From positions 1-49,029 of the forward strand of contig JAFTGB010000024.1 of the NCBI GenBank assembly GCA_017458125.1: a stretch of 49,029 bases of DNA. The letters are read 5' to 3'. The notes beneath the pieces were generated by a model that did not search any database, was not told where the DNA came from, and saw only the letters and a list, made by a program, of their open reading frames with translations. Within the stretch, counting starts at the first letter, position 1; every line of letters begins with the position of its first letter. The stretch comes from Prevotella sp. (GTDB lineage Bacteria > Bacteroidota > Bacteroidia > Bacteroidales > Bacteroidaceae). The translations under genes and the position numbers were made by a program. Positions 1-49,029 of the stretch are shown here, in pieces.

Positions 1-1
1 A

Positions 2-121
2 CACCGCTCCATCGACAACTTTGCCACAAACCTGTTCGCTGGGCTTATTGCCTACAACCTGCTGCCAAAGAAGCCAGAAATGAATTTAGAAATCATCGAC
101 AAAAGCAGACTTATTGCGTAA
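2..121 (+). CDS. C-terminal end of a DDE transposase (partial, IS982-like)
   Basis: An open frame enters from the left edge and ends at a TAA at 119-121, giving 39 residues that read RSIDNFATNLFAGLIAYNLL followed by PKKPEMNLEI. The pattern R-x-x-NF-x-x-NL-x-A-LIAY-x-x-x-x-KKP is what I expect at the C-terminus of IS982-family transposases. The catalytic domain lies outside the window, so the family call rests on this tail only. It would place an insertion-sequence end near 121-170, in keeping with the broken genes that follow. No terminal inverted repeat could be confirmed because the other end is not visible. Confidence 0.5.
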   Translation, partial: HRSIDNFATNLFAGLIAYNLLPKKPEMNLEIIDKSRLIA

Positions 122-168
122 GGCTTACGTCGAACTCACGTTATTATGAATATCGAAGAATTCGAGAT

Positions 169-405
169 ATGAGTAAAATATCAATCAGGTTTTATAAGGA
201 CCATAAGGTGCGGGCCGTGTGGGACGAGGATGGGAACCACTGGTGGTTCTCGGTACTGGACATCGTGGGGGCTGTCAACCAGCAGGATGACCATGAGAAG
301 AACCGTAATTACTGGAAGTACCTGAAGGCCAAACTGCGGAAAGAGCAGAGTGAGGTGGTTAGTGACACTACCCAACTGAAACTGACAGCGGCTGACGGCA
401 AGTAA
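169..405 (+). pseudogene. BRO N-terminal domain fragment (antirepressor-like), truncated
   Basis: The 78 residues match the start of Bacteroidales BRO-N/phage antirepressor-like proteins: an RxFxDxxVRAVWDE segment, then WWFSVLDIVGAVN and NYWKYLKAKLRKE, ending TQLKLTAADGK. In intact relatives the protein continues after ADGK for one to two hundred residues; here a TAA follows at once. The next sequence belongs to a different family, so a deletion joining two genes is the likely cause. BRO-N domains bind DNA and are common in phages and mobile elements. The fragment is probably non-functional, although a short DNA-binding peptide cannot be excluded. Confidence 0.6.
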
Positions 406-750
406 TATAACACCGAGTGGCATCACCAGAGCCTTGAAGTTTACGCCTGACATCAAGTTCGTAAACGACGAGATACTCAATGAGTTTGTCGTGACGGTTG
501 AGCGTAGAGATGTAGGAGAAACTGATGTTAAAAATGATAGAGATAGTGACAGAGAAGACAGAGATAAAAGAGACGGAGAAGACAGAGATAACTCGCTGTC
601 TGCGAAATATATAGAAAAACAACAACTCAAAGAATATGACCACGTATGTTAGACCATTGTTGGAGATGGGATATTTAGAAATGACTGAGCCAGAGAAGCC
701 CAAAAGTAAGAATCAGAAGTATTGGAAAGTTAGAAAGTAATAAATGAAAG
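404..750 (+). pseudogene. Remnant of the C-terminus of an AlbA_2/RecG-like ATP-binding protein
   Basis: Two short frames overlap here. From 404 the translation gives NITPSGITRALKFTPDIKF, then VNDEILNEFVVTVER, a highly charged stretch (Asp/Arg-rich, residues encoded about 530-590), and stops at 652. A second frame at 649-750 reads TTYVRPLLEMGYLEMTEPEK then KPKSKNQKYWKVRK. That last segment is the typical end of the winged-helix tail of RecG-like or AlbA_2-domain transcriptional proteins (PLLE-x-G-x-LE-x-T-x-P-x-KP-x-S-x-NQ-x-Y). The shift of frame near 650 and the absence of any ATPase domain show that it is a decayed leftover. It lies directly against the BRO fragment. Confidence 0.5.
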
Positions 751-753
751 TGT

Positions 754-1047
754 ATGATATTCGGTAAGAAAATAAAAGAACTCAGAGAAGAGCATGGGAT
801 GGTGCAGCGGAAACTTGCGGCTGCACTGGATATTGACACGCCTATGTATAGCAAGATAGAGCGTGGAGAAAGGAAAGCCAAGCGATGCCATATCCCTATT
901 ATGGCCAGACTCCTTGAAATCGAAGAGAAAGAACTGTTGACTATTTGGTTGGCGGACAAGGTGCTGGATATCGTTGAGGGTGAGGACGAGGTGAAACTTG
1001 ACGCTGTAATCTGTGCTCAGAAAGAGATAGAGGCTGGAGTTGGATGA
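754..1047 (+). CDS. XRE-family helix-turn-helix regulator
   Basis: This 97-residue protein has an N-terminal HTH_3-type domain (about residues 5-65): IKELREEHGMVQRKLAAAL, the recognition helix TPMYSKIERGER, then a helix ending in a KELLTIWLADKV tail. This subtype in Bacteroidetes often sits beside DNA methyltransferase or restriction genes and controls them by binding operators as a dimer. No methyltransferase is seen here, and the genes upstream are fragments, so it may be an orphan survivor of a lost restriction or mobile module. The start at 754 is chosen because the nearby ATG at 743 runs into a stop after seven codons. It converges with the minus-strand peptidase gene, leaving 10 bases between stops. 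Confidence 0.85.
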   Translation: MIFGKKIKELREEHGMVQRKLAAALDIDTPMYSKIERGERKAKRCHIPIMARLLEIEEKELLTIWLADKVLDIVEGEDEVKLDAVICAQKEIEAGVG

Positions 1048-1057
1048 TTCACCCCGG

Positions 1058-1810
1058 CTACTCGATAAGCTCGAAATGCTGGAAGTCCTTGCACGACGTC
1101 CAGTCACCGCCCCACTCAAAGCCTGCCTTGGTGAAGAGCTTGAAGCAGAGGTCGTTGTGGTCTATCTTATAGGCGAACGACTTCGTGCGGTCGCAGTATT
1201 CGGCAGCCGTGGCAGGCTGGATGAAGCGTGTGCCGTTGGCTCTGTCCTTGTAGTAGGGGTTATAGAGCGTATTGATGTCCACTGCCAGCCCGCGGGCATG
1301 CTTCGAGAGCTTGGCGGTGCCTGCAACGGCCCGGTAGCAGAAGCACGACGAGTTGTTGTCACGCATCTGTGTCTCGTCGTCAGCACCGTAGACATCGGGC
1401 AGCAGCATCCGCTGAATGGGGTATTTCGCATCGAAGAGCTGGCGCAGGATGCGGGCCACACGGTCGGCAATCTTCTTGTTGCAAATCATCTCGCCGACAT
1501 GCATCTGGTGGTCATAGTCCCAGTGCAGTGCGCGGATGTGTCGCAGGTCGTCACGCTTGATGTAGGGGTTCTCCTTGTACGTCTTACCCTGCATCCTCGC
1601 CCATACGTCGTCGGGGATGGGTTCCGCAGCGAAGCACTTGTCAAGGCCTCCGTAGGCTGCCACGGCTTCATCCGATACCGTCTTTCCGGCCTGCCACTCC
1701 GTAAGCACCGTCAAGTCCGCTGCCGTTGTGTGGTCACTTTTACTGCACACCGGCAGTGCCAGACCGCAAGTCAGGATGACGGTCAGCATCCATAGTTTCT
1801 TCTTTCCCAT
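1058..1810 (-). CDS. M15-family D-Ala-D-Ala carboxypeptidase/endolysin-like peptidase
   Basis: The protein has 250 residues: an N-terminal export signal (KKKLWMLTVILTCGLALPVC) followed by a mature zinc peptidase. Zinc-site motifs of family M15 are visible: SKHARGLAVDIN near residues 169-180 (SxHxxGxAxD) and the C-terminal GGDWTSCKDFQHFE with the last zinc histidine near residue 245. Such enzymes cut the peptide stems of peptidoglycan, and phages use them as endolysins. The signal ends in Cys, but the -1 residue is Val, so a lipoprotein is possible but not convincing. The longer reading from a TTG at 1837 is rejected because that TTG lies inside the -7 promoter box. It sits downstream of the smalltalk and HU-like genes, where related cassettes usually carry an amidase. 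Confidence 0.8.
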   Translation of the reverse strand: MGKKKLWMLTVILTCGLALPVCSKSDHTTAADLTVLTEWQAGKTVSDEAVAAYGGLDKCFAAEPIPDDVWARMQGKTYKENPYIKRDDLRHIRALHWDYDHQMHVGEMICNKKIADRVARILRQLFDAKYPIQRMLLPDVYGADDETQMRDNNSSCFCYRAVAGTAKLSKHARGLAVDINTLYNPYYKDRANGTRFIQPATAAEYCDRTKSFAYKIDHNDLCFKLFTKAGFEWGGDWTSCKDFQHFELIE

Positions 1811-1834
1811 TGTGTGTGTTCTTTTTTCGGGGCG

Positions 1835-1842
1835 CAAATTTA
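1835..1842 (-). promoter_or_regulatory. -7 promoter element of the M15 peptidase gene
   Basis: On the minus strand the sequence is TAAATTTG, matching the Bacteroidetes -7 consensus TAnnTTTG. It lies 24 bases upstream of the ATG at 1810. It follows the hairpin that ends the smalltalk transcript, so the peptidase seems able to be transcribed on its own. Confidence 0.65.
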
Positions 1843-1896
1843 CGAATATTTTTCCATAAACCGAAGGACTTTCACGAAAAAACGAATGTGAAAAAA

Positions 1897-1928
1897 CATC
1901 GGCAGGATTTCCGGAAATCCTGCCGATG
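1897..1928 (-). terminator. Perfect 32-base palindrome followed by T-tract
   Basis: The arms CATCGGCAGGATTTCC and GGAAATCCTGCCGATG are exact reverse complements (16 base pairs). On the minus strand they are followed by TTTTTT, giving a strong intrinsic terminator. It lies between the smalltalk gene (ends 1940) and the promoter of the M15 gene. Confidence 0.85.
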
Positions 1929-1939
1929 CGTGAGAGAGG

Positions 1940-2050
1940 TTAGCCAGCCATGCAGCTCTGCACGAAAAATGAACTGACGATGGCCGTAAGCACGGTGATG
2001 ATGAACTGGATGATGGTCTTCCACGTGTTCATGTCTTTAAGCATCTTCAT
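1940..2050 (-). CDS. Smalltalk-type small membrane peptide
   Basis: The 36-residue peptide begins MKMLKDMNTWKTIIQFIITV and continues LTAIVSSFFVQSCMAG. It has a short basic N-terminus with the conserved aromatic W-K, one hydrophobic helix, and a C-terminal S-C motif. This matches the family named 'smalltalk protein' in Bacteroidetes annotation, which is found between an HU-like gene and a peptidoglycan hydrolase gene, exactly the arrangement here. Function is not established. One transmembrane segment next to a murein hydrolase makes a holin-like or anchoring role conceivable, but that is inference. It is 49 bases downstream of the HU-like gene and is followed by a strong terminator. Confidence 0.85.
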   Translation of the reverse strand: MKMLKDMNTWKTIIQFIITVLTAIVSSFFVQSCMAG

Positions 2051-2099
2051 AGCGTTACGACTTTAAGTGTTAGTGACTGAAGTGCAGTGTTCGCGCGGC

Positions 2100-2528
2100 T
2101 CAAGGCTCCGGTTCGGGTTCAGCCTTCTTCGTGGTTACCGTGGCCTTCTTCAGCTGCGCCTCCAGGTTCAGGCTCTTCGTGATGAGCTCACCCGTGGCAC
2201 GGGCACGGAGCTTCACACCCTTGATGTGCTTCGTCACGGAGAACTCCTCCTCGGTGTTGGAGCCGCCGGCGTTCTTGATGCCAAGCGAGAAGATGGCCAG
2301 GTCGGCAATCTTGACGTTCTTGCCCTCCAGGAGCAGCTCCTTGATGCAGTTCACCATGTCGGCCAGCACCCCCTTGATGGCACCCTTCGAGTAGGGCGTG
2401 TTGTGGTTCGACATGTGCTCGGCGAGGGCATCCAGGTCGATGGTTTCCTCGATGACGGGGAAGGCGTACCACTTGCCGAAGGCAAGAGACTTGGAATTCT
2501 TGTTCTGCTTCACAATGTAAAGAATCAT
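2100..2528 (-). CDS. HU-like DNA-binding protein (HU-HIG type)
   Basis: The 142-residue product starts MILYIVKQNKNSKSLAFGKW and has the fold order of HU-related proteins: ALAEHMSNHNTPYSKGAIKG (helical part), VLADMVNCIKELLLEGKNVK, then the beta-arm region with IADLAIFSLGIKN. The C-terminus is a low-complexity Lys/Glu/Pro tail. This longer HU variant is widespread in Bacteroidales, frequently in multicopy cassettes with smalltalk and an amidase. It probably bends or coats DNA. It has its own promoter about 90 bases upstream, so HU and smalltalk likely share one transcript ended at 1897-1928. Confidence 0.85.
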   Translation of the reverse strand: MILYIVKQNKNSKSLAFGKWYAFPVIEETIDLDALAEHMSNHNTPYSKGAIKGVLADMVNCIKELLLEGKNVKIADLAIFSLGIKNAGGSNTEEEFSVTKHIKGVKLRARATGELITKSLNLEAQLKKATVTTKKAEPEPEP

Positions 2529-2614
2529 AGTTTTAATGTACCTTTAAATTTTTTCACTCACGATATGGCTGCGCGCCAGGCCAGAGGTCGTCCCAGGGTC
2601 TCTCCCTGATGTTG

Positions 2615-2622
2615 CAAAGGTA
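2615..2622 (-). promoter_or_regulatory. -7 promoter element of the HU/smalltalk transcript
   Basis: The minus strand reads TACCTTTG, followed by CAACATC. It is 86 bases upstream of the HU-like ATG at 2528, leaving a leader of roughly 75-80 bases that includes a C/G-rich segment at 2575-2600. Confidence 0.65.
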
Positions 2623-2726
2623 CGACATTGTGCGGCACCGTTTTCCCCTTTCTGCCCGCTACTCCCCGTTAATGCCCGATAAAGCCGCTTCCTTTCTGAA
2701 TGGTGTGAGTTATAAGAAGGCAACGC

Positions 2727-3326
2727 CTAACCGATGATGGCCTGCGCCCATATCGGGATGTCTTCAGTATATCGTTTGAAGAGTTTGCCGTCCGTCATGC
2801 GGAAGATTAGACGGGCCTCAATGTCATCGACTGAGTTGTCATAGATGTAAACGCGGTCAGCCAGAGCCGCCACACGCTTGCAGTTGAGTATTGACTTTTG
2901 ATAGCGAGAGATGATTTTGGGAATGGGCACATCGTGACCGCCTTGCATCACGCGTTTAGCAATGCGCGAGGAGTTAATGGAAGGATGGCATGTGGACACA
3001 AAGAACACACGAATGAAATAGCCCGCCTCGTGGGCGCGACGGATGAAGTCAACCTTGCCCTCAGAAGATAGGACTGTCTCAAAGATGAGGCTTTGCTTGC
3101 GCTTGAGGCACTGTTCACGCTGTTGCTCGCAATATTGGGCTGCTTGCATTACAGCCTCGGGCGAGTTCCAATCGCCGAAGCGTTCTTGTGCCACTTGGTC
3201 GGGATTGATATACAGGGCGTCTTCAAGCCACTCATGACGCAGAATCTTTGAAGTTATAGTTGTCTTACCCGAACCGTTTGGTCCGGCTATAACGATGAGT
3301 ACAGGACGATGGGCTAACTGTGCCAT
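2727..3326 (-). CDS. Zeta-toxin-like P-loop kinase
   Basis: This 199-residue protein opens with LIVIAGPNGSGKTT (Walker A at residues 15-23), then INPDQVAQERFGDW, an LIFETVLSS segment and VFFVSTCHPSINSSRIAKR. These fit the zeta toxin/UDP-GlcNAc kinase-like AAA family, in which the toxin phosphorylates a sugar nucleotide and blocks cell-wall synthesis. The C-terminus (RVYIYDNSVDDIEARLIFR then GKLFKRYTEDIPIWAQ) is closely matched by a fragment at 15004-15168. It is preceded 8 bases upstream by a 52-residue probable antitoxin. The pair interrupts the otherwise typical HU/DUF4248/VapE cassette. Confidence 0.8.
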   Translation of the reverse strand: MAQLAHRPVLIVIAGPNGSGKTTITSKILRHEWLEDALYINPDQVAQERFGDWNSPEAVMQAAQYCEQQREQCLKRKQSLIFETVLSSEGKVDFIRRAHEAGYFIRVFFVSTCHPSINSSRIAKRVMQGGHDVPIPKIISRYQKSILNCKRVAALADRVYIYDNSVDDIEARLIFRMTDGKLFKRYTEDIPIWAQAIIG

Positions 3327-3334
3327 GGCATTAA

Positions 3335-3493
3335 TCAGATGGCAGCAGCAGATTGCCGCAATTCCTCAAAAAAGCGCCGAGTGGCCTGAATGTTTGCTTG
3401 CTTTGCCTCCTCGGCCGCCTCTTTCATCAACTGGCTGAGCACTTCATCGGTAGGCTCGTCCATACTCGTCAGTTTATAAGTGTCAATACTCAT
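3335..3493 (-). CDS. Small antitoxin-like partner of the zeta toxin
   Basis: Fifty-two residues: MSIDTYKLTSMDEPTDEVLS, then QLMKEAAEEAKQANIQATRR and FFEELRQSAAAI. It is a charged, mostly helical protein with a motif LTSxxEPTDExLxxLM that recurs in the ORF at 14822-15007 (RLTSTEEPTDEMLQALM). Both copies lie immediately before a zeta-toxin reading frame, which supports an antitoxin role by context. The family is not the classical epsilon antitoxin, and binding to the toxin is inferred. The start at 3493 is the first ATG after the promoter. Confidence 0.7.
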   Translation of the reverse strand: MSIDTYKLTSMDEPTDEVLSQLMKEAAEEAKQANIQATRRFFEELRQSAAAI

Positions 3494-3519
3494 AGGGCGT
3501 CTTTTATATAATCTGTGTG

Positions 3520-3527
3520 CAAAGATA
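3520..3527 (-). promoter_or_regulatory. -7 promoter element of the zeta toxin-antitoxin operon
   Basis: The minus strand reads TATCTTTG followed by CACACAG. It is 27 bases upstream of the antitoxin ATG at 3493, the normal spacing for a Bacteroidetes promoter. Confidence 0.7.
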
Positions 3528-3575
3528 CGAATATTTTTTTAAGAGAAGCATAAAAACCTAAAATTTCAACCTTTC

Positions 3576-3755
3576 TCACAGGTCGATGCAGAAGTGGTCG
3601 GCTATCCATTTCACGATGTGGGGAGGCAGTACGCGCATGCCGGGCCTCAGGCCCATGGCGGTCAGCTCCTGGCTGTAGGGCTGGCACCAGTTCATCAGGG
3701 TCTTGACGGTCACTCCGGCGGCTTGGGCTATTTGCTGTTTCGTCATTGCTTTCAT
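3576..3755 (-). CDS. DUF4248 family protein
   Basis: The 59-residue product begins MKAMTKQQIAQAAGVTVKTL and ends LPPHIVKWIADHFCIDL. It has an N-terminal helix-turn-helix-like stretch (KQQIAQAAGVTVKTLMNWC), a middle G-x-R-P-G motif and the aromatic C-terminal helix typical of DUF4248. In Bacteroidales this family sits next to BT4734/VapE-like genes and HU/smalltalk cassettes. A role as a small DNA-binding regulator or replication accessory is plausible but unproven. Its stop is 50 bases before the promoter of the zeta operon, read on the minus strand. Confidence 0.8.
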   Translation of the reverse strand: MKAMTKQQIAQAAGVTVKTLMNWCQPYSQELTAMGLRPGMRVLPPHIVKWIADHFCIDL

Positions 3756-3858
3756 AGCGGGTGTATGTTGTTTTTGGATTGTAAATATCTTGTTTTCAAT
3801 GTCTTAGTATCATACTTTGAGGATGTAAACATCATGTTTCGCAAAGCTTTCTTCGAGA

Positions 3859-3971
3859 GTGTGAAGGATGTGAAGGATAAATATAAAACTTTATATATAG
3901 GAAAACATTTAGGTCGGGGGTAAATAATTTCTATAGTAAAAGTTGAAAAACTACCTTCACATCCTTCACAC
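3859..3971. repeat. 18-bp inverted repeats flanking an AT-rich segment (possible origin)
   Basis: The arm GTGTGAAGGATGTGAAGG at 3859-3876 is repeated as its exact reverse complement at 3954-3971. Each arm holds two direct copies of a GTGAAGG unit. The 77 bases between them are AT-rich (ATAAATATAAAACTTTATATA and similar). The block lies directly downstream of the VapE-like gene, ending 8 bases from its stop. Iteron-like repeats flanking AT-rich DNA next to a replication gene recall phage-satellite origins. A regulatory role for DUF4248 or a transcript-end structure are alternatives. Confidence 0.55.
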
Positions 3972-3979
3972 TGCGTCCG

Positions 3980-6244
3980 TCAGAATGGCAAATCACCCTC
4001 TTGCAGGGTGTCCGTCTCGTGCTCTTCAGGCTCTGTCTGAGCCAGCATGGCCTGAATCTTGTCGGCAGGTATCAGAAAGACCTCGAAGAAGTTGCCTTGC
4101 CTGCTGTGCATTTTCTTGTACCCCAGCTTTCCCATAAGGATGCTGACCTTCCGCGAGGACAGTCCGCGCCCTACGTTGCCGCCGTTGAGCAGCTGGCAGA
4201 TCATGGTGGCGTTCATCAGCGTGATTTTCTCGCCCACGCGTGGCGGCCGCAGGCGCGAGCGTATGAGCTGCTCCTCGTCGCTCTCAATGCGGAACGACTC
4301 GTTCTGGGTGTCCACGCTGCGCTGCTCGTCCGTGTCGAACCAGTAGCGGAAGCCCTGTCGCAGCTCCTGGTAGAGCTGTGCGTAGAGCTGGTCGTAATGG
4401 AGCGTCCAGGTGCGCGGGTCGCTGATGCTGGTCACCTTGTGGCAGAGCCAGCGCCGGCTTCCCGTCTCGTCGCTGAGGAAGTGCTCCTGGTTGCCCGAGC
4501 CGCAGAAGGAGGCCAGGCGGTGCTTCTCCTCGCGGAAGCGGGCGTAGGGTCGTCGCTCCTTCACCTTCTGGCTGGTGGCCAGTGCTTTGAGTTCCGATAC
4601 GTCGCTGGCGCTCTGCAGGTCTATCTCCTCTATCTCCACCAGACAGTTCTCGGCCAGTGCCAGATGGTCATCCTTGGTTGCGAACGAGTTGTGGGCGTTC
4701 TCCCAGAAGTACGTCCTCAGCGGTGGCGGCAGCAGGTGGCGGAAGAAGGTGGTCTTGTAGATGCCCTGCGAGCCTATGAGCACGAAGATGGTGTGGTTCG
4801 ACGACAGGTCGCTCATCCATGTGGCCACCATTGCCACCAGCCACTTGTGCAGTGTCCACTCGAAGTAGGAGTCCGCGCCCTGCCTGCGGGCAAACTGCTC
4901 GCACGCCGTGCTCAGCGACTTGCTTCTGACGTAGGTGCACAACTCCTTCACGCGGTCCGTACCGTCCCACTGGGGCAGTGCCTCGATGTATTCGCGCACG
5001 GGGTGGGAGAGTCGCGAGAAGTCGGAGTTCAGCACGTCGCGCACGTCCTGTTTCAGCACGCGCTTGCCGGTGTCTGTCGCCATCTGGCTGCGCATGCTGC
5101 AGAGCACGCGCTCGTCCAGCATGGTCCACTGCGCCTCTGCAGCCTCCTGCGGGGCGTGGGGCTGCACCGGTGTCTTCAGGCGGTACATGGTCTGGTCGGT
5201 CACCAGGTTGTAGACCACCTCCACATGCTGGGTGAGCCACTGGTGTATCTCGGGCAGGGTGATCATCGACGTCTCCTTGGCCTGCCGTCCCTGTCGGTTC
5301 AGCCGCCATGTGCCGTGCTGCTGCGTGCGCTTGTAGCAGCTGCGTATGGTGGCCTCACGCTGACGGGTGTCGTAGTCGGCCCACTCGCGGGCAGCCCACT
5401 CCAGCAGCTCGTCACGGTCCACGCCGTAGCGGTTCATCAGGAACGCCGCGTGCATGACGTAGTCGTGGTGGTGGCCGCTCTGGTAGACCATCCTGCGCCT
5501 GGTCAGCGCCTGCTCCACGCGTGGCCAGGCCTCCTCCGCCGTCACCCTGTGTGTGCCTGCGGCATACTCGCGGCGCGCCTTGCCCCGCTCCTTCTCGTCG
5601 GCGAAGCTGCAGGCCAGCACCTCGTCGTCGCTGACGCTGAAAGGCTCAGCCTCCCAGTTGACGTACACACTGGCGTCGTGGGCCAGCCCGCACAGCCGCG
5701 AGTAGTCGCCGCACTGCGTGTCGTAGTCATGGCCCACCAGCTTGGCGTAGTAGGCGTTGCCCTTCAGAAAGGCTGCGGGCCAGGTGAGCGCAGCGTGAGG
5801 AGTCTCGGGTGACGGGTTGGCTTGCGCCTCGTCCTGAACCCGCACGTAACGGTAGACGACACGGAGCCCCCGGCCGCTGACCGTCCGGTAGGCCATCAGC
5901 GTGTGGGCGTCGTGCGCGGCCTTCGCGAAAGCTGCCTCCACCGCATCATCGCTGCCTATGTGGTCTATGTCGCACAGTGCCAGCCCTGTAAAGCCCAGCA
6001 CGTTCGCCGCACCACGGCCGTTGCCGTCGAACAGCACACCCACCGACACGGCCGGCATCAGCTTGCGCTTCACCTCCTCATCGGCTTTCTCCTTGCCCAG
6101 GACGGCAGCCATCGTACGGTAGCCCTCGGTCTTCGAGGCCACGCTGCTGTCGTGGCGTATCAGCCGTACCACCTCGTCCAGCGCCACCGCTTTGCTTGGC
6201 ACGCTGGTCAGACACTGAAACAAACTTACTTTCTGCTGTATCAT
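3980..6244 (-). CDS. BT4734/VapE-type helicase-primase-like protein
   Basis: This 754-residue protein has an N-terminal BT4734-like domain (about 1-150) with GLALCDIDHIGSDD and MAYRTVSGRGLRVVYRY, which resemble primase-polymerase catalytic motifs. A linker helical domain follows (PriCT-like, about 225-310). From about residue 395 it has a virulence-associated E (VirE/VapE) ATPase domain: WDGTDRV, Walker A-like VLIGSQGIYKTTFF, Walker B-like LVEIEEIDL, and a GSRRWLCHKV segment. Such proteins act as replicative primase-helicases in phages and satellites. It heads a minus-strand block with DUF4248 downstream. The start at 6244 lies 29 bases after a good promoter. Confidence 0.85.
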   Translation of the reverse strand: MIQQKVSLFQCLTSVPSKAVALDEVVRLIRHDSSVASKTEGYRTMAAVLGKEKADEEVKRKLMPAVSVGVLFDGNGRGAANVLGFTGLALCDIDHIGSDDAVEAAFAKAAHDAHTLMAYRTVSGRGLRVVYRYVRVQDEAQANPSPETPHAALTWPAAFLKGNAYYAKLVGHDYDTQCGDYSRLCGLAHDASVYVNWEAEPFSVSDDEVLACSFADEKERGKARREYAAGTHRVTAEEAWPRVEQALTRRRMVYQSGHHHDYVMHAAFLMNRYGVDRDELLEWAAREWADYDTRQREATIRSCYKRTQQHGTWRLNRQGRQAKETSMITLPEIHQWLTQHVEVVYNLVTDQTMYRLKTPVQPHAPQEAAEAQWTMLDERVLCSMRSQMATDTGKRVLKQDVRDVLNSDFSRLSHPVREYIEALPQWDGTDRVKELCTYVRSKSLSTACEQFARRQGADSYFEWTLHKWLVAMVATWMSDLSSNHTIFVLIGSQGIYKTTFFRHLLPPPLRTYFWENAHNSFATKDDHLALAENCLVEIEEIDLQSASDVSELKALATSQKVKERRPYARFREEKHRLASFCGSGNQEHFLSDETGSRRWLCHKVTSISDPRTWTLHYDQLYAQLYQELRQGFRYWFDTDEQRSVDTQNESFRIESDEEQLIRSRLRPPRVGEKITLMNATMICQLLNGGNVGRGLSSRKVSILMGKLGYKKMHSRQGNFFEVFLIPADKIQAMLAQTEPEEHETDTLQEGDLPF

Positions 6245-6272
6245 AACTTTTGCACGGTTAAAAAATCAGGTG

Positions 6273-6280
6273 CAAAGTTA
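6273..6280 (-). promoter_or_regulatory. -7 promoter element of the VapE-like gene
   Basis: The minus strand reads TAACTTTG followed by CACCTG. It lies 29 bases upstream of the ATG at 6244, with the 20-bp palindrome at 6311-6330 located at about the -40 to -60 position. Confidence 0.6.
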
Positions 6281-6310
6281 TGAAATATATTTCTTCCCCA
6301 CTCACTACGC

Positions 6311-6330
6311 AGTACCTACGCGTAGGTACT
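6311..6330. promoter_or_regulatory. Perfect 20-bp palindrome upstream of the VapE promoter
   Basis: AGTACCTACGCGTAGGTACT is its own reverse complement. It is placed just upstream of the -33 region of the VapE-like gene and 16 bases after the stop of the 212-residue gene. There is no T-tract on either strand, so it looks more like an operator or recombination site than a terminator. The cognate protein is unknown. Confidence 0.55.
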
Positions 6331-6345
6331 ACGGTTTTCTGCAAA

Positions 6346-6984
6346 TCACTGTATATCAGCGAACAATGTTTTCAGCTCGCCTATGAAATCAAGTGTTTTC
6401 CGCTGGCATAAGGCCTTGTTATAGTCGGCTCGCATGTCTTTCCTGCCCCACAGCCGCTCAAACGTCTTCCACTTCTGGCTGATTTCCAGCCGCTCGGCCA
6501 TCTCGCTGGCCAGCAGCGCCGTCTGCGTGCGCGACAGCATGGTCGGCTGGCAGTGGTCGTCAACATACCCCTTCTGCTGCAGTCGCTGCCACATGGCCCT
6601 GGCCTTCTGCGTCTTCAGCTGCTCAGGCAGCTCGCCGGGCTCCGCGACAGCGACAGACCTGTCTGGCGGTCTGACAGCCTCGTCCCTGTCGTCCTTCATG
6701 ATGCTCACTATCGACATCATCATGTCGCGCTGCTGCTGTTGCCGCCGCTCCTCAAGTCTCTGCCTCTCCGCCGCCCTTGCCTCGTTGATACGCGCCATGG
6801 CAGCATTGTAGGCCTCGTCGATGTCACGATAGAAGAACATTTTCTCGGCCAGTTCTCTTATCTCCCTGCTCGCCGTGTCAGCGTCGGCAGTGGCCAGATG
6901 GAACGACACCGCATCGTCCATCACCTTGAAAGCGATGGAACACCCCGCTTCGGGGCTTGCCCGTGTCTGCCATGTCTGACCCAT
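6346..6984 (-). CDS. Uncharacterised cassette protein (212 aa)
   Basis: I do not recognise a named domain. The protein has a central Arg/Glu/Gln-rich helical stretch (AMARINEARAAERQRLEER, then a run of Gln) that probably forms a coiled coil, a Pro-containing linker, and an ordered C-terminal part: ARAMWQRLQQKGYVDDHCQP, then LLASEMAERLEISQKWKTFE and RLWGRKDMRADYNKAL. The C-terminal part looks like a conserved helical domain. It lies upstream of the VapE-like gene on the same strand, and its high GC content matches that gene, so it is probably part of the same element. The start at 6984 is preceded by about 165 bases of possible leader. Confidence 0.6.
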   Translation of the reverse strand: MGQTWQTRASPEAGCSIAFKVMDDAVSFHLATADADTASREIRELAEKMFFYRDIDEAYNAAMARINEARAAERQRLEERRQQQQRDMMMSIVSIMKDDRDEAVRPPDRSVAVAEPGELPEQLKTQKARAMWQRLQQKGYVDDHCQPTMLSRTQTALLASEMAERLEISQKWKTFERLWGRKDMRADYNKALCQRKTLDFIGELKTLFADIQ

Positions 6985-7152
6985 TGTCTTTTTTGTTTCT
7001 GTTATTGCATGAATACTTTTGTTTACTTACTGTCACAACGAAACTGCGTCCCGCCCTGCCCGTGTCGACAGTGCGCGCCGCTATGATGCTCCTGGGTGAC
7101 AGTGCAAACAGCATATTCATTTTCCAGCCTCCTTTCTTATAGTTCAAGACTG

Positions 7153-7160
7153 CAAAGATA
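7153..7160 (-). promoter_or_regulatory. -7 promoter element of the 212-residue gene
   Basis: The minus strand reads TATCTTTG followed by CAGTC. It lies about 170 bases upstream of the assigned ATG at 6984, so the transcript would have a long leader or an additional small ORF. Confidence 0.55.
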
Positions 7161-7251
7161 CGACTATTTTTTCATTCTGCAAGCATTTCTGCAAAAAAAA
7201 TTTTTTTTCGCCGTTGCATAGCATTATTTGTGATTTTACCAAAAAAATCCG

Positions 7252-7259
7252 TATCTTTG
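7252..7259 (+). promoter_or_regulatory. -7 promoter element of the zincin lipoprotein gene
   Basis: TATCTTTG followed by CGCC, with a TTTG at 7227-7230 at a suitable -33 distance. The leader to the ATG at 7327 is about 60 bases. Confidence 0.7.
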
Positions 7260-7326
7260 CGCCTGATTAGATAATAGTTTGTCTTTAAGACGACTGTTAT
7301 GATTTTAGAATATTAAAAACAAACCA

Positions 7327-8361
7327 ATGAACAGAACATTTTCCATGAAACGTATGGGGCTCGTTGCGGTATGCATTCTGAGCCTATTATCATGCAGCAA
7401 GGACGATTCCGCTGACTCCGCACAGCCGACTCGGCAAATTCACTACACGCTTGCCAGCAAGGCTCAAGGCGAGGCAGAGCTCATGAGCAACGAGCAATAC
7501 TACAACAGCATGAATCAGGCCGACTTAGACTGGCGCATGCGTAAGACGGGGGCAACACTTGACGAGCTGAAGGATTTCGCCAGAGCTCAGGTAATGGATT
7601 TTACCGACAGTCAGAAGGCGGCCGTCAAAAGAGGTATCGACGCCATTGAGGAAAGGCTGGCATCCCTGAACATCCGGTTGCCGTTTCCCAAGGACATCAC
7701 CTACGTCTGCACATCAATGAAAGAGGAAGGGGGCAGCCTTGCCTACACCCACAAGACAGCTATCTATCTGGGGTCCCAATTCTTTACCATAAATGCAGAC
7801 TTGGACAACCCTGCTACGTTCAACAACTTTCTGAAAACCATGGCGCACGAGCTGTTCCACTGCCTGACGCGAAATGATGCCGACTTCCGCAAGACGATGT
7901 ACGGCCTTATCGGGTTCACCGTGATGGAGCAAGACCTACAACTGAAGGGCGAGAACAAGAGCATGTTGCTCACAAATCCCGATGTGGAGCATATCGACAA
8001 TTATGCCGAGTTCACCGTCAACGGCCAGAAGCGCAAGTGCGAGCTGATGGTGCTTTACCAAAAGACATGGGCCGAGGCTTCAGCTGGTGCCGAAGACCTG
8101 TCGAAAATCTCCTTCCTCAGATTCTTCCGTCAGGTGTTGGTACCTATCGACGCCACCGATACCAACTATGACATCAACGAAGTGCCGGACTTTTGGGACC
8201 GCGTCGGTCGCAACACCCAATATGTTTTCGCACCGGAAGAATGTTTGGCCGACAACTTCGGTTTCACCATTACCTACGGTTTGAACGGCAAGGACTACCA
8301 GACGCCAGAGCTCATCCGCAACATCATCACCACTCTGCAGCAGAAGTATCCCTTGAAGTAA
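7327..8361 (+). CDS. Putative zinc metallopeptidase lipoprotein
   Basis: The 344-residue protein has a lipoprotein signal ending LSLLSCSK (lipobox Cys at residue 23), so it is probably membrane-anchored, in Bacteroidetes often on the outer membrane. A zinc-binding HELFH motif occurs at residues 174-178 in the helix MAHELFHCLTRN. About 125 residues later comes APEECLADNFGF, where Glu304 or Glu305 can serve as the third zinc ligand, as in gluzincin-type peptidases. I do not recognise a specific MEROPS family. Close to the C-terminus the protein resembles putative peptidases that act near the cell surface. It has its own promoter and is followed by a fragment of a winged-helix gene. Confidence 0.75.
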   Translation: MNRTFSMKRMGLVAVCILSLLSCSKDDSADSAQPTRQIHYTLASKAQGEAELMSNEQYYNSMNQADLDWRMRKTGATLDELKDFARAQVMDFTDSQKAAVKRGIDAIEERLASLNIRLPFPKDITYVCTSMKEEGGSLAYTHKTAIYLGSQFFTINADLDNPATFNNFLKTMAHELFHCLTRNDADFRKTMYGLIGFTVMEQDLQLKGENKSMLLTNPDVEHIDNYAEFTVNGQKRKCELMVLYQKTWAEASAGAEDLSKISFLRFFRQVLVPIDATDTNYDINEVPDFWDRVGRNTQYVFAPEECLADNFGFTITYGLNGKDYQTPELIRNIITTLQQKYPLK

Positions 8362-8422
8362 GCTCCGTGACTGTACTGTTCCGATGGGCAGCTGTAGGCT
8401 TTTAGTGCCGACGCTGCCTTTC

Positions 8423-8478
8423 GGCCCAAGAAACCCGATGCTAACGATACGCTTTACACGCTGATACGCCGACTGAAA
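8423..8478 (+). pseudogene. Fragment of a winged-helix regulator gene
   Basis: These 56 bases align without gaps to 19888-19943, inside the membrane winged-helix gene, with about seven mismatches. The encoded stretch is PKKPDANDTLYTLIRRLK. No start or rest of the gene is present. It is a relic of a second copy of that regulator, left directly before the beta-barrel gene. Confidence 0.75.
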
Positions 8479-8484
8479 GCAAGT

Positions 8485-9072
8485 ATGATGCCCATACGAT
8501 TCCTGTTCGTATTGATGATGCTCATAGCACCGTCATTTGCGAAAGCTCAGACTTCGTTTGACTCAGAAGAAGGTTGCCTGAATGTCGTTGATGTTTCCTA
8601 TTCGCAAGGCATAGGCGAATATGGCGACGGGGGTATCGCTGCAAACTATCTGCACGAAAAGTTCAGCAATGATTGCTTCAGCATCGGAGCCGGTATTGGA
8701 TACAGCTATCATCAGAAGTATAAGTTCTCGGCTATTCCCATTTACGTCAGTACACATTACTTCTTTTTAGACCGCAGGTTCTCTCCGTTTGTTAATCTGC
8801 GCGCTGGAGGATTCATCCTATTTAATAAAAAGAATGTGGGAACCAATGAGAAATACTCTCTGTCAAAAGACAAGCAGGGCTTCAGCCTGTTTGTCTCGCC
8901 AAGCGTCGGCGTGAAGATGCACATTACACCAAACATCGGCATTATGGCTTCGATAAGTGACGAAGCCTATCTTGTGAAAGCGTTTGACACCCAAAGGAAC
9001 GATTATAAAAACAAACTGATTCATGATTTGGGAATCAGTATTGGTGTGTGCTTTCAGATTAACGGATGGTAG
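8485..9072 (+). CDS. Outer-membrane beta-barrel protein
   Basis: The 195-residue protein has a signal peptide (IRFLFVLMMLIAPSFAKAQ) and then alternating amphipathic strands rich in Gly, Tyr and Phe: FSIGAGIGYSYHQKY, IPIYVSTHYFFLDRR, SPFVNLRAGGFILF, FSLFVSPSVGVKMHI and a closing LGISIGVCFQI. The size and pattern fit an eight-stranded outer-membrane barrel of the OmpA/OmpW-like or Bacteroidetes porin-like group. No OmpA peptidoglycan domain is present. The start may be 8485 or the next ATG at 8488. A substrate cannot be inferred. It lies between two relics (a regulator fragment and a sigma-factor promoter copy), so this gene may occupy a rearranged site. Confidence 0.7.
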   Translation: MMPIRFLFVLMMLIAPSFAKAQTSFDSEEGCLNVVDVSYSQGIGEYGDGGIAANYLHEKFSNDCFSIGAGIGYSYHQKYKFSAIPIYVSTHYFFLDRRFSPFVNLRAGGFILFNKKNVGTNEKYSLSKDKQGFSLFVSPSVGVKMHITPNIGIMASISDEAYLVKAFDTQRNDYKNKLIHDLGISIGVCFQINGW

Positions 9073-9074
9073 GA

Positions 9075-9147
9075 CAATGTCTCAATGTCTTTATTCGACA
9101 TTTGACCTTTAGTCGCCACAAAGGTACGATTTGCTACACGAAAAAGC
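9075..9147 (-). repeat. Relic copy of an ECF sigma-factor promoter and start
   Basis: This 73-base segment matches 16411-16483 at 67 of 73 positions. On the minus strand it holds a TACCTTTG promoter box and the start of a reading frame, MSNKDIETL, equivalent to MSNKNIETM of the ECF sigma factor at 15940-16437. Downstream of it, on the minus strand, there is no sigma gene, only the 3' end of the beta-barrel gene. Confidence 0.75.
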
Positions 9148-9177
9148 GAAAAAAGTTTATAATTCAAGGAAATTTTG

Positions 9178-9185
9178 TATCTTTG
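9178..9185 (+). promoter_or_regulatory. -7 promoter element of the kinase-like gene
   Basis: TATCTTTG followed by CACC, 35 bases upstream of the ATG at 9221. Confidence 0.7.
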
Positions 9186-9220
9186 CACCATCATTGTAAT
9201 CAATTAAGGCAAACAAAGTA

Positions 9221-10036
9221 ATGAACAATGCAGATTTTTGGGCTTCTGTCCGCACCATCATTGCCGAGGGCTTTACGCCTGAAGGTCTGCTAAAACTGGA
9301 TAGTTATGCAGAACAGTTTATCAGCGGGCGATTGGTATATCAACGATTTTCACCGCACGAACAGCATGGCTGCGCAGCGGGAGGTAATGCAAATGTCATT
9401 GCATCCTTGCTCGCGGGAGCAGAAGTTGGCACAGATTCAGAGAGTCAAGGAGCACTCAGCAACTACCAAAGAGAGTGCCAACAAGGAGCGAAGCAAGAGG
9501 CAGCTATAGAGCATTGGGCCAAAGCAGTAGGCCTATGGACATCAAACGTAGAAGAGCGGTTGACTCTGACTTTGGGCGAGCAAATTGCCGAGGGAGGAGA
9601 GGCAAAGGTTTATGACCACGGATCGACATTAGTCAAGTCAATAGGCCTGGACTATTTCATACAACCCATCTTTGCCCTTGACCGTATCACGCTCCATAAT
9701 ACTTTTTTTCCAGAGACAAGGCTTTTTGTAATCGGTTTTGGAAGAGACAGTAATGGTGAGTTCAAGATTATTGTAGAGCAACCCTTCATCGACGGACAAC
9801 CAGTTAGCGACGAGGATATTTCCGCCTATATGCGCCAAATGGGATTCGAGTTGAAAAATCCGCGAAACTGGACGTATGCCACCCCAGACATCTACCTTAG
9901 CGATATGCATGACGAGAATGTCATTCTTTCGGCTGCAGAAAACATTTTCGTCGTTGACTGCGACATCCGCATCAATACGCCTGAGTTGCGGCAAGGAGGA
10001 AGAAGAACGCTGACCACAGAAGTGAGATTCTTATAA
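9221..10036 (+). CDS. Polyvalent-protein-kinase-like protein
   Basis: The 271-residue protein has a helical N-terminal half and a C-terminal half with the outline of a small protein-kinase fold. From about residue 118 there is a glycine-rich stretch GEQIAEGGEAKVYDHGS followed by LVKSIG (candidate ATP-binding Lys). Near residue 225 is YLSDMHDENVI, resembling a kinase catalytic loop with Asp and Asn, and then FVVDCDIRIN, resembling the metal-binding Asp segment. The N-terminal part (HGCAAGGNANVIASLLAGAE) and overall plan resemble domains called putative polyvalent protein kinase in phage and mobile-element proteins. Activity is inferred. The MutS-like gene begins one base after its stop, so the two are probably co-transcribed. 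Confidence 0.6.
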   Translation: MNNADFWASVRTIIAEGFTPEGLLKLDSYAEQFISGRLVYQRFSPHEQHGCAAGGNANVIASLLAGAEVGTDSESQGALSNYQRECQQGAKQEAAIEHWAKAVGLWTSNVEERLTLTLGEQIAEGGEAKVYDHGSTLVKSIGLDYFIQPIFALDRITLHNTFFPETRLFVIGFGRDSNGEFKIIVEQPFIDGQPVSDEDISAYMRQMGFELKNPRNWTYATPDIYLSDMHDENVILSAAENIFVVDCDIRINTPELRQGGRRTLTTEVRFL

Positions 10037-10037
10037 C

Positions 10038-11912
10038 ATGTATCCAAAGGAACTATATTCCGGGCGCATTACGGTGCTGACGGAGGAGATACGGCAGCTG
10101 AACAAGCACAACCGGCTGGTGGTAGTGCTGGAGTTGTCGGCCATCGGCCTGGCCATTGGCTGTGTGGTGGCTTATACGATGTGGAGCAACGTGGCGGCAC
10201 TGGTGGTGGCGTTATTGTTCATAGCAGCATATGTAGCCATACGCTGGCGAGACAGCAGGAACAGCCGGATGGCGGAAGAGAAGGAGAACCTGCGCAACGT
10301 CTATCAGAAGGAACTGAACTATCTCGACGGCGACTTCTCCGGCTTTGCGTCGGGAGAGCAATATATCAACCCTCGCCATGCGTTCACGCTTGACCTCGAC
10401 ATCTTTGGGTCGCAATCACTCTTTCATCGTATCAACCGCACCGTCACTACTGGCGGCAGCGATTTCCTGGCAAAGGAACTGGCTGAGACGCGGGTGAGGA
10501 CCATCGACGAGATTGAAGCACGGCGCGAAGTCATCCGCGAGCTATCGGAAAAGGAACCGCTGAGAACGGCATTTATGGCGCAAGGCCGTGGGCGACAGAT
10601 TAACACGGCCGACATTTTGGAAGCCCTGCACGCGGTGCAGCAGATGCAGGTCTCTCGCCTTGCCGCCCATCGGCTCACTCATATTGCAGCCGTCGGGAGC
10701 GTCATCGTGTTCTATGGACTATTGGCCGGGGCCATTTTTGGCCCGCTGTCTGGCGCACTACCCATGCTTTGGGTGCTGTTGCAGATTCTGGCAGTCTATC
10801 TGCTTTTCGGTCGAACGCTGAAACGTGTCAATCAGAGCATCAATATCATCCTGCCGCGACTGAGTAACTACGTCAATATGATTATGCTGATAGTGACCGC
10901 CGACCTGAAGAGTAGGGTGGGGTGCGACATCATCAGTCAGCTGTCGGCCGATAAGCAGGATGCACTGAAGTCGTTCCGTCTGCTGAAGGGCATCATCAAT
11001 GCCCTCGACCAGCGCAACGAGATATGGGTGCCCATCTCCAATGCCCTCTATCTGGCCGACTATTTCATCGTACGCCGCTTCCTGCTTTGGCAAGACCGCT
11101 ACATGGGGCACATCGGCGAGTGGATAGCCGCTGTGAGCCATTTCGACGCATTAGTGTCGATGGCCACATTCCGCTACAACGAACCGGCGGCCACGGATGC
11201 CGAACTGGTGGATGTCGACGAGGTGGTCTTCGAGGCGCGAGGCCTCTATCATCCGTTCCTCGGACAAAAGGCCGTGCGCAACGACTTCACCATTGCTGAC
11301 CGTCACTACTACATCGTCACTGGTGCAAATATGGCGGGCAAGAGCACCTTCCTCCGCTCCATCGGCATCAACTATGTGCTGGCCACTTGTGGTATGCCCG
11401 TCTTTGCCGACAGCCTGCGCGTCTCGCTCTTCTCGCTGTTCAGCAGCATGCGCACCACCGACGACCTCGCCCACGGCATCAGCTATTTCAACGCCGAACT
11501 GCTCCGACTGCAACAGCTCATCGAGACCTGCCGGCAGAACCGCCACACGCTCATCATTCTCGACGAAATCCTGAAGGGCACCAACTCGCTCGACAAACTC
11601 AACGGCTCGCGGCTCTTCCTCCAGTCCGTAGCGTCACTCCCCGTCACCGGCATCATCGCCACCCACGACCTCGAGCTGTCGAAGATGCAGCAGCAGTATC
11701 CCGCCCGCTTCCACAACTATTGCTTTGAAATAACGAACGAGAGAGAGAAGAGCGATGCTTGCATCTGCTCTTCCGAACGAGGAGGAATTCGACGAAGTCA
11801 AATCCAGCTCTCCGACGAAATCACCTACACCTATCGCCTCACCGAGGGTGTGGCCCGCAATCAGAATGCCACGCATCTGCTGAAGAATATTTTGAAGTCA
11901 GCATTAAGATGA
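10038..11912 (+). CDS. Membrane-associated MutS-like ATPase
   Basis: The 624-residue protein has two hydrophobic segments near the N-terminus (about 28-68), a middle lever/clamp-like helical region with two more hydrophobic stretches (about 212-260), and a C-terminal MutS domain V. The ATPase motifs are clear: Walker A GANMAGKSTFLRSIG near residue 428, Walker B TLIILDEILKGTNS near 504, and the switch ATHDLELSKM. It lacks the MutS mismatch-recognition domain. Bacteroidetes carry several such MutS-domain-V membrane proteins of unknown role, so mismatch repair should not be assumed. It directly follows the kinase-like gene. Confidence 0.85.
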   Translation: MYPKELYSGRITVLTEEIRQLNKHNRLVVVLELSAIGLAIGCVVAYTMWSNVAALVVALLFIAAYVAIRWRDSRNSRMAEEKENLRNVYQKELNYLDGDFSGFASGEQYINPRHAFTLDLDIFGSQSLFHRINRTVTTGGSDFLAKELAETRVRTIDEIEARREVIRELSEKEPLRTAFMAQGRGRQINTADILEALHAVQQMQVSRLAAHRLTHIAAVGSVIVFYGLLAGAIFGPLSGALPMLWVLLQILAVYLLFGRTLKRVNQSINIILPRLSNYVNMIMLIVTADLKSRVGCDIISQLSADKQDALKSFRLLKGIINALDQRNEIWVPISNALYLADYFIVRRFLLWQDRYMGHIGEWIAAVSHFDALVSMATFRYNEPAATDAELVDVDEVVFEARGLYHPFLGQKAVRNDFTIADRHYYIVTGANMAGKSTFLRSIGINYVLATCGMPVFADSLRVSLFSLFSSMRTTDDLAHGISYFNAELLRLQQLIETCRQNRHTLIILDEILKGTNSLDKLNGSRLFLQSVASLPVTGIIATHDLELSKMQQQYPARFHNYCFEITNEREKSDACICSSERGGIRRSQIQLSDEITYTYRLTEGVARNQNATHLLKNILKSALR

Positions 11913-12031
11913 ACCGCCAAAGGGTATTCCAGTCAAATATCCTTTCCGGCGTCACCTTTTGCCGTCTTGAACTGTTATTATAGTGAATCGGTTCAAGAAA
12001 ACAAAAGTCTAACAATAAAAAAGAAAGAATT

Positions 12032-12487
12032 ATGGAATATTTAGTTGCCATCTTAGTGCCTATCGCCTGCGGATGCGTGCTGCCCATCATGGTCGTATGG
12101 CTTGCTATCCGCAAAAAGATGAACGAGACCAACCAGCGCACACAGATTGTGTTGGCCGCCATTGAGAAGAACCCCGATATGGACATCGAGGAACTGATGA
12201 AGAAGATTTCGCCCAAGAAGAAACTGCTGAAGGAGAAACTGCTGACGAAACTGCTGTGGGGCAGTATCATTACTTTCCTCGGTGTTGCCTTGATAGGCTT
12301 CTGCATCGTTCAGGCCTTTGTTGGCGGAATGCCGACTGCAGCAATTCAGCAATTCAGCCTATTCGGAGCTGTTCTTTCAGGCATAGGCATCGCGTTCCTT
12401 GTTAATTACTACATTGGCAAGCGGATGCTCGCCAAGGAGATGGAGGCAGAGGAGCAGTTATTGGTAATGCAAGCCGAGAACAAGTGA
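12032..12487 (+). CDS. DUF6249 family membrane protein
   Basis: The 151-residue protein has an N-terminal transmembrane helix (LVAILVPIACGCVLPIMVVW), a cytosolic-type charged segment with NPDMDIEELMKKISPKKK, and two further helices (LWGSIITFLGVALIGFCIV, then FGAVLSGIGIAFLVNYYIG). This layout fits DUF6249, a family commonly encoded with an ECF sigma factor and a membrane anti-sigma-like protein. Here the sigma gene overlaps its stop by four bases (GTGA), and the anti-sigma-like gene follows, so the three form one operon. It may be an extra sensor or regulator of the sigma pathway, by context. Confidence 0.75.
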   Translation: MEYLVAILVPIACGCVLPIMVVWLAIRKKMNETNQRTQIVLAAIEKNPDMDIEELMKKISPKKKLLKEKLLTKLLWGSIITFLGVALIGFCIVQAFVGGMPTAAIQQFSLFGAVLSGIGIAFLVNYYIGKRMLAKEMEAEEQLLVMQAENK

Positions 12488-12960
12488 CACGCGAGCAGTT
12501 CATCACCCTGGTAGAGCGTGAGCAGGAGGCACTTCGCGGCTTCCTGCTCGCCCTCTGCTGCGGCAACAAGGGCGATGCCGACGACCTGGCGCAGGACGCA
12601 CTGGTGAAGGCTTACCTCTCGTCGGCAGGCTATCAGGACCGAGGCCGTTTCCGCTCGTGGCTCTTCAAGATTGCCCACAACACATTCCTCAACCACAGGG
12701 CAAGCCTGCGAACGGTCGCGACGCTCGACGAGGCACGGACACTCATCAGTCCCAATGCCGCCGACAGCAGTTTCGAGCACCAGAGCCTCTACCTCGCCCT
12801 GCGCACCCTGCCGCCCAAGGAGCGGTCGGCCATCACACTCTACTATCTCAGCGGCTACGACATCAAGGAGATTGCCGCCATCACCGACACCTCGGAGGAT
12901 GCCGTGAAGAAGCAGCTCTCGAGGGGCCGTGACAAACTGAAAGAAAGACTGAAGTTATGA
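12484..12960 (+). CDS. ECF-type RNA polymerase sigma factor
   Basis: The 158-residue protein contains sigma-70 region 2 (GDADDLAQDALVKAYLSS, FRSWLFKIAHNTFLNH) and region 4 (LRTLPPKERSAITLYYLSGY, then DIKEIAAITDTSEDAVKKQL), the minimal architecture of ECF sigma factors. It starts with GTG overlapping the DUF6249 stop and ends in an ATGA overlap with the next gene, which implies translational coupling. ECF factors redirect RNA polymerase to envelope or stress regulons after release from an anti-sigma. The target genes cannot be read from this window. Confidence 0.92.
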   Translation: MTREQFITLVEREQEALRGFLLALCCGNKGDADDLAQDALVKAYLSSAGYQDRGRFRSWLFKIAHNTFLNHRASLRTVATLDEARTLISPNAADSSFEHQSLYLALRTLPPKERSAITLYYLSGYDIKEIAAITDTSEDAVKKQLSRGRDKLKERLKL

Positions 12961-13418
12961 GTAAACAGCAAGGAGATACTGAAGCTATGACAAAAGACAA
13001 AGCACTTGAGGAACTTTTCCTCGCCCAGCAACCCCACTTCGACGACCAGGCCGACTTCATGGCCACACTCACCCGCCGCCTCGATGCCGTGGAATACGTC
13101 CGCCAGCATCAGGAAGCCACGCTTCGCCGCTACAAAATGGCGATGGTCGCCGCCTTCGTCGTGGGCCTCGTCAGCGGAGCCGTCACCCTGGCTTTCGTCT
13201 TGTCGATGCCTGCCGACGTGCCCCTGTTCACCGTCCGTGTCCAGTCGGGGCTCTTGGTGTGGCTCGCCCAGAACTCCCGCCTCCTCTCGGCCACCGTCCT
13301 CGCCCTGCTGCTGAGCCTCGGCACGATGAGCATCATCCGCAACGTCCACGACATCCTGCGCATGCGCCGCGCCATTTCAGGCACGGATGTCCAAAACGCA
13401 TTTCCGCTTTTCCAATAA
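12957..13418 (+). CDS. Predicted membrane anti-sigma factor partner
   Basis: The 153-residue protein has a cytosolic N-terminal region (EELFLAQQPHFDDQADFMAT, then LTRRLDAVEYVRQHQEA), followed by two transmembrane helices (MAMVAAFVVGLVSGAVTLAF; SATVLALLLSLGTMSIIR). It lacks a clear zinc-binding HxxxCxxC anti-sigma motif. Its start overlaps the stop of the ECF sigma gene by four bases. Position and topology support a role in holding the sigma factor at the inner membrane. The family name is uncertain. Confidence 0.7.
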   Translation: MSKQQGDTEAMTKDKALEELFLAQQPHFDDQADFMATLTRRLDAVEYVRQHQEATLRRYKMAMVAAFVVGLVSGAVTLAFVLSMPADVPLFTVRVQSGLLVWLAQNSRLLSATVLALLLSLGTMSIIRNVHDILRMRRAISGTDVQNAFPLFQ

Positions 13419-13452
13419 AGCGCAGTAGTATTTATTGCGAATAATATATCAA

Positions 13453-13495
13453 TTCGGGTATAAATTTGGATGAGATATTCAAAATTATACCCGAA
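13453..13495. terminator. Hairpin between convergent genes
   Basis: TTCGGGTATAAATTTG at 13453-13468 pairs with CAAAATTATACCCGAA at 13480-13495 (16 pairs, one mismatch; 11-base loop). It lies between the sigma operon and the convergent HTH gene. There is no long T-tract, so it may act as a bidirectional transcript end by structure alone. Confidence 0.65.
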
Positions 13496-13529
13496 CTGAT
13501 GTAATAAAGCGGTTGTGGCTATCTAACGG

Positions 13530-13823
13530 TCAGGTCTTTTTTACATTCAGATAGCTTTTCAGCGCTTTCACATAATCCTCAAAGGCTTTCAGCCCTACAG
13601 GCGTGATGCGGCAGAGGGTGCAGGGCTTCTTGCCCTTGAAGGTCTTCTCCACCTCGATGTAGCCTGCTGCCGACAGCTTGTCTATCTGCACACTCAGGTT
13701 GCCCGCCGTGGCTCCCGTCTGCTCCTTGATGTAGGGGAACTCGGCTTCCTCGGCACTGATGAGCAGCGACATCACGGCCAGTCGCAACTCGGCATGCAGC
13801 AGGGGGTCTAATGGCTTGAACAT
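13530..13823 (-). CDS. Winged-helix transcriptional regulator (HTH_34 type)
   Basis: The 97-residue protein is a single winged helix: LHAELRLAVMSLLISAEEAE, FPYIKEQTGATAGNLSVQID (recognition region) and KLSAAGYIEVEKTFKGKKPC, ending in LCRITPVGLKAFEDYVKAL. This is the PF13601/MarR-like 'winged helix DNA-binding domain' found in Bacteroidetes. It starts three bases after the stop of an upstream membrane-protein gene. The paired arrangement suggests a repressor that controls its own operon. The effector is unknown. Confidence 0.85.
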   Translation of the reverse strand: MFKPLDPLLHAELRLAVMSLLISAEEAEFPYIKEQTGATAGNLSVQIDKLSAAGYIEVEKTFKGKKPCTLCRITPVGLKAFEDYVKALKSYLNVKKT

Positions 13824-13826
13824 GGG

Positions 13827-14507
13827 CTACGAGTTTTTTAGTTTCATGCCTGGGAGCGTCAGGCCGATGAATGCCAAGACAGTGACGATGATGGCAGGGA
13901 TAATGCCGTGGGCTACGCCAACATAGTGAGCATTGGTATAATAAACCAACCATCCGGTCAGTGTCTGCGTGACGTAGAACGACTCCCAGATGAAGCCACC
14001 TATTCCACCCACAATGCCGCACCACACCATCCAACGACTCTTCAATATGTAACCGTTGATGGTAATGGTCATGCCCATAAGCAGGAGCACGACACGAAGG
14101 GGGTGAATCACCAGACGTGAATAGACTTCGGGCTGCTCGAAGTGTGCCATCAGCATGTTATACAAAATGCCGAACACGAAGTATGCGAATACGAAGATAC
14201 CAAACGTCTGCCAAGTCTTGTCGACCATCGAGCCGACCAGACTGGCGGGAACTTTCGGTTTTCCTCTCTTTGCATAGCGGTCAGCAGCGAAGATAATGAC
14301 AGGCAGTAGGATGTACATCAGATACCAAGCCGTGTTGGACGTAAGATAGACAAGGATGCCTATAAGAATGGCCATCCCCATTGTGCATAGTCCTGCCACG
14401 TAGAGTGACAGGCCTGTGTCCTTAGCCACCACCTGACGGCTGCGCTCTATCTGCTCCGTGATGATCTCCAGACTGCGCTCGGCAGTCATGTTATTTTTTT
14501 CTTCCAT
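13827..14507 (-). CDS. Multi-pass membrane protein paired with the winged-helix regulator
   Basis: The 226-residue protein has a short soluble N-terminus (AERSLEIITEQIERSRQVV) and about six transmembrane helices, for example SLYVAGLCTMGMAILIGILV, WYLMYILLPVIIFAADRY, TFGIFVFAYFVFGILYNML and IIPAIIVTVLAFIGLTLPG. I recognise no catalytic motif. Proteins of this type are often encoded directly before a small HTH_34 regulator in Bacteroidetes. It is transcribed from the promoter at 14615-14622, and the regulator follows after three bases, so they form an operon. Confidence 0.75.
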   Translation of the reverse strand: MEEKNNMTAERSLEIITEQIERSRQVVAKDTGLSLYVAGLCTMGMAILIGILVYLTSNTAWYLMYILLPVIIFAADRYAKRGKPKVPASLVGSMVDKTWQTFGIFVFAYFVFGILYNMLMAHFEQPEVYSRLVIHPLRVVLLLMGMTITINGYILKSRWMVWCGIVGGIGGFIWESFYVTQTLTGWLVYYTNAHYVGVAHGIIPAIIVTVLAFIGLTLPGMKLKNS

Positions 14508-14614
14508 TGTTGTTCCATTTTTAAGTGATGTTCTACTTTCGTTTACTACTCTCTGACCTCGTCCGCGCTCCTGCAGAAAGCACGGCTTCGGCCTATCGTG
14601 TCCGGTTCACGCTG

Positions 14615-14622
14615 CAAAGATA
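14615..14622 (-). promoter_or_regulatory. -7 promoter element of the membrane protein/HTH operon
   Basis: The minus strand reads TATCTTTG followed by CAGCGTG, about 107 bases upstream of the ATG at 14507, so the transcript has a fairly long leader. Confidence 0.65.
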
Positions 14623-14786
14623 GACAAGTTTATGATATAAACCAAATTATTTCGTAAATATTTTGCTCCCATTGCTGATTTTTAACATTTCGCATAGAAC
14701 AAGGGCAAATACGAATACGGCATGCCTTTTCGCCTAATTATATTTAAAAGATGTAGGTGAGGCGAACAATTCTCGCTAAAAAGTTG

Positions 14787-14794
14787 TAAATTTG
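14787..14794 (+). promoter_or_regulatory. -7 promoter element of the second antitoxin-like gene
   Basis: TAAATTTG followed by CACTCG, 27 bases before the ATG at 14822. The spacing equals that of the zeta antitoxin promoter at 3520-3527. Confidence 0.65.
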
Positions 14795-14821
14795 CACTCG
14801 TAATTCTAATTGACGGCAATT

Positions 14822-15007
14822 ATGACTGAGATTCACAAACGATACAGGCTGACCTCCACGGAAGAGCCGACAGACGAGATGCTGCAGGCACTGATGGAGG
14901 ACGTGGCAGCAGAAGCTCGCAAGTCAATGGCTAACGCTGAGGCAGAGAAGAAACGGAGACTACAGGCCGTGGCTGATGAAATTTCTGCATGGAGGGCCGC
15001 GCAATGA
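14822..15007 (+). CDS. Antitoxin-like protein, paralogue of the zeta-associated antitoxin
   Basis: Sixty-one residues beginning MTEIHKRYRLTSTEEPTDEM and continuing with a Glu/Ala/Lys-rich helix (LMEDVAAEARKSMANAEAEK). The RLTSTEEPTDEMLQALM motif parallels KLTSMDEPTDEVLSQLM in the protein at 3335-3493. The start at 14822 is chosen over an in-frame TTG at 14810 because the ATG is at normal distance from the promoter. Its stop overlaps the ATG of a shortened toxin frame (ATGA). The gene is intact while its toxin is not, so it may act as an orphan antitoxin able to protect against related toxins (inference). Confidence 0.7.
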   Translation: MTEIHKRYRLTSTEEPTDEMLQALMEDVAAEARKSMANAEAEKKRRLQAVADEISAWRAAQ

Positions 15008-15168
15008 GCATCAGGAAGCCTACCCTATGCGTAGTGGCCATCTACGACAACTCCATTGACGGTCAGTTGCCTCGCCTGCTCTATCGCACCGTGGACGGGA
15101 CGGTTTTCAAGAAGTATACTGACGACATTCCCGAATGGGCGCAGACTATTTGCCAATGGAGCAGGTAG
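15004..15168 (+). pseudogene. C-terminal remnant of a zeta-type toxin
   Basis: The 54 codons give MSIRKPTLCVVAIYDNSIDG, then QLPRLLYRTVDGTVFKKYTD and DIPEWAQTICQWSR. The last 40 residues follow the end of the complete zeta-like toxin at 2727-3326 (YDNSVDDIEARLIFRMTDGK, LFKRYTEDIPIWAQ). The P-loop and the whole kinase core are absent. The reading frame is kept, and it remains overlapped with the antitoxin stop, which points to an in-frame internal deletion that removed the toxic domain while keeping translational coupling. Confidence 0.75.
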
Positions 15169-15204
15169 CAATTTATGCTTCTACTGAAATAGGAATCTTG
15201 TAAT

Positions 15205-15238
15205 AAAGCAGTGCCAGCCTCACGACTGGCACTGCTTT
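15205..15238 (+). terminator. Intrinsic-type hairpin
   Basis: AAAGCAGTGCCAG (15205-15217) pairs perfectly with CTGGCACTGCTTT (15226-15238), with an eight-base loop. It lies 37 bases after the toxin remnant and 29 before the convergent membrane gene, and could end both transcripts. Confidence 0.8.
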
Positions 15239-15266
15239 AACGAGAGAGCGTATTTTAGAAACTGTG

Positions 15267-15878
15267 TTATTCTGCAGATAGTTCGTCAATCTCGCGGATG
15301 GAACGGTTCACGCGGTGCATCTCCCAGAAATAGCCGCAGAAAACAATGAGAGTGCCGATGAAGAATCCTATGCCCACCCTGATGCCGATGGCTGCAACTC
15401 TTTCTGTCGGATTATCTGCGAAGACTCCTAACTGCCAGCATAAGGCGAGTGCCCAAAGAGTGATCAGTGGTAAGGATATGAGCATCTGCAGGCGCTCCCT
15501 CTTCTTAAACTCCAGCAGCCCGCGGCGAACGGCCAGCAAGTCGTTGCCTTCGGTGAAGAGCCGCTGTATTTGTCGATGGCAAATGATGTTATAGGCAAGT
15601 TCGATGATAACACCTAAGAGCAGGATGAGTGTAAGATACCAAGAAACGCCCATCTTGGAGAACGCCCAAAAGACGAGAGGCATGATGAGCAATACGACAA
15701 TATCTGCAATGACGCCTGTCTTAGTGAAGATGCTGATGCGGGCGTTCATCGAGCGGCGCATGAGTCGGTCGCTGATGATTTCCTGCTGGTCCAGTCGCTG
15801 CTTGAACAGGGCGAGTTGCTCGCGGAGTTCGTCTACTTCGTTCTGAGGAATGTTGTTATTGTTTGTCTGAGTTTCCAT
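15267..15878 (-). CDS. Membrane protein, likely anti-sigma partner
   Basis: The 203-residue protein has a helical, coiled-coil-like cytosolic N-terminus (NEVDELREQLALFKQRLDQQ), then four hydrophobic helices in two pairs (ADIVVLLIMPLVFWAFSKM and YLTLILLLGVIIELAYNII; ISLPLITLWALALCWQLGV and IGFFIGTLIVFCGYFWEMH). It lies downstream of an ECF sigma gene on the same strand. Position and topology suggest that it is the membrane regulator of that sigma factor. No zinc anti-sigma motif is visible. Confidence 0.65.
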   Translation of the reverse strand: METQTNNNNIPQNEVDELREQLALFKQRLDQQEIISDRLMRRSMNARISIFTKTGVIADIVVLLIMPLVFWAFSKMGVSWYLTLILLLGVIIELAYNIICHRQIQRLFTEGNDLLAVRRGLLEFKKRERLQMLISLPLITLWALALCWQLGVFADNPTERVAAIGIRVGIGFFIGTLIVFCGYFWEMHRVNRSIREIDELSAE

Positions 15879-15939
15879 AATCGTATGCTTTTTTAATATT
15901 AATAATAGGTGTAGTTCCGGAACCTACGTTTCTCGAGTT

Positions 15940-16437
15940 TTATTTCATTCTTTTCAGTTGTTCCCTGATGCGCACCAGGCGCACGCTGACGTTCTTGGCC
16001 GAGATGCCCACGATAGCACCAATCTCGTCGTAGCTCATGTTCTCCAGCCACAGCAGTACGATAGCGCGGTCGATGGGCGGCAACTGGTTGATACGCTGGC
16101 GCAGCATCTCCATCTGGCGCGAGTTCTGGTTGTCCTCCTCGTAGGGGTTGATGTCCATCGTCAGCGGGATGGTCTTGTGGCGGCGACGCTTACGGTCGAG
16201 GCTGACACAGACGTTCAGGCAGATGCGGTATATCCACGTCCGCACGTCGCTGCGATGCTCGAAGTTCGGCCAACTTCGCCACAGGTTAATGAGGCACTCC
16301 TGATAGAGGTCGGCCACCTCGTCCTGATCCTTGCTGAACATATAGCAGACGGTGTAGATGGTTGCCTTGTGCGTCCGCACCTGCTGCTCAAATTCTTGCT
16401 CGTTCTGGTTCATTGTCTCGATGTTTTTGTTCGACAT
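15940..16437 (-). CDS. ECF-type RNA polymerase sigma factor
   Basis: The protein has region 2 (FSKDQDEVADLYQECLINLW, DVRTWIYRICLNVCVSLDRK) and region 4 (INQLPPIDRAIVLLWLENMS, then YDEIGAIVGISAKNVSVRLV). The longer frame from a TTG at 16485 is rejected because it would run through the promoter box at 16455-16462. I use the ATG at 16437 (MSNKNIETMNQNEQ); the ATG at 16413 is the alternative. The first is favoured because a diverged copy of this 5' end at 9075-9147 keeps MSNKDIET through two synonymous changes. A membrane anti-sigma candidate follows after 61 bases. Confidence 0.9.
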   Translation of the reverse strand: MSNKNIETMNQNEQEFEQQVRTHKATIYTVCYMFSKDQDEVADLYQECLINLWRSWPNFEHRSDVRTWIYRICLNVCVSLDRKRRRHKTIPLTMDINPYEEDNQNSRQMEMLRQRINQLPPIDRAIVLLWLENMSYDEIGAIVGISAKNVSVRLVRIREQLKRMK

Positions 16438-16483
16438 TTGACCTTTAGTCGCTGCAAAGGTACGATTTGCTACACGAAAAAGC
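16411..16483 (-). repeat. ECF promoter/start region, second copy at 9075-9147
   Basis: This 73-base segment carries the TACCTTTG -7 box (16455-16462, minus strand) and the first codons of the sigma gene. Its near twin at 9075-9147 differs at six positions. Confidence 0.75.
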
Positions 16484-16637
16484 AAAAAAATTGTATTGTT
16501 CCCTTATAAGGGACTGGTCTTCGTTGCCGAGATTCAATCTGTTTGAGACGATGGCAGGTTATCGTTCAATAAGGTTTAAGTATTGAAAAATATACATAAA
16601 AGGGGTAGCAAAATAAATATGTCTCGCAGAAAAATTG

Positions 16638-16645
16638 TATATTTG
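16638..16645 (+). promoter_or_regulatory. -7 promoter element of the retropepsin-like gene
   Basis: TATATTTG followed by CGGC, 26 bases before the ATG at 16672. It is divergent from the ECF sigma promoter about 180 bases to the left. Confidence 0.65.
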
Positions 16646-16671
16646 CGGCTGTAATTCAAGACAGTGTTGGA

Positions 16672-17058
16672 ATGAACAAGAGAACTGTTATCACTGTGCT
16701 ATTCGCCCTCGTTGTGACGATGTTTGCCCAGGCACAAAACCTGATAAAGAGCGCAATGGCGCCTGTGAGTTTCTCGAAGAGCGATTTTGCTGACACCATC
16801 AAGATAAAGGTGATGGACGGAGCGGTTGTCATCCCTGTGGAGATAGCGGGGAAAACCAGGAATCTGCTGTTCGATAACGGCTCGCCGCTCGGACTATGGT
16901 TTGGACAGAAAGAGGACTGGATGAAACAGGTAACGGCGGACAGCCTGATCTTTGGAGACATCAACAATAAAAGTCGCCAGCAAGTCATCTACCAGTTCCC
17001 AACCCTCAAGATGGGGAGTCTCTGTATTGAGAACTATCCGATGACTGTAATAAGATGA
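16672..17058 (+). pseudogene. Truncated retropepsin-like aspartyl protease, probably inactive
   Basis: The 128-residue product has a signal peptide (KRTVITVLFALVVTMFAQAQ) and the N-terminal part of a secreted aspartyl protease domain: VVIPVEIAGKTRNLLFDNGS then PLGLWFG. In active retropepsin-like proteins the motif is D-T/S-G; here it is D-N-G. The frame ends after one lobe, whereas family members usually exceed 300 residues. The short length and changed active site suggest a truncated, inactive form. A TGA at 17056 ends it 49 bases before the next gene, which starts with its own signal peptide. Confidence 0.5.
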
Positions 17059-17107
17059 AACGGGCATCATCTGCCAAACTCGGTTTGAAAATATCAAAAT
17101 AGGAAAT

Positions 17108-18109
17108 ATGAAGAAAACCATTTTCACCATCCTTCTCGCTTTCATATCTATTGAGATGCTCGCCCAGCAAGTAATGTTGGCAGACAGCATAACCAAGAAT
17201 CCCGTTAGTTATGCTACTGTCTATGATGCTAATGGAGCTGTAATAGGACGCTCAGACATGGGAGGATATATCAGCCTTCAGAAAGGCTATGAATATCATA
17301 TTTCTCATATAGGCTATGAGCGCAAGAGCCTTGTTTACAATGAGGACAACATTATATTCCTGTCCCCATCATCTTACATCATATCAGAAGTCAATATTAC
17401 TGCAAAGAGAAAGAAATACTATCACTGTAAAGTGTATTTCAGGAGCATAGAGCATGTGGATTCATGCTTGAAGTATTATATGGACGGAATAAGGGAATTC
17501 TATATCGACACCAAAAGCAGAAAGGTGCATTGCGGTAATGTCGTAAGGAATTACTTTATGTCAAAGAGACAGGACATTGCACAGAAGAAACGAAGCATGA
17601 TGATTGGCGACAGATACATGGCTCTTCCGTTCCTTGACAAATATACTTTATATGAGGAGACCATGCGTGACAAAAAGAGAAATATCAAGGCGGGTGTTGT
17701 CTATGCGGATACTGTATCAATAGGTAGTTGCAAGATGCTTCCAGAGAAAAACGAGATGCTTTTCTCTATAGATGCCTTGTGGCCCAAGAACATGCTTGTG
17801 ACCAATCTATTCGGGTACACACAAGTATTATCGAAACACAACAAGACTGAACTTTATCGCAATGATAATGCCCCTTCTGTTTTCGACTTAAAATCATCCA
17901 ACAGTTACCGGCATCTGACACTGACCCATAAGAAAGAAAGTCTTGTACGAGACATTGATGTTGAAGATGTATTCTACGTGGTCGAATATGAATATACAGA
18001 TACGAGGAAATCATCTTCGTCAGAATTGTTGCAGGAAGATTATAAGAAGTATTCCGTGATGTTTCCAATCGCCGAAAGAATAAGGGAACAGTTGGTTCGG
18101 GAAGAATAG
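17108..18109 (+). CDS. Exported carboxypeptidase-regulatory-like domain protein
   Basis: The 333-residue protein has a signal peptide (KKTIFTILLAFISIEMLAQ) and then a small beta-sandwich of the CarboxypepD_reg-like type: VMLADSITKNPVSYATVYDA, GRSDMGGYISLQKG, YHISHIGYERKSL and a closing SEVNITAKRKK. In Bacteroidetes this domain begins many outer-membrane and surface proteins. The remaining 220 residues match nothing I recognise; there is no TonB plug or barrel. It may be a periplasmic or surface protein with an accessory catalytic-like domain. It is followed by a strong terminator. Confidence 0.7.
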   Translation: MKKTIFTILLAFISIEMLAQQVMLADSITKNPVSYATVYDANGAVIGRSDMGGYISLQKGYEYHISHIGYERKSLVYNEDNIIFLSPSSYIISEVNITAKRKKYYHCKVYFRSIEHVDSCLKYYMDGIREFYIDTKSRKVHCGNVVRNYFMSKRQDIAQKKRSMMIGDRYMALPFLDKYTLYEETMRDKKRNIKAGVVYADTVSIGSCKMLPEKNEMLFSIDALWPKNMLVTNLFGYTQVLSKHNKTELYRNDNAPSVFDLKSSNSYRHLTLTHKKESLVRDIDVEDVFYVVEYEYTDTRKSSSSELLQEDYKKYSVMFPIAERIREQLVREE

Positions 18110-18137
18110 AAATCCATAAAAAGATACTAATATTTTG

Positions 18138-18186
18138 GAACGTAATCCAAAAAATTACCATAAGATTTGGGATTACGTTCTTTTTT
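18138..18186 (+). terminator. Intrinsic terminator with T-tract
   Basis: GAACGTAATCC (18138-18148) pairs exactly with GGATTACGTTC (18170-18180), followed by TTTTTT. It ends the 17108-18109 transcript. The next promoter box begins three bases later. Confidence 0.85.
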
Positions 18187-18188
18187 AC

Positions 18189-18196
18189 TATCTTTG
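18189..18196 (+). promoter_or_regulatory. -7 promoter element of the 18334 gene
   Basis: TATCTTTG followed by CAAAA. It directly abuts the terminator T-tract, so the terminator stem overlaps the -33 region. The leader to the ATG at 18334 is about 130 bases. Confidence 0.6.
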
Positions 18197-18333
18197 CAAA
18201 AAATTGCGAGAACAGGCTGCACCCCGGCAAAGAACAGGCTCTCTGCACTCGGTTTACGCTGTCCTTGCAGCAGAAAACGATAAAGCGTATGAAATCAGTA
18301 AAGCGAGGGCTACAGATACGATTATGAGATGAC

Positions 18334-19149
18334 ATGAGAGTTCTGAGAGCATTATTCTTTTTCTTCATAGTCTGTGCATCACAAGCGAATGCACAAACGG
18401 AGCAGAACGGCAAGGGCATTATTGCGGGGGATGCTGCTGCCTTACCGACTATGGAATTTGACAATCATCTGATGACGGACTCGGCAAATCTCTTCATAGG
18501 CACTATGAGTCCGAAATATCAGTTGATGCCCACGGATAGGAAATTGCCAAATACAGGACGTATAGTACAATATGCGCCAATGGGGGCAAAGTCCTTTAAT
18601 CTATGGCGTAGAGGCGCGCTTGGCATCAATACTGCAACAGCGCAGATGCCTGGACTGATGGACTTTCAGGCGGGCTCACTCACACTTCATCAGGATTTCG
18701 GAAGGCTGCATCTTACAGCATCTGCGACAGCAAACAAGCATTGGATGCCCATGCAGAGCCAACTCATCACACAGTATGGCTTTGGCGGCACTGTAGGCTA
18801 TGATGTCAGCAGGGCTGTCTCACTCCATGCCTTCGGCTATTATTATGCAAGCAATCCCATTGTCGCACCTGCATTCAGCCCATTCATGAACACTACGGCT
18901 TATGGCGGCTATGCCGATATTCGCTTCAATGACCGTTTCGGTTCGAATATTGGTGTCCGCCGCTATGTAAATCCCATGTCTGGCCGCTGGACTACCGAAC
19001 CTATCGTTACGCCCTATTTCCGTATCGGCAAGAAGATGAAACTGGAACTGCCTATCGGCAATCTGCTGAAAGCCGCCATTTGGGGCGACCAGGATAACCC
19101 TCTCCGTTTCCAGCCGAGACCAATGACAACACCGCAGCAAAGAAAATAA
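18334..19149 (+). CDS. Exported protein, probable outer-membrane beta-structure
   Basis: The 271-residue product has a signal peptide (RALFFFFIVCASQANAQ) followed by repeated beta-hairpin-like stretches rich in Gly, Tyr and Phe: GSLTLHQDFGRLHLTASATA, TQYGFGGTVGYDVSRAVSLH, AFGYYYASNP, AYGGYADIRFNDRFGSNIG and PYFRIGKKMKLELPIG. I do not recognise a named family. The pattern fits a small outer-membrane barrel or surface protein. The C-terminus is Pro/Arg/Gln-rich. It stands alone, with no neighbour in a clear operon. Confidence 0.6.
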   Translation: MRVLRALFFFFIVCASQANAQTEQNGKGIIAGDAAALPTMEFDNHLMTDSANLFIGTMSPKYQLMPTDRKLPNTGRIVQYAPMGAKSFNLWRRGALGINTATAQMPGLMDFQAGSLTLHQDFGRLHLTASATANKHWMPMQSQLITQYGFGGTVGYDVSRAVSLHAFGYYYASNPIVAPAFSPFMNTTAYGGYADIRFNDRFGSNIGVRRYVNPMSGRWTTEPIVTPYFRIGKKMKLELPIGNLLKAAIWGDQDNPLRFQPRPMTTPQQRK

Positions 19150-19250
19150 CAGCATTAAGACGGAGTGATGAACTTAACAAAAAACGGGGCTTTTCAACTA
19201 ATAATTTATAAAAGGTAAGGGCGAAACGAACATTTTTTATCAAAAAGTAG

Positions 19251-19258
19251 TATATTTG
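19251..19258 (+). promoter_or_regulatory. -7 promoter element of the winged-helix gene
   Basis: TATATTTG followed by CAGTCG, 76 bases upstream of the ATG at 19335. Confidence 0.65.
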
Positions 19259-19334
19259 CAGTCGATAATCAATAGCAATAAACCAATGCATACGAAGGGT
19301 CAAAACCTTGTGTGCTTGAAACTGAAAGATAAGT

Positions 19335-20018
19335 ATGAAACAGCAATATGCAGTCGTGGTGCTCTTTGCACTGATAGTAGCATCAAGTCTGACGAGTCTT
19401 GACAGTTATCGCTCAACGAGCCAACGAGTGAGCGAGGATATGGACAGGGCACTGGCTATCACGATGCAGGAACAGCAGAGCGACGTCATCAGTCAGGACA
19501 CCATCCGTACCTTTAACAGCCACTTGCAAATAGCAGAACTGCGAGGCAAGGCTACGTTAGCCGTCGACACGCGCAGCAGGCAGTTCAAGGCGTACGCCCA
19601 CTGTTCGGAGGCTACCATCTTCAGCCTCTCCGACCAGCGTCCTGCGGCATTGTTGTGGGTGCTGACAGGATGCTGGGCGGTGTTCTTTTTCTTTAGTGAA
19701 AAGTTAAGAGTGAAGAGTGAAGAATTAAGTGGCTTTGGCGGCTTGACCTATTCAGAAACCGATGGCCGCTTCTATGCTGCCGACGGCAACGAGGTGCAAC
19801 TGACTCCCATGCAGCACCAGCTGATGGAGATGTTCTTCCATTCACCCTCCCACAGCTTGTCAAAGGCAGAGATTTGTGAGGCCCTGTGGCCCAAGAAGCC
19901 TGATGCTAACGATACGCTCTACACGCTGATCCGCAGGCTGAAACCCGTCGTAGAGCAGCATTCTAACCTCAAAATCGAGTCCGACCGCAGTAAGGCTTAT
20001 CGATTGACTATCAAATAA
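19335..20018 (+). CDS. Membrane-anchored winged-helix (Trans_reg_C) protein
   Basis: The 227-residue protein has a transmembrane helix at the N-terminus (YAVVVLFALIVASSLTSLDS), a periplasmic-type segment of about 75 residues, and a second helix (PAALLWVLTGCWAVFFFF). A cytosolic OmpR/PhoB-type winged helix follows: VQLTPMQHQLMEMFFHSPSH, SLSKAEICEALWPKKPDAND and TLYTLIRRLKPVVEQHSNL. Such membrane-bound regulators sense outside signals and bind DNA directly, as in the ToxR/CadC arrangement. Residues 121-131, right after the second helix, are encoded by a dispersed repeat (19695-19726). A relic of a related gene lies at 8423-8478. Confidence 0.8.
   Translation: MKQQYAVVVLFALIVASSLTSLDSYRSTSQRVSEDMDRALAITMQEQQSDVISQDTIRTFNSHLQIAELRGKATLAVDTRSRQFKAYAHCSEATIFSLSDQRPAALLWVLTGCWAVFFFFSEKLRVKSEELSGFGGLTYSETDGRFYAADGNEVQLTPMQHQLMEMFFHSPSHSLSKAEICEALWPKKPDANDTLYTLIRRLKPVVEQHSNLKIESDRSKAYRLTIK
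19695..19726 (+). repeat. Dispersed GTGAAGA-type repeat inside the winged-helix gene
   Basis: The run AGTGAAAAGTTAAGAGTGAA then GAGTGAAGAATT is almost the same as the left arm at 23708-23740 and related to copies at 29409-29435 and 36581-36620. It is read in frame as SEKLRVKSEEL, between the membrane helix and the DNA-binding domain. Confidence 0.7.
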
Positions 20019-20022
20019 AAGC

Positions 20023-20066
20023 ATGGAGACAGATACTTGTATAAGCCAAGTAACCTGTCTCCATGA
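20023..20066. terminator. Bidirectional hairpin between convergent genes
   Basis: CATGGAGACAG (20023-20033) pairs exactly with CTGTCTCCATG (20056-20066), with a 22-base loop that holds a second short stem (ACTTG with CAAGT). It lies between the winged-helix gene and the thioredoxin-like gene. Confidence 0.75.
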
Positions 20067-20072
20067 TTTGAG

Positions 20073-22037
20073 TTATTCCGCAATTTTTCGCAGCGTCTCT
20101 GACAGTTCCTCTATGGTCTGTGGAGAGGCAATGATGATACCGCGTTTGTCGATGACAACGGTTTCGGGCCAGGAACTGATGCCGTAGACTCCGGCTGCTT
20201 TGGTGGTCAGCTGGGGCCAGGGCAGTCGTTCTTCTTTTACGCGCTCTTTCCAGCGCTGGCCGTTATCCATGCCGTCCGTAGACAGGCTGACAATCTGTAG
20301 CCCTTTCGTTGCATGGTATTGGTCATAAAGCGTGCGCAACTGTGGCAGGATGTCATACTCACCACGATGCCAACTCTCCCAAAAGTGCAGCACCACGTAG
20401 CCCTGCCCGATGTATTCCTTCAGCTGGTGATACTCGCCTAAGGTGTCAGCCAGCAGGATGTCCGTATAGCGGGTGTCGGGACGACGTTTCTCCTGTCCGG
20501 CGGCATACTCACGCACAGGAGCCAAGTGCGGGTGGTTGGCATAGCGGTAGTCTGGACGCAGGAACGGCTTCAACTCGTCGTAAGTCAGTTCGGTATAGTT
20601 ACGGAAGAGCGCATAAGTGGCCAGCAGACTGTCCTTGCCAGAGAAGATGGCTTGACGGAAACGCTGGATTCTCTTTTGCGTGGTTTCGTCTAATTCTTTC
20701 TTATCCTTAAGGCTTAGCATCCACAGCCGTTCGGTCTCCGCCCTGTTTACAAAGTCGTTGCGACGAACCGATGCTTTAGAACCTTTCGCGGAGCGACGAG
20801 GCAGGTCAATGTTTACAGGCTGTCCGTCGACCCAGAAATAGGTGGTGTTCAGCTGGTCGGTAGTCAGATAGCAAACCTCATCCTTAGGCAACAGGCAGGT
20901 GAACGAGAAGCGTCCATCCCTGACGGGATATTTCCCCATGTCCTCATGAACCACAAGGCGCCTGAGCGTCACGCTGTCTGCGTCTTTTGGTGCCGTTCCG
21001 CTAATCTGGCATTCCACCAGTTGCAGGTCGGGCGATTGGTTGACGATGAGGGTGTTATAGCTGACGACCTTGCGTGCCTGTGCTACCGTAGCCGTTGATG
21101 ACTGAATCATTGCAGGTCGTTTCTGCTGTTTGTCCTCTTCCTGGTAATACGCGCTCTTCTTGTAGAGCGTATAGCAGGTATAGGCAAACATGTCTTTGTG
21201 CCGTTGTCCTTTGGCCTCGTCGACAAAGGGATTGATGATGCCTATCAGCGTATTATACTGTTCGTTGGTCAGCCTGTCAGGGTAGCCCTCGCACATCTTG
21301 TGCAGAATAACCACAGCCGCCGTCTTTCCACCTTCCGTCTCGCGCTGATAGATGTCGCAGGTGCTCCGCACCTTGGCTAACAGCTCTTCGTAGGTTTTCG
21401 GTGCCGTAGGCTCAGCGGCGTATTCTACCGTTCCGTTATAAGAGATGGGCGCAATGGGCTGTATAAACGGTGTGCCATCCTTTTTCTTGCACCACACTTC
21501 ATACACTTTGCCGTTCATCATCCAGTGGTTGCCAGCCTGCCGGTCAGGGATGATGCGCTGTTCCCAAACCAAGATGACGGCATAGGCATAGCCACGGGGG
21601 TCATCGAAGGCTATCAGGCGGACGCGTTGCCGCAGGTCGAACTTGACGTTGAAGCTGATGCCGCCATACTTGCTGCCATAGCTGATTTTCACGCCACGCA
21701 TCAACGGCAAGCCCTCCGAACCGTTATGGATATAGGTCTCCTTGGCATGAACCGTCTCCTGGCGCAGGGCCTGCTCCAAGGCTCGCAGGTGGTTGAACAA
21801 GAGCGTAGAGTCGGTGCTGTTCTCCACTGCGAACATCATGCTAAAATTGTATAAGGTGGTTTTACTACCCGTCACTTCGTCGCTGTTGATGACAACACCC
21901 TTGCTGACGTTGTACTCACCAGCGGCCACAAAAGCCTCTATCTTCTCATGAATGCGCCGGGCGGATTCACTCACCTGCGCCTGTCCTGTCAGCAGAATCA
22001 GCAGGCAGGCTGCTGTTGTCAATAGTCTATTCTTCAT
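20073..22037 (-). CDS. TlpA-like thioredoxin-fold protein without CxxC
   Basis: The 654-residue protein has a signal peptide (TTAACLLILLTGQAQ), a long N-terminal region of unknown fold, and a C-terminal thioredoxin domain (about 510-654): LADTLGEYHQLKEYIGQGYV, VLHFWESWHRGEYDILPQL, and the cis-Pro segment YGISSWPETVVIDKRG. In redox-active TlpA proteins the first motif is FWASWCxPC; here it reads FWESWHRGE, so both cysteines are gone and disulfide exchange is unlikely. It may be a binding or structural domain. It is downstream of a sigma/anti-sigma pair and overlaps the anti-sigma gene by 11 bases, so it is probably part of that operon. Confidence 0.75.
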   Translation of the reverse strand: MKNRLLTTAACLLILLTGQAQVSESARRIHEKIEAFVAAGEYNVSKGVVINSDEVTGSKTTLYNFSMMFAVENSTDSTLLFNHLRALEQALRQETVHAKETYIHNGSEGLPLMRGVKISYGSKYGGISFNVKFDLRQRVRLIAFDDPRGYAYAVILVWEQRIIPDRQAGNHWMMNGKVYEVWCKKKDGTPFIQPIAPISYNGTVEYAAEPTAPKTYEELLAKVRSTCDIYQRETEGGKTAAVVILHKMCEGYPDRLTNEQYNTLIGIINPFVDEAKGQRHKDMFAYTCYTLYKKSAYYQEEDKQQKRPAMIQSSTATVAQARKVVSYNTLIVNQSPDLQLVECQISGTAPKDADSVTLRRLVVHEDMGKYPVRDGRFSFTCLLPKDEVCYLTTDQLNTTYFWVDGQPVNIDLPRRSAKGSKASVRRNDFVNRAETERLWMLSLKDKKELDETTQKRIQRFRQAIFSGKDSLLATYALFRNYTELTYDELKPFLRPDYRYANHPHLAPVREYAAGQEKRRPDTRYTDILLADTLGEYHQLKEYIGQGYVVLHFWESWHRGEYDILPQLRTLYDQYHATKGLQIVSLSTDGMDNGQRWKERVKEERLPWPQLTTKAAGVYGISSWPETVVIDKRGIIIASPQTIEELSETLRKIAE

Positions 22038-22638
22038 TTTCTGTCGTGTTTACATTGTTAGTATTAATGGCCTCTATGGGACGGCCGTCCTTGTCGAGCT
22101 GGTGCAGCAGATAGTTGTTGACAATGCGCTGCAGTCGCTCGTCAGCACGTATCAGTTTCTGCATCCGTTCTATATAGAGACTTTCGTCCACTTGGGTCAG
22201 TTCGCGTTCTATCTTGGCGATATAGTAGTCGAGGCTGTCGATTTGTTTCTTTTCGCATACCTTTGCTGCCACCGACGGCTCTCGACTGATGTTAACCGGC
22301 GTTGCTGATATTTTTCCGCGCCGTGCGGAAACGTTTTCCGTACGGCGCGGAATTTGTTTCCGCGCCGTACGGAAAGTTTTGCTACTGGCTATTGTCTTGT
22401 CCTCCCTGACGTCTGACGTCATATTGAACACCAGGAACAGCAGGACACTGGCGGCAACGGCTATTGCCGACATGATGTAGAGTCTGGCTCTACGGGCAAT
22501 CCGTCTTCCCGGCTCGTCACTGGCGGGCAGTGCATCCATGTCGGGCAGGCTGTCCATGATGCGCTCTGTCAGATCGTCAGGATGGCTGACGGCAGGCTGT
22601 TGTTGCAGTTGGGTCAATATGTCGTCAATCTTCTTCAT
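22027..22638 (-). CDS. Membrane anti-sigma-factor-like protein
   Basis: The 203-residue protein has a cytosolic N-terminus (DDILTQLQQQPAVSHPDDLT, RIMDSLPDMD), one transmembrane helix (LYIMSAIAVAASVLLFLVF), and a periplasmic region. The gene overlaps the upstream ECF sigma gene by 14 bases, the usual sign of an anti-sigma factor. Just after the helix, residues of about 88-108 (FRTARKQIPRRTENVSARRG) are encoded by a triple copy of a 17-base palindromic repeat. The last part is helical and charged (YIAKIERELTQVDESLYIER). No zinc motif is seen. Confidence 0.75.
   Translation of the reverse strand: MKKIDDILTQLQQQPAVSHPDDLTERIMDSLPDMDALPASDEPGRRIARRARLYIMSAIAVAASVLLFLVFNMTSDVREDKTIASSKTFRTARKQIPRRTENVSARRGKISATPVNISREPSVAAKVCEKKQIDSLDYYIAKIERELTQVDESLYIERMQKLIRADERLQRIVNNYLLHQLDKDGRPIEAINTNNVNTTENEE
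22314..22374 (-). repeat. Three alternating copies of a 17-base GC-rich repeat within the anti-sigma gene
   Basis: TTCCGCGCCGTGCGGAA (22314-22330), TTCCGTACGGCGCGGAA (22336-22352) and TTCCGCGCCGTACGGAA (22358-22374). The second is the exact reverse complement of the third, and the first differs from the third by one base. They are separated by five bases each, and the whole block is read through in frame. Confidence 0.85.
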
Positions 22639-23179
22639 ATCCTAAGTCTTTCAGTCGTTTACGTATGGTTTGGCGGGCCACATACAGATTGCTTTTCAAC
22701 TGTCGGGCATCCATATCCGTGATTTCTTCAGCCTCCTGCGGGGAGAGCCCTTCGAGTTGGCAGAGGGTGAAGGCTATGCGCTGCTTCTCGCTCAGTCCTT
22801 CAGCCAGCAGTCGCACGATGGCTGCCCACTCTGCGTTTTCCAACTGTCGCTGGCTGTCGTCAGATGCAAAACGGTGCAGCAGGTGCTCGTCATCAGGCAG
22901 AGGAATCAGCGGCTTTTCACGTTTCAGCCGGTCCAGGCACAGTCGCGTGGCTATTGTGTAGAGCCAGGTCTTGAATGGCTTCTGCGGGTTGTAGCTTCTG
23001 ATGCTTTGCCAGACTCGGATAAACGTGTCCTGCACCACATTTTTCGCTTCTTCCTCGTCGGCCAGCATCTTCAGTGATAGCGAGAATATCATGCGCTGGT
23101 AGTTCTTCACTACCTCGCGGAACGCGGCCTTGTCGCCGCGCTGGCATCGTGTGATGATTTCGCTGTCTGTCTGTATCAT
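22625..23179 (-). CDS. ECF-type RNA polymerase sigma factor
   Basis: The 184-residue protein has region 2 (MLADEEEAKNVVQDTFIRVW, KPFKTWLYTIATRLCLDRLK) and region 4 (GLSEKQRIAFTLCQLEGLSP, then QEAEEITDMDARQLKSNLYV). Its gene overlaps the membrane anti-sigma gene, and the thioredoxin-like gene follows, so the three are likely one operon. It is the third ECF sigma locus in this window. The start at 23179 is about 110 bases after the promoter, so a long leader or a missed upstream start is possible. Confidence 0.92.
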   Translation of the reverse strand: MIQTDSEIITRCQRGDKAAFREVVKNYQRMIFSLSLKMLADEEEAKNVVQDTFIRVWQSIRSYNPQKPFKTWLYTIATRLCLDRLKREKPLIPLPDDEHLLHRFASDDSQRQLENAEWAAIVRLLAEGLSEKQRIAFTLCQLEGLSPQEAEEITDMDARQLKSNLYVARQTIRKRLKDLGYEED

Positions 23180-23288
23180 TTCTATTGCTGGTCTGTCTTT
23201 TTATTAAGTTTACGATGCAGAAAGGAAAAAGTCGAAAAGCTGGGTTCTTTTTTGTCAGAAAGCGTCATGCTCTTTACGATTTCCCGTG

Positions 23289-23296
23289 CAAAGATA
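23289..23296 (-). promoter_or_regulatory. -7 promoter element of the ECF sigma operon
   Basis: The minus strand reads TATCTTTG followed by CACGGG. It lies about 110 bases upstream of the ATG at 23179 and is divergent from the DUF2723 promoter 76 bases to its right. Confidence 0.65.
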
Positions 23297-23371
23297 ACGT
23301 TTTTTTCTTCTATTCAGCGAAATGTCAGGCAAATGTCAGACTTCTTTTTCGGCCTGTTAGACGATTGTTGC

Positions 23372-23379
23372 TACCTTTG
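23372..23379 (+). promoter_or_regulatory. -7 promoter element of the DUF2723 gene
   Basis: TACCTTTG followed by CACG, 20 bases before the ATG at 23399. Its position shows that the long open frame beginning at 23252 is not the real start. Confidence 0.75.
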
Positions 23380-23398
23380 CACGAAAAACGAGCAAAGC

Positions 23399-26300
23399 AT
23401 GATGCAACAAACCACCTTTTCAAAAGTCAATACCTCGATGGCGTGGCTGATGTTTGCCATCAGCGCCGTAGTGTATGGACTGACCGTTGAGCCTACAGCC
23501 AGCCTGTGGGACTGTCCTGAATTCATTGCCTGTGGCTATAAGCTGGAGATTGGCCATCCGCCCGGCGCACCCGTCTTCATGCTGGCCGCCAACCTCTTCT
23601 CTCAGTTTGCCAGCAGTCCGTCGCAAGTGGCGCTGATGGTCAATCTGCTGTCGGCCCTGCTAAGTGCGGGCTGCATCTTCTTCCTCTTCCTCACCATCAC
23701 GCATTTAAGTGAAAAGTTAATAGTGAAGAGTGAAGAATTTGCTGCCGCTATTCCAACAGGCAATGCTACGGCGGCAGCAAATTCTTCACTCTTCACTTTT
23801 CACTTTTCACTTCCTCAGGTTATCACCATCGAGGCTTGCGGCGTGGTAGGCGCACTGGCCTATGCATTCAGCGACACGTTCTGGTATTCAGCGGTAGAGG
23901 CTGAAGTCTATGCCTTCTCCAGTTTCCTGACGGCACTGATGTTCTGGCTGATACTGAAGTGGAGTACGCAGGCCGATGAGCCCGGCAGCGACCGCTGGAT
24001 TATCCTGATAGCCTACATCACCGGTCTCTCCATCGGTGTCCACTTGCTCTGCCTGCTCTGTCTGCCCGCGATGTCGTTCGTTGTTTATTTCCGTAAGGCC
24101 AAGCGTATTACCACGTTTGGCATGCTGAAAACCCTCGTGGCCGGAGTCCTGTTGCTGGGACTCATCCTTTATGGCATCATCCCCGGTGTAGTGAAATTAG
24201 GAGGCTATGTCATCCTGCTCGTAGCAGTGCTCGTGTACCTATATTATAAGTTAAGGCGCAGGGCTTACAGGCTTGCGCTGGCCTGCCTGTTGATGATACT
24301 GGCGGGCTACAGCAGCTATGGCGTCATCTTCATCCGGGCCAATGCCAATCCGCCGATGTGCGAGAATGCACCAGGCAACGTCGCCGCCCTCGCCAGCTAT
24401 CTGAACCGCGAGCAATACGGCAAGACACCGTTGCTCTACGGACAAGCCTACACCAGCGAACTGGACTACGAGGCCTATCAGCGCGAGGGTGAGTACCGTT
24501 ATAAGGAAAACATGGCGTTCCCCCGCATGCACTCCCAGCGCCATGCCCAGGCTTACGAGGACTGGATGGGCGGTGTGGAGAAGAAGGGAAATCTGCCCAC
24601 CATGAAGGAGAACCTGCGCTTCTTCCTTACGTATCAGGTGAACTTCATGTACTGGCGCTACTTCCTGTGGAACTTCGTCGGCAGGCAGAACAACATACAA
24701 GGGCACGGCGAAGTGGAGCATGGCAACTGGATAACGGGCCTGCGATGGATAGACGACTGGCTATTGGGGTGCGACACCTCCCGCATGCCCGCAGACCTCG
24801 CCGAGAACAAAGGACGCAACGTGTTCTACGGCCTGCCACTGTTGTTGGGACTTGTCGGCATCTGCTGGCAGTGGCGACGCAGACGTGAGGGTCGGCAGCA
24901 GCTACTGATTGTCACCCTGCTATTCGTGATGACAGGACTCGCCATCGTGGTCTATCTCAACCAGACACCTCTCCAGCCTCGTGAGCGCGATTATGCCTAC
25001 GCCGGCTCGTTCTATGCCTTCGCCATCTGGATAGGATTGGGGGTAGCGGGCGTAGAGAAGACCCTCCTCCGACTCCTCCCTGTAGGGCGGAGAGTAAATA
25101 CATCTGCGTCAGAACTATCTACTCCCCTCCATACAGGGAGGGGCTGGGGGTGGGTCTGCTGGGGGGTGGGTCTCTTATGTCTCTTAGTCCCGCTGCAGAT
25201 GGTTTCGCAGACGTGGGACGACCATGACCGCTCCGACCGCTATACCTGTCGTGACTTCGGTGCCAACTATCTGGAGAGTATGCAGCGCGAGGGCCACCCC
25301 ATCATCCTGACCAACGGCGACAACGATACGTTCCCGCTGTGGTATAACCATGAGGTGGAGAGTGTGCGAACCGATACGCGCGACTGCAACATGGAATACC
25401 TGCAGACCGACTGGTATATCGACCAGATGAAGCGTCCTGCCTACGACTCCCCAGCCCTGCCCATCAGTTGGCAGCACAAGGACTATCAGGAAGGCCAGAG
25501 GGAGTATATCCCCATTCGCCCGGAGCTGAAGGCGGAGATAGAGGCGTACATGTCGCAACACCCTCAGGAGGCTAAAGCACTTTTGGGCGACAACCCCTAC
25601 GAATTGAAGAACATCATCCGGAAATGGGTGCTCAACGACTCGGCCGACATGCAGTGCATTCCCACGGACAGCGTCACCATCACGACTGACGAGGGTACGA
25701 TGCTGATTTCTTTAAAGGATAAGCGGGCACTGTATAAAAACGAGATGATGGTGCTCGAAATGCTGTCGCATGGCGACTGGAGCCGTCCCGTCTATACCTC
25801 CATCAACATGGGGTCCAACCAGCTGTCGTTCCTTCGTGACCATTTAATACTCGAAGGACTGGCCTATCGCGTCACTCCCACGGCAACAGGCCGAAGTGTG
25901 GACACGGAGCGGCTCTACGACAACGTGATGCACCGCTTCCGTTTCGGCAACCTCAGCCACAAGGGCATCTATGCCGATGCCGACGTGCTGCACATGGCCA
26001 ACACCCACCAAGTCGTCATGGGCATACTCATCGACTCACTACTGCGGCGTGGAGACACGCAGCGGGCTGTCGAAGTGTGCCGAAAGTGGCAGCAGGAGAT
26101 GCCTGAGGAGAACGTGCCTTACACCGATGCCGCCCTCTCGATGGCCCGCTGCTTCTATGCGGTGCAGCGGTCGGAGGAGGGCGACAAGATTGTCGGCAGC
26201 CTGCTGCGCCGCGCTGACGAGTGGCTCTTGTGGATTGCCACCATCCAACCCTCCCGCCGCACCGGTTCCCTTTACTCTCAGTACACCTGGCTACAAACCA

Positions 26301-26404
26301 TGCAGCAAGCACTCGACGTGGCCGTGCGATATCATCGGACAAACATTTACCAACAATACAGCAAGCAATATGAACACCACATCCAGCAATATCCCCAAGA
26401 CTAA
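23399..26404 (+). CDS. DUF2723 family membrane protein (TMEM260-like)
   Basis: The 1001-residue protein starts MMQQTTFSKVNTSMAWLMFA and carries the family hallmark near the N-terminus: SLWDCPEFIACGYKLEIGHP then PGAPVF. About ten transmembrane helices follow, then a large C-terminal periplasmic region with ILTNGDNDTFPLWY and tetratricopeptide-like helices near the end. DUF2723 proteins are related to human TMEM260, an O-mannosyltransferase, so a lipid-sugar-dependent glycosyltransferase role on exported proteins is likely but not shown. Two in-frame repeat insertions (23708-23812 and 25072-25172) lie in loops. The start is 20 bases after a good promoter. Confidence 0.88.
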   Translation: MMQQTTFSKVNTSMAWLMFAISAVVYGLTVEPTASLWDCPEFIACGYKLEIGHPPGAPVFMLAANLFSQFASSPSQVALMVNLLSALLSAGCIFFLFLTITHLSEKLIVKSEEFAAAIPTGNATAAANSSLFTFHFSLPQVITIEACGVVGALAYAFSDTFWYSAVEAEVYAFSSFLTALMFWLILKWSTQADEPGSDRWIILIAYITGLSIGVHLLCLLCLPAMSFVVYFRKAKRITTFGMLKTLVAGVLLLGLILYGIIPGVVKLGGYVILLVAVLVYLYYKLRRRAYRLALACLLMILAGYSSYGVIFIRANANPPMCENAPGNVAALASYLNREQYGKTPLLYGQAYTSELDYEAYQREGEYRYKENMAFPRMHSQRHAQAYEDWMGGVEKKGNLPTMKENLRFFLTYQVNFMYWRYFLWNFVGRQNNIQGHGEVEHGNWITGLRWIDDWLLGCDTSRMPADLAENKGRNVFYGLPLLLGLVGICWQWRRRREGRQQLLIVTLLFVMTGLAIVVYLNQTPLQPRERDYAYAGSFYAFAIWIGLGVAGVEKTLLRLLPVGRRVNTSASELSTPLHTGRGWGWVCWGVGLLCLLVPLQMVSQTWDDHDRSDRYTCRDFGANYLESMQREGHPIILTNGDNDTFPLWYNHEVESVRTDTRDCNMEYLQTDWYIDQMKRPAYDSPALPISWQHKDYQEGQREYIPIRPELKAEIEAYMSQHPQEAKALLGDNPYELKNIIRKWVLNDSADMQCIPTDSVTITTDEGTMLISLKDKRALYKNEMMVLEMLSHGDWSRPVYTSINMGSNQLSFLRDHLILEGLAYRVTPTATGRSVDTERLYDNVMHRFRFGNLSHKGIYADADVLHMANTHQVVMGILIDSLLRRGDTQRAVEVCRKWQQEMPEENVPYTDAALSMARCFYAVQRSEEGDKIVGSLLRRADEWLLWIATIQPSRRTGSLYSQYTWLQTMQQALDVAVRYHRTNIYQQYSKQYEHHIQQYPQD
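23708..23812 (+). repeat. 105-base fold-back insertion in the DUF2723 gene
   Basis: The left arm (23708-23748) ends GAGTGAAGAATTTGCTGCCG and the right arm (23771-23812) begins with its reverse complement; 22 inner base pairs match perfectly and the outer ends are near-copies of a heptad-like AGTGAAA repeat. The loop is 22 bases. The insertion stays in frame and adds about 35 residues (SEKLIVKSEEFAAAIPTGNA and so on) between two membrane helices. Confidence 0.8.
25072..25172 (+). repeat. GC-rich palindromic repeat insertion in the DUF2723 gene
   Basis: The block holds CCCCTCC (25124-25130) pairing with GGAGGGG (25137-25143), then G-runs: CTGGGGGTGGGTCT and CTGGGGGGTGGGTCT. It begins near CTCCCTGTAGGGCGGAG. 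Its composition differs sharply from the gene around it. It is read in frame as GRRVNTSASELSTPLHTGRG then WGWVCWGVG, in a stretch just before a membrane helix. CTCCCC-GGAGGGGC-GGGGGTGGGT repeats of this style occur dispersed in Bacteroidales genomes. Confidence 0.7.
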
Positions 26405-26615
26405 GCGCACTTGGTCTTCCTACTTCACTCGCCGCCGCATCGCCGTGGCTGCCTGCCTACTGATTGCCACGGGCTATCTCCTGATGGCCGGCCCCGGCAG
26501 CACAGAGCAGTCGTTCTGTGCCGACATCTTCTCACCACGCAGAATCGTCCTCGCCCCGCTGCTATGCCTGAGCGGCTACCTGCTCATCATCGTTGCCATT
26601 TTGAGGAGAAGTTGA
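26370..26615 (+). CDS. DUF3098 family small membrane protein
   Basis: The 81-residue protein has a short hydrophilic N-terminus and two membrane helices: RRIAVAACLLIATGYLLMAG, then PGSTEQSFCADIFSPRRIVL and APLLCLSGYLLIIVAILRR. The central GPGSTE-x-x-F-x-x-DIFS-x-RRI motif is the signature of DUF3098. Function is unknown. In other Bacteroidetes it is often next to cell-division gene ftsX; here it overlaps the end of the DUF2723 gene by 35 bases in a different frame, an unusual setting that implies translational coupling. Confidence 0.85.
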   Translation: MNTTSSNIPKTKRTWSSYFTRRRIAVAACLLIATGYLLMAGPGSTEQSFCADIFSPRRIVLAPLLCLSGYLLIIVAILRRS

Positions 26616-26641
26616 CAGAAGAATGTCAAACGGTCAAGATG

Positions 26642-26673
26642 GAGTTCGTGTAAGCCTTGGCTTACACGAACTC
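26642..26673. terminator. Bidirectional hairpin overlapping the STAS gene end
   Basis: GAGTTCGTGTAAGCC (26642-26656) and GGCTTACACGAACTC (26659-26673) form a perfect 15-base-pair stem with a two-base loop. The right arm includes the stop and last codons of the STAS gene. It separates the convergent DUF3098 and STAS genes. Confidence 0.8.
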
Positions 26674-26964
26674 AAATATATTACTGAATCCTGTGATGTC
26701 GAAGATGTTGCGTACCTTTTCGTTGATGTTTCTGATAAAGACGTGGCCGCCTTTCTCTTCGGCATTTTGCAGGATGCCCAGAAAGATGCGCAGGCCTGCC
26801 GAGGAAATGTATTCGAGGCCCGTGCAGTCGATGATGATGTCCTTTCCCCCGACGTCGTTCAAGGGACTCATAGCTTTCTCAGTTTCTGCGGCGACAGAAG
26901 TGTCGAGACTGCCTTCGAGAATGGCAACCATTTTGCCGTCTTGCTCTTGAATTGTTGTTTTCAT
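26662..26964 (-). CDS. STAS-domain anti-anti-sigma factor
   Basis: The 100-residue protein is one STAS domain: MVAILEGSLDTSVAAETEKA, then IIIDCTGLEYISSAGLRIFL with the phosphoacceptor serine at residue 54 or 55, and GHVFIRNINEKVRNIFDITG. In partner-switching systems a serine kinase (RsbW type) phosphorylates this serine and a PP2C phosphatase (RsbU type) removes it; the unphosphorylated form binds the kinase or another target. The gene lies 36 bases downstream of an RsbU/RsbW-like fusion gene, so the natural partner is next door. Confidence 0.9.
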   Translation of the reverse strand: MKTTIQEQDGKMVAILEGSLDTSVAAETEKAMSPLNDVGGKDIIIDCTGLEYISSAGLRIFLGILQNAEEKGGHVFIRNINEKVRNIFDITGFSNIFEFV

Positions 26965-27000
26965 ATTCTACTATTTACAGTTTGACTATTTACTGCTTAT

Positions 27001-29394
27001 TTACTGATGAGTTTCTTCACTTTTCAACTCTTCAGTATTAATATTCTTTCTCAGCGTCAGCACGTTGAGCTGGTCAATGCGCTCGTAGTTAATGGAGTCC
27101 ATATTCTGACGCATGACATGAATGCCCAGTCCTCCGATTTTCCTGTCCTTGGCCGAAAGTGTCGTATCGACTACTGAGTAAACGGTAGGGTCGAAGGGCT
27201 TGCCGCTGTCGATGATGGTGAACTTCAGGCGAAGTTTGTTTGATGCCGCCTCGATGGTCACGTCACCGTTATGTCCGGACGGGTAAGCGTATTTCATCAC
27301 GTTGACCACGGCTTCCTCGACACCCACCTTTACCTTCATGGTCTCGATGTCGTCTAATCCGACTGACTGGCACGCATCCTCGACAAAATCATTCAGCTTC
27401 GCCACCTCTTTCAGGTCGGTAGTCAGTACGATGCTCTTGTGCATCAGCACGTCGCTCTGCTGGTGGATGTACTGTATGGCCATCATCGTCAGGTCGTCGC
27501 TCTGCTCGGCATCGCCCACAAACTGATGTACGGCCTCGGTCATTCTGCTGATAATCTGGCGAGGCTCCTGCTGTTGCTCCGAGAGGGCCTTGAAGGCCAC
27601 ATCGTTGACACGCTCCATTTGGAACTGCTCATTGTTGGCATTCATAGCCTCGGTCAGTCCGTCGGTAAAGAGGAAGATGGTGGTACCGGTGAATATCTGC
27701 GCCTCCTGCAGCGTGTATTTCCAATTGGGCATGAAGCCGACGGGGATGTTGGCGTCGCAGGGCAGTTCGCCTACTCCCGCACCCACGAGCAACGGGGCGT
27801 CATGGCCGGCATTGCAGTACCGTAGGCGCCCTGTGGGGAGGTCGAGCACACCGACGAAGAGCGTCACGAACATGTGGTTCTTGTTCATGTCGCTGATGGT
27901 TCTGTTCATGACGGTCACAATACGGTCGGGCAGCGACTCGTGGGCAGACACCGTGCGGAACGTAGAGCGTGTGACCGCCATGAAGAGCGATGCAGGCACA
28001 CCTTTGCCCGACACGTCGCCGATGCAGAAGAAGAGCTTCTCGTCGCGGAAGTAGAAATCGAACAGGTCGCCGCCCACCTCCTTGGTCGGGGTCAGCGAGG
28101 CATAGAGCTGTACGTCGTCGCGGTCGTCGCGTGTGGGGAACTTCTCGGGCAGCATACCCATCTGGATATCGCTGGCAATACGCAGGTCGCTCTCTATCGA
28201 CGCTTTCTGGGCGATGGTGGTCTTCAGCTCTTCGATGTATTTCACCAGTGACTGCTGCATGTTCCCGAACGAGTGGCTCAGCTGACCTATCTCGTCGATG
28301 CGCCGGAAGTCGGGTAGCGAGGCATCAAACTGTCCCGAGGCGATGGCTTCGGCCTCCTTGGCCAGTCGGTGCAGAGGCTTCAGCTCGCGGGTAATAATGC
28401 GGATGAACAAATAAAGCATAGCCAGCAAGCCGACGGTAAAGATAATCATAATGGTGCGGCGCAGACGTTCGAATCCGCTGAAGACGTCGCTCTCCGTGCA
28501 GATGATGGCCATGGAGCAGCCCGTCTGGCCGAGGGGTTTATAGAAGACGAGACAGTCTTCGCCGTCCATTTTCATTTCCTTGACGCCCTCCTCGCCATGC
28601 GTCATTGCATAGCCTAAGGCGGTCATGGCTGTGTCTGGCTGCTCCATTGTCTGCGTGAAAATGGTCTGACGCGTAATCTTCGTCGAGTCGGGATGCACGA
28701 AGTAGGTGCCGCCGCGCCCTACCATAATGCTGTACGAATTGGGATAGGGCTTGGTGGAAGAGATAACCTGCGAGAGCCAGTTCAGCGAGAGGCTGACATT
28801 GATGGCACCAATCTTCTGTCCGTGCCTGTTGGTGAGCGTCTGGCAGTAGCTGGTCACCATCTCGCTCGTATTCGTTGCCACATCGAGGTCAATGTAAGGC
28901 TCCGTCCAACATGGTTTGTTGAGCAGTGAGGACATGAGATACCAGTCCATGTAGAAATACTGGTAGTTGTCGCTGCCGCCCTGTATGGTGCGGATGCTGT
29001 CGCCTACGTGTTTCGTATAGGCAGAGAAGTAACGTCCTTTCTGGCTGAAGTACCCCGGCTCGAAGGCTATGGAACAGTTGTAGAAGTCGGGATTGTTCAG
29101 CAGCATGCCGCGACTGTAGACGAACATCGAGTCGGCTTGGTCAGGATGCCGCTCTACGAGCCACTTGGTCATGTTCGAGGCCACCTCCACACGGTTCAGT
29201 ATGCGCTCCACGTGCAACGATGTCTTGTCGAGTATCTGCATGGCTCGGCTGAATGCCTCTTGCTGTATAGCCTCACGGGCCTGAAACGACAGGACACCGA
29301 GGGCAATATTGAAGATGATGGCGGCAAAGAAGACCACCCACAGGCTGACCCTTACCGACAGTTTCCGACGGGTATATGCTAAAATATTATTCAT
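27001..29394 (-). CDS. Membrane PP2C (RsbU/SpoIIE-like) phosphatase fused to an RsbW-like kinase domain
   Basis: The 797-residue protein has an N-terminal membrane helix (VSLWVVFFAAIIFNIALGVL), a Cache-like extracytoplasmic sensor (about 40-305), a second helix (IMIIFTVGLLAMLYLFIRII) and a HAMP linker with ITRELKPLHRLAKEAEAIAS. The SpoIIE-type PP2C phosphatase follows (about 405-640: IASDIQMGMLPEKFP, KEVGGDLFDFYF, IGDVSGKGVPASLFMA, LFTDGLTEA, QSDDLTMMAI). A C-terminal HATPase_c domain of RsbW type (VGVEEAVVNVMKYAYPSG, IIDSGKPFDP, GGLGIHVMRQ) completes it. It can therefore both phosphorylate and dephosphorylate the STAS protein in principle. The binding-protein gene is 28 bases upstream. Confidence 0.9.
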   Translation of the reverse strand: MNNILAYTRRKLSVRVSLWVVFFAAIIFNIALGVLSFQAREAIQQEAFSRAMQILDKTSLHVERILNRVEVASNMTKWLVERHPDQADSMFVYSRGMLLNNPDFYNCSIAFEPGYFSQKGRYFSAYTKHVGDSIRTIQGGSDNYQYFYMDWYLMSSLLNKPCWTEPYIDLDVATNTSEMVTSYCQTLTNRHGQKIGAINVSLSLNWLSQVISSTKPYPNSYSIMVGRGGTYFVHPDSTKITRQTIFTQTMEQPDTAMTALGYAMTHGEEGVKEMKMDGEDCLVFYKPLGQTGCSMAIICTESDVFSGFERLRRTIMIIFTVGLLAMLYLFIRIITRELKPLHRLAKEAEAIASGQFDASLPDFRRIDEIGQLSHSFGNMQQSLVKYIEELKTTIAQKASIESDLRIASDIQMGMLPEKFPTRDDRDDVQLYASLTPTKEVGGDLFDFYFRDEKLFFCIGDVSGKGVPASLFMAVTRSTFRTVSAHESLPDRIVTVMNRTISDMNKNHMFVTLFVGVLDLPTGRLRYCNAGHDAPLLVGAGVGELPCDANIPVGFMPNWKYTLQEAQIFTGTTIFLFTDGLTEAMNANNEQFQMERVNDVAFKALSEQQQEPRQIISRMTEAVHQFVGDAEQSDDLTMMAIQYIHQQSDVLMHKSIVLTTDLKEVAKLNDFVEDACQSVGLDDIETMKVKVGVEEAVVNVMKYAYPSGHNGDVTIEAASNKLRLKFTIIDSGKPFDPTVYSVVDTTLSAKDRKIGGLGIHVMRQNMDSINYERIDQLNVLTLRKNINTEELKSEETHQ

Positions 29395-29408
29395 AACTAT
29401 GCTGTAGC

Positions 29409-29435
29409 TAATTCTTCACTCTTCACTTTTCACTT
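29409..29435 (-). repeat. Dispersed GTGAAGA-type repeat at the end of the binding-protein gene
   Basis: On the minus strand this reads AAGTGAAAAGTGAAGAGTGA then AGAATTA. Its first part supplies the last codons and the TGA stop of the binding-protein gene (ISEK-stop). A shorter related stretch encodes the end of the RsbU-like protein at 27012-27034. Confidence 0.65.
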
Positions 29436-30394
29436 ATAAGTTCCTCGTAGGAAACTTCGCGACTCAGCATCTGGTTCTCTGCCATCAGCCGGCTGGCCAA
29501 ACGCACCATGTCCGGGCGCAGCCGGAACTCGCGCTTCTTCGACTCGCGGTCCACTTGCAGGCGCAACACCTCCTTGAGCATCAGCCGCTGCAATGTACGG
29601 TTCGTGGCGATATGGTTTCTGTCAACATACTCCATCACAATGTCGAGAGCCTCCTCAGGATGCGCTGCAGCCCACTCCCAGCCTTTGCGGCTGGCACGGG
29701 CGAAGCGCCTGGCCTGCTCCTTGTGAGTGGCATAGTAGTCACGGCTCATATACACGCCGTCCTCCTGCACGTTATAGCCGTGGTCGCAGAAGCGATAGAC
29801 GTTCTTGTCGGTCATCCGCACACCCGCCTGCACCAGCTGGTAATACTCGTTATAGCTCATGGCCAGCGTGGCGTCGAGTGCTCCGGCCACAAACAGGTTG
29901 GTGTTTTGGGCGAAACGCACCCACTGATAGTTCAGACGCTCCTTGGTGCTCATGCACATGGCTAACTGGCCGAAGCCTACACTCCAGATGCCCACCTTGG
30001 CTCCTTTCTGCGCCAGCGGGTCCTTGCCTCGTGCCGACACGATGACCATCGCATTATTCATCGAAGTCTGCAGGATGTTTACCAATGGGATGCCGCCATC
30101 CACTGCCTCCAGTGCCTGACACAGTTGCAGCGTCGTGGCCTGGCACTCGTTCTTACGCAGGCGCGTCATGGCAGGCTGCGTGGCCGACGGGTGCTCAATG
30201 CGAACCTTCACCCCTGCCTCGCGGTAGAAGCCTTTCGCCTCTGCCACGTAATAGCCAGCAAACTGGGCCTGCGCCGTCCATTGCGGCATGAACACGATAG
30301 TGGCATCCTGAGCCATGCCCACAATACAGTTTGCGGCTAAGCCCACCGTCAGCATTAATACTTTAAGTGTCATACTTGTCTTGATATGTATCAT
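29423..30394 (-). CDS. NMT1/THI5-like substrate-binding protein without a transporter
   Basis: The 323-residue protein has a signal peptide (VLMLTVGLAANCIVGMAQ) and a periplasmic binding fold of the NMT1/SsuA/THI5 type: IVFMPQWTAQAQFAGYYVAE then AKGFYREAG, PAMTRLRKNECQATTLQLCQ, and helical C-terminal parts. Such proteins usually deliver thiamine-precursor or sulfonate-like ligands to ABC permeases. No permease or ATPase gene is near; the downstream gene is a membrane RsbU-like sensor phosphatase. It could therefore present a ligand to that sensor (inference). The C-terminus and stop codon are formed by a dispersed repeat. An alternative start is the ATG at 30373. Confidence 0.75.
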   Translation of the reverse strand: MIHIKTSMTLKVLMLTVGLAANCIVGMAQDATIVFMPQWTAQAQFAGYYVAEAKGFYREAGVKVRIEHPSATQPAMTRLRKNECQATTLQLCQALEAVDGGIPLVNILQTSMNNAMVIVSARGKDPLAQKGAKVGIWSVGFGQLAMCMSTKERLNYQWVRFAQNTNLFVAGALDATLAMSYNEYYQLVQAGVRMTDKNVYRFCDHGYNVQEDGVYMSRDYYATHKEQARRFARASRKGWEWAAAHPEEALDIVMEYVDRNHIATNRTLQRLMLKEVLRLQVDRESKKREFRLRPDMVRLASRLMAENQMLSREVSYEELISEK

Positions 30395-30453
30395 ATTTAC
30401 AAACTCTAAACCTTATACTTTGCTGAGCAAAACCTCATACTTCAGACTCTAAA

Positions 30454-32243
30454 CTATAATGGATAAACGATACTGACGAAGAAGATGCTGACCGCAAGAA
30501 AGACCAGCTTTACCGGAAGACCGATGCGAAGGAAGTCGCCGAAACGATAGCCGCCGGGGCCATAGACCAGCATGTTCGTCGAAGAGCCCAAGGGGGTGGC
30601 CAATGAGCTTCCCACAGCCATTAGCAGTGCAATGAGGAACGGCAACGGGTCGCAACCCAGCTGAGTGGCTGCCGAATACATGATGGGCGCGGTCATGGCG
30701 GCAACCGCCGTGTTGGACAGGAACTCCGTAATGACTGATGTCACCAGACAAATGGCCGTCATCACGACAAGGGGATTGCTGCCGCTGATGTCGAGGATGC
30801 TCTGCGAAATCCATGCGGCAACGCCTGTCTTCTGAATGGCCAGACCAAGCGAGATACTGCCCGCGAGCGATGCCAGGAGACTCCAATTGATGGAGTTCAT
30901 GGCTTGCGAGGGTGAACAGCAACGGAAGACGAGCATGGCGCCTGCTGCGAGGAAGGCACTCTGGAGCAGGGTCATAATGCCGAATGAGCTTAATGCCACC
31001 ATGCCCATCATGATGGCAGCGGAGATAATGGTTTTCTTGCCGATGGCAGACACGTCGGCAGAGTCGAAGAACTGCAGCTGACTGCTTAGTGCACTGGTGT
31101 TGAGGTTGATGTTTGGCGGACACTCCAAAAGCAGTGTGTCGCCTGCCTGCAGCACCACGTCGCGTGGAGCCTGATTGATGCGCTTGCCCTTACGGGCTAC
31201 TGCAACAAGGGTCACGCTGTTGTCGTGCTCAAAGGTCTCTTCGCCTATCTTGGTGCCAATCAGACTGCTTCCGAAACTGATGTATGCCGTGCGCAGCTTG
31301 CGGGCGGTATCCACCTCGCTATAGCGGAACACATGATGGTCGGCACTGACCAGACCATAGGACTTCTTCAGTTGCAGCAACTCGTCTATCTGACCGGCAT
31401 AGACCAGTCTGTCGCCACCCATTAGGGGTTCCCTGTCTGGTACGGGCGAGGTAATCTTGTCGTCGTCGAAATGACGCAGCTCGATGAGGCTGCCGCCGCG
31501 TACCTTGTTCAGTCCCAATGCGCCCACCCTTTTTGCAATGTTCGGATTGTCGGAAGGCACAAGCAGCTCCACGGTGTAATCGCCCGTCGACTCGAAAGCT
31601 GCCTCAGGCGCTTTCCGCTCAGGCAGCAGGTGACGCAACGCAATAACTGTCAGCATACCGGCAATGAGACCGCAGAGAGCAGGGACGAAGGGGGCCAGCA
31701 CACCGATGGCATGGCCGGTATTGTTCTCGTAGAACCCGTTGATTACCAGGTTGGCCGGGACCACCAGAATGGCACAAACAGCACCCATATTCCCCGCAAG
31801 ACAAATGGGGATGAGCAGCCGCGAGGGCGAAATCTTCAATTTCCTTGACCATAATTTAACGACTGGCACAAACATGGCTACCACCGTGGCCGTATTCAGC
31901 AGGGGTGACAGCACGGCCACAGGAGTCATCAGCCGAAGCAAGGCCGCTTGATGGCTTTCGGGCCATCCCAGCAGGTGTCTGATAATCCAGTGCAGTATGC
32001 CCGTATATTTCAACCCGGTCACCACTACAAACATCACACCCACCACTGCTACCGATGTGGAACTGAAGCCCGAAAGAGCCTCACCAGCGTTAAGCACGCC
32101 CGTAACCAACAGCACTCCAACGACGGCAAGAAACACAAGTCGGAACGCAACTTAGTGAACAGCAGGATGCCGAAAGTCGCCAACATCGTGACGATGGTTA
32201 TCCAGGCATGGATGCTAAATCCCAAGAGCATCATAGAATCCAT
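30454..32243 (-). pseudogene. SLC13/DASS-type transporter with TrkA-C domains, frameshifted near the start
   Basis: The main frame (560 codons) encodes an anion/sodium-symporter-like membrane protein: about eleven helices, with two RCK/TrkA-C regulatory domains in the middle (about 195-345; GGDRLVYAGQIDELLQLKKS, VLQAGDTLLLECPP). Its first helix is missing, and the missing part is found in another frame starting at an ATG at 32243 (MLLGFSIHAWITIVTMLATF, then GILLFTKLRSDL). The shift occurs near 32136, where GACTTGTGTTT would read correctly with one more G (GACTTGGTGTTT). So this is a one-base deletion, either a real mutation or a sequencing error. The upstream peptidase gene ends 8 bases before. 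Confidence 0.8.
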
Positions 32244-32250
32244 AACTCAT

Positions 32251-33372
32251 TCAGATTATCGGGTACAAAAGTATGCCTTTCTTGATGACGTTCAGGTTGT
32301 CAGGCAGTGCGTGGCGGTTCAGGAACAGGTAGACGGTGTTCAGCATCATATAGTCGCGCGACATATACCAGATGCCCTTATACAGCCCGCTCTCACCCCA
32401 TGAGTTCTTCACCATGTAGTAAGGCTTGCCCTGCTCGTCAACGGCCTTGCCATAGATGAGCATCACGTGATCGTAGGTGAAGCGCCAGTCGTCCCACTGT
32501 TCCTGCCGCATCTGCTGTGTAGGCACGATGCTGTCGGGCAGCATGGCCAGTCCTGTTCGTGTGAAGTCGCCCGACACGTCACCGCCCCAGGCCACCGTGT
32601 AGCCCGCGTCCAATGCTTTGTCGAGCACGTCCATCAGTTCTTCGATGGGAATGTTATAGCTGGGTTTCAGCCGCCATTTGTAGGGAGCCTCGATGACGAA
32701 AGGCGCGTTGAAGGGGTGATGCGTGTAACTGGTCAGGCTGACGTAGTCGTCAAGGTTGAGTCCTAAGCTTTCGGCAAACGACTTCGGGGTATATGTCTTT
32801 CCTTCATAAACAAACGACTCAGGACACTTACCCACGAATTGCTCGATGACCGTCAGCACACTGTCCTGCCAGTGAGGAAGCGGCTCTTTGGTATCCTTCC
32901 TGACAGCAGCACTCACCGTGCGCTCCAACAAGGGGAAGAACACCTTGAAGTCAGGCAGCGAATCGCCCGTCAGTGAGCCGGGTGCCGGCATTGCCGTCTC
33001 AGGACAGATGCCGTATCGGCGGATTACCTCCACCACATCGTCACTCGAACCTCCCTGGGATATTTGGCTGAAGCCGTGCATACGCACATAGTGGGTGGCA
33101 CAGTCCATATAGTCGCGGTTCACCACGAACATCTCGCATAAGTCGTAAGTCTTGCCCGTCTTGCGCAGTATCTCACTCTCCAGGAAGCCCAGTGTAGCGT
33201 AATCCCAGCAGGTGCCGCTGCGATACTGGTTCTTCACGCTGGTTATCGGATTCTCCTTCAGCGTCGTGAAGGTTTTCTTTATCTGCGTGTTGCTTGCCTG
33301 CTTCTGCAGGTTCTCCTGTGCCGTTGCTGTTATTGCCAGCAGCAACGTGGCAATGATAGTCAATAATCTCAT
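32251..33372 (-). CDS. C1-family cysteine peptidase (bleomycin-hydrolase/PepC-like)
   Basis: The 373-residue protein has a signal peptide (LLTIIATLLLAITATAQ) and a papain-fold aminopeptidase domain: VKNQYRSGTCWDYATLGFLE holds the oxyanion Gln49 and catalytic Cys55; the catalytic His is in TYDHVMLIYG and Asn in VKNSWGESG near the C-terminus. This matches bleomycin-hydrolase-like peptidases (PepC-type), which normally trim peptides; an exported form is common in Bacteroidetes. It is first in a run of five same-strand genes (peptidase, transporter, binding protein, RsbU, STAS), with 8-, 59-, 28- and 36-base gaps. Confidence 0.88.
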   Translation of the reverse strand: MRLLTIIATLLLAITATAQENLQKQASNTQIKKTFTTLKENPITSVKNQYRSGTCWDYATLGFLESEILRKTGKTYDLCEMFVVNRDYMDCATHYVRMHGFSQISQGGSSDDVVEVIRRYGICPETAMPAPGSLTGDSLPDFKVFFPLLERTVSAAVRKDTKEPLPHWQDSVLTVIEQFVGKCPESFVYEGKTYTPKSFAESLGLNLDDYVSLTSYTHHPFNAPFVIEAPYKWRLKPSYNIPIEELMDVLDKALDAGYTVAWGGDVSGDFTRTGLAMLPDSIVPTQQMRQEQWDDWRFTYDHVMLIYGKAVDEQGKPYYMVKNSWGESGLYKGIWYMSRDYMMLNTVYLFLNRHALPDNLNVIKKGILLYPII

Positions 33373-33442
33373 CGTCGTATGGCTTTAATATCTGACACCT
33401 TTTTATTTACTATTTTCAGATTTACTGTTTACGATTTCTTTG

Positions 33443-33450
33443 CAAAGATA
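33443..33450 (-). promoter_or_regulatory. -7 promoter element of the peptidase-to-STAS gene run
   Basis: The minus strand reads TATCTTTG followed by CAAAG, 71 bases before the ATG at 33372. Confidence 0.65.
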
Positions 33451-33614
33451 GCAAAAAGTTACCAAGTATTATGATTACACTATGTTAATCTGCGTTAAAG
33501 GCGAGTTCACCGAATGCCGATTCCATCACATTTCCTGCCATTTGGTAACTATGTCACCTAACTACTTAACTACTCAACTACAAAGGGATTGGAACTCCCG
33601 AAGCTTAAATAAGG

Positions 33615-33899
33615 CTATATAACATCAATATCCTCGCCCGTGTCGGCCATGCCGCCTATCTGACCGGGGGCCACACACATCAGCGCATGGCGGTGCAGGT
33701 CGTACTGCAGTTGTCCGTACGACAAATCCTCCAGTTCCTCGTCGCCAATGAACAGGGCGTAGACATCGTAACTGTTGAGCGAGTGGCGGCAGTGCTCCAG
33801 CTCGTCGTAGTGAATCACCGACACGAGCGGATGCAGTTCAGGTGCCCCGATGTAGCGGGCGTAGTCGTTGACGCTGTGAACGCGAAGAATCTTCTCCAT
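33615..33899 (-). pseudogene. AraC-family regulator cut short (N-terminal sensor part only)
   Basis: The 94 residues match the N-terminal ligand domain of Bacteroidetes AraC regulators: ILRVHSVNDYARYIGAPELH, PLVSVIHYDELEHCRHSLNS, YDVYALFIGDEELEDLSYGQ and LMCVAPGQIGGMADTGEDID. Full-length members have about 280-300 residues, with two helix-turn-helix motifs at the C-terminus. Here a TAG follows 'DVI', and no HTH domain is found downstream. The start at 33899 is preferred over an upstream codon because the -7-like box TAATTTTG (33908-33915, minus) lies between them. It is probably a pseudogene. Confidence 0.75.
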
Positions 33900-33968
33900 A
33901 ACGAGGGCAAAATTACTAAAAAAATATAACATTCCATCCTATTATCTTTGTTTCTCTCAAAAAAATTG

Positions 33969-33976
33969 TATATTTG
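33969..33976 (+). promoter_or_regulatory. -7 promoter element of the mntA-hepT pair
   Basis: TATATTTG followed by CATGC. It is 27 bases before the ATG at 34003, supporting that start over the ATG at 33985, which would be nearly leaderless. Confidence 0.65.
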
Positions 33977-34002
33977 CATGCAGAATGCTTGTAAAGAAAA
34001 CA

Positions 34003-34302
34003 ATGAGTACGCAGACGATGACGCAGCAGATAGCCGAATATTTCAAAACACAACCTGTTTTGAAAGCTTGGCTCTTTGGCTCCTACTCGCGGGGCGAGCA
34101 GCGTGATGACTCAGACGTTGACATCTTGATATTACCAGACAAGCAGCAGCACTTCAGCCTTTTCACCCTTAGCGAAATATACGAGGACCTGAAGGAATTG
34201 TTGGGGCGTGAGGTCGATGTGATTACCGTTGGCGGCTTGATGCCATTTGCCCGTGAGAGTGCTGACCGTGATAAAATCCTGATTTATGAGAGAGCAGCGT
34301 AA
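34003..34302 (+). CDS. mntA: MntA-type minimal nucleotidyltransferase antitoxin
   Basis: The 99-residue protein carries the nucleotidyltransferase signature GSYSRGEQRDDSDVD, i.e. GS-x10-D-x-D with Asp38 and Asp40 as metal ligands, and a following ILILPD strand; a third acidic residue is in REVDVIT. MntA proteins of this size work with HepT: they attach AMP units to the toxin's active-site tyrosine and so disable it. The hepT gene overlaps the 3' end of this gene by 17 bases, the usual order. The promoter position favours the start at 34003. Confidence 0.88.
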   Translation: MSTQTMTQQIAEYFKTQPVLKAWLFGSYSRGEQRDDSDVDILILPDKQQHFSLFTLSEIYEDLKELLGREVDVITVGGLMPFARESADRDKILIYERAA

Positions 34303-34645
34303 CGACCCAAAGCGTCTGAAAGACATCCTACAGGCTATTGACACGATATTCGAGTATGTCGGAGGTCGTGGCATGAAAGAGTTTCTTGCTGACAGGAGGT
34401 CGTATCATGCCGTCATCTACAACATCATGATTATCGGCGAGGCTGCCAACATGCTGACCTTCGAGTTTCGCGAGGCTCATAGCGACTTGAAGTGGAGACA
34501 GATAACGAATATGCGAAATTTCCTGATTCATGGCTATCATAACGTGGAGGAAGACTTGGTCTGGGAGGCTATCGCCGTTGACCTTCAGCCCATACGTGAG
34601 AAGATTGTGAAGTATCTGGAAGAGTTTAACAATAGTAGTAACTAA
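34286..34645 (+). CDS. hepT: HepT-type (DUF86) toxin
   Basis: The 119-residue all-helical protein has the HEPN RNase motif R-x4-H-x-Y as RNFLIHGYHN (Arg77, His82, Tyr84), plus the family pattern VIYNIMIIGEAANMLTFEFR and the end LQPIREKIVKYLEE. HepT toxins cut RNA, with the tyrosine as the site modified by MntA. All motif residues are intact, so it is likely active. It overlaps the antitoxin gene by 17 bases. Confidence 0.9.
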   Translation: MREQRNDPKRLKDILQAIDTIFEYVGGRGMKEFLADRRSYHAVIYNIMIIGEAANMLTFEFREAHSDLKWRQITNMRNFLIHGYHNVEEDLVWEAIAVDLQPIREKIVKYLEEFNNSSN

Positions 34646-34719
34646 TTTAAACAGATTGCCTATGAAGCAATAAAAGAACAAAAGACATCATAGATAAGAA
34701 GCGTTAGCTTTTTGTTCTT

Positions 34720-34840
34720 GTTTACTGATAATTGGGGAATTAAAAGTAAAGCTACAAGAGTAAAGGTTAATGCTCACGTCGTTCGACGTGGGCTTTTACT
34801 CGTTAAAGTAGCAATGGTTATCCCCAATACCTCAGTAAAC
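34720..34840. repeat. 121-base nested fold-back sequence
   Basis: Five stems are nested in order: GTTTACTGA/TCAGTAAAC (34720-34728 with 34832-34840), ATTGGGGA/TCCCCAAT (34731-34738 with 34821-34828), GCTAC/GTAGC (34751-34755 with 34808-34812), GAGTAAA/TTTACTC (34758-34764 with 34795-34801) and GCTCACGTCG/CGACGTGGGC (34772-34781 with 34784-34793, one G-T pair). Together they form one long interrupted hairpin between hepT and the next gene. It could be a structured RNA, a miniature mobile element, or an elaborate terminator; it does not look like coding sequence. Confidence 0.6.
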
Positions 34841-34938
34841 GTAGACGAAGTTAAACAGTCCACGTTTCTTTTTCTGTCTTCACCGGCACTATGGACTAAT
34901 CAACAACAAGTACAGTAACAAATTGAAATTCAAAGATT

Positions 34939-35481
34939 ATGAAAAAGTATTTATTCCTTTTGCTGCTCCTGTCGGCAGTGAGTGCAAATGCACAGACGTT
35001 TGACGAGGCTGACCTCATCGGTACATGGAACACAGTGGGCTTGGCTTATGCTCCGTTGGGTATCATTAACATCGAAAGTATCAGTTTGGGTCCTGGAGAA
35101 TATACTCGCACTACCAAAAAATATACTTGTGGAATAATGACGGTAACAACAATTGATAATAATGGTGGAGAAAAGACGGTAACAGAAAGAGTACCGGATT
35201 ATTACATTTCAAATAACAATAAACTTCACATCTGGGTTGACGACAGTTACGCCATGCATTTCATAATAGAGGAACTCACGCCAACAACACTGAAGGTCAA
35301 GACCTACGACGGGCAGAGCTATACGTTCACAAAGGACAATTCCAGTGTGGGGGTTAGGTCTTTAAGCATGACTCGCTCTGCCGACGGTTCCACCTATAAT
35401 CTCAGCGGCCATCGGGTAGAGAATGTCACGGCTGACGGCATCTACATCCAGAATGGCCAGAAGATGGTGATGAAAAAATAG
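34939..35481 (+). CDS. Exported lipocalin-like protein
   Basis: The 180-residue protein has a signal peptide (KKYLFLLLLLSAVSANAQ) and then LIGTWNTVGLAYAPLGI with repeated beta strands (IITELTPTTLKVKTYDG style, here IIEELTPTTLKVKTYDGQSY) that fit the small Bacteroidetes lipocalin-like family. The last 30 residues (GSTYNLSGHRVENVTADGIY, IQNGQKMVMKK) match a short C-terminal motif often found on exported Prevotella proteins, which may be a sorting or surface-attachment tail. Ligand unknown. No clear -7 box is seen near the start. Confidence 0.65.
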   Translation: MKKYLFLLLLLSAVSANAQTFDEADLIGTWNTVGLAYAPLGIINIESISLGPGEYTRTTKKYTCGIMTVTTIDNNGGEKTVTERVPDYYISNNNKLHIWVDDSYAMHFIIEELTPTTLKVKTYDGQSYTFTKDNSSVGVRSLSMTRSADGSTYNLSGHRVENVTADGIYIQNGQKMVMKK

Positions 35482-35565
35482 TCAGACTCCGCCATCTGTT
35501 TCTCCGCATTATTCCTAAAAAGGTTGGAACGTGTTGAGAAATGAGGATGAATCCGTAATTCTGGT

Positions 35566-35590
35566 CGGTTAATCTGTAAAACGGTTAATC
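35566..35590 (+). promoter_or_regulatory. Direct repeats CGGTTAATC upstream of the aldo/keto reductase promoter
   Basis: CGGTTAATC occurs at 35566-35574 and again at 35582-35590, with a 16-base period. The pair ends 21 bases before the TACCTTTG box at 35611. Direct repeats at this distance resemble activator sites of AraC-type regulators. The truncated AraC gene 1.7 kb away is one possible former partner, but this is speculative. Confidence 0.5.
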
Positions 35591-35610
35591 GACCTTTTGC
35601 ATTTTTGTCG

Positions 35611-35618
35611 TACCTTTG
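35611..35618 (+). promoter_or_regulatory. -7 promoter element of the aldo/keto reductase gene
   Basis: TACCTTTG followed by CACC, 29 bases before the ATG at 35647. An upstream frame with a TTG start at 35605 would overlap this box and is rejected. Confidence 0.75.
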
Positions 35619-35646
35619 CACCATCAAATCAAAACAACTGAAGATT

Positions 35647-36582
35647 ATGGCAAAGATTGCATTAGGCACCTGGGCCTGGGGCGCAGGAGCATTTGGAGGA
35701 GACAAGGTATTCGGCAGCAAGACCGATGTGGAGAACCTGAAGCCCGTATTCGATGCGGCTATGAAGGCAGGGCTGAGCCTGTGGGACACGGCTACGGCCT
35801 ACGGCATGGGCGAGTCAGAGAAAATCTTAGGCTCTTTGGCCAAGAACTACAAGCGTGAGCAGGTGGAGATCTCCACGAAGTTCACGCCGCAGATAGCTGA
35901 GTTCTATGACAACAATGTTGAGAAGATGGCTGATGCCTCTATTGAGCGCATGGGCTGCGACTACATTGACATCTACTGGATTCACAACCCGATGGACGTG
36001 GAGCGGTGGACACCGGGACTGATTCCCCTGTTGCAGTCGGGTAAGGTGAAGCGCGTAGGTGTATCAAACCATAATATCAAAGAGATCAAGCGTGCTAACG
36101 AAATTTTGGGCGAGGCTGGCTTCAAAGTATCAGCCGTGCAGAACCACTTCTCGCTGCTTTACCGCTCGTCAGAGAAGGGTGGCGTGCTCGACTACTGCAA
36201 GGAGAACGGCATCGAGTTCTGGGCTTACATGGTGTTGGAGCAGGGCGCACTCTCCGGCAAATATAATAAGGAGAACCCACTGCCCGAAGAGAGCGACCGT
36301 GGTAAGAAGTACAATCCCGTGCTGCCACAGTTGGAGGCATTGACAAACGAGATGAAGGCGATAGGAGAGAAGTATAATGCCAGTTGTTCACAAGTTGGCA
36401 TTGCTTGGGCCATTGCCAAGGGCACGATGCCCATCATCGGAGCCACGAAGGAGCGTCATGTCATCGAGGCTGCCGAAGCAGCCAAGATTGTGTTGACTGC
36501 TGAGGAAGTGGCACGTCTGGAAGACCTGGCAGATGCTACTGGCATTGATACCCGTGGCGGTTGGGAGCATTCGATGGAGTAG
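35647..36582 (+). CDS. Aldo/keto reductase
   Basis: The 311-residue TIM-barrel enzyme shows the catalytic set of the family: Asp and Tyr in LWDTATAYGMGESE, Lys in VEISTKFTPQ and His in IDIYWIHNPMD; NADP(H)-binding features follow in the C-terminal part (PIIGATKERHVIEAAEAA). It reduces carbonyl compounds with NADPH; the physiological substrate is not evident. A short repeat separates it from a TIM-barrel amidohydrolase gene, then a monooxygenase-like and a flavodoxin gene, all on the plus strand, so a joint role in handling an aldehyde or quinone-like compound is possible. Confidence 0.88.
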   Translation: MAKIALGTWAWGAGAFGGDKVFGSKTDVENLKPVFDAAMKAGLSLWDTATAYGMGESEKILGSLAKNYKREQVEISTKFTPQIAEFYDNNVEKMADASIERMGCDYIDIYWIHNPMDVERWTPGLIPLLQSGKVKRVGVSNHNIKEIKRANEILGEAGFKVSAVQNHFSLLYRSSEKGGVLDYCKENGIEFWAYMVLEQGALSGKYNKENPLPEESDRGKKYNPVLPQLEALTNEMKAIGEKYNASCSQVGIAWAIAKGTMPIIGATKERHVIEAAEAAKIVLTAEEVARLEDLADATGIDTRGGWEHSME

Positions 36583-36620
36583 TTGAAAGTGAAAAGTGAA
36601 GAGTGAAAAGTGAAGAATTT
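36581..36620 (+). repeat. Dispersed GTGAAGA-type repeat between two genes
   Basis: The run AGTTGAAAGTGAAAAGTGAA then GAGTGAAAAGTGAAGAATTT fills the gap after the aldo/keto reductase stop. It belongs to the same family as the copies at 19695, 23708 and 29409. Its last GTG (36610) is in frame with the next gene and may be its start codon. Confidence 0.7.
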
Positions 36621-37641
36621 CTTTGACCTAAAGGGCAAAGTGTGGCACGCAATGCTACCGCTGTTGTTACTATCCATGATGGTTGCAACTAAAGGAATGG
36701 CTCAGGGTGTGATAGATGTGCATAGTCACATCATCACTCCTGAGTTTTTGTCATCTCTCAAAAACGAGGGACGATTGATGGACGAGGGCTTTCCTCTGCC
36801 GAAGTATGACGCCGAGGCACATCTGCAGTGGATGGACGAAGCGGGCGTCCAGACGTCGGTGCTGACGTTGGCGGCTCCGCAGCCGACATCTGCAAAGGTA
36901 GTACGAACCACTAATGAGGCTGCTGCAAAGTTAAAGCAGATGCATCCCGGACGGTTCCTGTTTTGTGCCGCCCTGCCATTGCCTAATGTGGATGCTGCCA
37001 TCCGTGAGGCCATCTATGCTCTTGACACCCTGAAGGCCGACGGCATCAAGCTGGCTACCAACGTAAACGGTCAGTATCTTGGTGCACCTGAGCTCGACAC
37101 ACTGTTTTCTGTACTCAACGAGCGGAAGGCAGTTATTATTCTACACCCTCACCGTCCGGAGCCTGTCAATCGTCAGGTGATGGAGCAGACACCGCTCGCC
37201 ATGCAGGAATATCTCTCCGAGACCACCCGTGCCGTTGCTAATATGATTAGTCGTAATGTATTGGCACGCTATCATGACATAAAGGTGGTTGTCCCTCATT
37301 GTGGAGCCTACCTGCCTTTGGCCATCCCGCGCATGAAGTCGCTGACTCCTGTGATGCAGGCCAACAAGATGGTTGGCGAGATAGATTATGAGGCCAACCT
37401 CCGTGCATTATATTACGACCTGGCCGGAGCACACTCACCAGAGGTTATCCGCATGATGCTCACCATAACGAGGCCCGACCATCTGCTCTACGGCTCCGAC
37501 TATCCCTATGTGGCTCCGCAGGTGCTCACGCAGAGCCTCGGGCGCATGAAGCAGTACCTCACGGCGGAGGCAGACCTTGCACCCTTCCGCGAGATGATTC
37601 TCTATAAGAATGCCCACCGATTATTTCAGACAAGACAATGA
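36610..37641 (+). CDS. Exported amidohydrolase-family protein
   Basis: The protein is a secreted metal-dependent TIM-barrel hydrolase of the amidohydro_2/ACMSD group. Metal-ligand motifs are visible: VIDVHSHIITPEF (HxH), IILHPHRPEP, VVPHCGAYLP and LLYGSDYPYV (Asp). A signal sequence lies near the N-terminus (LPLLLLSMMVATKGMAQ). The start is unclear: a GTG at 36610, given by the dispersed repeat, yields MKNFFDLKGKVWHAMLPLLL with a basic n-region; an ATG at 36652 gives a signal with no basic residue. I favour the GTG. It likely decarboxylates or hydrolyses a small acid. Confidence 0.8.
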   Translation: MKNFFDLKGKVWHAMLPLLLLSMMVATKGMAQGVIDVHSHIITPEFLSSLKNEGRLMDEGFPLPKYDAEAHLQWMDEAGVQTSVLTLAAPQPTSAKVVRTTNEAAAKLKQMHPGRFLFCAALPLPNVDAAIREAIYALDTLKADGIKLATNVNGQYLGAPELDTLFSVLNERKAVIILHPHRPEPVNRQVMEQTPLAMQEYLSETTRAVANMISRNVLARYHDIKVVVPHCGAYLPLAIPRMKSLTPVMQANKMVGEIDYEANLRALYYDLAGAHSPEVIRMMLTITRPDHLLYGSDYPYVAPQVLTQSLGRMKQYLTAEADLAPFREMILYKNAHRLFQTRQ

Positions 37642-37666
37642 GAATTATAGACAAATAAAGACGCCA

Positions 37667-38086
37667 ATGAAACAGAAACTATTTCCCATGTTGTTCGCCC
37701 TTGTGCTGTCCGTTACGACTGTGGCACAAGAAAAGGCGACGTCAGTAAACAGTTACAAGACCATGATAGTACGATTAGCCGAAATCGAGGTTTATCCTGA
37801 GCATCTGCAGGAATACCTGAAGTTTGCCAACGAGGTGGACCGTCTGAGTGTGGAGTGCGAGCCGGGAGTCATTTGCCTCTTTCCGATGCAGAGTGCTGAG
37901 GACTCCACGCAGATTCGCATCCTCGAAATCTATGCCTCCGAAGAAGCCTATCAGAGCCACATCAAGACGGAGCACTTCCTGAAGTACAAGCAGGGCACCA
38001 TGCACATGGTGAAGAACCTGAAACTGCCCACCATGCAGCCCCTCGACCCAGAGACGATGAAACTGATATTCAACAAACAAAGATAG
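37667..38086 (+). CDS. Exported antibiotic-biosynthesis-monooxygenase-like (ABM) protein
   Basis: The 139-residue protein has a signal peptide (QKLFPMLFALVLSVTTVAQ) and then a single ABM-type ferredoxin-like fold: IVRLAEIEVYPEHLQEYLKF, CEPGVICLFPMQSAEDSTQI, RILEIYASEEAYQSHIKTEH and FLKYKQGTMHMVKNLKL. The family includes quinol monooxygenases (YgiN type). It lies between the amidohydrolase gene and a flavodoxin gene. The ATG at 37667 is used because it gives a clean signal peptide; the longer frame from 37610 overlaps the previous gene. Confidence 0.85.
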   Translation: MKQKLFPMLFALVLSVTTVAQEKATSVNSYKTMIVRLAEIEVYPEHLQEYLKFANEVDRLSVECEPGVICLFPMQSAEDSTQIRILEIYASEEAYQSHIKTEHFLKYKQGTMHMVKNLKLPTMQPLDPETMKLIFNKQR

Positions 38087-38089
38087 CGT

Positions 38090-38647
38090 ATGAAAAAGAT
38101 TGTATTGATGATGACGGCAATGCTGGCTATCAGCCTGAGTGCCTGCTCACAAAAGAAAACAGAGACGACGATGGAACAGAAAGTGTTAGTAGCCTATTTC
38201 TCGGCATCGGGCACGACCAAGGGTGTTGCCCAGCAGTTGGCAGAAGTGGCAGGAGCTGACCTGCACGAGATCAAGCCTGAACAGCCTTATACGGAGGCTG
38301 ACCTTGACTGGCAGGACAAGCAAAGCCGTTCATCAGTGGAGATGCAGGATAAGCATTCGCGTCCGGCCATCACCGCCAAGCTCCAGAACATGAAGGACTA
38401 TGACGTGGTATATGTAGGCTTTCCGATCTGGTGGTACACCTGCCCCACGATTATCAACACGTTCATGGAGGCTTACGACTTCCAGGGCAAGACCATCATC
38501 CCCTTCGCAACATCAGGAGGCAGCAGCATCAAAAAGGCTTGTGCTGACCTGAAAGCCGCTTACCCCGGTCTGATTTGGAAAGAGGGGAAACTGCTGAACC
38601 GCGCTTCAAAGACAGAGTTGCAGAAATGGGTAGAAGGTAATCGCTAA
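38090..38647 (+). CDS. Flavodoxin-like lipoprotein
   Basis: The 185-residue protein has a lipoprotein signal ([14 protein letters not shown], lipobox Cys) and a flavodoxin fold: [20 protein letters not shown] (FMN phosphate loop), [20 protein letters not shown] and [20 protein letters not shown]. Bacteroidetes encode many such exported flavodoxins beside NADPH-dependent reductases, where they probably transfer electrons or act as FMN quinone reductases. It begins three bases after the ABM-like gene, so both are in one operon. Confidence 0.9.
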
Positions 38648-38695
38648 ATTACCGAGATTACCGGACTGACGGCTGAAGAAATTGAGGGGCTGTAA
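38648..38695 (+). pseudogene. Short remnant of an Rpn-type nuclease gene end
   Basis: From 38648 the frame reads ITEITGLTAEEIEGL and stops at TAA 38693-38695. The pattern ITGLTxEEIExL is the usual C-terminus of Rpn family (PD-(D/E)XK recombination-promoting) proteins. No other part of such a gene is present, so this is a relic. The call depends on a 15-residue match and is weak. Confidence 0.4.
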
Positions 38696-38720
38696 GATAT
38701 AATAATGTAGAGCAACTAAT

Positions 38721-38764
38721 AGCGGGGAAGCCGAGACCGACGGATGTCGGCACGGCTTCCCGCT
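38721..38764. repeat. Hairpin repeat element, copy 1
   Basis: AGCGGGGAAGCCGAGACCGA then CGGATGTCGGCACGGCTTCC and CGCT form an outer stem (AGCGGG/CCCGCT, AAGCCG/CGGCTT) and an inner stem (CCGAC/GTCGG). It follows the flavodoxin gene and could act as a terminator. A near copy lies at 39669-39710. Confidence 0.7.
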
Positions 38765-38802
38765 ATTCCGTATCAAAATGAATCAATAAGCCTCAGCTAT
38801 AC

Positions 38803-39492
38803 TTACTCCCAATCCATCCGTCTGCGAATCTCCGTACATACAGAAGCAAACCGCTCTTGAGCCTCAACCCATTCTGGCAGGTCGCAATTCATCCAGCCAA
38901 TCACCTTCAGCATCTCGGCATGAATCTCTTCAACCCTCGCAAGATTCCAACAGATGGATTCGTTGTGGACGATTTAGTCCTTAAGCGGACAAAATCTTCT
39001 ACGATTGCGTAAACGGCGAAACGTGTTGAGCGGTGCCGACACATTCCTGCGCTACCGTTCGCGGCGGGGCATATAGGGGAAGGCCCGCCGCAGCGCCTGC
39101 CACAATGTCCGTTCATACTCCGTGTTCAGCAGCGATACCCAAAAGCCGAGCGTCAGTTCAGCCACAATCTTCGATGGCGTAATCTGTTCATGCCGAGCCG
39201 TGATGTGTTGTCCCGCCTCCGTGATGTAGCGGTTCAGGCTGCGTAGCCCCGGCGTTGTTGGGAAGATGGCATACCAGTCCTCACGCCCCGTCATGGTTTC
39301 CAACTCACGGCAAAGTGCATTACGCAGCGTCACCTCCAGCACCGACAGACTCACGTAGAGCGACTCTGCCAGCATCAGGTTGCACTCATAATGGCTTATC
39401 GCCTTCGCCTCGTCATCAGGGTATAGCGCAAAATATCGCTCCATTCGCTTTGTCGAGAAAACTTTTTCCAGAAATTGTTTGGTCACCTCCAT
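38803..39492 (-). pseudogene. Abi-like protein gene broken by in-frame stops
   Basis: The first 146 codons encode an Abi-family-like helical protein (MEVTKQFLEKVFSTKRMERY, ECNLMLAESLYVSLSVLEVT, GFWVSLLNTEYERTLWQALR) ending RRAFPYMPRRER at a TAG (39052-39054). The same frame continues past the stop with RRNVSAPLNTFRRLRNR and, after a stop-containing insertion of about 30 bases (a TAA at 38974-38976), with VHNESICWNLARVEEIHAEM up to MDWE and a final TAA at 38803. In intact relatives the motif is RLRNRxxHNES without a gap. So the gene lost function through a Gln-to-amber type change and a small insertion. Confidence 0.75.
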
Positions 39493-39603
39493 AAATCGTC
39501 GTATCTTTGCACCGCAGTCCCGGTAGTTCCTCTCCCAGACATTCAGGTGCTGGTGATGAATCCGGGTTTTTTCATGCCCTTTGGTTTGATGGTTGCAAAG
39601 GTA
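39483..39603 (-). promoter_or_regulatory. Abi leader with promoter and two tandem small ORFs
   Basis: The minus strand has a TACCTTTG box at 39596-39603, then an ATG at 39575 opening MKKPGFITST (stop at 39543), and immediately after its TGA an ATG at 39542 opening MSGRGTTGTAVQRYDDLWR (stop at 39483), which overlaps the Abi start at 39492. A CCCGG/CCGGG stem (39519-39523 with 39562-39566) could form within it. This may be a translational leader; it may also be a residue of another gene. Confidence 0.4.
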
Positions 39604-39668
39604 CGAAAGATTTTCCAGATAATAAGTTCTTATTCAAGATTTCTTAGAGATAGATGCGAAAACAAAGT

Positions 39669-39710
39669 GCGGGAAGCCGAGGCCGACGGATGTCGGCAAG
39701 GCTTCTCGCT
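39669..39710. repeat. Hairpin repeat element, copy 2
   Basis: GCGGGAAGCCGAGGCCGACG then GATGTCGGCAAGGCTTCTCG matches the element at 38721-38764 with only a few changes and the same hairpin plan. Unlike copy 1, it is not placed directly after a gene. Confidence 0.7.
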
Positions 39711-39881
39711 CGTTCATTATCTAAGTAAAATCAACAAACCTATTTCCACGATTCCCCTGCATTTCAAACTGCATCCCCGCCAAACGGGGAGGCGGAGTAA
39801 GGCAAAGGGGGTAAATCACCCATTTCGCCTAATAATTTATAAATGTAGTGGTATAATAGCAATTATTTGAAAAATTCTTCG

Positions 39882-39889
39882 TACCTTTG
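39882..39889 (+). promoter_or_regulatory. -7 promoter element of the GNAT toxin-antitoxin pair
   Basis: TACCTTTG followed by TCGCC, 31 bases before the ATG at 39921; a TTTG at 39866-39869 is close to the -33 position. Confidence 0.65.
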
Positions 39890-39920
39890 TCGCCGTAAAA
39901 ACAAAGAAAGAACAAATATT

Positions 39921-40076
39921 ATGGCATTGGAAATAGCAGCAGTACCAGTATTAACGGGCGAGGCTTCCGACCGCTTCGACCAAATGATGGAGCAGAGCGA
40001 AATGCGTCGAGGCTCTGTGGATTTTAGCCGTGAGATTAACGAGGCTCGCGCAATCCTCTCAAAGGCTAATTTCTAA
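39921..40076 (+). CDS. Putative small antitoxin of the GNAT pair
   Basis: The 51-residue protein reads MALEIAAVPVLTGEASDRFD, QMMEQSEMRRGSVDFSREIN and EARAILSKANF. The pattern PVLTGEASDRFxxMME and the ending EARxILxKAxF are typical of small proteins encoded just before a GNAT acetyltransferase gene in Bacteroidetes. It is 15 bases upstream of such a gene and shares its promoter. Its role as antitoxin is inferred from this arrangement; it lacks a clear ribbon-helix-helix. Confidence 0.65.
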   Translation: MALEIAAVPVLTGEASDRFDQMMEQSEMRRGSVDFSREINEARAILSKANF

Positions 40077-40091
40077 CCGTCATCACCGCAT

Positions 40092-40685
40092 ATGGGTTTC
40101 CTACAAGATCAGTGCAGTTTCGGCTTCTACACCCATGAGAAAGCCGATTCATGCAAACCTTTTCGCTGTGGCGATGACGACTTAGACGAGTTTTTCACCC
40201 ACGATGCATTCTTGCAGAGCGATGAGTTGCTTTGCAAGAATTATTGTTTTACACTCGACGATGACCCATCGGTCATTGTTGCCGCATTTACCCTCTCCAA
40301 CGACAGTATCAAGAAGATTCCTGGTTCGCGTAAGAAGAAGGTTGAAAAGAACATCCCCCGTGAAAAGCAATACAGCAGCTATCCCGCCGTGATGATTGGC
40401 CGTTTGGGAATAAGTGTCGATTTCCAGAGCCAACATCTTGGCAGCGACGTACTTAGTTTCATCAAGGCTTGGTTTGTTGACCCTCTCAACAAGACAGGCT
40501 GCCGTTTCCTGCTTGTTGATTCCTACAACAAGGAGCGCAATCTCGCTTTCTACGAGCGCAATGGCTTCAATTATCTTTTCAGCACAGAGGAACAAGAGCG
40601 CGAGTTCCGAGGCATCAAGCCTGAACGCCCTCTCAACAGCCGCCTGATGTACTTCGACCTGATAGAACTGATAAAGAAGAAATGA
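40092..40685 (+). CDS. GNAT-family acetyltransferase, toxin-like
   Basis: The 197-residue protein has the GNAT fold seen in tRNA-acetylating toxins: CKPFRCGDDDLDEFFTHDAF near the N-terminus (the 'F-x-C-G-x-x-x-LD-x-FF' motif), VIVAAFTLSNDSI, then the acetyl-CoA region MIGRLGISVDFQSQHLGSDV and VDSYNKERNLAFYERNGF. TacT/AtaT-type toxins of this plan acetylate charged tRNAs and stop translation. The small gene upstream would be the antitoxin. Substrate has not been established for this subfamily. Confidence 0.75.
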   Translation: MGFLQDQCSFGFYTHEKADSCKPFRCGDDDLDEFFTHDAFLQSDELLCKNYCFTLDDDPSVIVAAFTLSNDSIKKIPGSRKKKVEKNIPREKQYSSYPAVMIGRLGISVDFQSQHLGSDVLSFIKAWFVDPLNKTGCRFLLVDSYNKERNLAFYERNGFNYLFSTEEQEREFRGIKPERPLNSRLMYFDLIELIKKK

Positions 40686-40745
40686 ACATCCCTATAATAT
40701 ATAATAATGTATAGGGCGGAAAACGAAACCTCCCTGATTGCTTTA

Positions 40746-40786
40746 CGAAAGTTGCCTAGTTTCCCAACAAGATTAGGCAACTTTCG
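40746..40786. terminator. Bidirectional hairpin
   Basis: CGAAAGTTGCCTA (40746-40758) pairs exactly with TAGGCAACTTTCG (40774-40786), with a 15-base loop. It lies between the convergent GNAT gene and the last gene of the RiPP operon and is a likely transcript end for both. Confidence 0.8.
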
Positions 40787-40818
40787 ATTATTGGTGATAT
40801 AGGCGATAGGATAATAGT

Positions 40819-41412
40819 TTAATAATGTCCCTTGCCATTACATCCACTACATCTACCTGTTCCACGACAAACGCCACAACGTCCATCTCGGGTGTATTGG
40901 TTTCGGCCACTGCCATAACAATACTTGCATGAGCCAGAGCCTTGACAAGAATGACATGTAATAGGGCTGTCATCGTCATCATCATCACCATAATATGAAC
41001 CACCTGAACCAAGCAAATTCTCTGCCGCATGGGAACCGTCGCCAATCCATTGATAATTGTAAACCATCTGCATACTCATTCCCGTCATTGTACTAACTTG
41101 AACTTGCTGCATTCGGGAATAGTCTTTTGAGACCAATATAGCCGTTGTTCTTAATGCAGGCGGCCCTTGTGTTGTTGGTGTATAGACTACAGACCCGTCA
41201 TAGTTAGTTCTTGTATACACGCATTTGCCAACTCCGAAATAGAAAATGTAATCATCGTAGAAAGTAATGTACGTTGCTAATCCTGCTGGAGCTGCTTGCA
41301 AGCCCATTGAAGTTTGACAACTTACGGCACCATAGCTTTTGGTGAAATTCTGCGCCCATGTGCATAAGCAGCACATCAAGGCAAAAATGATACATGATAG
41401 TTTCTTTTTCAT
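40819..41412 (-). CDS. Exported protein with C-terminal DnaJ-like Cys-rich motif
   Basis: The 197-residue protein has a signal peptide (KKLSCIIFALMCCLCTWAQ), a middle part with an Asp-run (YYGDDDDDDSP), and a C-terminal Cys-rich region: CHSCQGSGSCKYCYGSG and CGVCRGTGRCSGCNGKG. These CxxCxGxG units are the zinc-finger motif of DnaJ-type chaperones and of some peptide-binding proteins. It is the last gene of the RiPP operon (12 bases after the small membrane protein). It may bind the Cys-rich product or a zinc ion at the cell surface, or belong to an immunity or folding function; this is inference. Confidence 0.65.
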   Translation of the reverse strand: MKKKLSCIIFALMCCLCTWAQNFTKSYGAVSCQTSMGLQAAPAGLATYITFYDDYIFYFGVGKCVYTRTNYDGSVVYTPTTQGPPALRTTAILVSKDYSRMQQVQVSTMTGMSMQMVYNYQWIGDGSHAAENLLGSGGSYYGDDDDDDSPITCHSCQGSGSCKYCYGSGRNQYTRDGRCGVCRGTGRCSGCNGKGHY

Positions 41413-41424
41413 AACTGATAGACT

Positions 41425-41664
41425 TTATTTGTTCTTAATTTTATAACCATTATCGCAAAAAGGGCATTGCTGTTGTTCTGCCTTGCAGAGAGTGCAGTGG
41501 TGACGATTCTGAAAGTTGCATACAAGACATTTCTCAGTGATAAATGATAGATTGAATAATGAAATGACAGAGTGCCTATAAATATAGGCTGAACAAAAGA
41601 CTATCATAAGCATTGCCAGTCCTGCATATTTTATAATCGTTCTTATTTGTGAAGTTTCTTTCAT
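41425..41664 (-). CDS. Small membrane protein with Cys pairs
   Basis: The 79-residue protein has one transmembrane helix (AGLAMLMIVFCSAYIYRHSV) and then three closely placed CxxC-like pairs (EKCLVCNFQ, HHCTLCKAE, QQCPFCDNG), which look like zinc-ribbon or DnaJ-like finger halves. It overlaps the ABC exporter gene by four bases (ATGA). I do not recognise its family. By position it could assist export or provide self-protection. Confidence 0.55.
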   Translation of the reverse strand: MKETSQIRTIIKYAGLAMLMIVFCSAYIYRHSVISLFNLSFITEKCLVCNFQNRHHCTLCKAEQQQCPFCDNGYKIKNK

Positions 41665-43286
41665 CTTAAAAAGTTTATTGCAACAACATTAGACATATAT
41701 TTTTGTATTTCCTGTTTGTGGGTGATAATGACAATTGTCTTCCCACCGGTTTTTGTTGTTAATCTCTCAAGGAATAGTTTTTCAGTATCAGCATCAAGTG
41801 CTGAAGTTGGCTCATCCATCAAAACGATTCCGCCAGAAGTCAGTAAGCTACGTGCAATTGCAATTCTTTGTGCTTGACCTTCACTTATGCCAAGTCCACC
41901 TTCACCAACAATAGTATCAAGGCCATTTGGAAAGTCCTTCATAACAAAATCAGCTGCAGCATCGTACAATGCTGCCCTCATTTCATCATCTGTAGCATCC
42001 CAATTGCCTAATTTTAAATTATATCGAATACTTCCGCTAATTATGCTGTTACCTTGGGGAACATATATGCAATTGGCGCGTGTTAGTGAACTTACTTTGT
42101 GGATATTGTGTTCATTGTATATGTTTACGGTTCCTTCATTTGGTGTGAGGATTGCAAGAATCAGACGGAAAAGAGTACTTTTCCCAGCCCCTGTTTCACC
42201 AACGATAGCAGTGATACTGCCTGGGGTGAAATCGTGTGTAAATTCTTTGTAAATCCATCTGGAATCGTTAGTATAACGGAAAGACACTTTATTCAGTCTT
42301 ATTCCGAGTTCCCCTTTGAGAATTGTTGGTTCTCCTTTTTCTTCTTTTGGTAATAGTTCAATTTCCAATAGCCTTTCAATTGAAGCAAACGAGGATACAA
42401 AAGCAGGGTACTGAGATTTGAAAAGGACAAATGGCCTTTGTACCTGTCCTGTTAACTGCATAAATGCAATCAACTGAGCAAACGTGAAAGTGTCATGTTT
42501 GATTCCGTACACGCCCCAAATGAATATTGACAAAAATCCAACTGCGAATCCAATATCCACAAAGGATTCGGCTAAAATATCTAATGAGATACGCTGTTTG
42601 ATTTTCAAAAAGAGACTCCGTTGCAAATTTCTTAACTGCTCTCTTATAAAGTCGTTCTTGCGTAAGGTGCTTATTAACTCATGGTGTTGAATGTGCTCTT
42701 GCATAAACGCATTTACCTTGCTATCTTTCAGTCTTACTTCTCGTGATACGGGTATCAGGCGTTTTGTATAGTAGTGGCCTATCAAGATAGATGTTGGCAT
42801 GATGGATAACAATACAAGGGTTAATGTCGGTTCGATAGTCAACAAATAGAGGCAGGTTGCCATTAACTGAATAACCGCATATATCATCACAGGTATGGTA
42901 TATGTGACACTTTGAGTAACGATGCCGACATCAATAGTAAGCCTGTTCATTTCATCCCCTGAATGTATGGACTGTTCTTCTATGATTTTGCTGTTGAGCA
43001 AACTGGAAAAAATGCAAAGCGACAAGTTGTTTTCCATCTTTGCATTAGTCACTTCACGCATATACATTTCTGTTTGCTCGCAAGCTAATTGGAGATTTTT
43101 TGTACTAACAAGGGCAAATACCAAGACTCCCATGCTCCATGATTCCCCTTCAATCAATTTTTGCGTTATTTCAACAAATACCAAGGAAAGCAGAACGGCA
43201 ACACTATTCAGTACGACAGGAATGGCAATGCCATTTCTGTAGCCTTTACTAATTTGCCATAGCCATTTGATTTCTGTTGCTTTCAT
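41661..43286 (-). CDS. ABC exporter (fused permease and ATPase) of the RiPP operon
   Basis: The 541-residue protein has a six-helix exporter membrane domain (about 1-310) and an ATPase domain with Walker A VGETGAGKSTLFRL, Q-loop YVPQGNS, a modified signature LGISEGQAQRIAIARS (usual LSGGQ), Walker B GIVLMDEPTS and the switch His in ITHKQE. There is no C39 peptidase domain at the N-terminus, so leader removal must be done by another protease, probably the ClpP-like one encoded just upstream. It starts four bases inside the end of that gene. Confidence 0.9.
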   Translation of the reverse strand: MKATEIKWLWQISKGYRNGIAIPVVLNSVAVLLSLVFVEITQKLIEGESWSMGVLVFALVSTKNLQLACEQTEMYMREVTNAKMENNLSLCIFSSLLNSKIIEEQSIHSGDEMNRLTIDVGIVTQSVTYTIPVMIYAVIQLMATCLYLLTIEPTLTLVLLSIMPTSILIGHYYTKRLIPVSREVRLKDSKVNAFMQEHIQHHELISTLRKNDFIREQLRNLQRSLFLKIKQRISLDILAESFVDIGFAVGFLSIFIWGVYGIKHDTFTFAQLIAFMQLTGQVQRPFVLFKSQYPAFVSSFASIERLLEIELLPKEEKGEPTILKGELGIRLNKVSFRYTNDSRWIYKEFTHDFTPGSITAIVGETGAGKSTLFRLILAILTPNEGTVNIYNEHNIHKVSSLTRANCIYVPQGNSIISGSIRYNLKLGNWDATDDEMRAALYDAAADFVMKDFPNGLDTIVGEGGLGISEGQAQRIAIARSLLTSGGIVLMDEPTSALDADTEKLFLERLTTKTGGKTIVIITHKQEIQKYMSNVVAINFLR

Positions 43287-43807
43287 TGCTCTGTTGTTGT
43301 TAATCCGACCTCTGAGGCCTTCTCAGCCGATAGCATTTGCCCCTTTCGCATCAGCCGTTTCCAGTATGCCTTGTTCTTCTTTGTTGTACATTCTAATAAT
43401 TTGGCTATTTTATCTGTATTTGCATTTATCTCTCTTACTTCGCGCATTAAGGAACCTGCATTGTATATACCATCTAATCGTTTTGTAACAGAGTGAACAT
43501 AGAATGATGATGTTGGTAAGCAAATACGTTCATCCCCAGCTAAGAAAACTATTATAGCAGCAGAATTAACATAGGAGGTATTCACTATCCTAACATGACA
43601 GTCTAAGGACTTTATAAAATTAAATAATTCCACTGCGGTGTCTATATCACCACCTAAAGATGACATGTTAATAACAAGTTGAGAGCAGTCGGGATGGGCA
43701 GTATTCAGTTGTTCCAGTTTGTCAATAAACTGGTGTACGCTATCAGAATCTATTTTATCTGAAAACGTGATGGCGATTGTAGCCTTATTGGAATCCATTT
43801 TCATCAA
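43283..43807 (-). CDS. ClpP-fold serine protease of the RiPP operon
   Basis: The 174-residue protein follows the ClpP/crotonase-like protease fold: MSSLGGDIDTAVELFNFIKS (oxyanion loop SLGGD), then VNTSYVNSAAIIVFLAGDER with candidate nucleophile Ser82, and TSSFYVHSVTKRL with His105 (spacing 23, close to the 25 of ClpP). The third catalytic acid is not obvious: the usual TDRD segment reads LMRKGQMLSAEKASEVG here. It overlaps the second radical SAM gene by 23 bases and the exporter gene by 4. By context it may remove the leader peptide; it could also be a scaffold with weak activity. Confidence 0.75.
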   Translation of the reverse strand: MMKMDSNKATIAITFSDKIDSDSVHQFIDKLEQLNTAHPDCSQLVINMSSLGGDIDTAVELFNFIKSLDCHVRIVNTSYVNSAAIIVFLAGDERICLPTSSFYVHSVTKRLDGIYNAGSLMREVREINANTDKIAKLLECTTKKNKAYWKRLMRKGQMLSAEKASEVGLTTTEQ

Positions 43808-44882
43808 TTAGCCTAACATATTTGATAGCATTACTAACCGACTGCCTATATTCTTCATCCTCAAATGAATGTTCTTTTTCGGACGCTTGATTCAAAAGGA
43901 GGTGTGCAGAAGCATAGGCTACGACTTTTTGAGCCTTACACATCAGTTCAAGGTTGATGTTCTTCTCAAAACTCCTATGATGCTGATAATTCATGGCCAT
44001 ACAATTTTTACAACACCAGCGAACAGGACAATTCATGCATTCCACTGGCAACAATTCATGTTTTACTTGTCTGGAATCATCAAGTATGGTTTTTCGCTTG
44101 TCATCACCTTGTACGATTCTTGAAAACATGTGGCACGGCAATAGTTCTCCATCACAATCGTATGTATGTATATTCGCCACTGACCAGCATGGAGGGTCAG
44201 CATCTTCTGGAGATTCTGGCATCCAGAATGCCTTATGGAAGTCAAGGTCGAATAGTGGCTTCATAATTGAAACAGATGGATTGGCAATGTAAAAATCGCA
44301 TAGACTATTCAGTTGCTTTTTTAACTCTTCACATGAATTGTCATCCCACCTGACACCTTGCGCCAAACCACCAGTAACATCCAATCCTCTGCCATAAAGA
44401 TAATGCAGAGATTCAAACAAGAAGTTTACGCTATCTGGGAAAATCGTCATCTTCACAGGATTCTTTGGCCAATATTCCTGAAAAAAGTCTATGTCAAGAT
44501 CTGAAACTCCTCGGTTAATCTTATTTGCTTCTGGAGTGCCGTCCATACTTAGACCAAGCGTAAATCTTTCCTTGTGTGCTATAAACCATGCTTTCATTTC
44601 GTCCGTCAATAATGTTCCATTTGTACGGGAGAAGATTCTTATTTGGGGCGAACGATTCCATACCCACGAACAAATTTGAGGTATGATAGGGAAGTTGCCT
44701 AATGGCTCTCCACCTAATAAGTCAATGCTCTCGATGTCATCAAAACCATTTGAAAATTCTTTTTCAAGAATATGTCTTGCTTGCTCCCAAGACATGTGCT
44801 TAGGAGCCTTAAACTTCTCATAGCAATACCTGCAATTCAAATTGCAAGAATGGCTTATTAGTAATAGAATGGTTTTGTGCAT
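43785..44882 (-). CDS. Radical SAM/SPASM peptide-maturation enzyme 2
   Basis: The 365-residue enzyme opens MHKTILLLISHSCNLNCRYC with the CxxxCxxC iron-sulfur site at Cys13, Cys17 and Cys20, followed by IDLLGGEPLGNFP (GGEP SAM-binding motif). A SPASM region fills the C-terminus: PPCWSVANIHTYDCDGELLP, ECMNCPVRWCCKNCMAMNY and LMCKAQ. SPASM enzymes often install thioether or other cross-links on peptides. The start at 44882 is chosen because longer readings cross the precursor gene in another frame. It follows the precursor gene by 59 bases. Confidence 0.85.
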   Translation of the reverse strand: MHKTILLLISHSCNLNCRYCYEKFKAPKHMSWEQARHILEKEFSNGFDDIESIDLLGGEPLGNFPIIPQICSWVWNRSPQIRIFSRTNGTLLTDEMKAWFIAHKERFTLGLSMDGTPEANKINRGVSDLDIDFFQEYWPKNPVKMTIFPDSVNFLFESLHYLYGRGLDVTGGLAQGVRWDDNSCEELKKQLNSLCDFYIANPSVSIMKPLFDLDFHKAFWMPESPEDADPPCWSVANIHTYDCDGELLPCHMFSRIVQGDDKRKTILDDSRQVKHELLPVECMNCPVRWCCKNCMAMNYQHHRSFEKNINLELMCKAQKVVAYASAHLLLNQASEKEHSFEDEEYRQSVSNAIKYVRLIDENGFQ

Positions 44883-44941
44883 TTGCGTGTCAGTGGTTAA
44901 AATACACGGAGAGGCTTTGCACCTCCCCGTGTAAATGTTGA

Positions 44942-45142
44942 TTAGTACTTGCTTGATGTGGCCTTGCACTTGCTGATGCAAGTACCACGGCATGTACCTT
45001 TGCAACCACCGCCACCGCTTCTGTAACAGTCGGTGCAGTCGTTGGAGTTCTGGGACTGGTGCTCGGCGATGGGGCCGTTCACTTTACTGTACTCATTGAG
45101 TTTGAGTTCCAGTGCCTTAAGGGCTTCGAGATTCATTTTCAT
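44942..45142 (-). CDS. Six-cysteine RiPP precursor peptide
   Basis: The 66-residue peptide reads MKMNLEALKALELKLNEYSK, VNGPIAEHQSQNSNDCTDCY, RSGGGGCKGTCRGTCISKCK and ATSSKY. The first about 30 residues are helical and Leu/Glu/Lys-rich, like RiPP leaders. The core has six cysteines (36, 39, 47, 51, 55, 59), the last four spaced C-x3-C-x3-C-x3-C, with a GGGG stretch that could mark a leader-core hinge. Two radical SAM genes flank it, one on each side on the same strand. A GGAGGA lies six bases before the ATG, an unusually good ribosome site for this phylum. I do not recognise a named family. The ATG at 45136 is an alternative start. Confidence 0.85.
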   Translation of the reverse strand: MKMNLEALKALELKLNEYSKVNGPIAEHQSQNSNDCTDCYRSGGGGCKGTCRGTCISKCKATSSKY

Positions 45143-45148
45143 ATGAAA

Positions 45149-45184
45149 TCCTCCAAATTTAAAATGTTAATAATTAATTATTAA
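45149..45184 (-). promoter_or_regulatory. Precursor upstream region: -7-like box, strong RBS and palindrome
   Basis: On the minus strand TTAATAATTAATTATTAA (45167-45184) is a perfect 18-base palindrome, followed by TAAATTTG (45154-45161), a -7-like box, and GGAGGA (45149-45154), which overlaps it by one base and sits 6 bases before the ATG. Either the precursor has its own promoter with a very short leader, or this is a strong ribosome site in the operon transcript. Confidence 0.5.
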
Positions 45185-45190
45185 TGGGCA

Positions 45191-46387
45191 TCAAGCCATT
45201 TCTTTATGATTTACTATGTATGGACTAAGTGATTTCTCTATATCAAGTTTTTGCAACACCGTATATGCGGTCAAAGCCGTTTTTCCATATTCGGCATCCA
45301 GCTTGCTTAAATTGTCAATCATCGCTATTCGTTCAATTTGAAATTCACAGGCAGTCATTGCTTCTGCAAGAACTAGCGGGCACCACCTCTTGTCCCTATT
45401 GGAGAAATCGCCTCTGTATTTGTAGTTAAATCCTGGGCATGTAGGACAAAAGCAGCGAAGAACACAGTCCTTGCAATAGTCATCTGCCATCAATCCTGGC
45501 TTCTCCCATTCCACGTTGTCAACAGGCAATGCCCGCTCTTTGCCAAGAACTATGGGGGTGAACATATGACATCCATAACGATTTCCATCTATGTCATAAG
45601 TCACCATATTCAAACCAGTTCCACACCTTTGAAGTTGTTCTCTTTCAGATGAGGGCAAATTGAAAACATCGACTATACGCTTTAACTTGTTCAATGGGGT
45701 TAAGGACGTTTCCTTCAGATATGCGTCTTTTAGAATGCAAAGCTGTTCTCTATAAAGAAGAGCATCCTCCAGAGTCCAATCAACGCCTTGCGCCAATGAA
45801 GCCGAAACGCCATAGCCCTTGCGCTGTATGCTAAGTACTCCTTCTGCCAAGTTTGGCAAAGTTTCTTTAGATATCGTCATCTGAAACTCTTGCTCTGGCC
45901 ACAAGTCAGAGAAGAAATCTAAGTCGATTGCATATTTGTCGGTCCCTCTATTAGTAGATTGCATTTTGCCACTGCCATCATAACTGGCTCCTAAGATGAT
46001 GCTTTCCTTGTGCTCGCGAAGCCAATCTCTGACATCTTCGGTAATCAGCGTTGCATTTGTAGATGCAAAGCAAAGCCAAGGCACATCAATTGCGCCACTT
46101 TCTAACCACTCAACAACTTCTTTTATTAGCGGAAAGTTCATCAGCGGTTCGCCACCCATAAAATCAATTTGCAATTCGTCGAACCTGTCATCTTCCAAAA
46201 CGAATTTGGCTTCACGTTTTATAATGTCTTTTGCTTGTCCTATGCTCATATAAAGCCCTTGCTTATGGGTTTCATAGCAATAACTGCAATTCAAATTACA
46301 GGCATGGGTGACCATCAGCATACACATTCGCCTTCTTGCCGAATGTTCTTCTTCCCAAATGGATTGGCTTTTACTTATTGTGACCAT
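45191..46387 (-). CDS. Radical SAM/SPASM peptide-maturation enzyme 1
   Basis: The 398-residue enzyme has the CxxxCxxC site in HACNLNCSYCYETHK (Cys30, 34, 37), LQIDFMGGEPLMNFP (GGEP), and a SPASM-type C-terminus with GCHMFTPIV, DDYCKDCVLRCFCPTCPGFN and RWCPLV. It resembles enzyme 2 in plan but not closely in sequence. The start at 46387 is used because the TTG at 46414 lies in the promoter box. It is the first gene of the operon, and the precursor follows after 48 bases. Two different maturases suggest two kinds of modification, or a heteromeric enzyme. Confidence 0.88.
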   Translation of the reverse strand: MVTISKSQSIWEEEHSARRRMCMLMVTHACNLNCSYCYETHKQGLYMSIGQAKDIIKREAKFVLEDDRFDELQIDFMGGEPLMNFPLIKEVVEWLESGAIDVPWLCFASTNATLITEDVRDWLREHKESIILGASYDGSGKMQSTNRGTDKYAIDLDFFSDLWPEQEFQMTISKETLPNLAEGVLSIQRKGYGVSASLAQGVDWTLEDALLYREQLCILKDAYLKETSLTPLNKLKRIVDVFNLPSSEREQLQRCGTGLNMVTYDIDGNRYGCHMFTPIVLGKERALPVDNVEWEKPGLMADDYCKDCVLRCFCPTCPGFNYKYRGDFSNRDKRWCPLVLAEAMTACEFQIERIAMIDNLSKLDAEYGKTALTAYTVLQKLDIEKSLSPYIVNHKEMA

Positions 46388-46411
46388 TTCCCAATTTCTT
46401 ATTTTTGGCCA

Positions 46412-46419
46412 CAAAGGTA
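46412..46419 (-). promoter_or_regulatory. -7 promoter element of the RiPP operon
   Basis: The minus strand reads TACCTTTG followed by TGGCC, 25 bases before the ATG at 46387. It is the only clear promoter upstream of the seven-gene run, apart from the precursor's possible own box. Confidence 0.7.
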
Positions 46420-46488
46420 CAAATAATCAATCAAGGCTACACGAAAACATTGATGCCTAAGAGTCCACACTTTTATTGTCAATTGTTC

Positions 46489-46722
46489 CTATAATTCCTT
46501 CTTGTAAAGCTCAAAGAAGTCATAATTTAATATTTTTGAGACTCTTAGCAGGAGTTCGGTATCTATCGTCGAACGTTTGAATAATTTGTAAATATTGGAA
46601 CGGTCACAACACAATTTGCGTGCAAACCAACTTACAGTTCGCTCTTGTCTCTCCAGTTCTTCCTTTATCAGGTTGCCAATATGCAATCTTGGCGGAATCC
46701 TATTGTGTTGCTCGCCCATCAT
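46489..46722 (-). CDS. XRE-type small HTH regulator upstream of the RiPP operon
   Basis: Seventy-seven residues from the ATG at 46722: MGEQHNRIPPRLHIGNLIKE, then LERQERTVSWFARKLCCDRS, NIYKLFKRSTIDTELLLRVS and KILNYDFFELYKKEL. It is a compact helix-turn-helix protein, a Bacteroidetes type with HIGxLIxxELxRQxRTVxWFA and a C-terminal DFFxxYxxEL. The longer frame from 46839 adds 39 residues with no family resemblance, so I favour the shorter start. It is oriented like the RiPP operon and ends about 70 bases before its promoter. It is a candidate regulator of the operon, by position. Confidence 0.7.
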   Translation of the reverse strand: MMGEQHNRIPPRLHIGNLIKEELERQERTVSWFARKLCCDRSNIYKLFKRSTIDTELLLRVSKILNYDFFELYKKEL

Positions 46723-47212
46723 TAAACGAATAAAACTTGCAGCAACCCCAACAAGCGGCTTATAATCATTTGAGCATATACAAAAAGAAGCGCGGGTGCT
46801 GTATCCGTTACTCGTCCCACTGCTCAAGGCGTCTCGCATTGCCCCTATTGTCTGACGAGCAACATGCAGAGCCCACGCCTTGATGTAATATAGTTATCCT
46901 CTTGATCCTTTAATCGAACAAAGAGGATGCGTATAAACACATCATGCGGGTATCTACCCGTTGCTTTGTCTTTGACAATAGGTTCGAGTTTGCGAGACTT
47001 CGAGCAGTCAAAGAACAAAGCGTTGATAAACGCCTTTTCTGTAAATGCGCCCCCACCCATCCGCTCTGCACATCTTTACAATGTAGCCGCTTCCAAGTGA
47101 AGACGGCTGCAAAATTACTCATTTTATTCAAAAAAGGTGGCGAAAAGATACAAAAATCTAAAATTTTTAATTATTTCTTGCCTAAAATGAAACGAATTTG
47201 GTAAATAATGAC
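46723..47212. other. Degraded intergenic stretch with short minus-strand ORF
   Basis: A minus-strand frame at 46845-47060 encodes 71 residues (TEKAFINALFFDCSKSRKLE, PIVKDKATGRYPHDVFIRIL), which I cannot match to a family. A TAATTTTG box (47110-47117, minus) lies upstream. Frames to both sides are short, so this seems to be decayed DNA. The composition is AT-rich at 47115-47212. Confidence 0.45.
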
Positions 47213-47457
47213 TAAATTTGCGACTGTTTTTTATTCAAATAAGCGAACAACAAACAATAGTATTCACACTTAAAGATAGAAAGGGACAAGACTATGGCAA
47301 CAAGAACATTAGGAACTTCCTACTTGATGAGGCTGACGAACGCCCGCTCGACCTTGTCGCTTGCCATAGCAAGAACCACGACGGCGTGACGCAGCAGATT
47401 GACGACCGACTGCAGGCTTTCGAGAGTGACAACCAGATGCTCACGGCGGCTCTGTAA
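47213..47457 (+). pseudogene. Short decayed ORF behind a promoter
   Basis: A TAAATTTG box at 47213-47220 is followed by an ATG at 47294 (MATRTLGTSYLMRLT) that stops after 31 codons. In another frame the same DNA encodes LLDEADERPLDLVACHSKNH and DGVTQQIDDRLQAFESDNQM ending TAAL at 47457. Joining the two frames near 47310 would give one small protein of about 55 residues, so a one-base indel is likely. No family is recognised. Confidence 0.45.
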
Positions 47458-47587
47458 TGATTACAATCGTGCCTCCGAGTGCTCTGAGCGGGTCTCTCAA
47501 AATGGATTTTTGGTACTTGGGACGGCATAGTCCCGAAAAGTGACATTATCGTCCCGCATAGTCTGTGGCTGTTCGGGATTTTTGTCG

Positions 47588-47595
47588 TACCTTTG
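47588..47595 (+). promoter_or_regulatory. -7 promoter element of the esterase gene, nearly leaderless
   Basis: TACCTTTG is followed after five bases (CACCC) by the ATG at 47601. With the usual distance from -7 box to start site, transcription begins at or next to the A of the ATG, so the mRNA would be leaderless or nearly so. Confidence 0.65.
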
Positions 47596-47600
47596 CACCC

Positions 47601-48296
47601 ATGAAACAGATATTACAGATTGGCGGGCGTGAGTGCCTGCTTTACACAGAAGGAGAACAGCAACCGCAGGTGTTGCTCATTCAGACGCTGGGCGCACAGG
47701 AACGTGGAAGCATCGACAGTGAGGTGGAGATGATTAGCGAGACTACAGGTACATCATTCGTGATGGCAGCCTTTGCCATCGACGACTGGGAGGTGGAACT
47801 CACGCCGTGGCACGACCCTGCCGTTTCGAAGCATCAGGCCGTGGGCGAACATGCTGGAGAGACGCTCCGTTATATCACAGAAACGTTGACGCCCTATTTG
47901 CATCAGGAATACGGCGACTTTCCCATTGTCTTAGGCGGCTACAGCCTTGGTGGTCTCTTTTCCCTTTGGTCTGGCTCTGAGTCCGATAGTTTTGCTGCCA
48001 TTGCAGCGATGTCACCATCGGTGTGGATTGCAGGATGGCAGGACTATGCCCGCCAGCATCCTGTCAAGACTCCCTACGTCTATCTCAGCCTTGGCGACCG
48101 CGAGGAGCACTGCCGAGACAAGGCCATAGCACAGGTGGGCAATAACCTCCGTTGGGAGCATGAACACTTGAAACAGACACTTGATCCCAACCACACGACG
48201 CTGGAATGGAACACGGGTAATCATTTTGTGGATGGTGCCCGCCGTACCGCCAAAGGCTTCGCGTGGTGTGTCAATAGAATAGTAAATCGAAAATAG
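47601..48296 (+). CDS. Alpha/beta-hydrolase esterase
   Basis: The 231-residue protein has the nucleophile elbow GGYSLGGLFSLW (Ser115) and later MSPSVWIAGW, YVYLSLGDREEH (candidate acid) and EWNTGNHFVDGARR (His). This fits the esterase-D/enterochelin-esterase-like group of alpha/beta hydrolases. No signal peptide is seen, so it acts in the cytosol. The start at 47601 is used because the longer frame from 47565 runs through the promoter. The SPL-like gene begins 17 bases downstream and is probably co-transcribed. Confidence 0.8.
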   Translation: MKQILQIGGRECLLYTEGEQQPQVLLIQTLGAQERGSIDSEVEMISETTGTSFVMAAFAIDDWEVELTPWHDPAVSKHQAVGEHAGETLRYITETLTPYLHQEYGDFPIVLGGYSLGGLFSLWSGSESDSFAAIAAMSPSVWIAGWQDYARQHPVKTPYVYLSLGDREEHCRDKAIAQVGNNLRWEHEHLKQTLDPNHTTLEWNTGNHFVDGARRTAKGFAWCVNRIVNRK

Positions 48297-48313
48297 TTAA
48301 ATCGAAAATTATC

Positions 48314-49029
48314 ATGGTGAAGATACAAGACATCGAAGTAAAGTCGGTGATGACGAAGTCTAATCTTCCTGTGGCCGACTTCAGTGTAAACCCCTACGTA
48401 GGCTGCACCCATGCCTGCAAATATTGCTATGCCTCTTTCATGAAGCGGTTTACGAACCACCCGGAACCGTGGGGCGAGTTCATCGACGTAAAGTATTGGC
48501 CCGAGATCAAGAATGCTAAGCGGTATGCTGGTAAGGAGGCCTTCTTCGGCTCCGTGACCGACTGCTACCAGCCGCACGAGGCGAAGTACAAGCGCACCCG
48601 TGCCCTGCTGGAACAGCTTCAGGGCAGTGGCATCAGCGTGAGCATCGCCACGAAGTCTGACCTTGTGTTGCGTGACCTTGACCTCATCAAGGCCTTTCCC
48701 CATGCCCGTGTGCCGTGGAGCATCAACACGCTTGACGAGTCGTTCCGCCGTGAGATGGACGTGGCCGTCAGCATCGAGCGCCGACTGGAAGCAATGCGTC
48801 AGTTCTACGAGGCAGGTATCGAGACTACCTGCTTTATCTCTCCGATATTCCCTGGCATCACCGATGTAGAGGCCATCATCCGAAAGGCTAAGGACTGCTG
48901 CAACCTCGTCTGGCTGGAGAACCTGAATCTGCGTGGCGACTACAAAGGCAAGATTTTCGCGTGGATTCACGAGCATCACCCCGAACTGGACCAGCTCTAC
49001 CATGACATCTACACGAAGAAAGACCGCTC
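48314..49029 (+). CDS. SPL-family radical SAM protein (partial)
   Basis: The frame runs off the right edge after 238 codons. It begins MVKIQDIEVKSVMTKSNLPV and has the radical SAM site in VGCTHACKYCYASFMKRF (CxxxCxxC), followed by EAFFGSVTDCYQPHEAKYKR, SVSIATKSDLVLRDLDLI and GIETTCFISPIFPGITD. These match the spore-photoproduct-lyase-like (Rv2578c-type) group, widespread and often annotated as DNA-repair photolyase-related, though the real reaction is generally unknown. It is not related to the RiPP maturases apart from the iron-sulfur motif. Confidence 0.85.
   Translation, partial: MVKIQDIEVKSVMTKSNLPVADFSVNPYVGCTHACKYCYASFMKRFTNHPEPWGEFIDVKYWPEIKNAKRYAGKEAFFGSVTDCYQPHEAKYKRTRALLEQLQGSGISVSIATKSDLVLRDLDLIKAFPHARVPWSINTLDESFRREMDVAVSIERRLEAMRQFYEAGIETTCFISPIFPGITDVEAIIRKAKDCCNLVWLENLNLRGDYKGKIFAWIHEHHPELDQLYHDIYTKKDR

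Follow-up and report, generated by a model that had tools for sequence, protein, structure and literature searches.

Several described radical SAM peptide systems share features with the locus analysed here, a group of minus-strand genes in a 49,029-nucleotide contig of Prevotella sp. (JAFTGB010000024.1, assembly GCA_017458125.1; this whole stretch is called the window here). The ranthipeptide maturase PapB is a SPASM enzyme that works on a Cys-rich core and joins Cys to Asp or Glu (PMC9413430). Its model (NF047865) is the best NCBIfam model of both window maturases, rSAM1 and rSAM2, at 113.5 and 100.6 bits against a cut-off of 340. Asp and Glu are scarce in the cores of the present family; they occupy X3 in only 4/66 CXXX repeats, which by their definition have Cys next, and the PapB arrangement of acidic acceptors spaced behind Cys was not found. 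PapB systems also differ from the window cassette in that the latter has a ClpP-fold gene.

The CXXX-repeat radical SAM systems (TIGR04115, TIGR04117, TIGR04114) have the same core spacing, with C-X3-C accounting for 66 of the 85 Cys intervals in our family. Their maturase model ranks third for rSAM1 and second for rSAM2, with 83.6 and 82 bits against a cut-off of 350. Unlike these systems, the window cassette has its own conserved leader, together with ClpP and ABC genes. The best solved structure for rSAM1, by sequence and by fold, is that of the thioether former CteB (PDB 5WGG, 5WHY) of the SCIFF system, whose model (TIGR03974) gives 80.9 bits against 425. CteB carries an N-terminal RRE (PMC8326336), whereas rSAM1 has only 29 residues ahead of its first cluster Cys at residue 30. 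Judged from this length and from a middling model (mean pLDDT 68.9, SPASM part poor; used for the overall fold only), rSAM1 probably has no room for such a domain.

Two radical SAM enzymes in one peptide system are also described for ruminococcin C (PMC8188230) and thuricin CD (PMC12093266). The RumMC model of ruminococcin C gives 49.1 bits with rSAM1 against a cut-off of 720. The precursors and operon layouts of both systems are unlike those of the window cassette. Radical SAM clusters have been described in the same taxonomic order, including BGC5 with two such enzymes (PMC10352776); the main text of that paper does not mention ClpP, and BGC5 as presented there has LanC-like genes and appears without transporters. 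Nothing matching rumen/Selenomonas, Bacteroidetes/Negativicutes or FibroRumin terms was found in the open-licence PMC literature. Among the best 25 NCBIfam models listed, none reaches its cut-off for the enzymes, the ClpP-like protein or the precursor, and membership of the precursor or the maturases in a named family was rejected on model cut-offs.

Gene content and distribution of the cassette

The seven minus-strand reading frames listed in an earlier note on this DNA are all present at the positions given, and the junctions are as tight as it described, with three overlaps (20, 4 and 4 nt) and gaps of 48 nt (rSAM1 to precursor), 59 nt (precursor to rSAM2) and 12 nt (Cys-pair to finger protein). 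The radical SAM/SPASM maturase rSAM1 (45191-46387; Pfam PF04055), the constant enzyme of the family, is followed by a 66-residue precursor with six Cys (44942-45142) and by the second radical SAM/SPASM enzyme, rSAM2 (43785-44882; PF04055), for which the ATG was taken as the start; an alternative TTG at 45005 would run into the precursor. Next come a ClpP-fold protein (43283-43804), an ABC exporter (41661-43286), a small Cys-pair protein (41425-41664) and a Cys-finger protein (40819-41412). An inverted repeat with a 17-pair stem after the last gene (40746-40786) may mark the operon end; it scored as terminator-like on the plus strand only, and the minus-strand tail is not T-rich. The proposed operon stands for these seven genes, but its 5' edge had been set too narrowly, as an HTH gene and a structured RNA lie upstream on the same strand.

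The genome comparison suggested in the earlier note bears out its reading as a RiPP operon, in that the precursor adjoins rSAM1 in 16 further loci. Altogether, 17 loci carry rSAM1, the precursor and the ClpP-like gene (6 in Bacteroidales, 10 in Selenomonadales and one in a Chlorobiaceae MAG). The modifying enzyme is kept beside the precursor in 17/17, as expected of RiPPs, a count conditioned on the loci having been collected via rSAM1. The hosts, from gut and rumen, are distant relatives, and the gene order is nearly constant. The order rSAM1-precursor-(rSAM2)-ClpP-ABC recurs in the 16 further loci with exceptions. Among these, L119 has no ABC gene after ClpP, the ClpP-like frame is broken in L016 and runs off the contig in L121, and rSAM1 is interrupted in L135. 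With the order recurring near-identically elsewhere and the precursor frame kept in different phyla, a chance grouping is unlikely. The layout with two radical SAM enzymes holds for the Bacteroidales (6/6) but not for the Selenomonadales, where rSAM2 is found in 0/10 and the cassette consists of four genes.

The low GC content of the operon (0.402 vs. 0.519) suggests transfer, and an integrase-like gene adjoins the L016, L017 and L135 cassettes. A precursor search of 393 genomes of the order gave a match only in the window's own genome at E 0.001; other searches led to the genomes of L015, L016, L017, L020 and L135. A plasmid search with rSAM1 returned 54 records, every one under 60% identity. 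Viral contigs gave 44 loci at 22-42% identity, and a precursor profile search of viral contigs found no relative. Our joint explanation, to which we give a probability of roughly 0.7, is that the locus is a horizontally moving RiPP cassette whose product would receive thioether rings, be trimmed by the ClpP-fold protein and leave through the ABC exporter.

Precursor and predicted ring formation

The precursor proposed in the earlier note is real as a conserved reading frame, shared between phyla and with homologues in 17/17 cassettes. It comprises a leader (residues 1-35; 45038-45142) and a core with the pattern C-X2-C-X7-C-X3-C-X3-C-X3-C (44945-45037). The mean pairwise identity of 15 precursors is 70% in the leader and 23% in the core outside Cys, the contrast between a constant leader and a variable core that is typical of short RiPP precursors. 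The count of C-X3-C intervals given above compares with 9.5 (sd 2.9) when 16 cores were shuffled 5000 times, and no shuffle gave more than 22. Of the 66 repeats, 47 have S, T or G at X3 and 38 have G at X2. Cores from two-enzyme cassettes differ in having CXXCY and a 5- or 7-residue spacer. Matches to the CXXX-repeat target model TIGR04117 are weak (E 1.2e-05 for the L125 precursor; E 0.005 for the window precursor, 16.9 bits against a cut-off of 50), and three further precursors reached at best 25.3/50 bits (TIGR04117) and 17.9/20 bits (TIGR04114). The precursor is presumably translated, and its product may be bioactive.

Pfam Radical_SAM was found in both maturases (E 4.5e-08 and 1.7e-09). 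The Fe-S ligand Cys are intact: rSAM1 has CX3CX2C at residues 30-37 plus seven SPASM-spaced Cys, all ten invariant in 7/7 rSAM1, and the radical SAM and SPASM Cys of rSAM2 are likewise in place. A quick tree of 47 rows (L039, L017 and L033 dropped as duplicates, and the interrupted rSAM1 of L135 left out) puts the two enzymes in separate clades with SH-aLRT of 100 and 99, and rSAM2 as a recent duplicate of rSAM1 was ruled out.

We propose that the ribosome makes the precursor with its conserved leader and variable CXXX-repeat core, and that rSAM1 would recognise this leader and link the sulfurs of core Cys to carbon atoms of residues close by in the C-X-G-S/T-C repeats. The resulting rings would be thioethers such as those of ranthipeptides or sactipeptides. 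In the Bacteroidales, rSAM2 may add a second modification, probably at the core-specific CXXCY stretch, or it may act as a partner of rSAM1; either role is drawn from co-occurrence. The partner role, in which rSAM2 would form a complex with rSAM1 like TrnC/TrnD of thuricin CD and make no second type of bond, is a plausible but less favoured alternative. That rSAM1 stands alone in Selenomonad cassettes is in line with it, but rSAM2 retains its radical SAM and SPASM Cys, and the cores of two-enzyme cassettes differ.

By eye, the Cys-pair protein has one membrane helix followed by three CXXC pairs, and the finger protein has a signal-peptide-like N-terminus ahead of C-terminal Cys finger repeats. 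The latter had been described as an exported DnaJ-finger protein; the finger motif is there, but Pfam DnaJ_CXXCXGXG (E 0.18) is below the cut-off. The finger protein occurs in 5/6 Bacteroidales cassettes (homologues in L016, L017, L020 and L135) and the Cys-pair protein in 2/6, its only homologue among the 16 cassette loci searched being that of L015 (44%). On this distribution they are accessory parts, likely serving as immunity or handling factors; no immunity gene common to all 17 cassettes was seen. Such CXXC-rich, exported-looking partners would also suit a metal- or redox-active peptide with free Cys thiols, which they would handle outside the cell, with the maturases altering other residues (epimerisation, C-C or C-O bonds) and forming no thioethers. 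The scores of the maturases, far under the cut-offs of the listed thioether families, would allow for this. We consider it improbable, as models, sequence and fold all place thioether formers nearest to these enzymes and both CXXC partners are found in 0/10 Selenomonad cassettes.

The ClpP-fold protein and predicted export

A ClpP relative in such a peptide cassette was unexpected. The fold claimed in the earlier note is well supported (Pfam CLP_protease 2.6e-17; model pLDDT 90.7), and the nearest solved folds are ClpP, the best 50 fold matches listed all being ClpP chains. The Ser-His-Asp triad is kept only in part. Ser81 and His104 are invariant in 12/12 aligned ClpP-like proteins, but the triad Asp is missing in all 12, with Gly at that position in 11/12 (Gly155 in the window protein), and leader cleavage by this protein is therefore doubtful. 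It may instead serve as a scaffold without protease activity (a pseudoprotease), or as a subunit that has to mix with host ClpP, a host protease removing the leader; we rate this as a serious contender at somewhat below even odds. A term search of a 2023 review on proteases that remove RiPP leaders (PMC10885120) found neither Clp nor S14 in its main text, and among the open-licence PMC papers listed, some judged by title, none linked ClpP or Clp protease to radical SAM or RiPP maturation. Against a host protease stand the invariant Ser and His, the presence of the ClpP-like gene in 17/17 cassettes and the lack of any other peptidase gene seen to be kept beside them on inspection of the neighbours. 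We retain the reading in which the ClpP-fold protein would form a cytoplasmic Ser-His ring that trims the leader.

The ABC exporter has membrane and ATPase domains (ABC_membrane 4.2e-23, ABC_tran 2.8e-24). No C39 peptidase was found by Pfam, which agrees with the earlier note and sets the exporter apart from PCATs, with their N-terminal C39 peptidase. It would secrete the product.

Upstream RNA, HTH gene and implications

The HTH gene (46489-46722, minus strand) encodes 77 residues and a putative local regulator (Pfam HTH_3 E 0.0011, 19.3 bits against a cut-off of 23), homologues of which adjoin radical SAM genes in L015, L023, L024, L028/L033 and L136. Its start was set to ATG 46722, and the first 39 residues of the 116-residue frame 46489-46839 were dropped, since that stretch is conserved at the RNA level. 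The structured RNA (46783-47038, minus strand; about 260 nt) lies 60 nt from the HTH start and closes with a hairpin and U run resembling a terminator. The region 46780-47085 has a fold z of -8.55, the covariance model matches 46783-47007 with 184 bits, and 24/45 pairs show two-sided changes in an alignment of 31 copies. Rfam gave no match at gathering score; a permissive run gave one match elsewhere, put down to chance. The RNA and the HTH protein would control expression of the cassette.

The RNA was found 5' of 9/28 distinct Bacteroidota radical SAM peptide loci, and the window's own genome has 11 copies. Beyond this cassette, copies accompany other clusters for radical SAM peptides as well as genes for surface proteins. 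A RiPP-only element was rejected, as most copies precede other genes.

The cassette might represent a radical SAM RiPP class that crosses phyla, combining RRE-free SPASM ring formation with a Ser-His ClpP-fold leader peptidase; in the Bacteroidales it would gain a second maturase and could be placed behind an RNA that Rfam lacks. We put this forward tentatively, with the odds clearly against it. The strongly covarying RNA is an independent lead. The cassette is small and testable, with four genes in its Selenomonadales form, and the natural precursor variants (16 compared), together with the one- and two-enzyme forms, make the job of the second maturase directly readable. If the ClpP-fold protein does not cut the leader, some other reason must be sought why a peptide pathway conserves a ClpP that lacks the Asp. 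If it does, RiPP maturation would gain a protease class unnamed in the main text of the leader protease review (PMC10885120).

Gene content of the operon and its counterparts

The seven minus-strand genes that the earlier note had placed in the window were all confirmed at their positions. They encode a radical SAM/SPASM enzyme, rSAM1 (45191–46387), the precursor (44942–45142; 66 residues), a second radical SAM/SPASM enzyme, rSAM2 (43785–44882), a ClpP-like protein (43283–43804), an ABC exporter (41661–43286), a Cys-pair protein (41425–41664), and a finger protein (40819–41412). The most likely start of rSAM2 is the ATG at 44882, 59 nt past the precursor stop. Family scans assigned a radical SAM domain to each large enzyme and a ClpP domain to the ClpP-like protein, and gave no peptidase domain for the exporter; neither of the small Cys-rich proteins reached a curated family cut-off in these scans. 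The precursor is made of a leader of 35 residues and a core of 31 residues, and all six cysteines lie in the core. The gene set is real and conserved and very probably, as the earlier note had read it, a RiPP cassette. Its mode of action would resemble that of CXXX-repeat and ranthipeptide systems. Because it reaches none of the family cut-offs tested, we do not assign it to a known family.

Short exact patterns, scanned once against a collection of genomes from 84,980 species, recovered seven loci: L015 (Prevotella, goat colon), L016 and L017 (a Bacteroidales and a Barnesiella MAG, nearly alike), L018 and L019 (two Selenomonadales MAGs), L020 (Paramuribaculum), and L021 (a Chlorobiaceae MAG). 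We compared 17 cassettes, namely six from Bacteroidales (window, L015, L016, L017, L020, and L135), ten from the Selenomonad order (L018, L019, and L118–L125, with L121 and L125 in a single genome), and L021. All 17 carry rSAM1 (its frame interrupted at L135 8887–10085), a precursor gene (two in L122), and the ClpP-like gene, which has a broken frame in L016 (11412–11914) and is truncated at the contig end in L121. The ABC gene directly follows the ClpP-like gene in 14 cassettes and is cut by a contig end in L016, L019, and L122. A different gene follows in L119, the L121 contig stops before any ABC position, and in L021 an ABC gene of just 24% identity, over part of its length, precedes the ClpP-like gene.

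Disregarding its cross-match to rSAM1, rSAM2 is present in 6/6 Bacteroidales and 0/10 Selenomonad cassettes. Searched at E 1e-20, the L018 and L019 genomes yielded only their own rSAM1 and no rSAM2. The finger protein (5/6 Bacteroidales cassettes) and the Cys-pair protein (2/6) are likewise absent from the ten Selenomonad cassettes. In L016, L017, L020, and L135, the finger protein sits between rSAM1 and the precursor and not at the end. A second, weak relative of it (30%, E 2e-6) was seen in the window's own genome (G000:C72 120513–122968, L201 in part), approximately 1.9 kb after another copy of the upstream RNA described below. In L135, a SusC/SusD-like pair (by eye; 1623–4865 and 218–1645) begins 4 nt past the cassette ABC gene, an arrangement that would suit a peptide system with a dedicated receptor in the outer membrane.

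Precursors and putative maturation proteins

We compared 16 precursors from 15 loci (L017 omitted as a duplicate, L135 not included). The mean pairwise identity, calculated without L021, is 70% for the leaders versus 23% for the cores outside the aligned cysteines. The spacing C-X3-C accounts for 66 of the 85 intervals between successive cysteines, against 9.5 expected (sd 2.9, maximum 22) from 5000 within-core shuffles. X2 is Gly in 38 of these 66 repeats, and X3 is Ser (23), Thr (13), or Gly (11). The four cores of two-enzyme cassettes start with CXXCY, followed by 5 or 7 residues counted from the Tyr and then the repeats. One-enzyme cores enter the repeats immediately or after an initial CXXC or CXC; the L118 core has one inner CXXC.

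Among seven aligned rSAM1 sequences, the CX3CX2C cysteines (30, 34, and 37) are invariant, as are Cys 255, 273, 305, 308, 314, 317, and 336. Judged by SPASM spacing, we take the invariant cysteines to suffice for two auxiliary clusters. Just 29 residues precede the first cluster cysteine, too few for an N-terminal RRE, the leader-binding domain of maturases. In the predicted structure model, the C-terminus consists of two helices. The PDB neighbor is CteB (2.2e-14 by sequence, 3e-12 by fold). According to a review (PMC8326336), an RRE is present in many radical SAM RiPP enzymes, and several function without the leader. In a 47-enzyme tree, the 15 rSAM1 rows make up one clade and the 5 rSAM2 rows another, and the second enzyme of L021 groups with the rSAM2 clade (SH-aLRT 98) on a long branch. 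Related radical SAM genes form a wider radiation: in L136 (which has three of them), L026, L029, L030, and L035, they adjoin further small ORFs rich in cysteine, either CXXX-type or carrying repeats of motifs resembling CSSGCGNNY.

The fold and family assignment of the ClpP-like protein are clear from the family scan, structure model, and fold search. Across the alignment, which covers 12 sequences from the 17 loci, Ser81 and His104 never vary; the triad-Asp position, located from PDB alignments, is Asp in none and Gly in 11. In ClpP proteases these three positions form the catalytic triad. A review of leader proteases in RiPP pathways (PMC10885120) mentions neither Clp nor S14 in its main text. 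We therefore propose, with real doubt, that this protein would trim the leader by a Ser-His site.

The upstream structured RNA

The HTH gene (46489–46722, minus strand) and the DNA 5′ of it are 79% identical to L015 and 70% to L024, another radical SAM peptide locus, over approximately 600 nt, with the frames changing. A structured RNA lies here (46783–47038, minus strand); the fold of 46780–47085 has z = −8.55. Across 31 copies, 94.1% of the pair cells are paired versus 80.2% in shuffles and 37–47% in slid controls; because this alignment itself yielded the structure, the comparison with the slid controls is biased in its favor. Covariation scores 0.490 versus 0.227; the pair-type count (78 versus 71.5) is less telling. 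A U run follows the last hairpin (columns 347–351 with 374–378), whose 3′ strand may alternatively pair with columns 282–288 (97.7% paired versus 96.5% in shuffles), with C-G changed to U-A in three copies. This alternative is weakly supported, because a two-sided change occurs in just one pair, an outcome that 223/500 shuffles also give.

The RNA gave no Rfam match at the gathering score and only a chance match in permissive mode. It may include HMP2_1881, which a 2021 survey (PMC8040213) lists as 108 bp long, mainly from Bacteroidetes, located close to radical SAM domains, and with expression in 13/13 places.

BLAST found copies in 27/119 relatives, and a covariance model in 30/57, with 11 copies in the window's own genome. 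Of 28 distinct radical SAM peptide loci from Bacteroidota, 9 have the RNA on their 5′ side: window, L015, L020, L024, L032, L131, L112, L029, and L136 (a weak match, E 9e-4). The 28 derive from 31 sources, as L127, L128, and L136 repeat L104, L105, and L109. The same search did not find it 5′ of L021, L035, L037, and seven Selenomonad loci. No copy turned up in L016, L017, or L135 either, so only three of the six Bacteroidales cassettes carry it. An ORF follows nine of the ten other own-genome copies within 35–85 nt and the tenth at 288 nt.

Overall, this is a multi-copy RNA of about 260 nt with a terminator-like end and strong covariation. An ORF often starts 35–115 nt downstream of it; many such ORFs have an exported look, and some are radical SAM peptide clusters. 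Besides the nine loci, copies lie in L139–L167 and L198–L207. A second, weaker copy in the window (34721–34872, plus strand; 39.5 bits) precedes by 66 nt an exported-looking 180-residue ORF (34939–35481).

Distribution and mobility

Whole-genome profile searches (E 1e-50) matched rSAM1 in 11/189 genomes of the L018 order: nine near full-length (>690 bits; one genome with two matches, another having an inner TGA), one split into two pieces, and one partial. In the L020 family, 12/297 genomes matched, of which three (L016, L017, and L020 themselves) are at ortholog level. In the window's genus, 4/299 matched, with two orthologs, the window's own genome and G1607, where rSAM1 has an inner TAA. 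At E 1e-20, 12/201 genomes of the window's family matched; the own genome is the sole ortholog-level match, and the others show 33–40% identity. Within the genome samples searched, Bacteroidales carry the cassette rarely and patchily, Selenomonadales more often.

The operon has a GC content of 0.402 versus 0.519 in window positions 1–40000. By eye, an integrase-like gene lies directly upstream of the L016 and L017 cassettes, 57% identical to its positional counterpart in L135, where mobilization-like genes come after it; recombinase-like ORFs lie upstream of L019 and L124. The L135 integrase and mobilization genes have no match within the window. The nearest relatives of the window rSAM1 outside Bacteroidales are Selenomonad proteins, and their 66–70% identity fits a transfer of the cassette between phyla.
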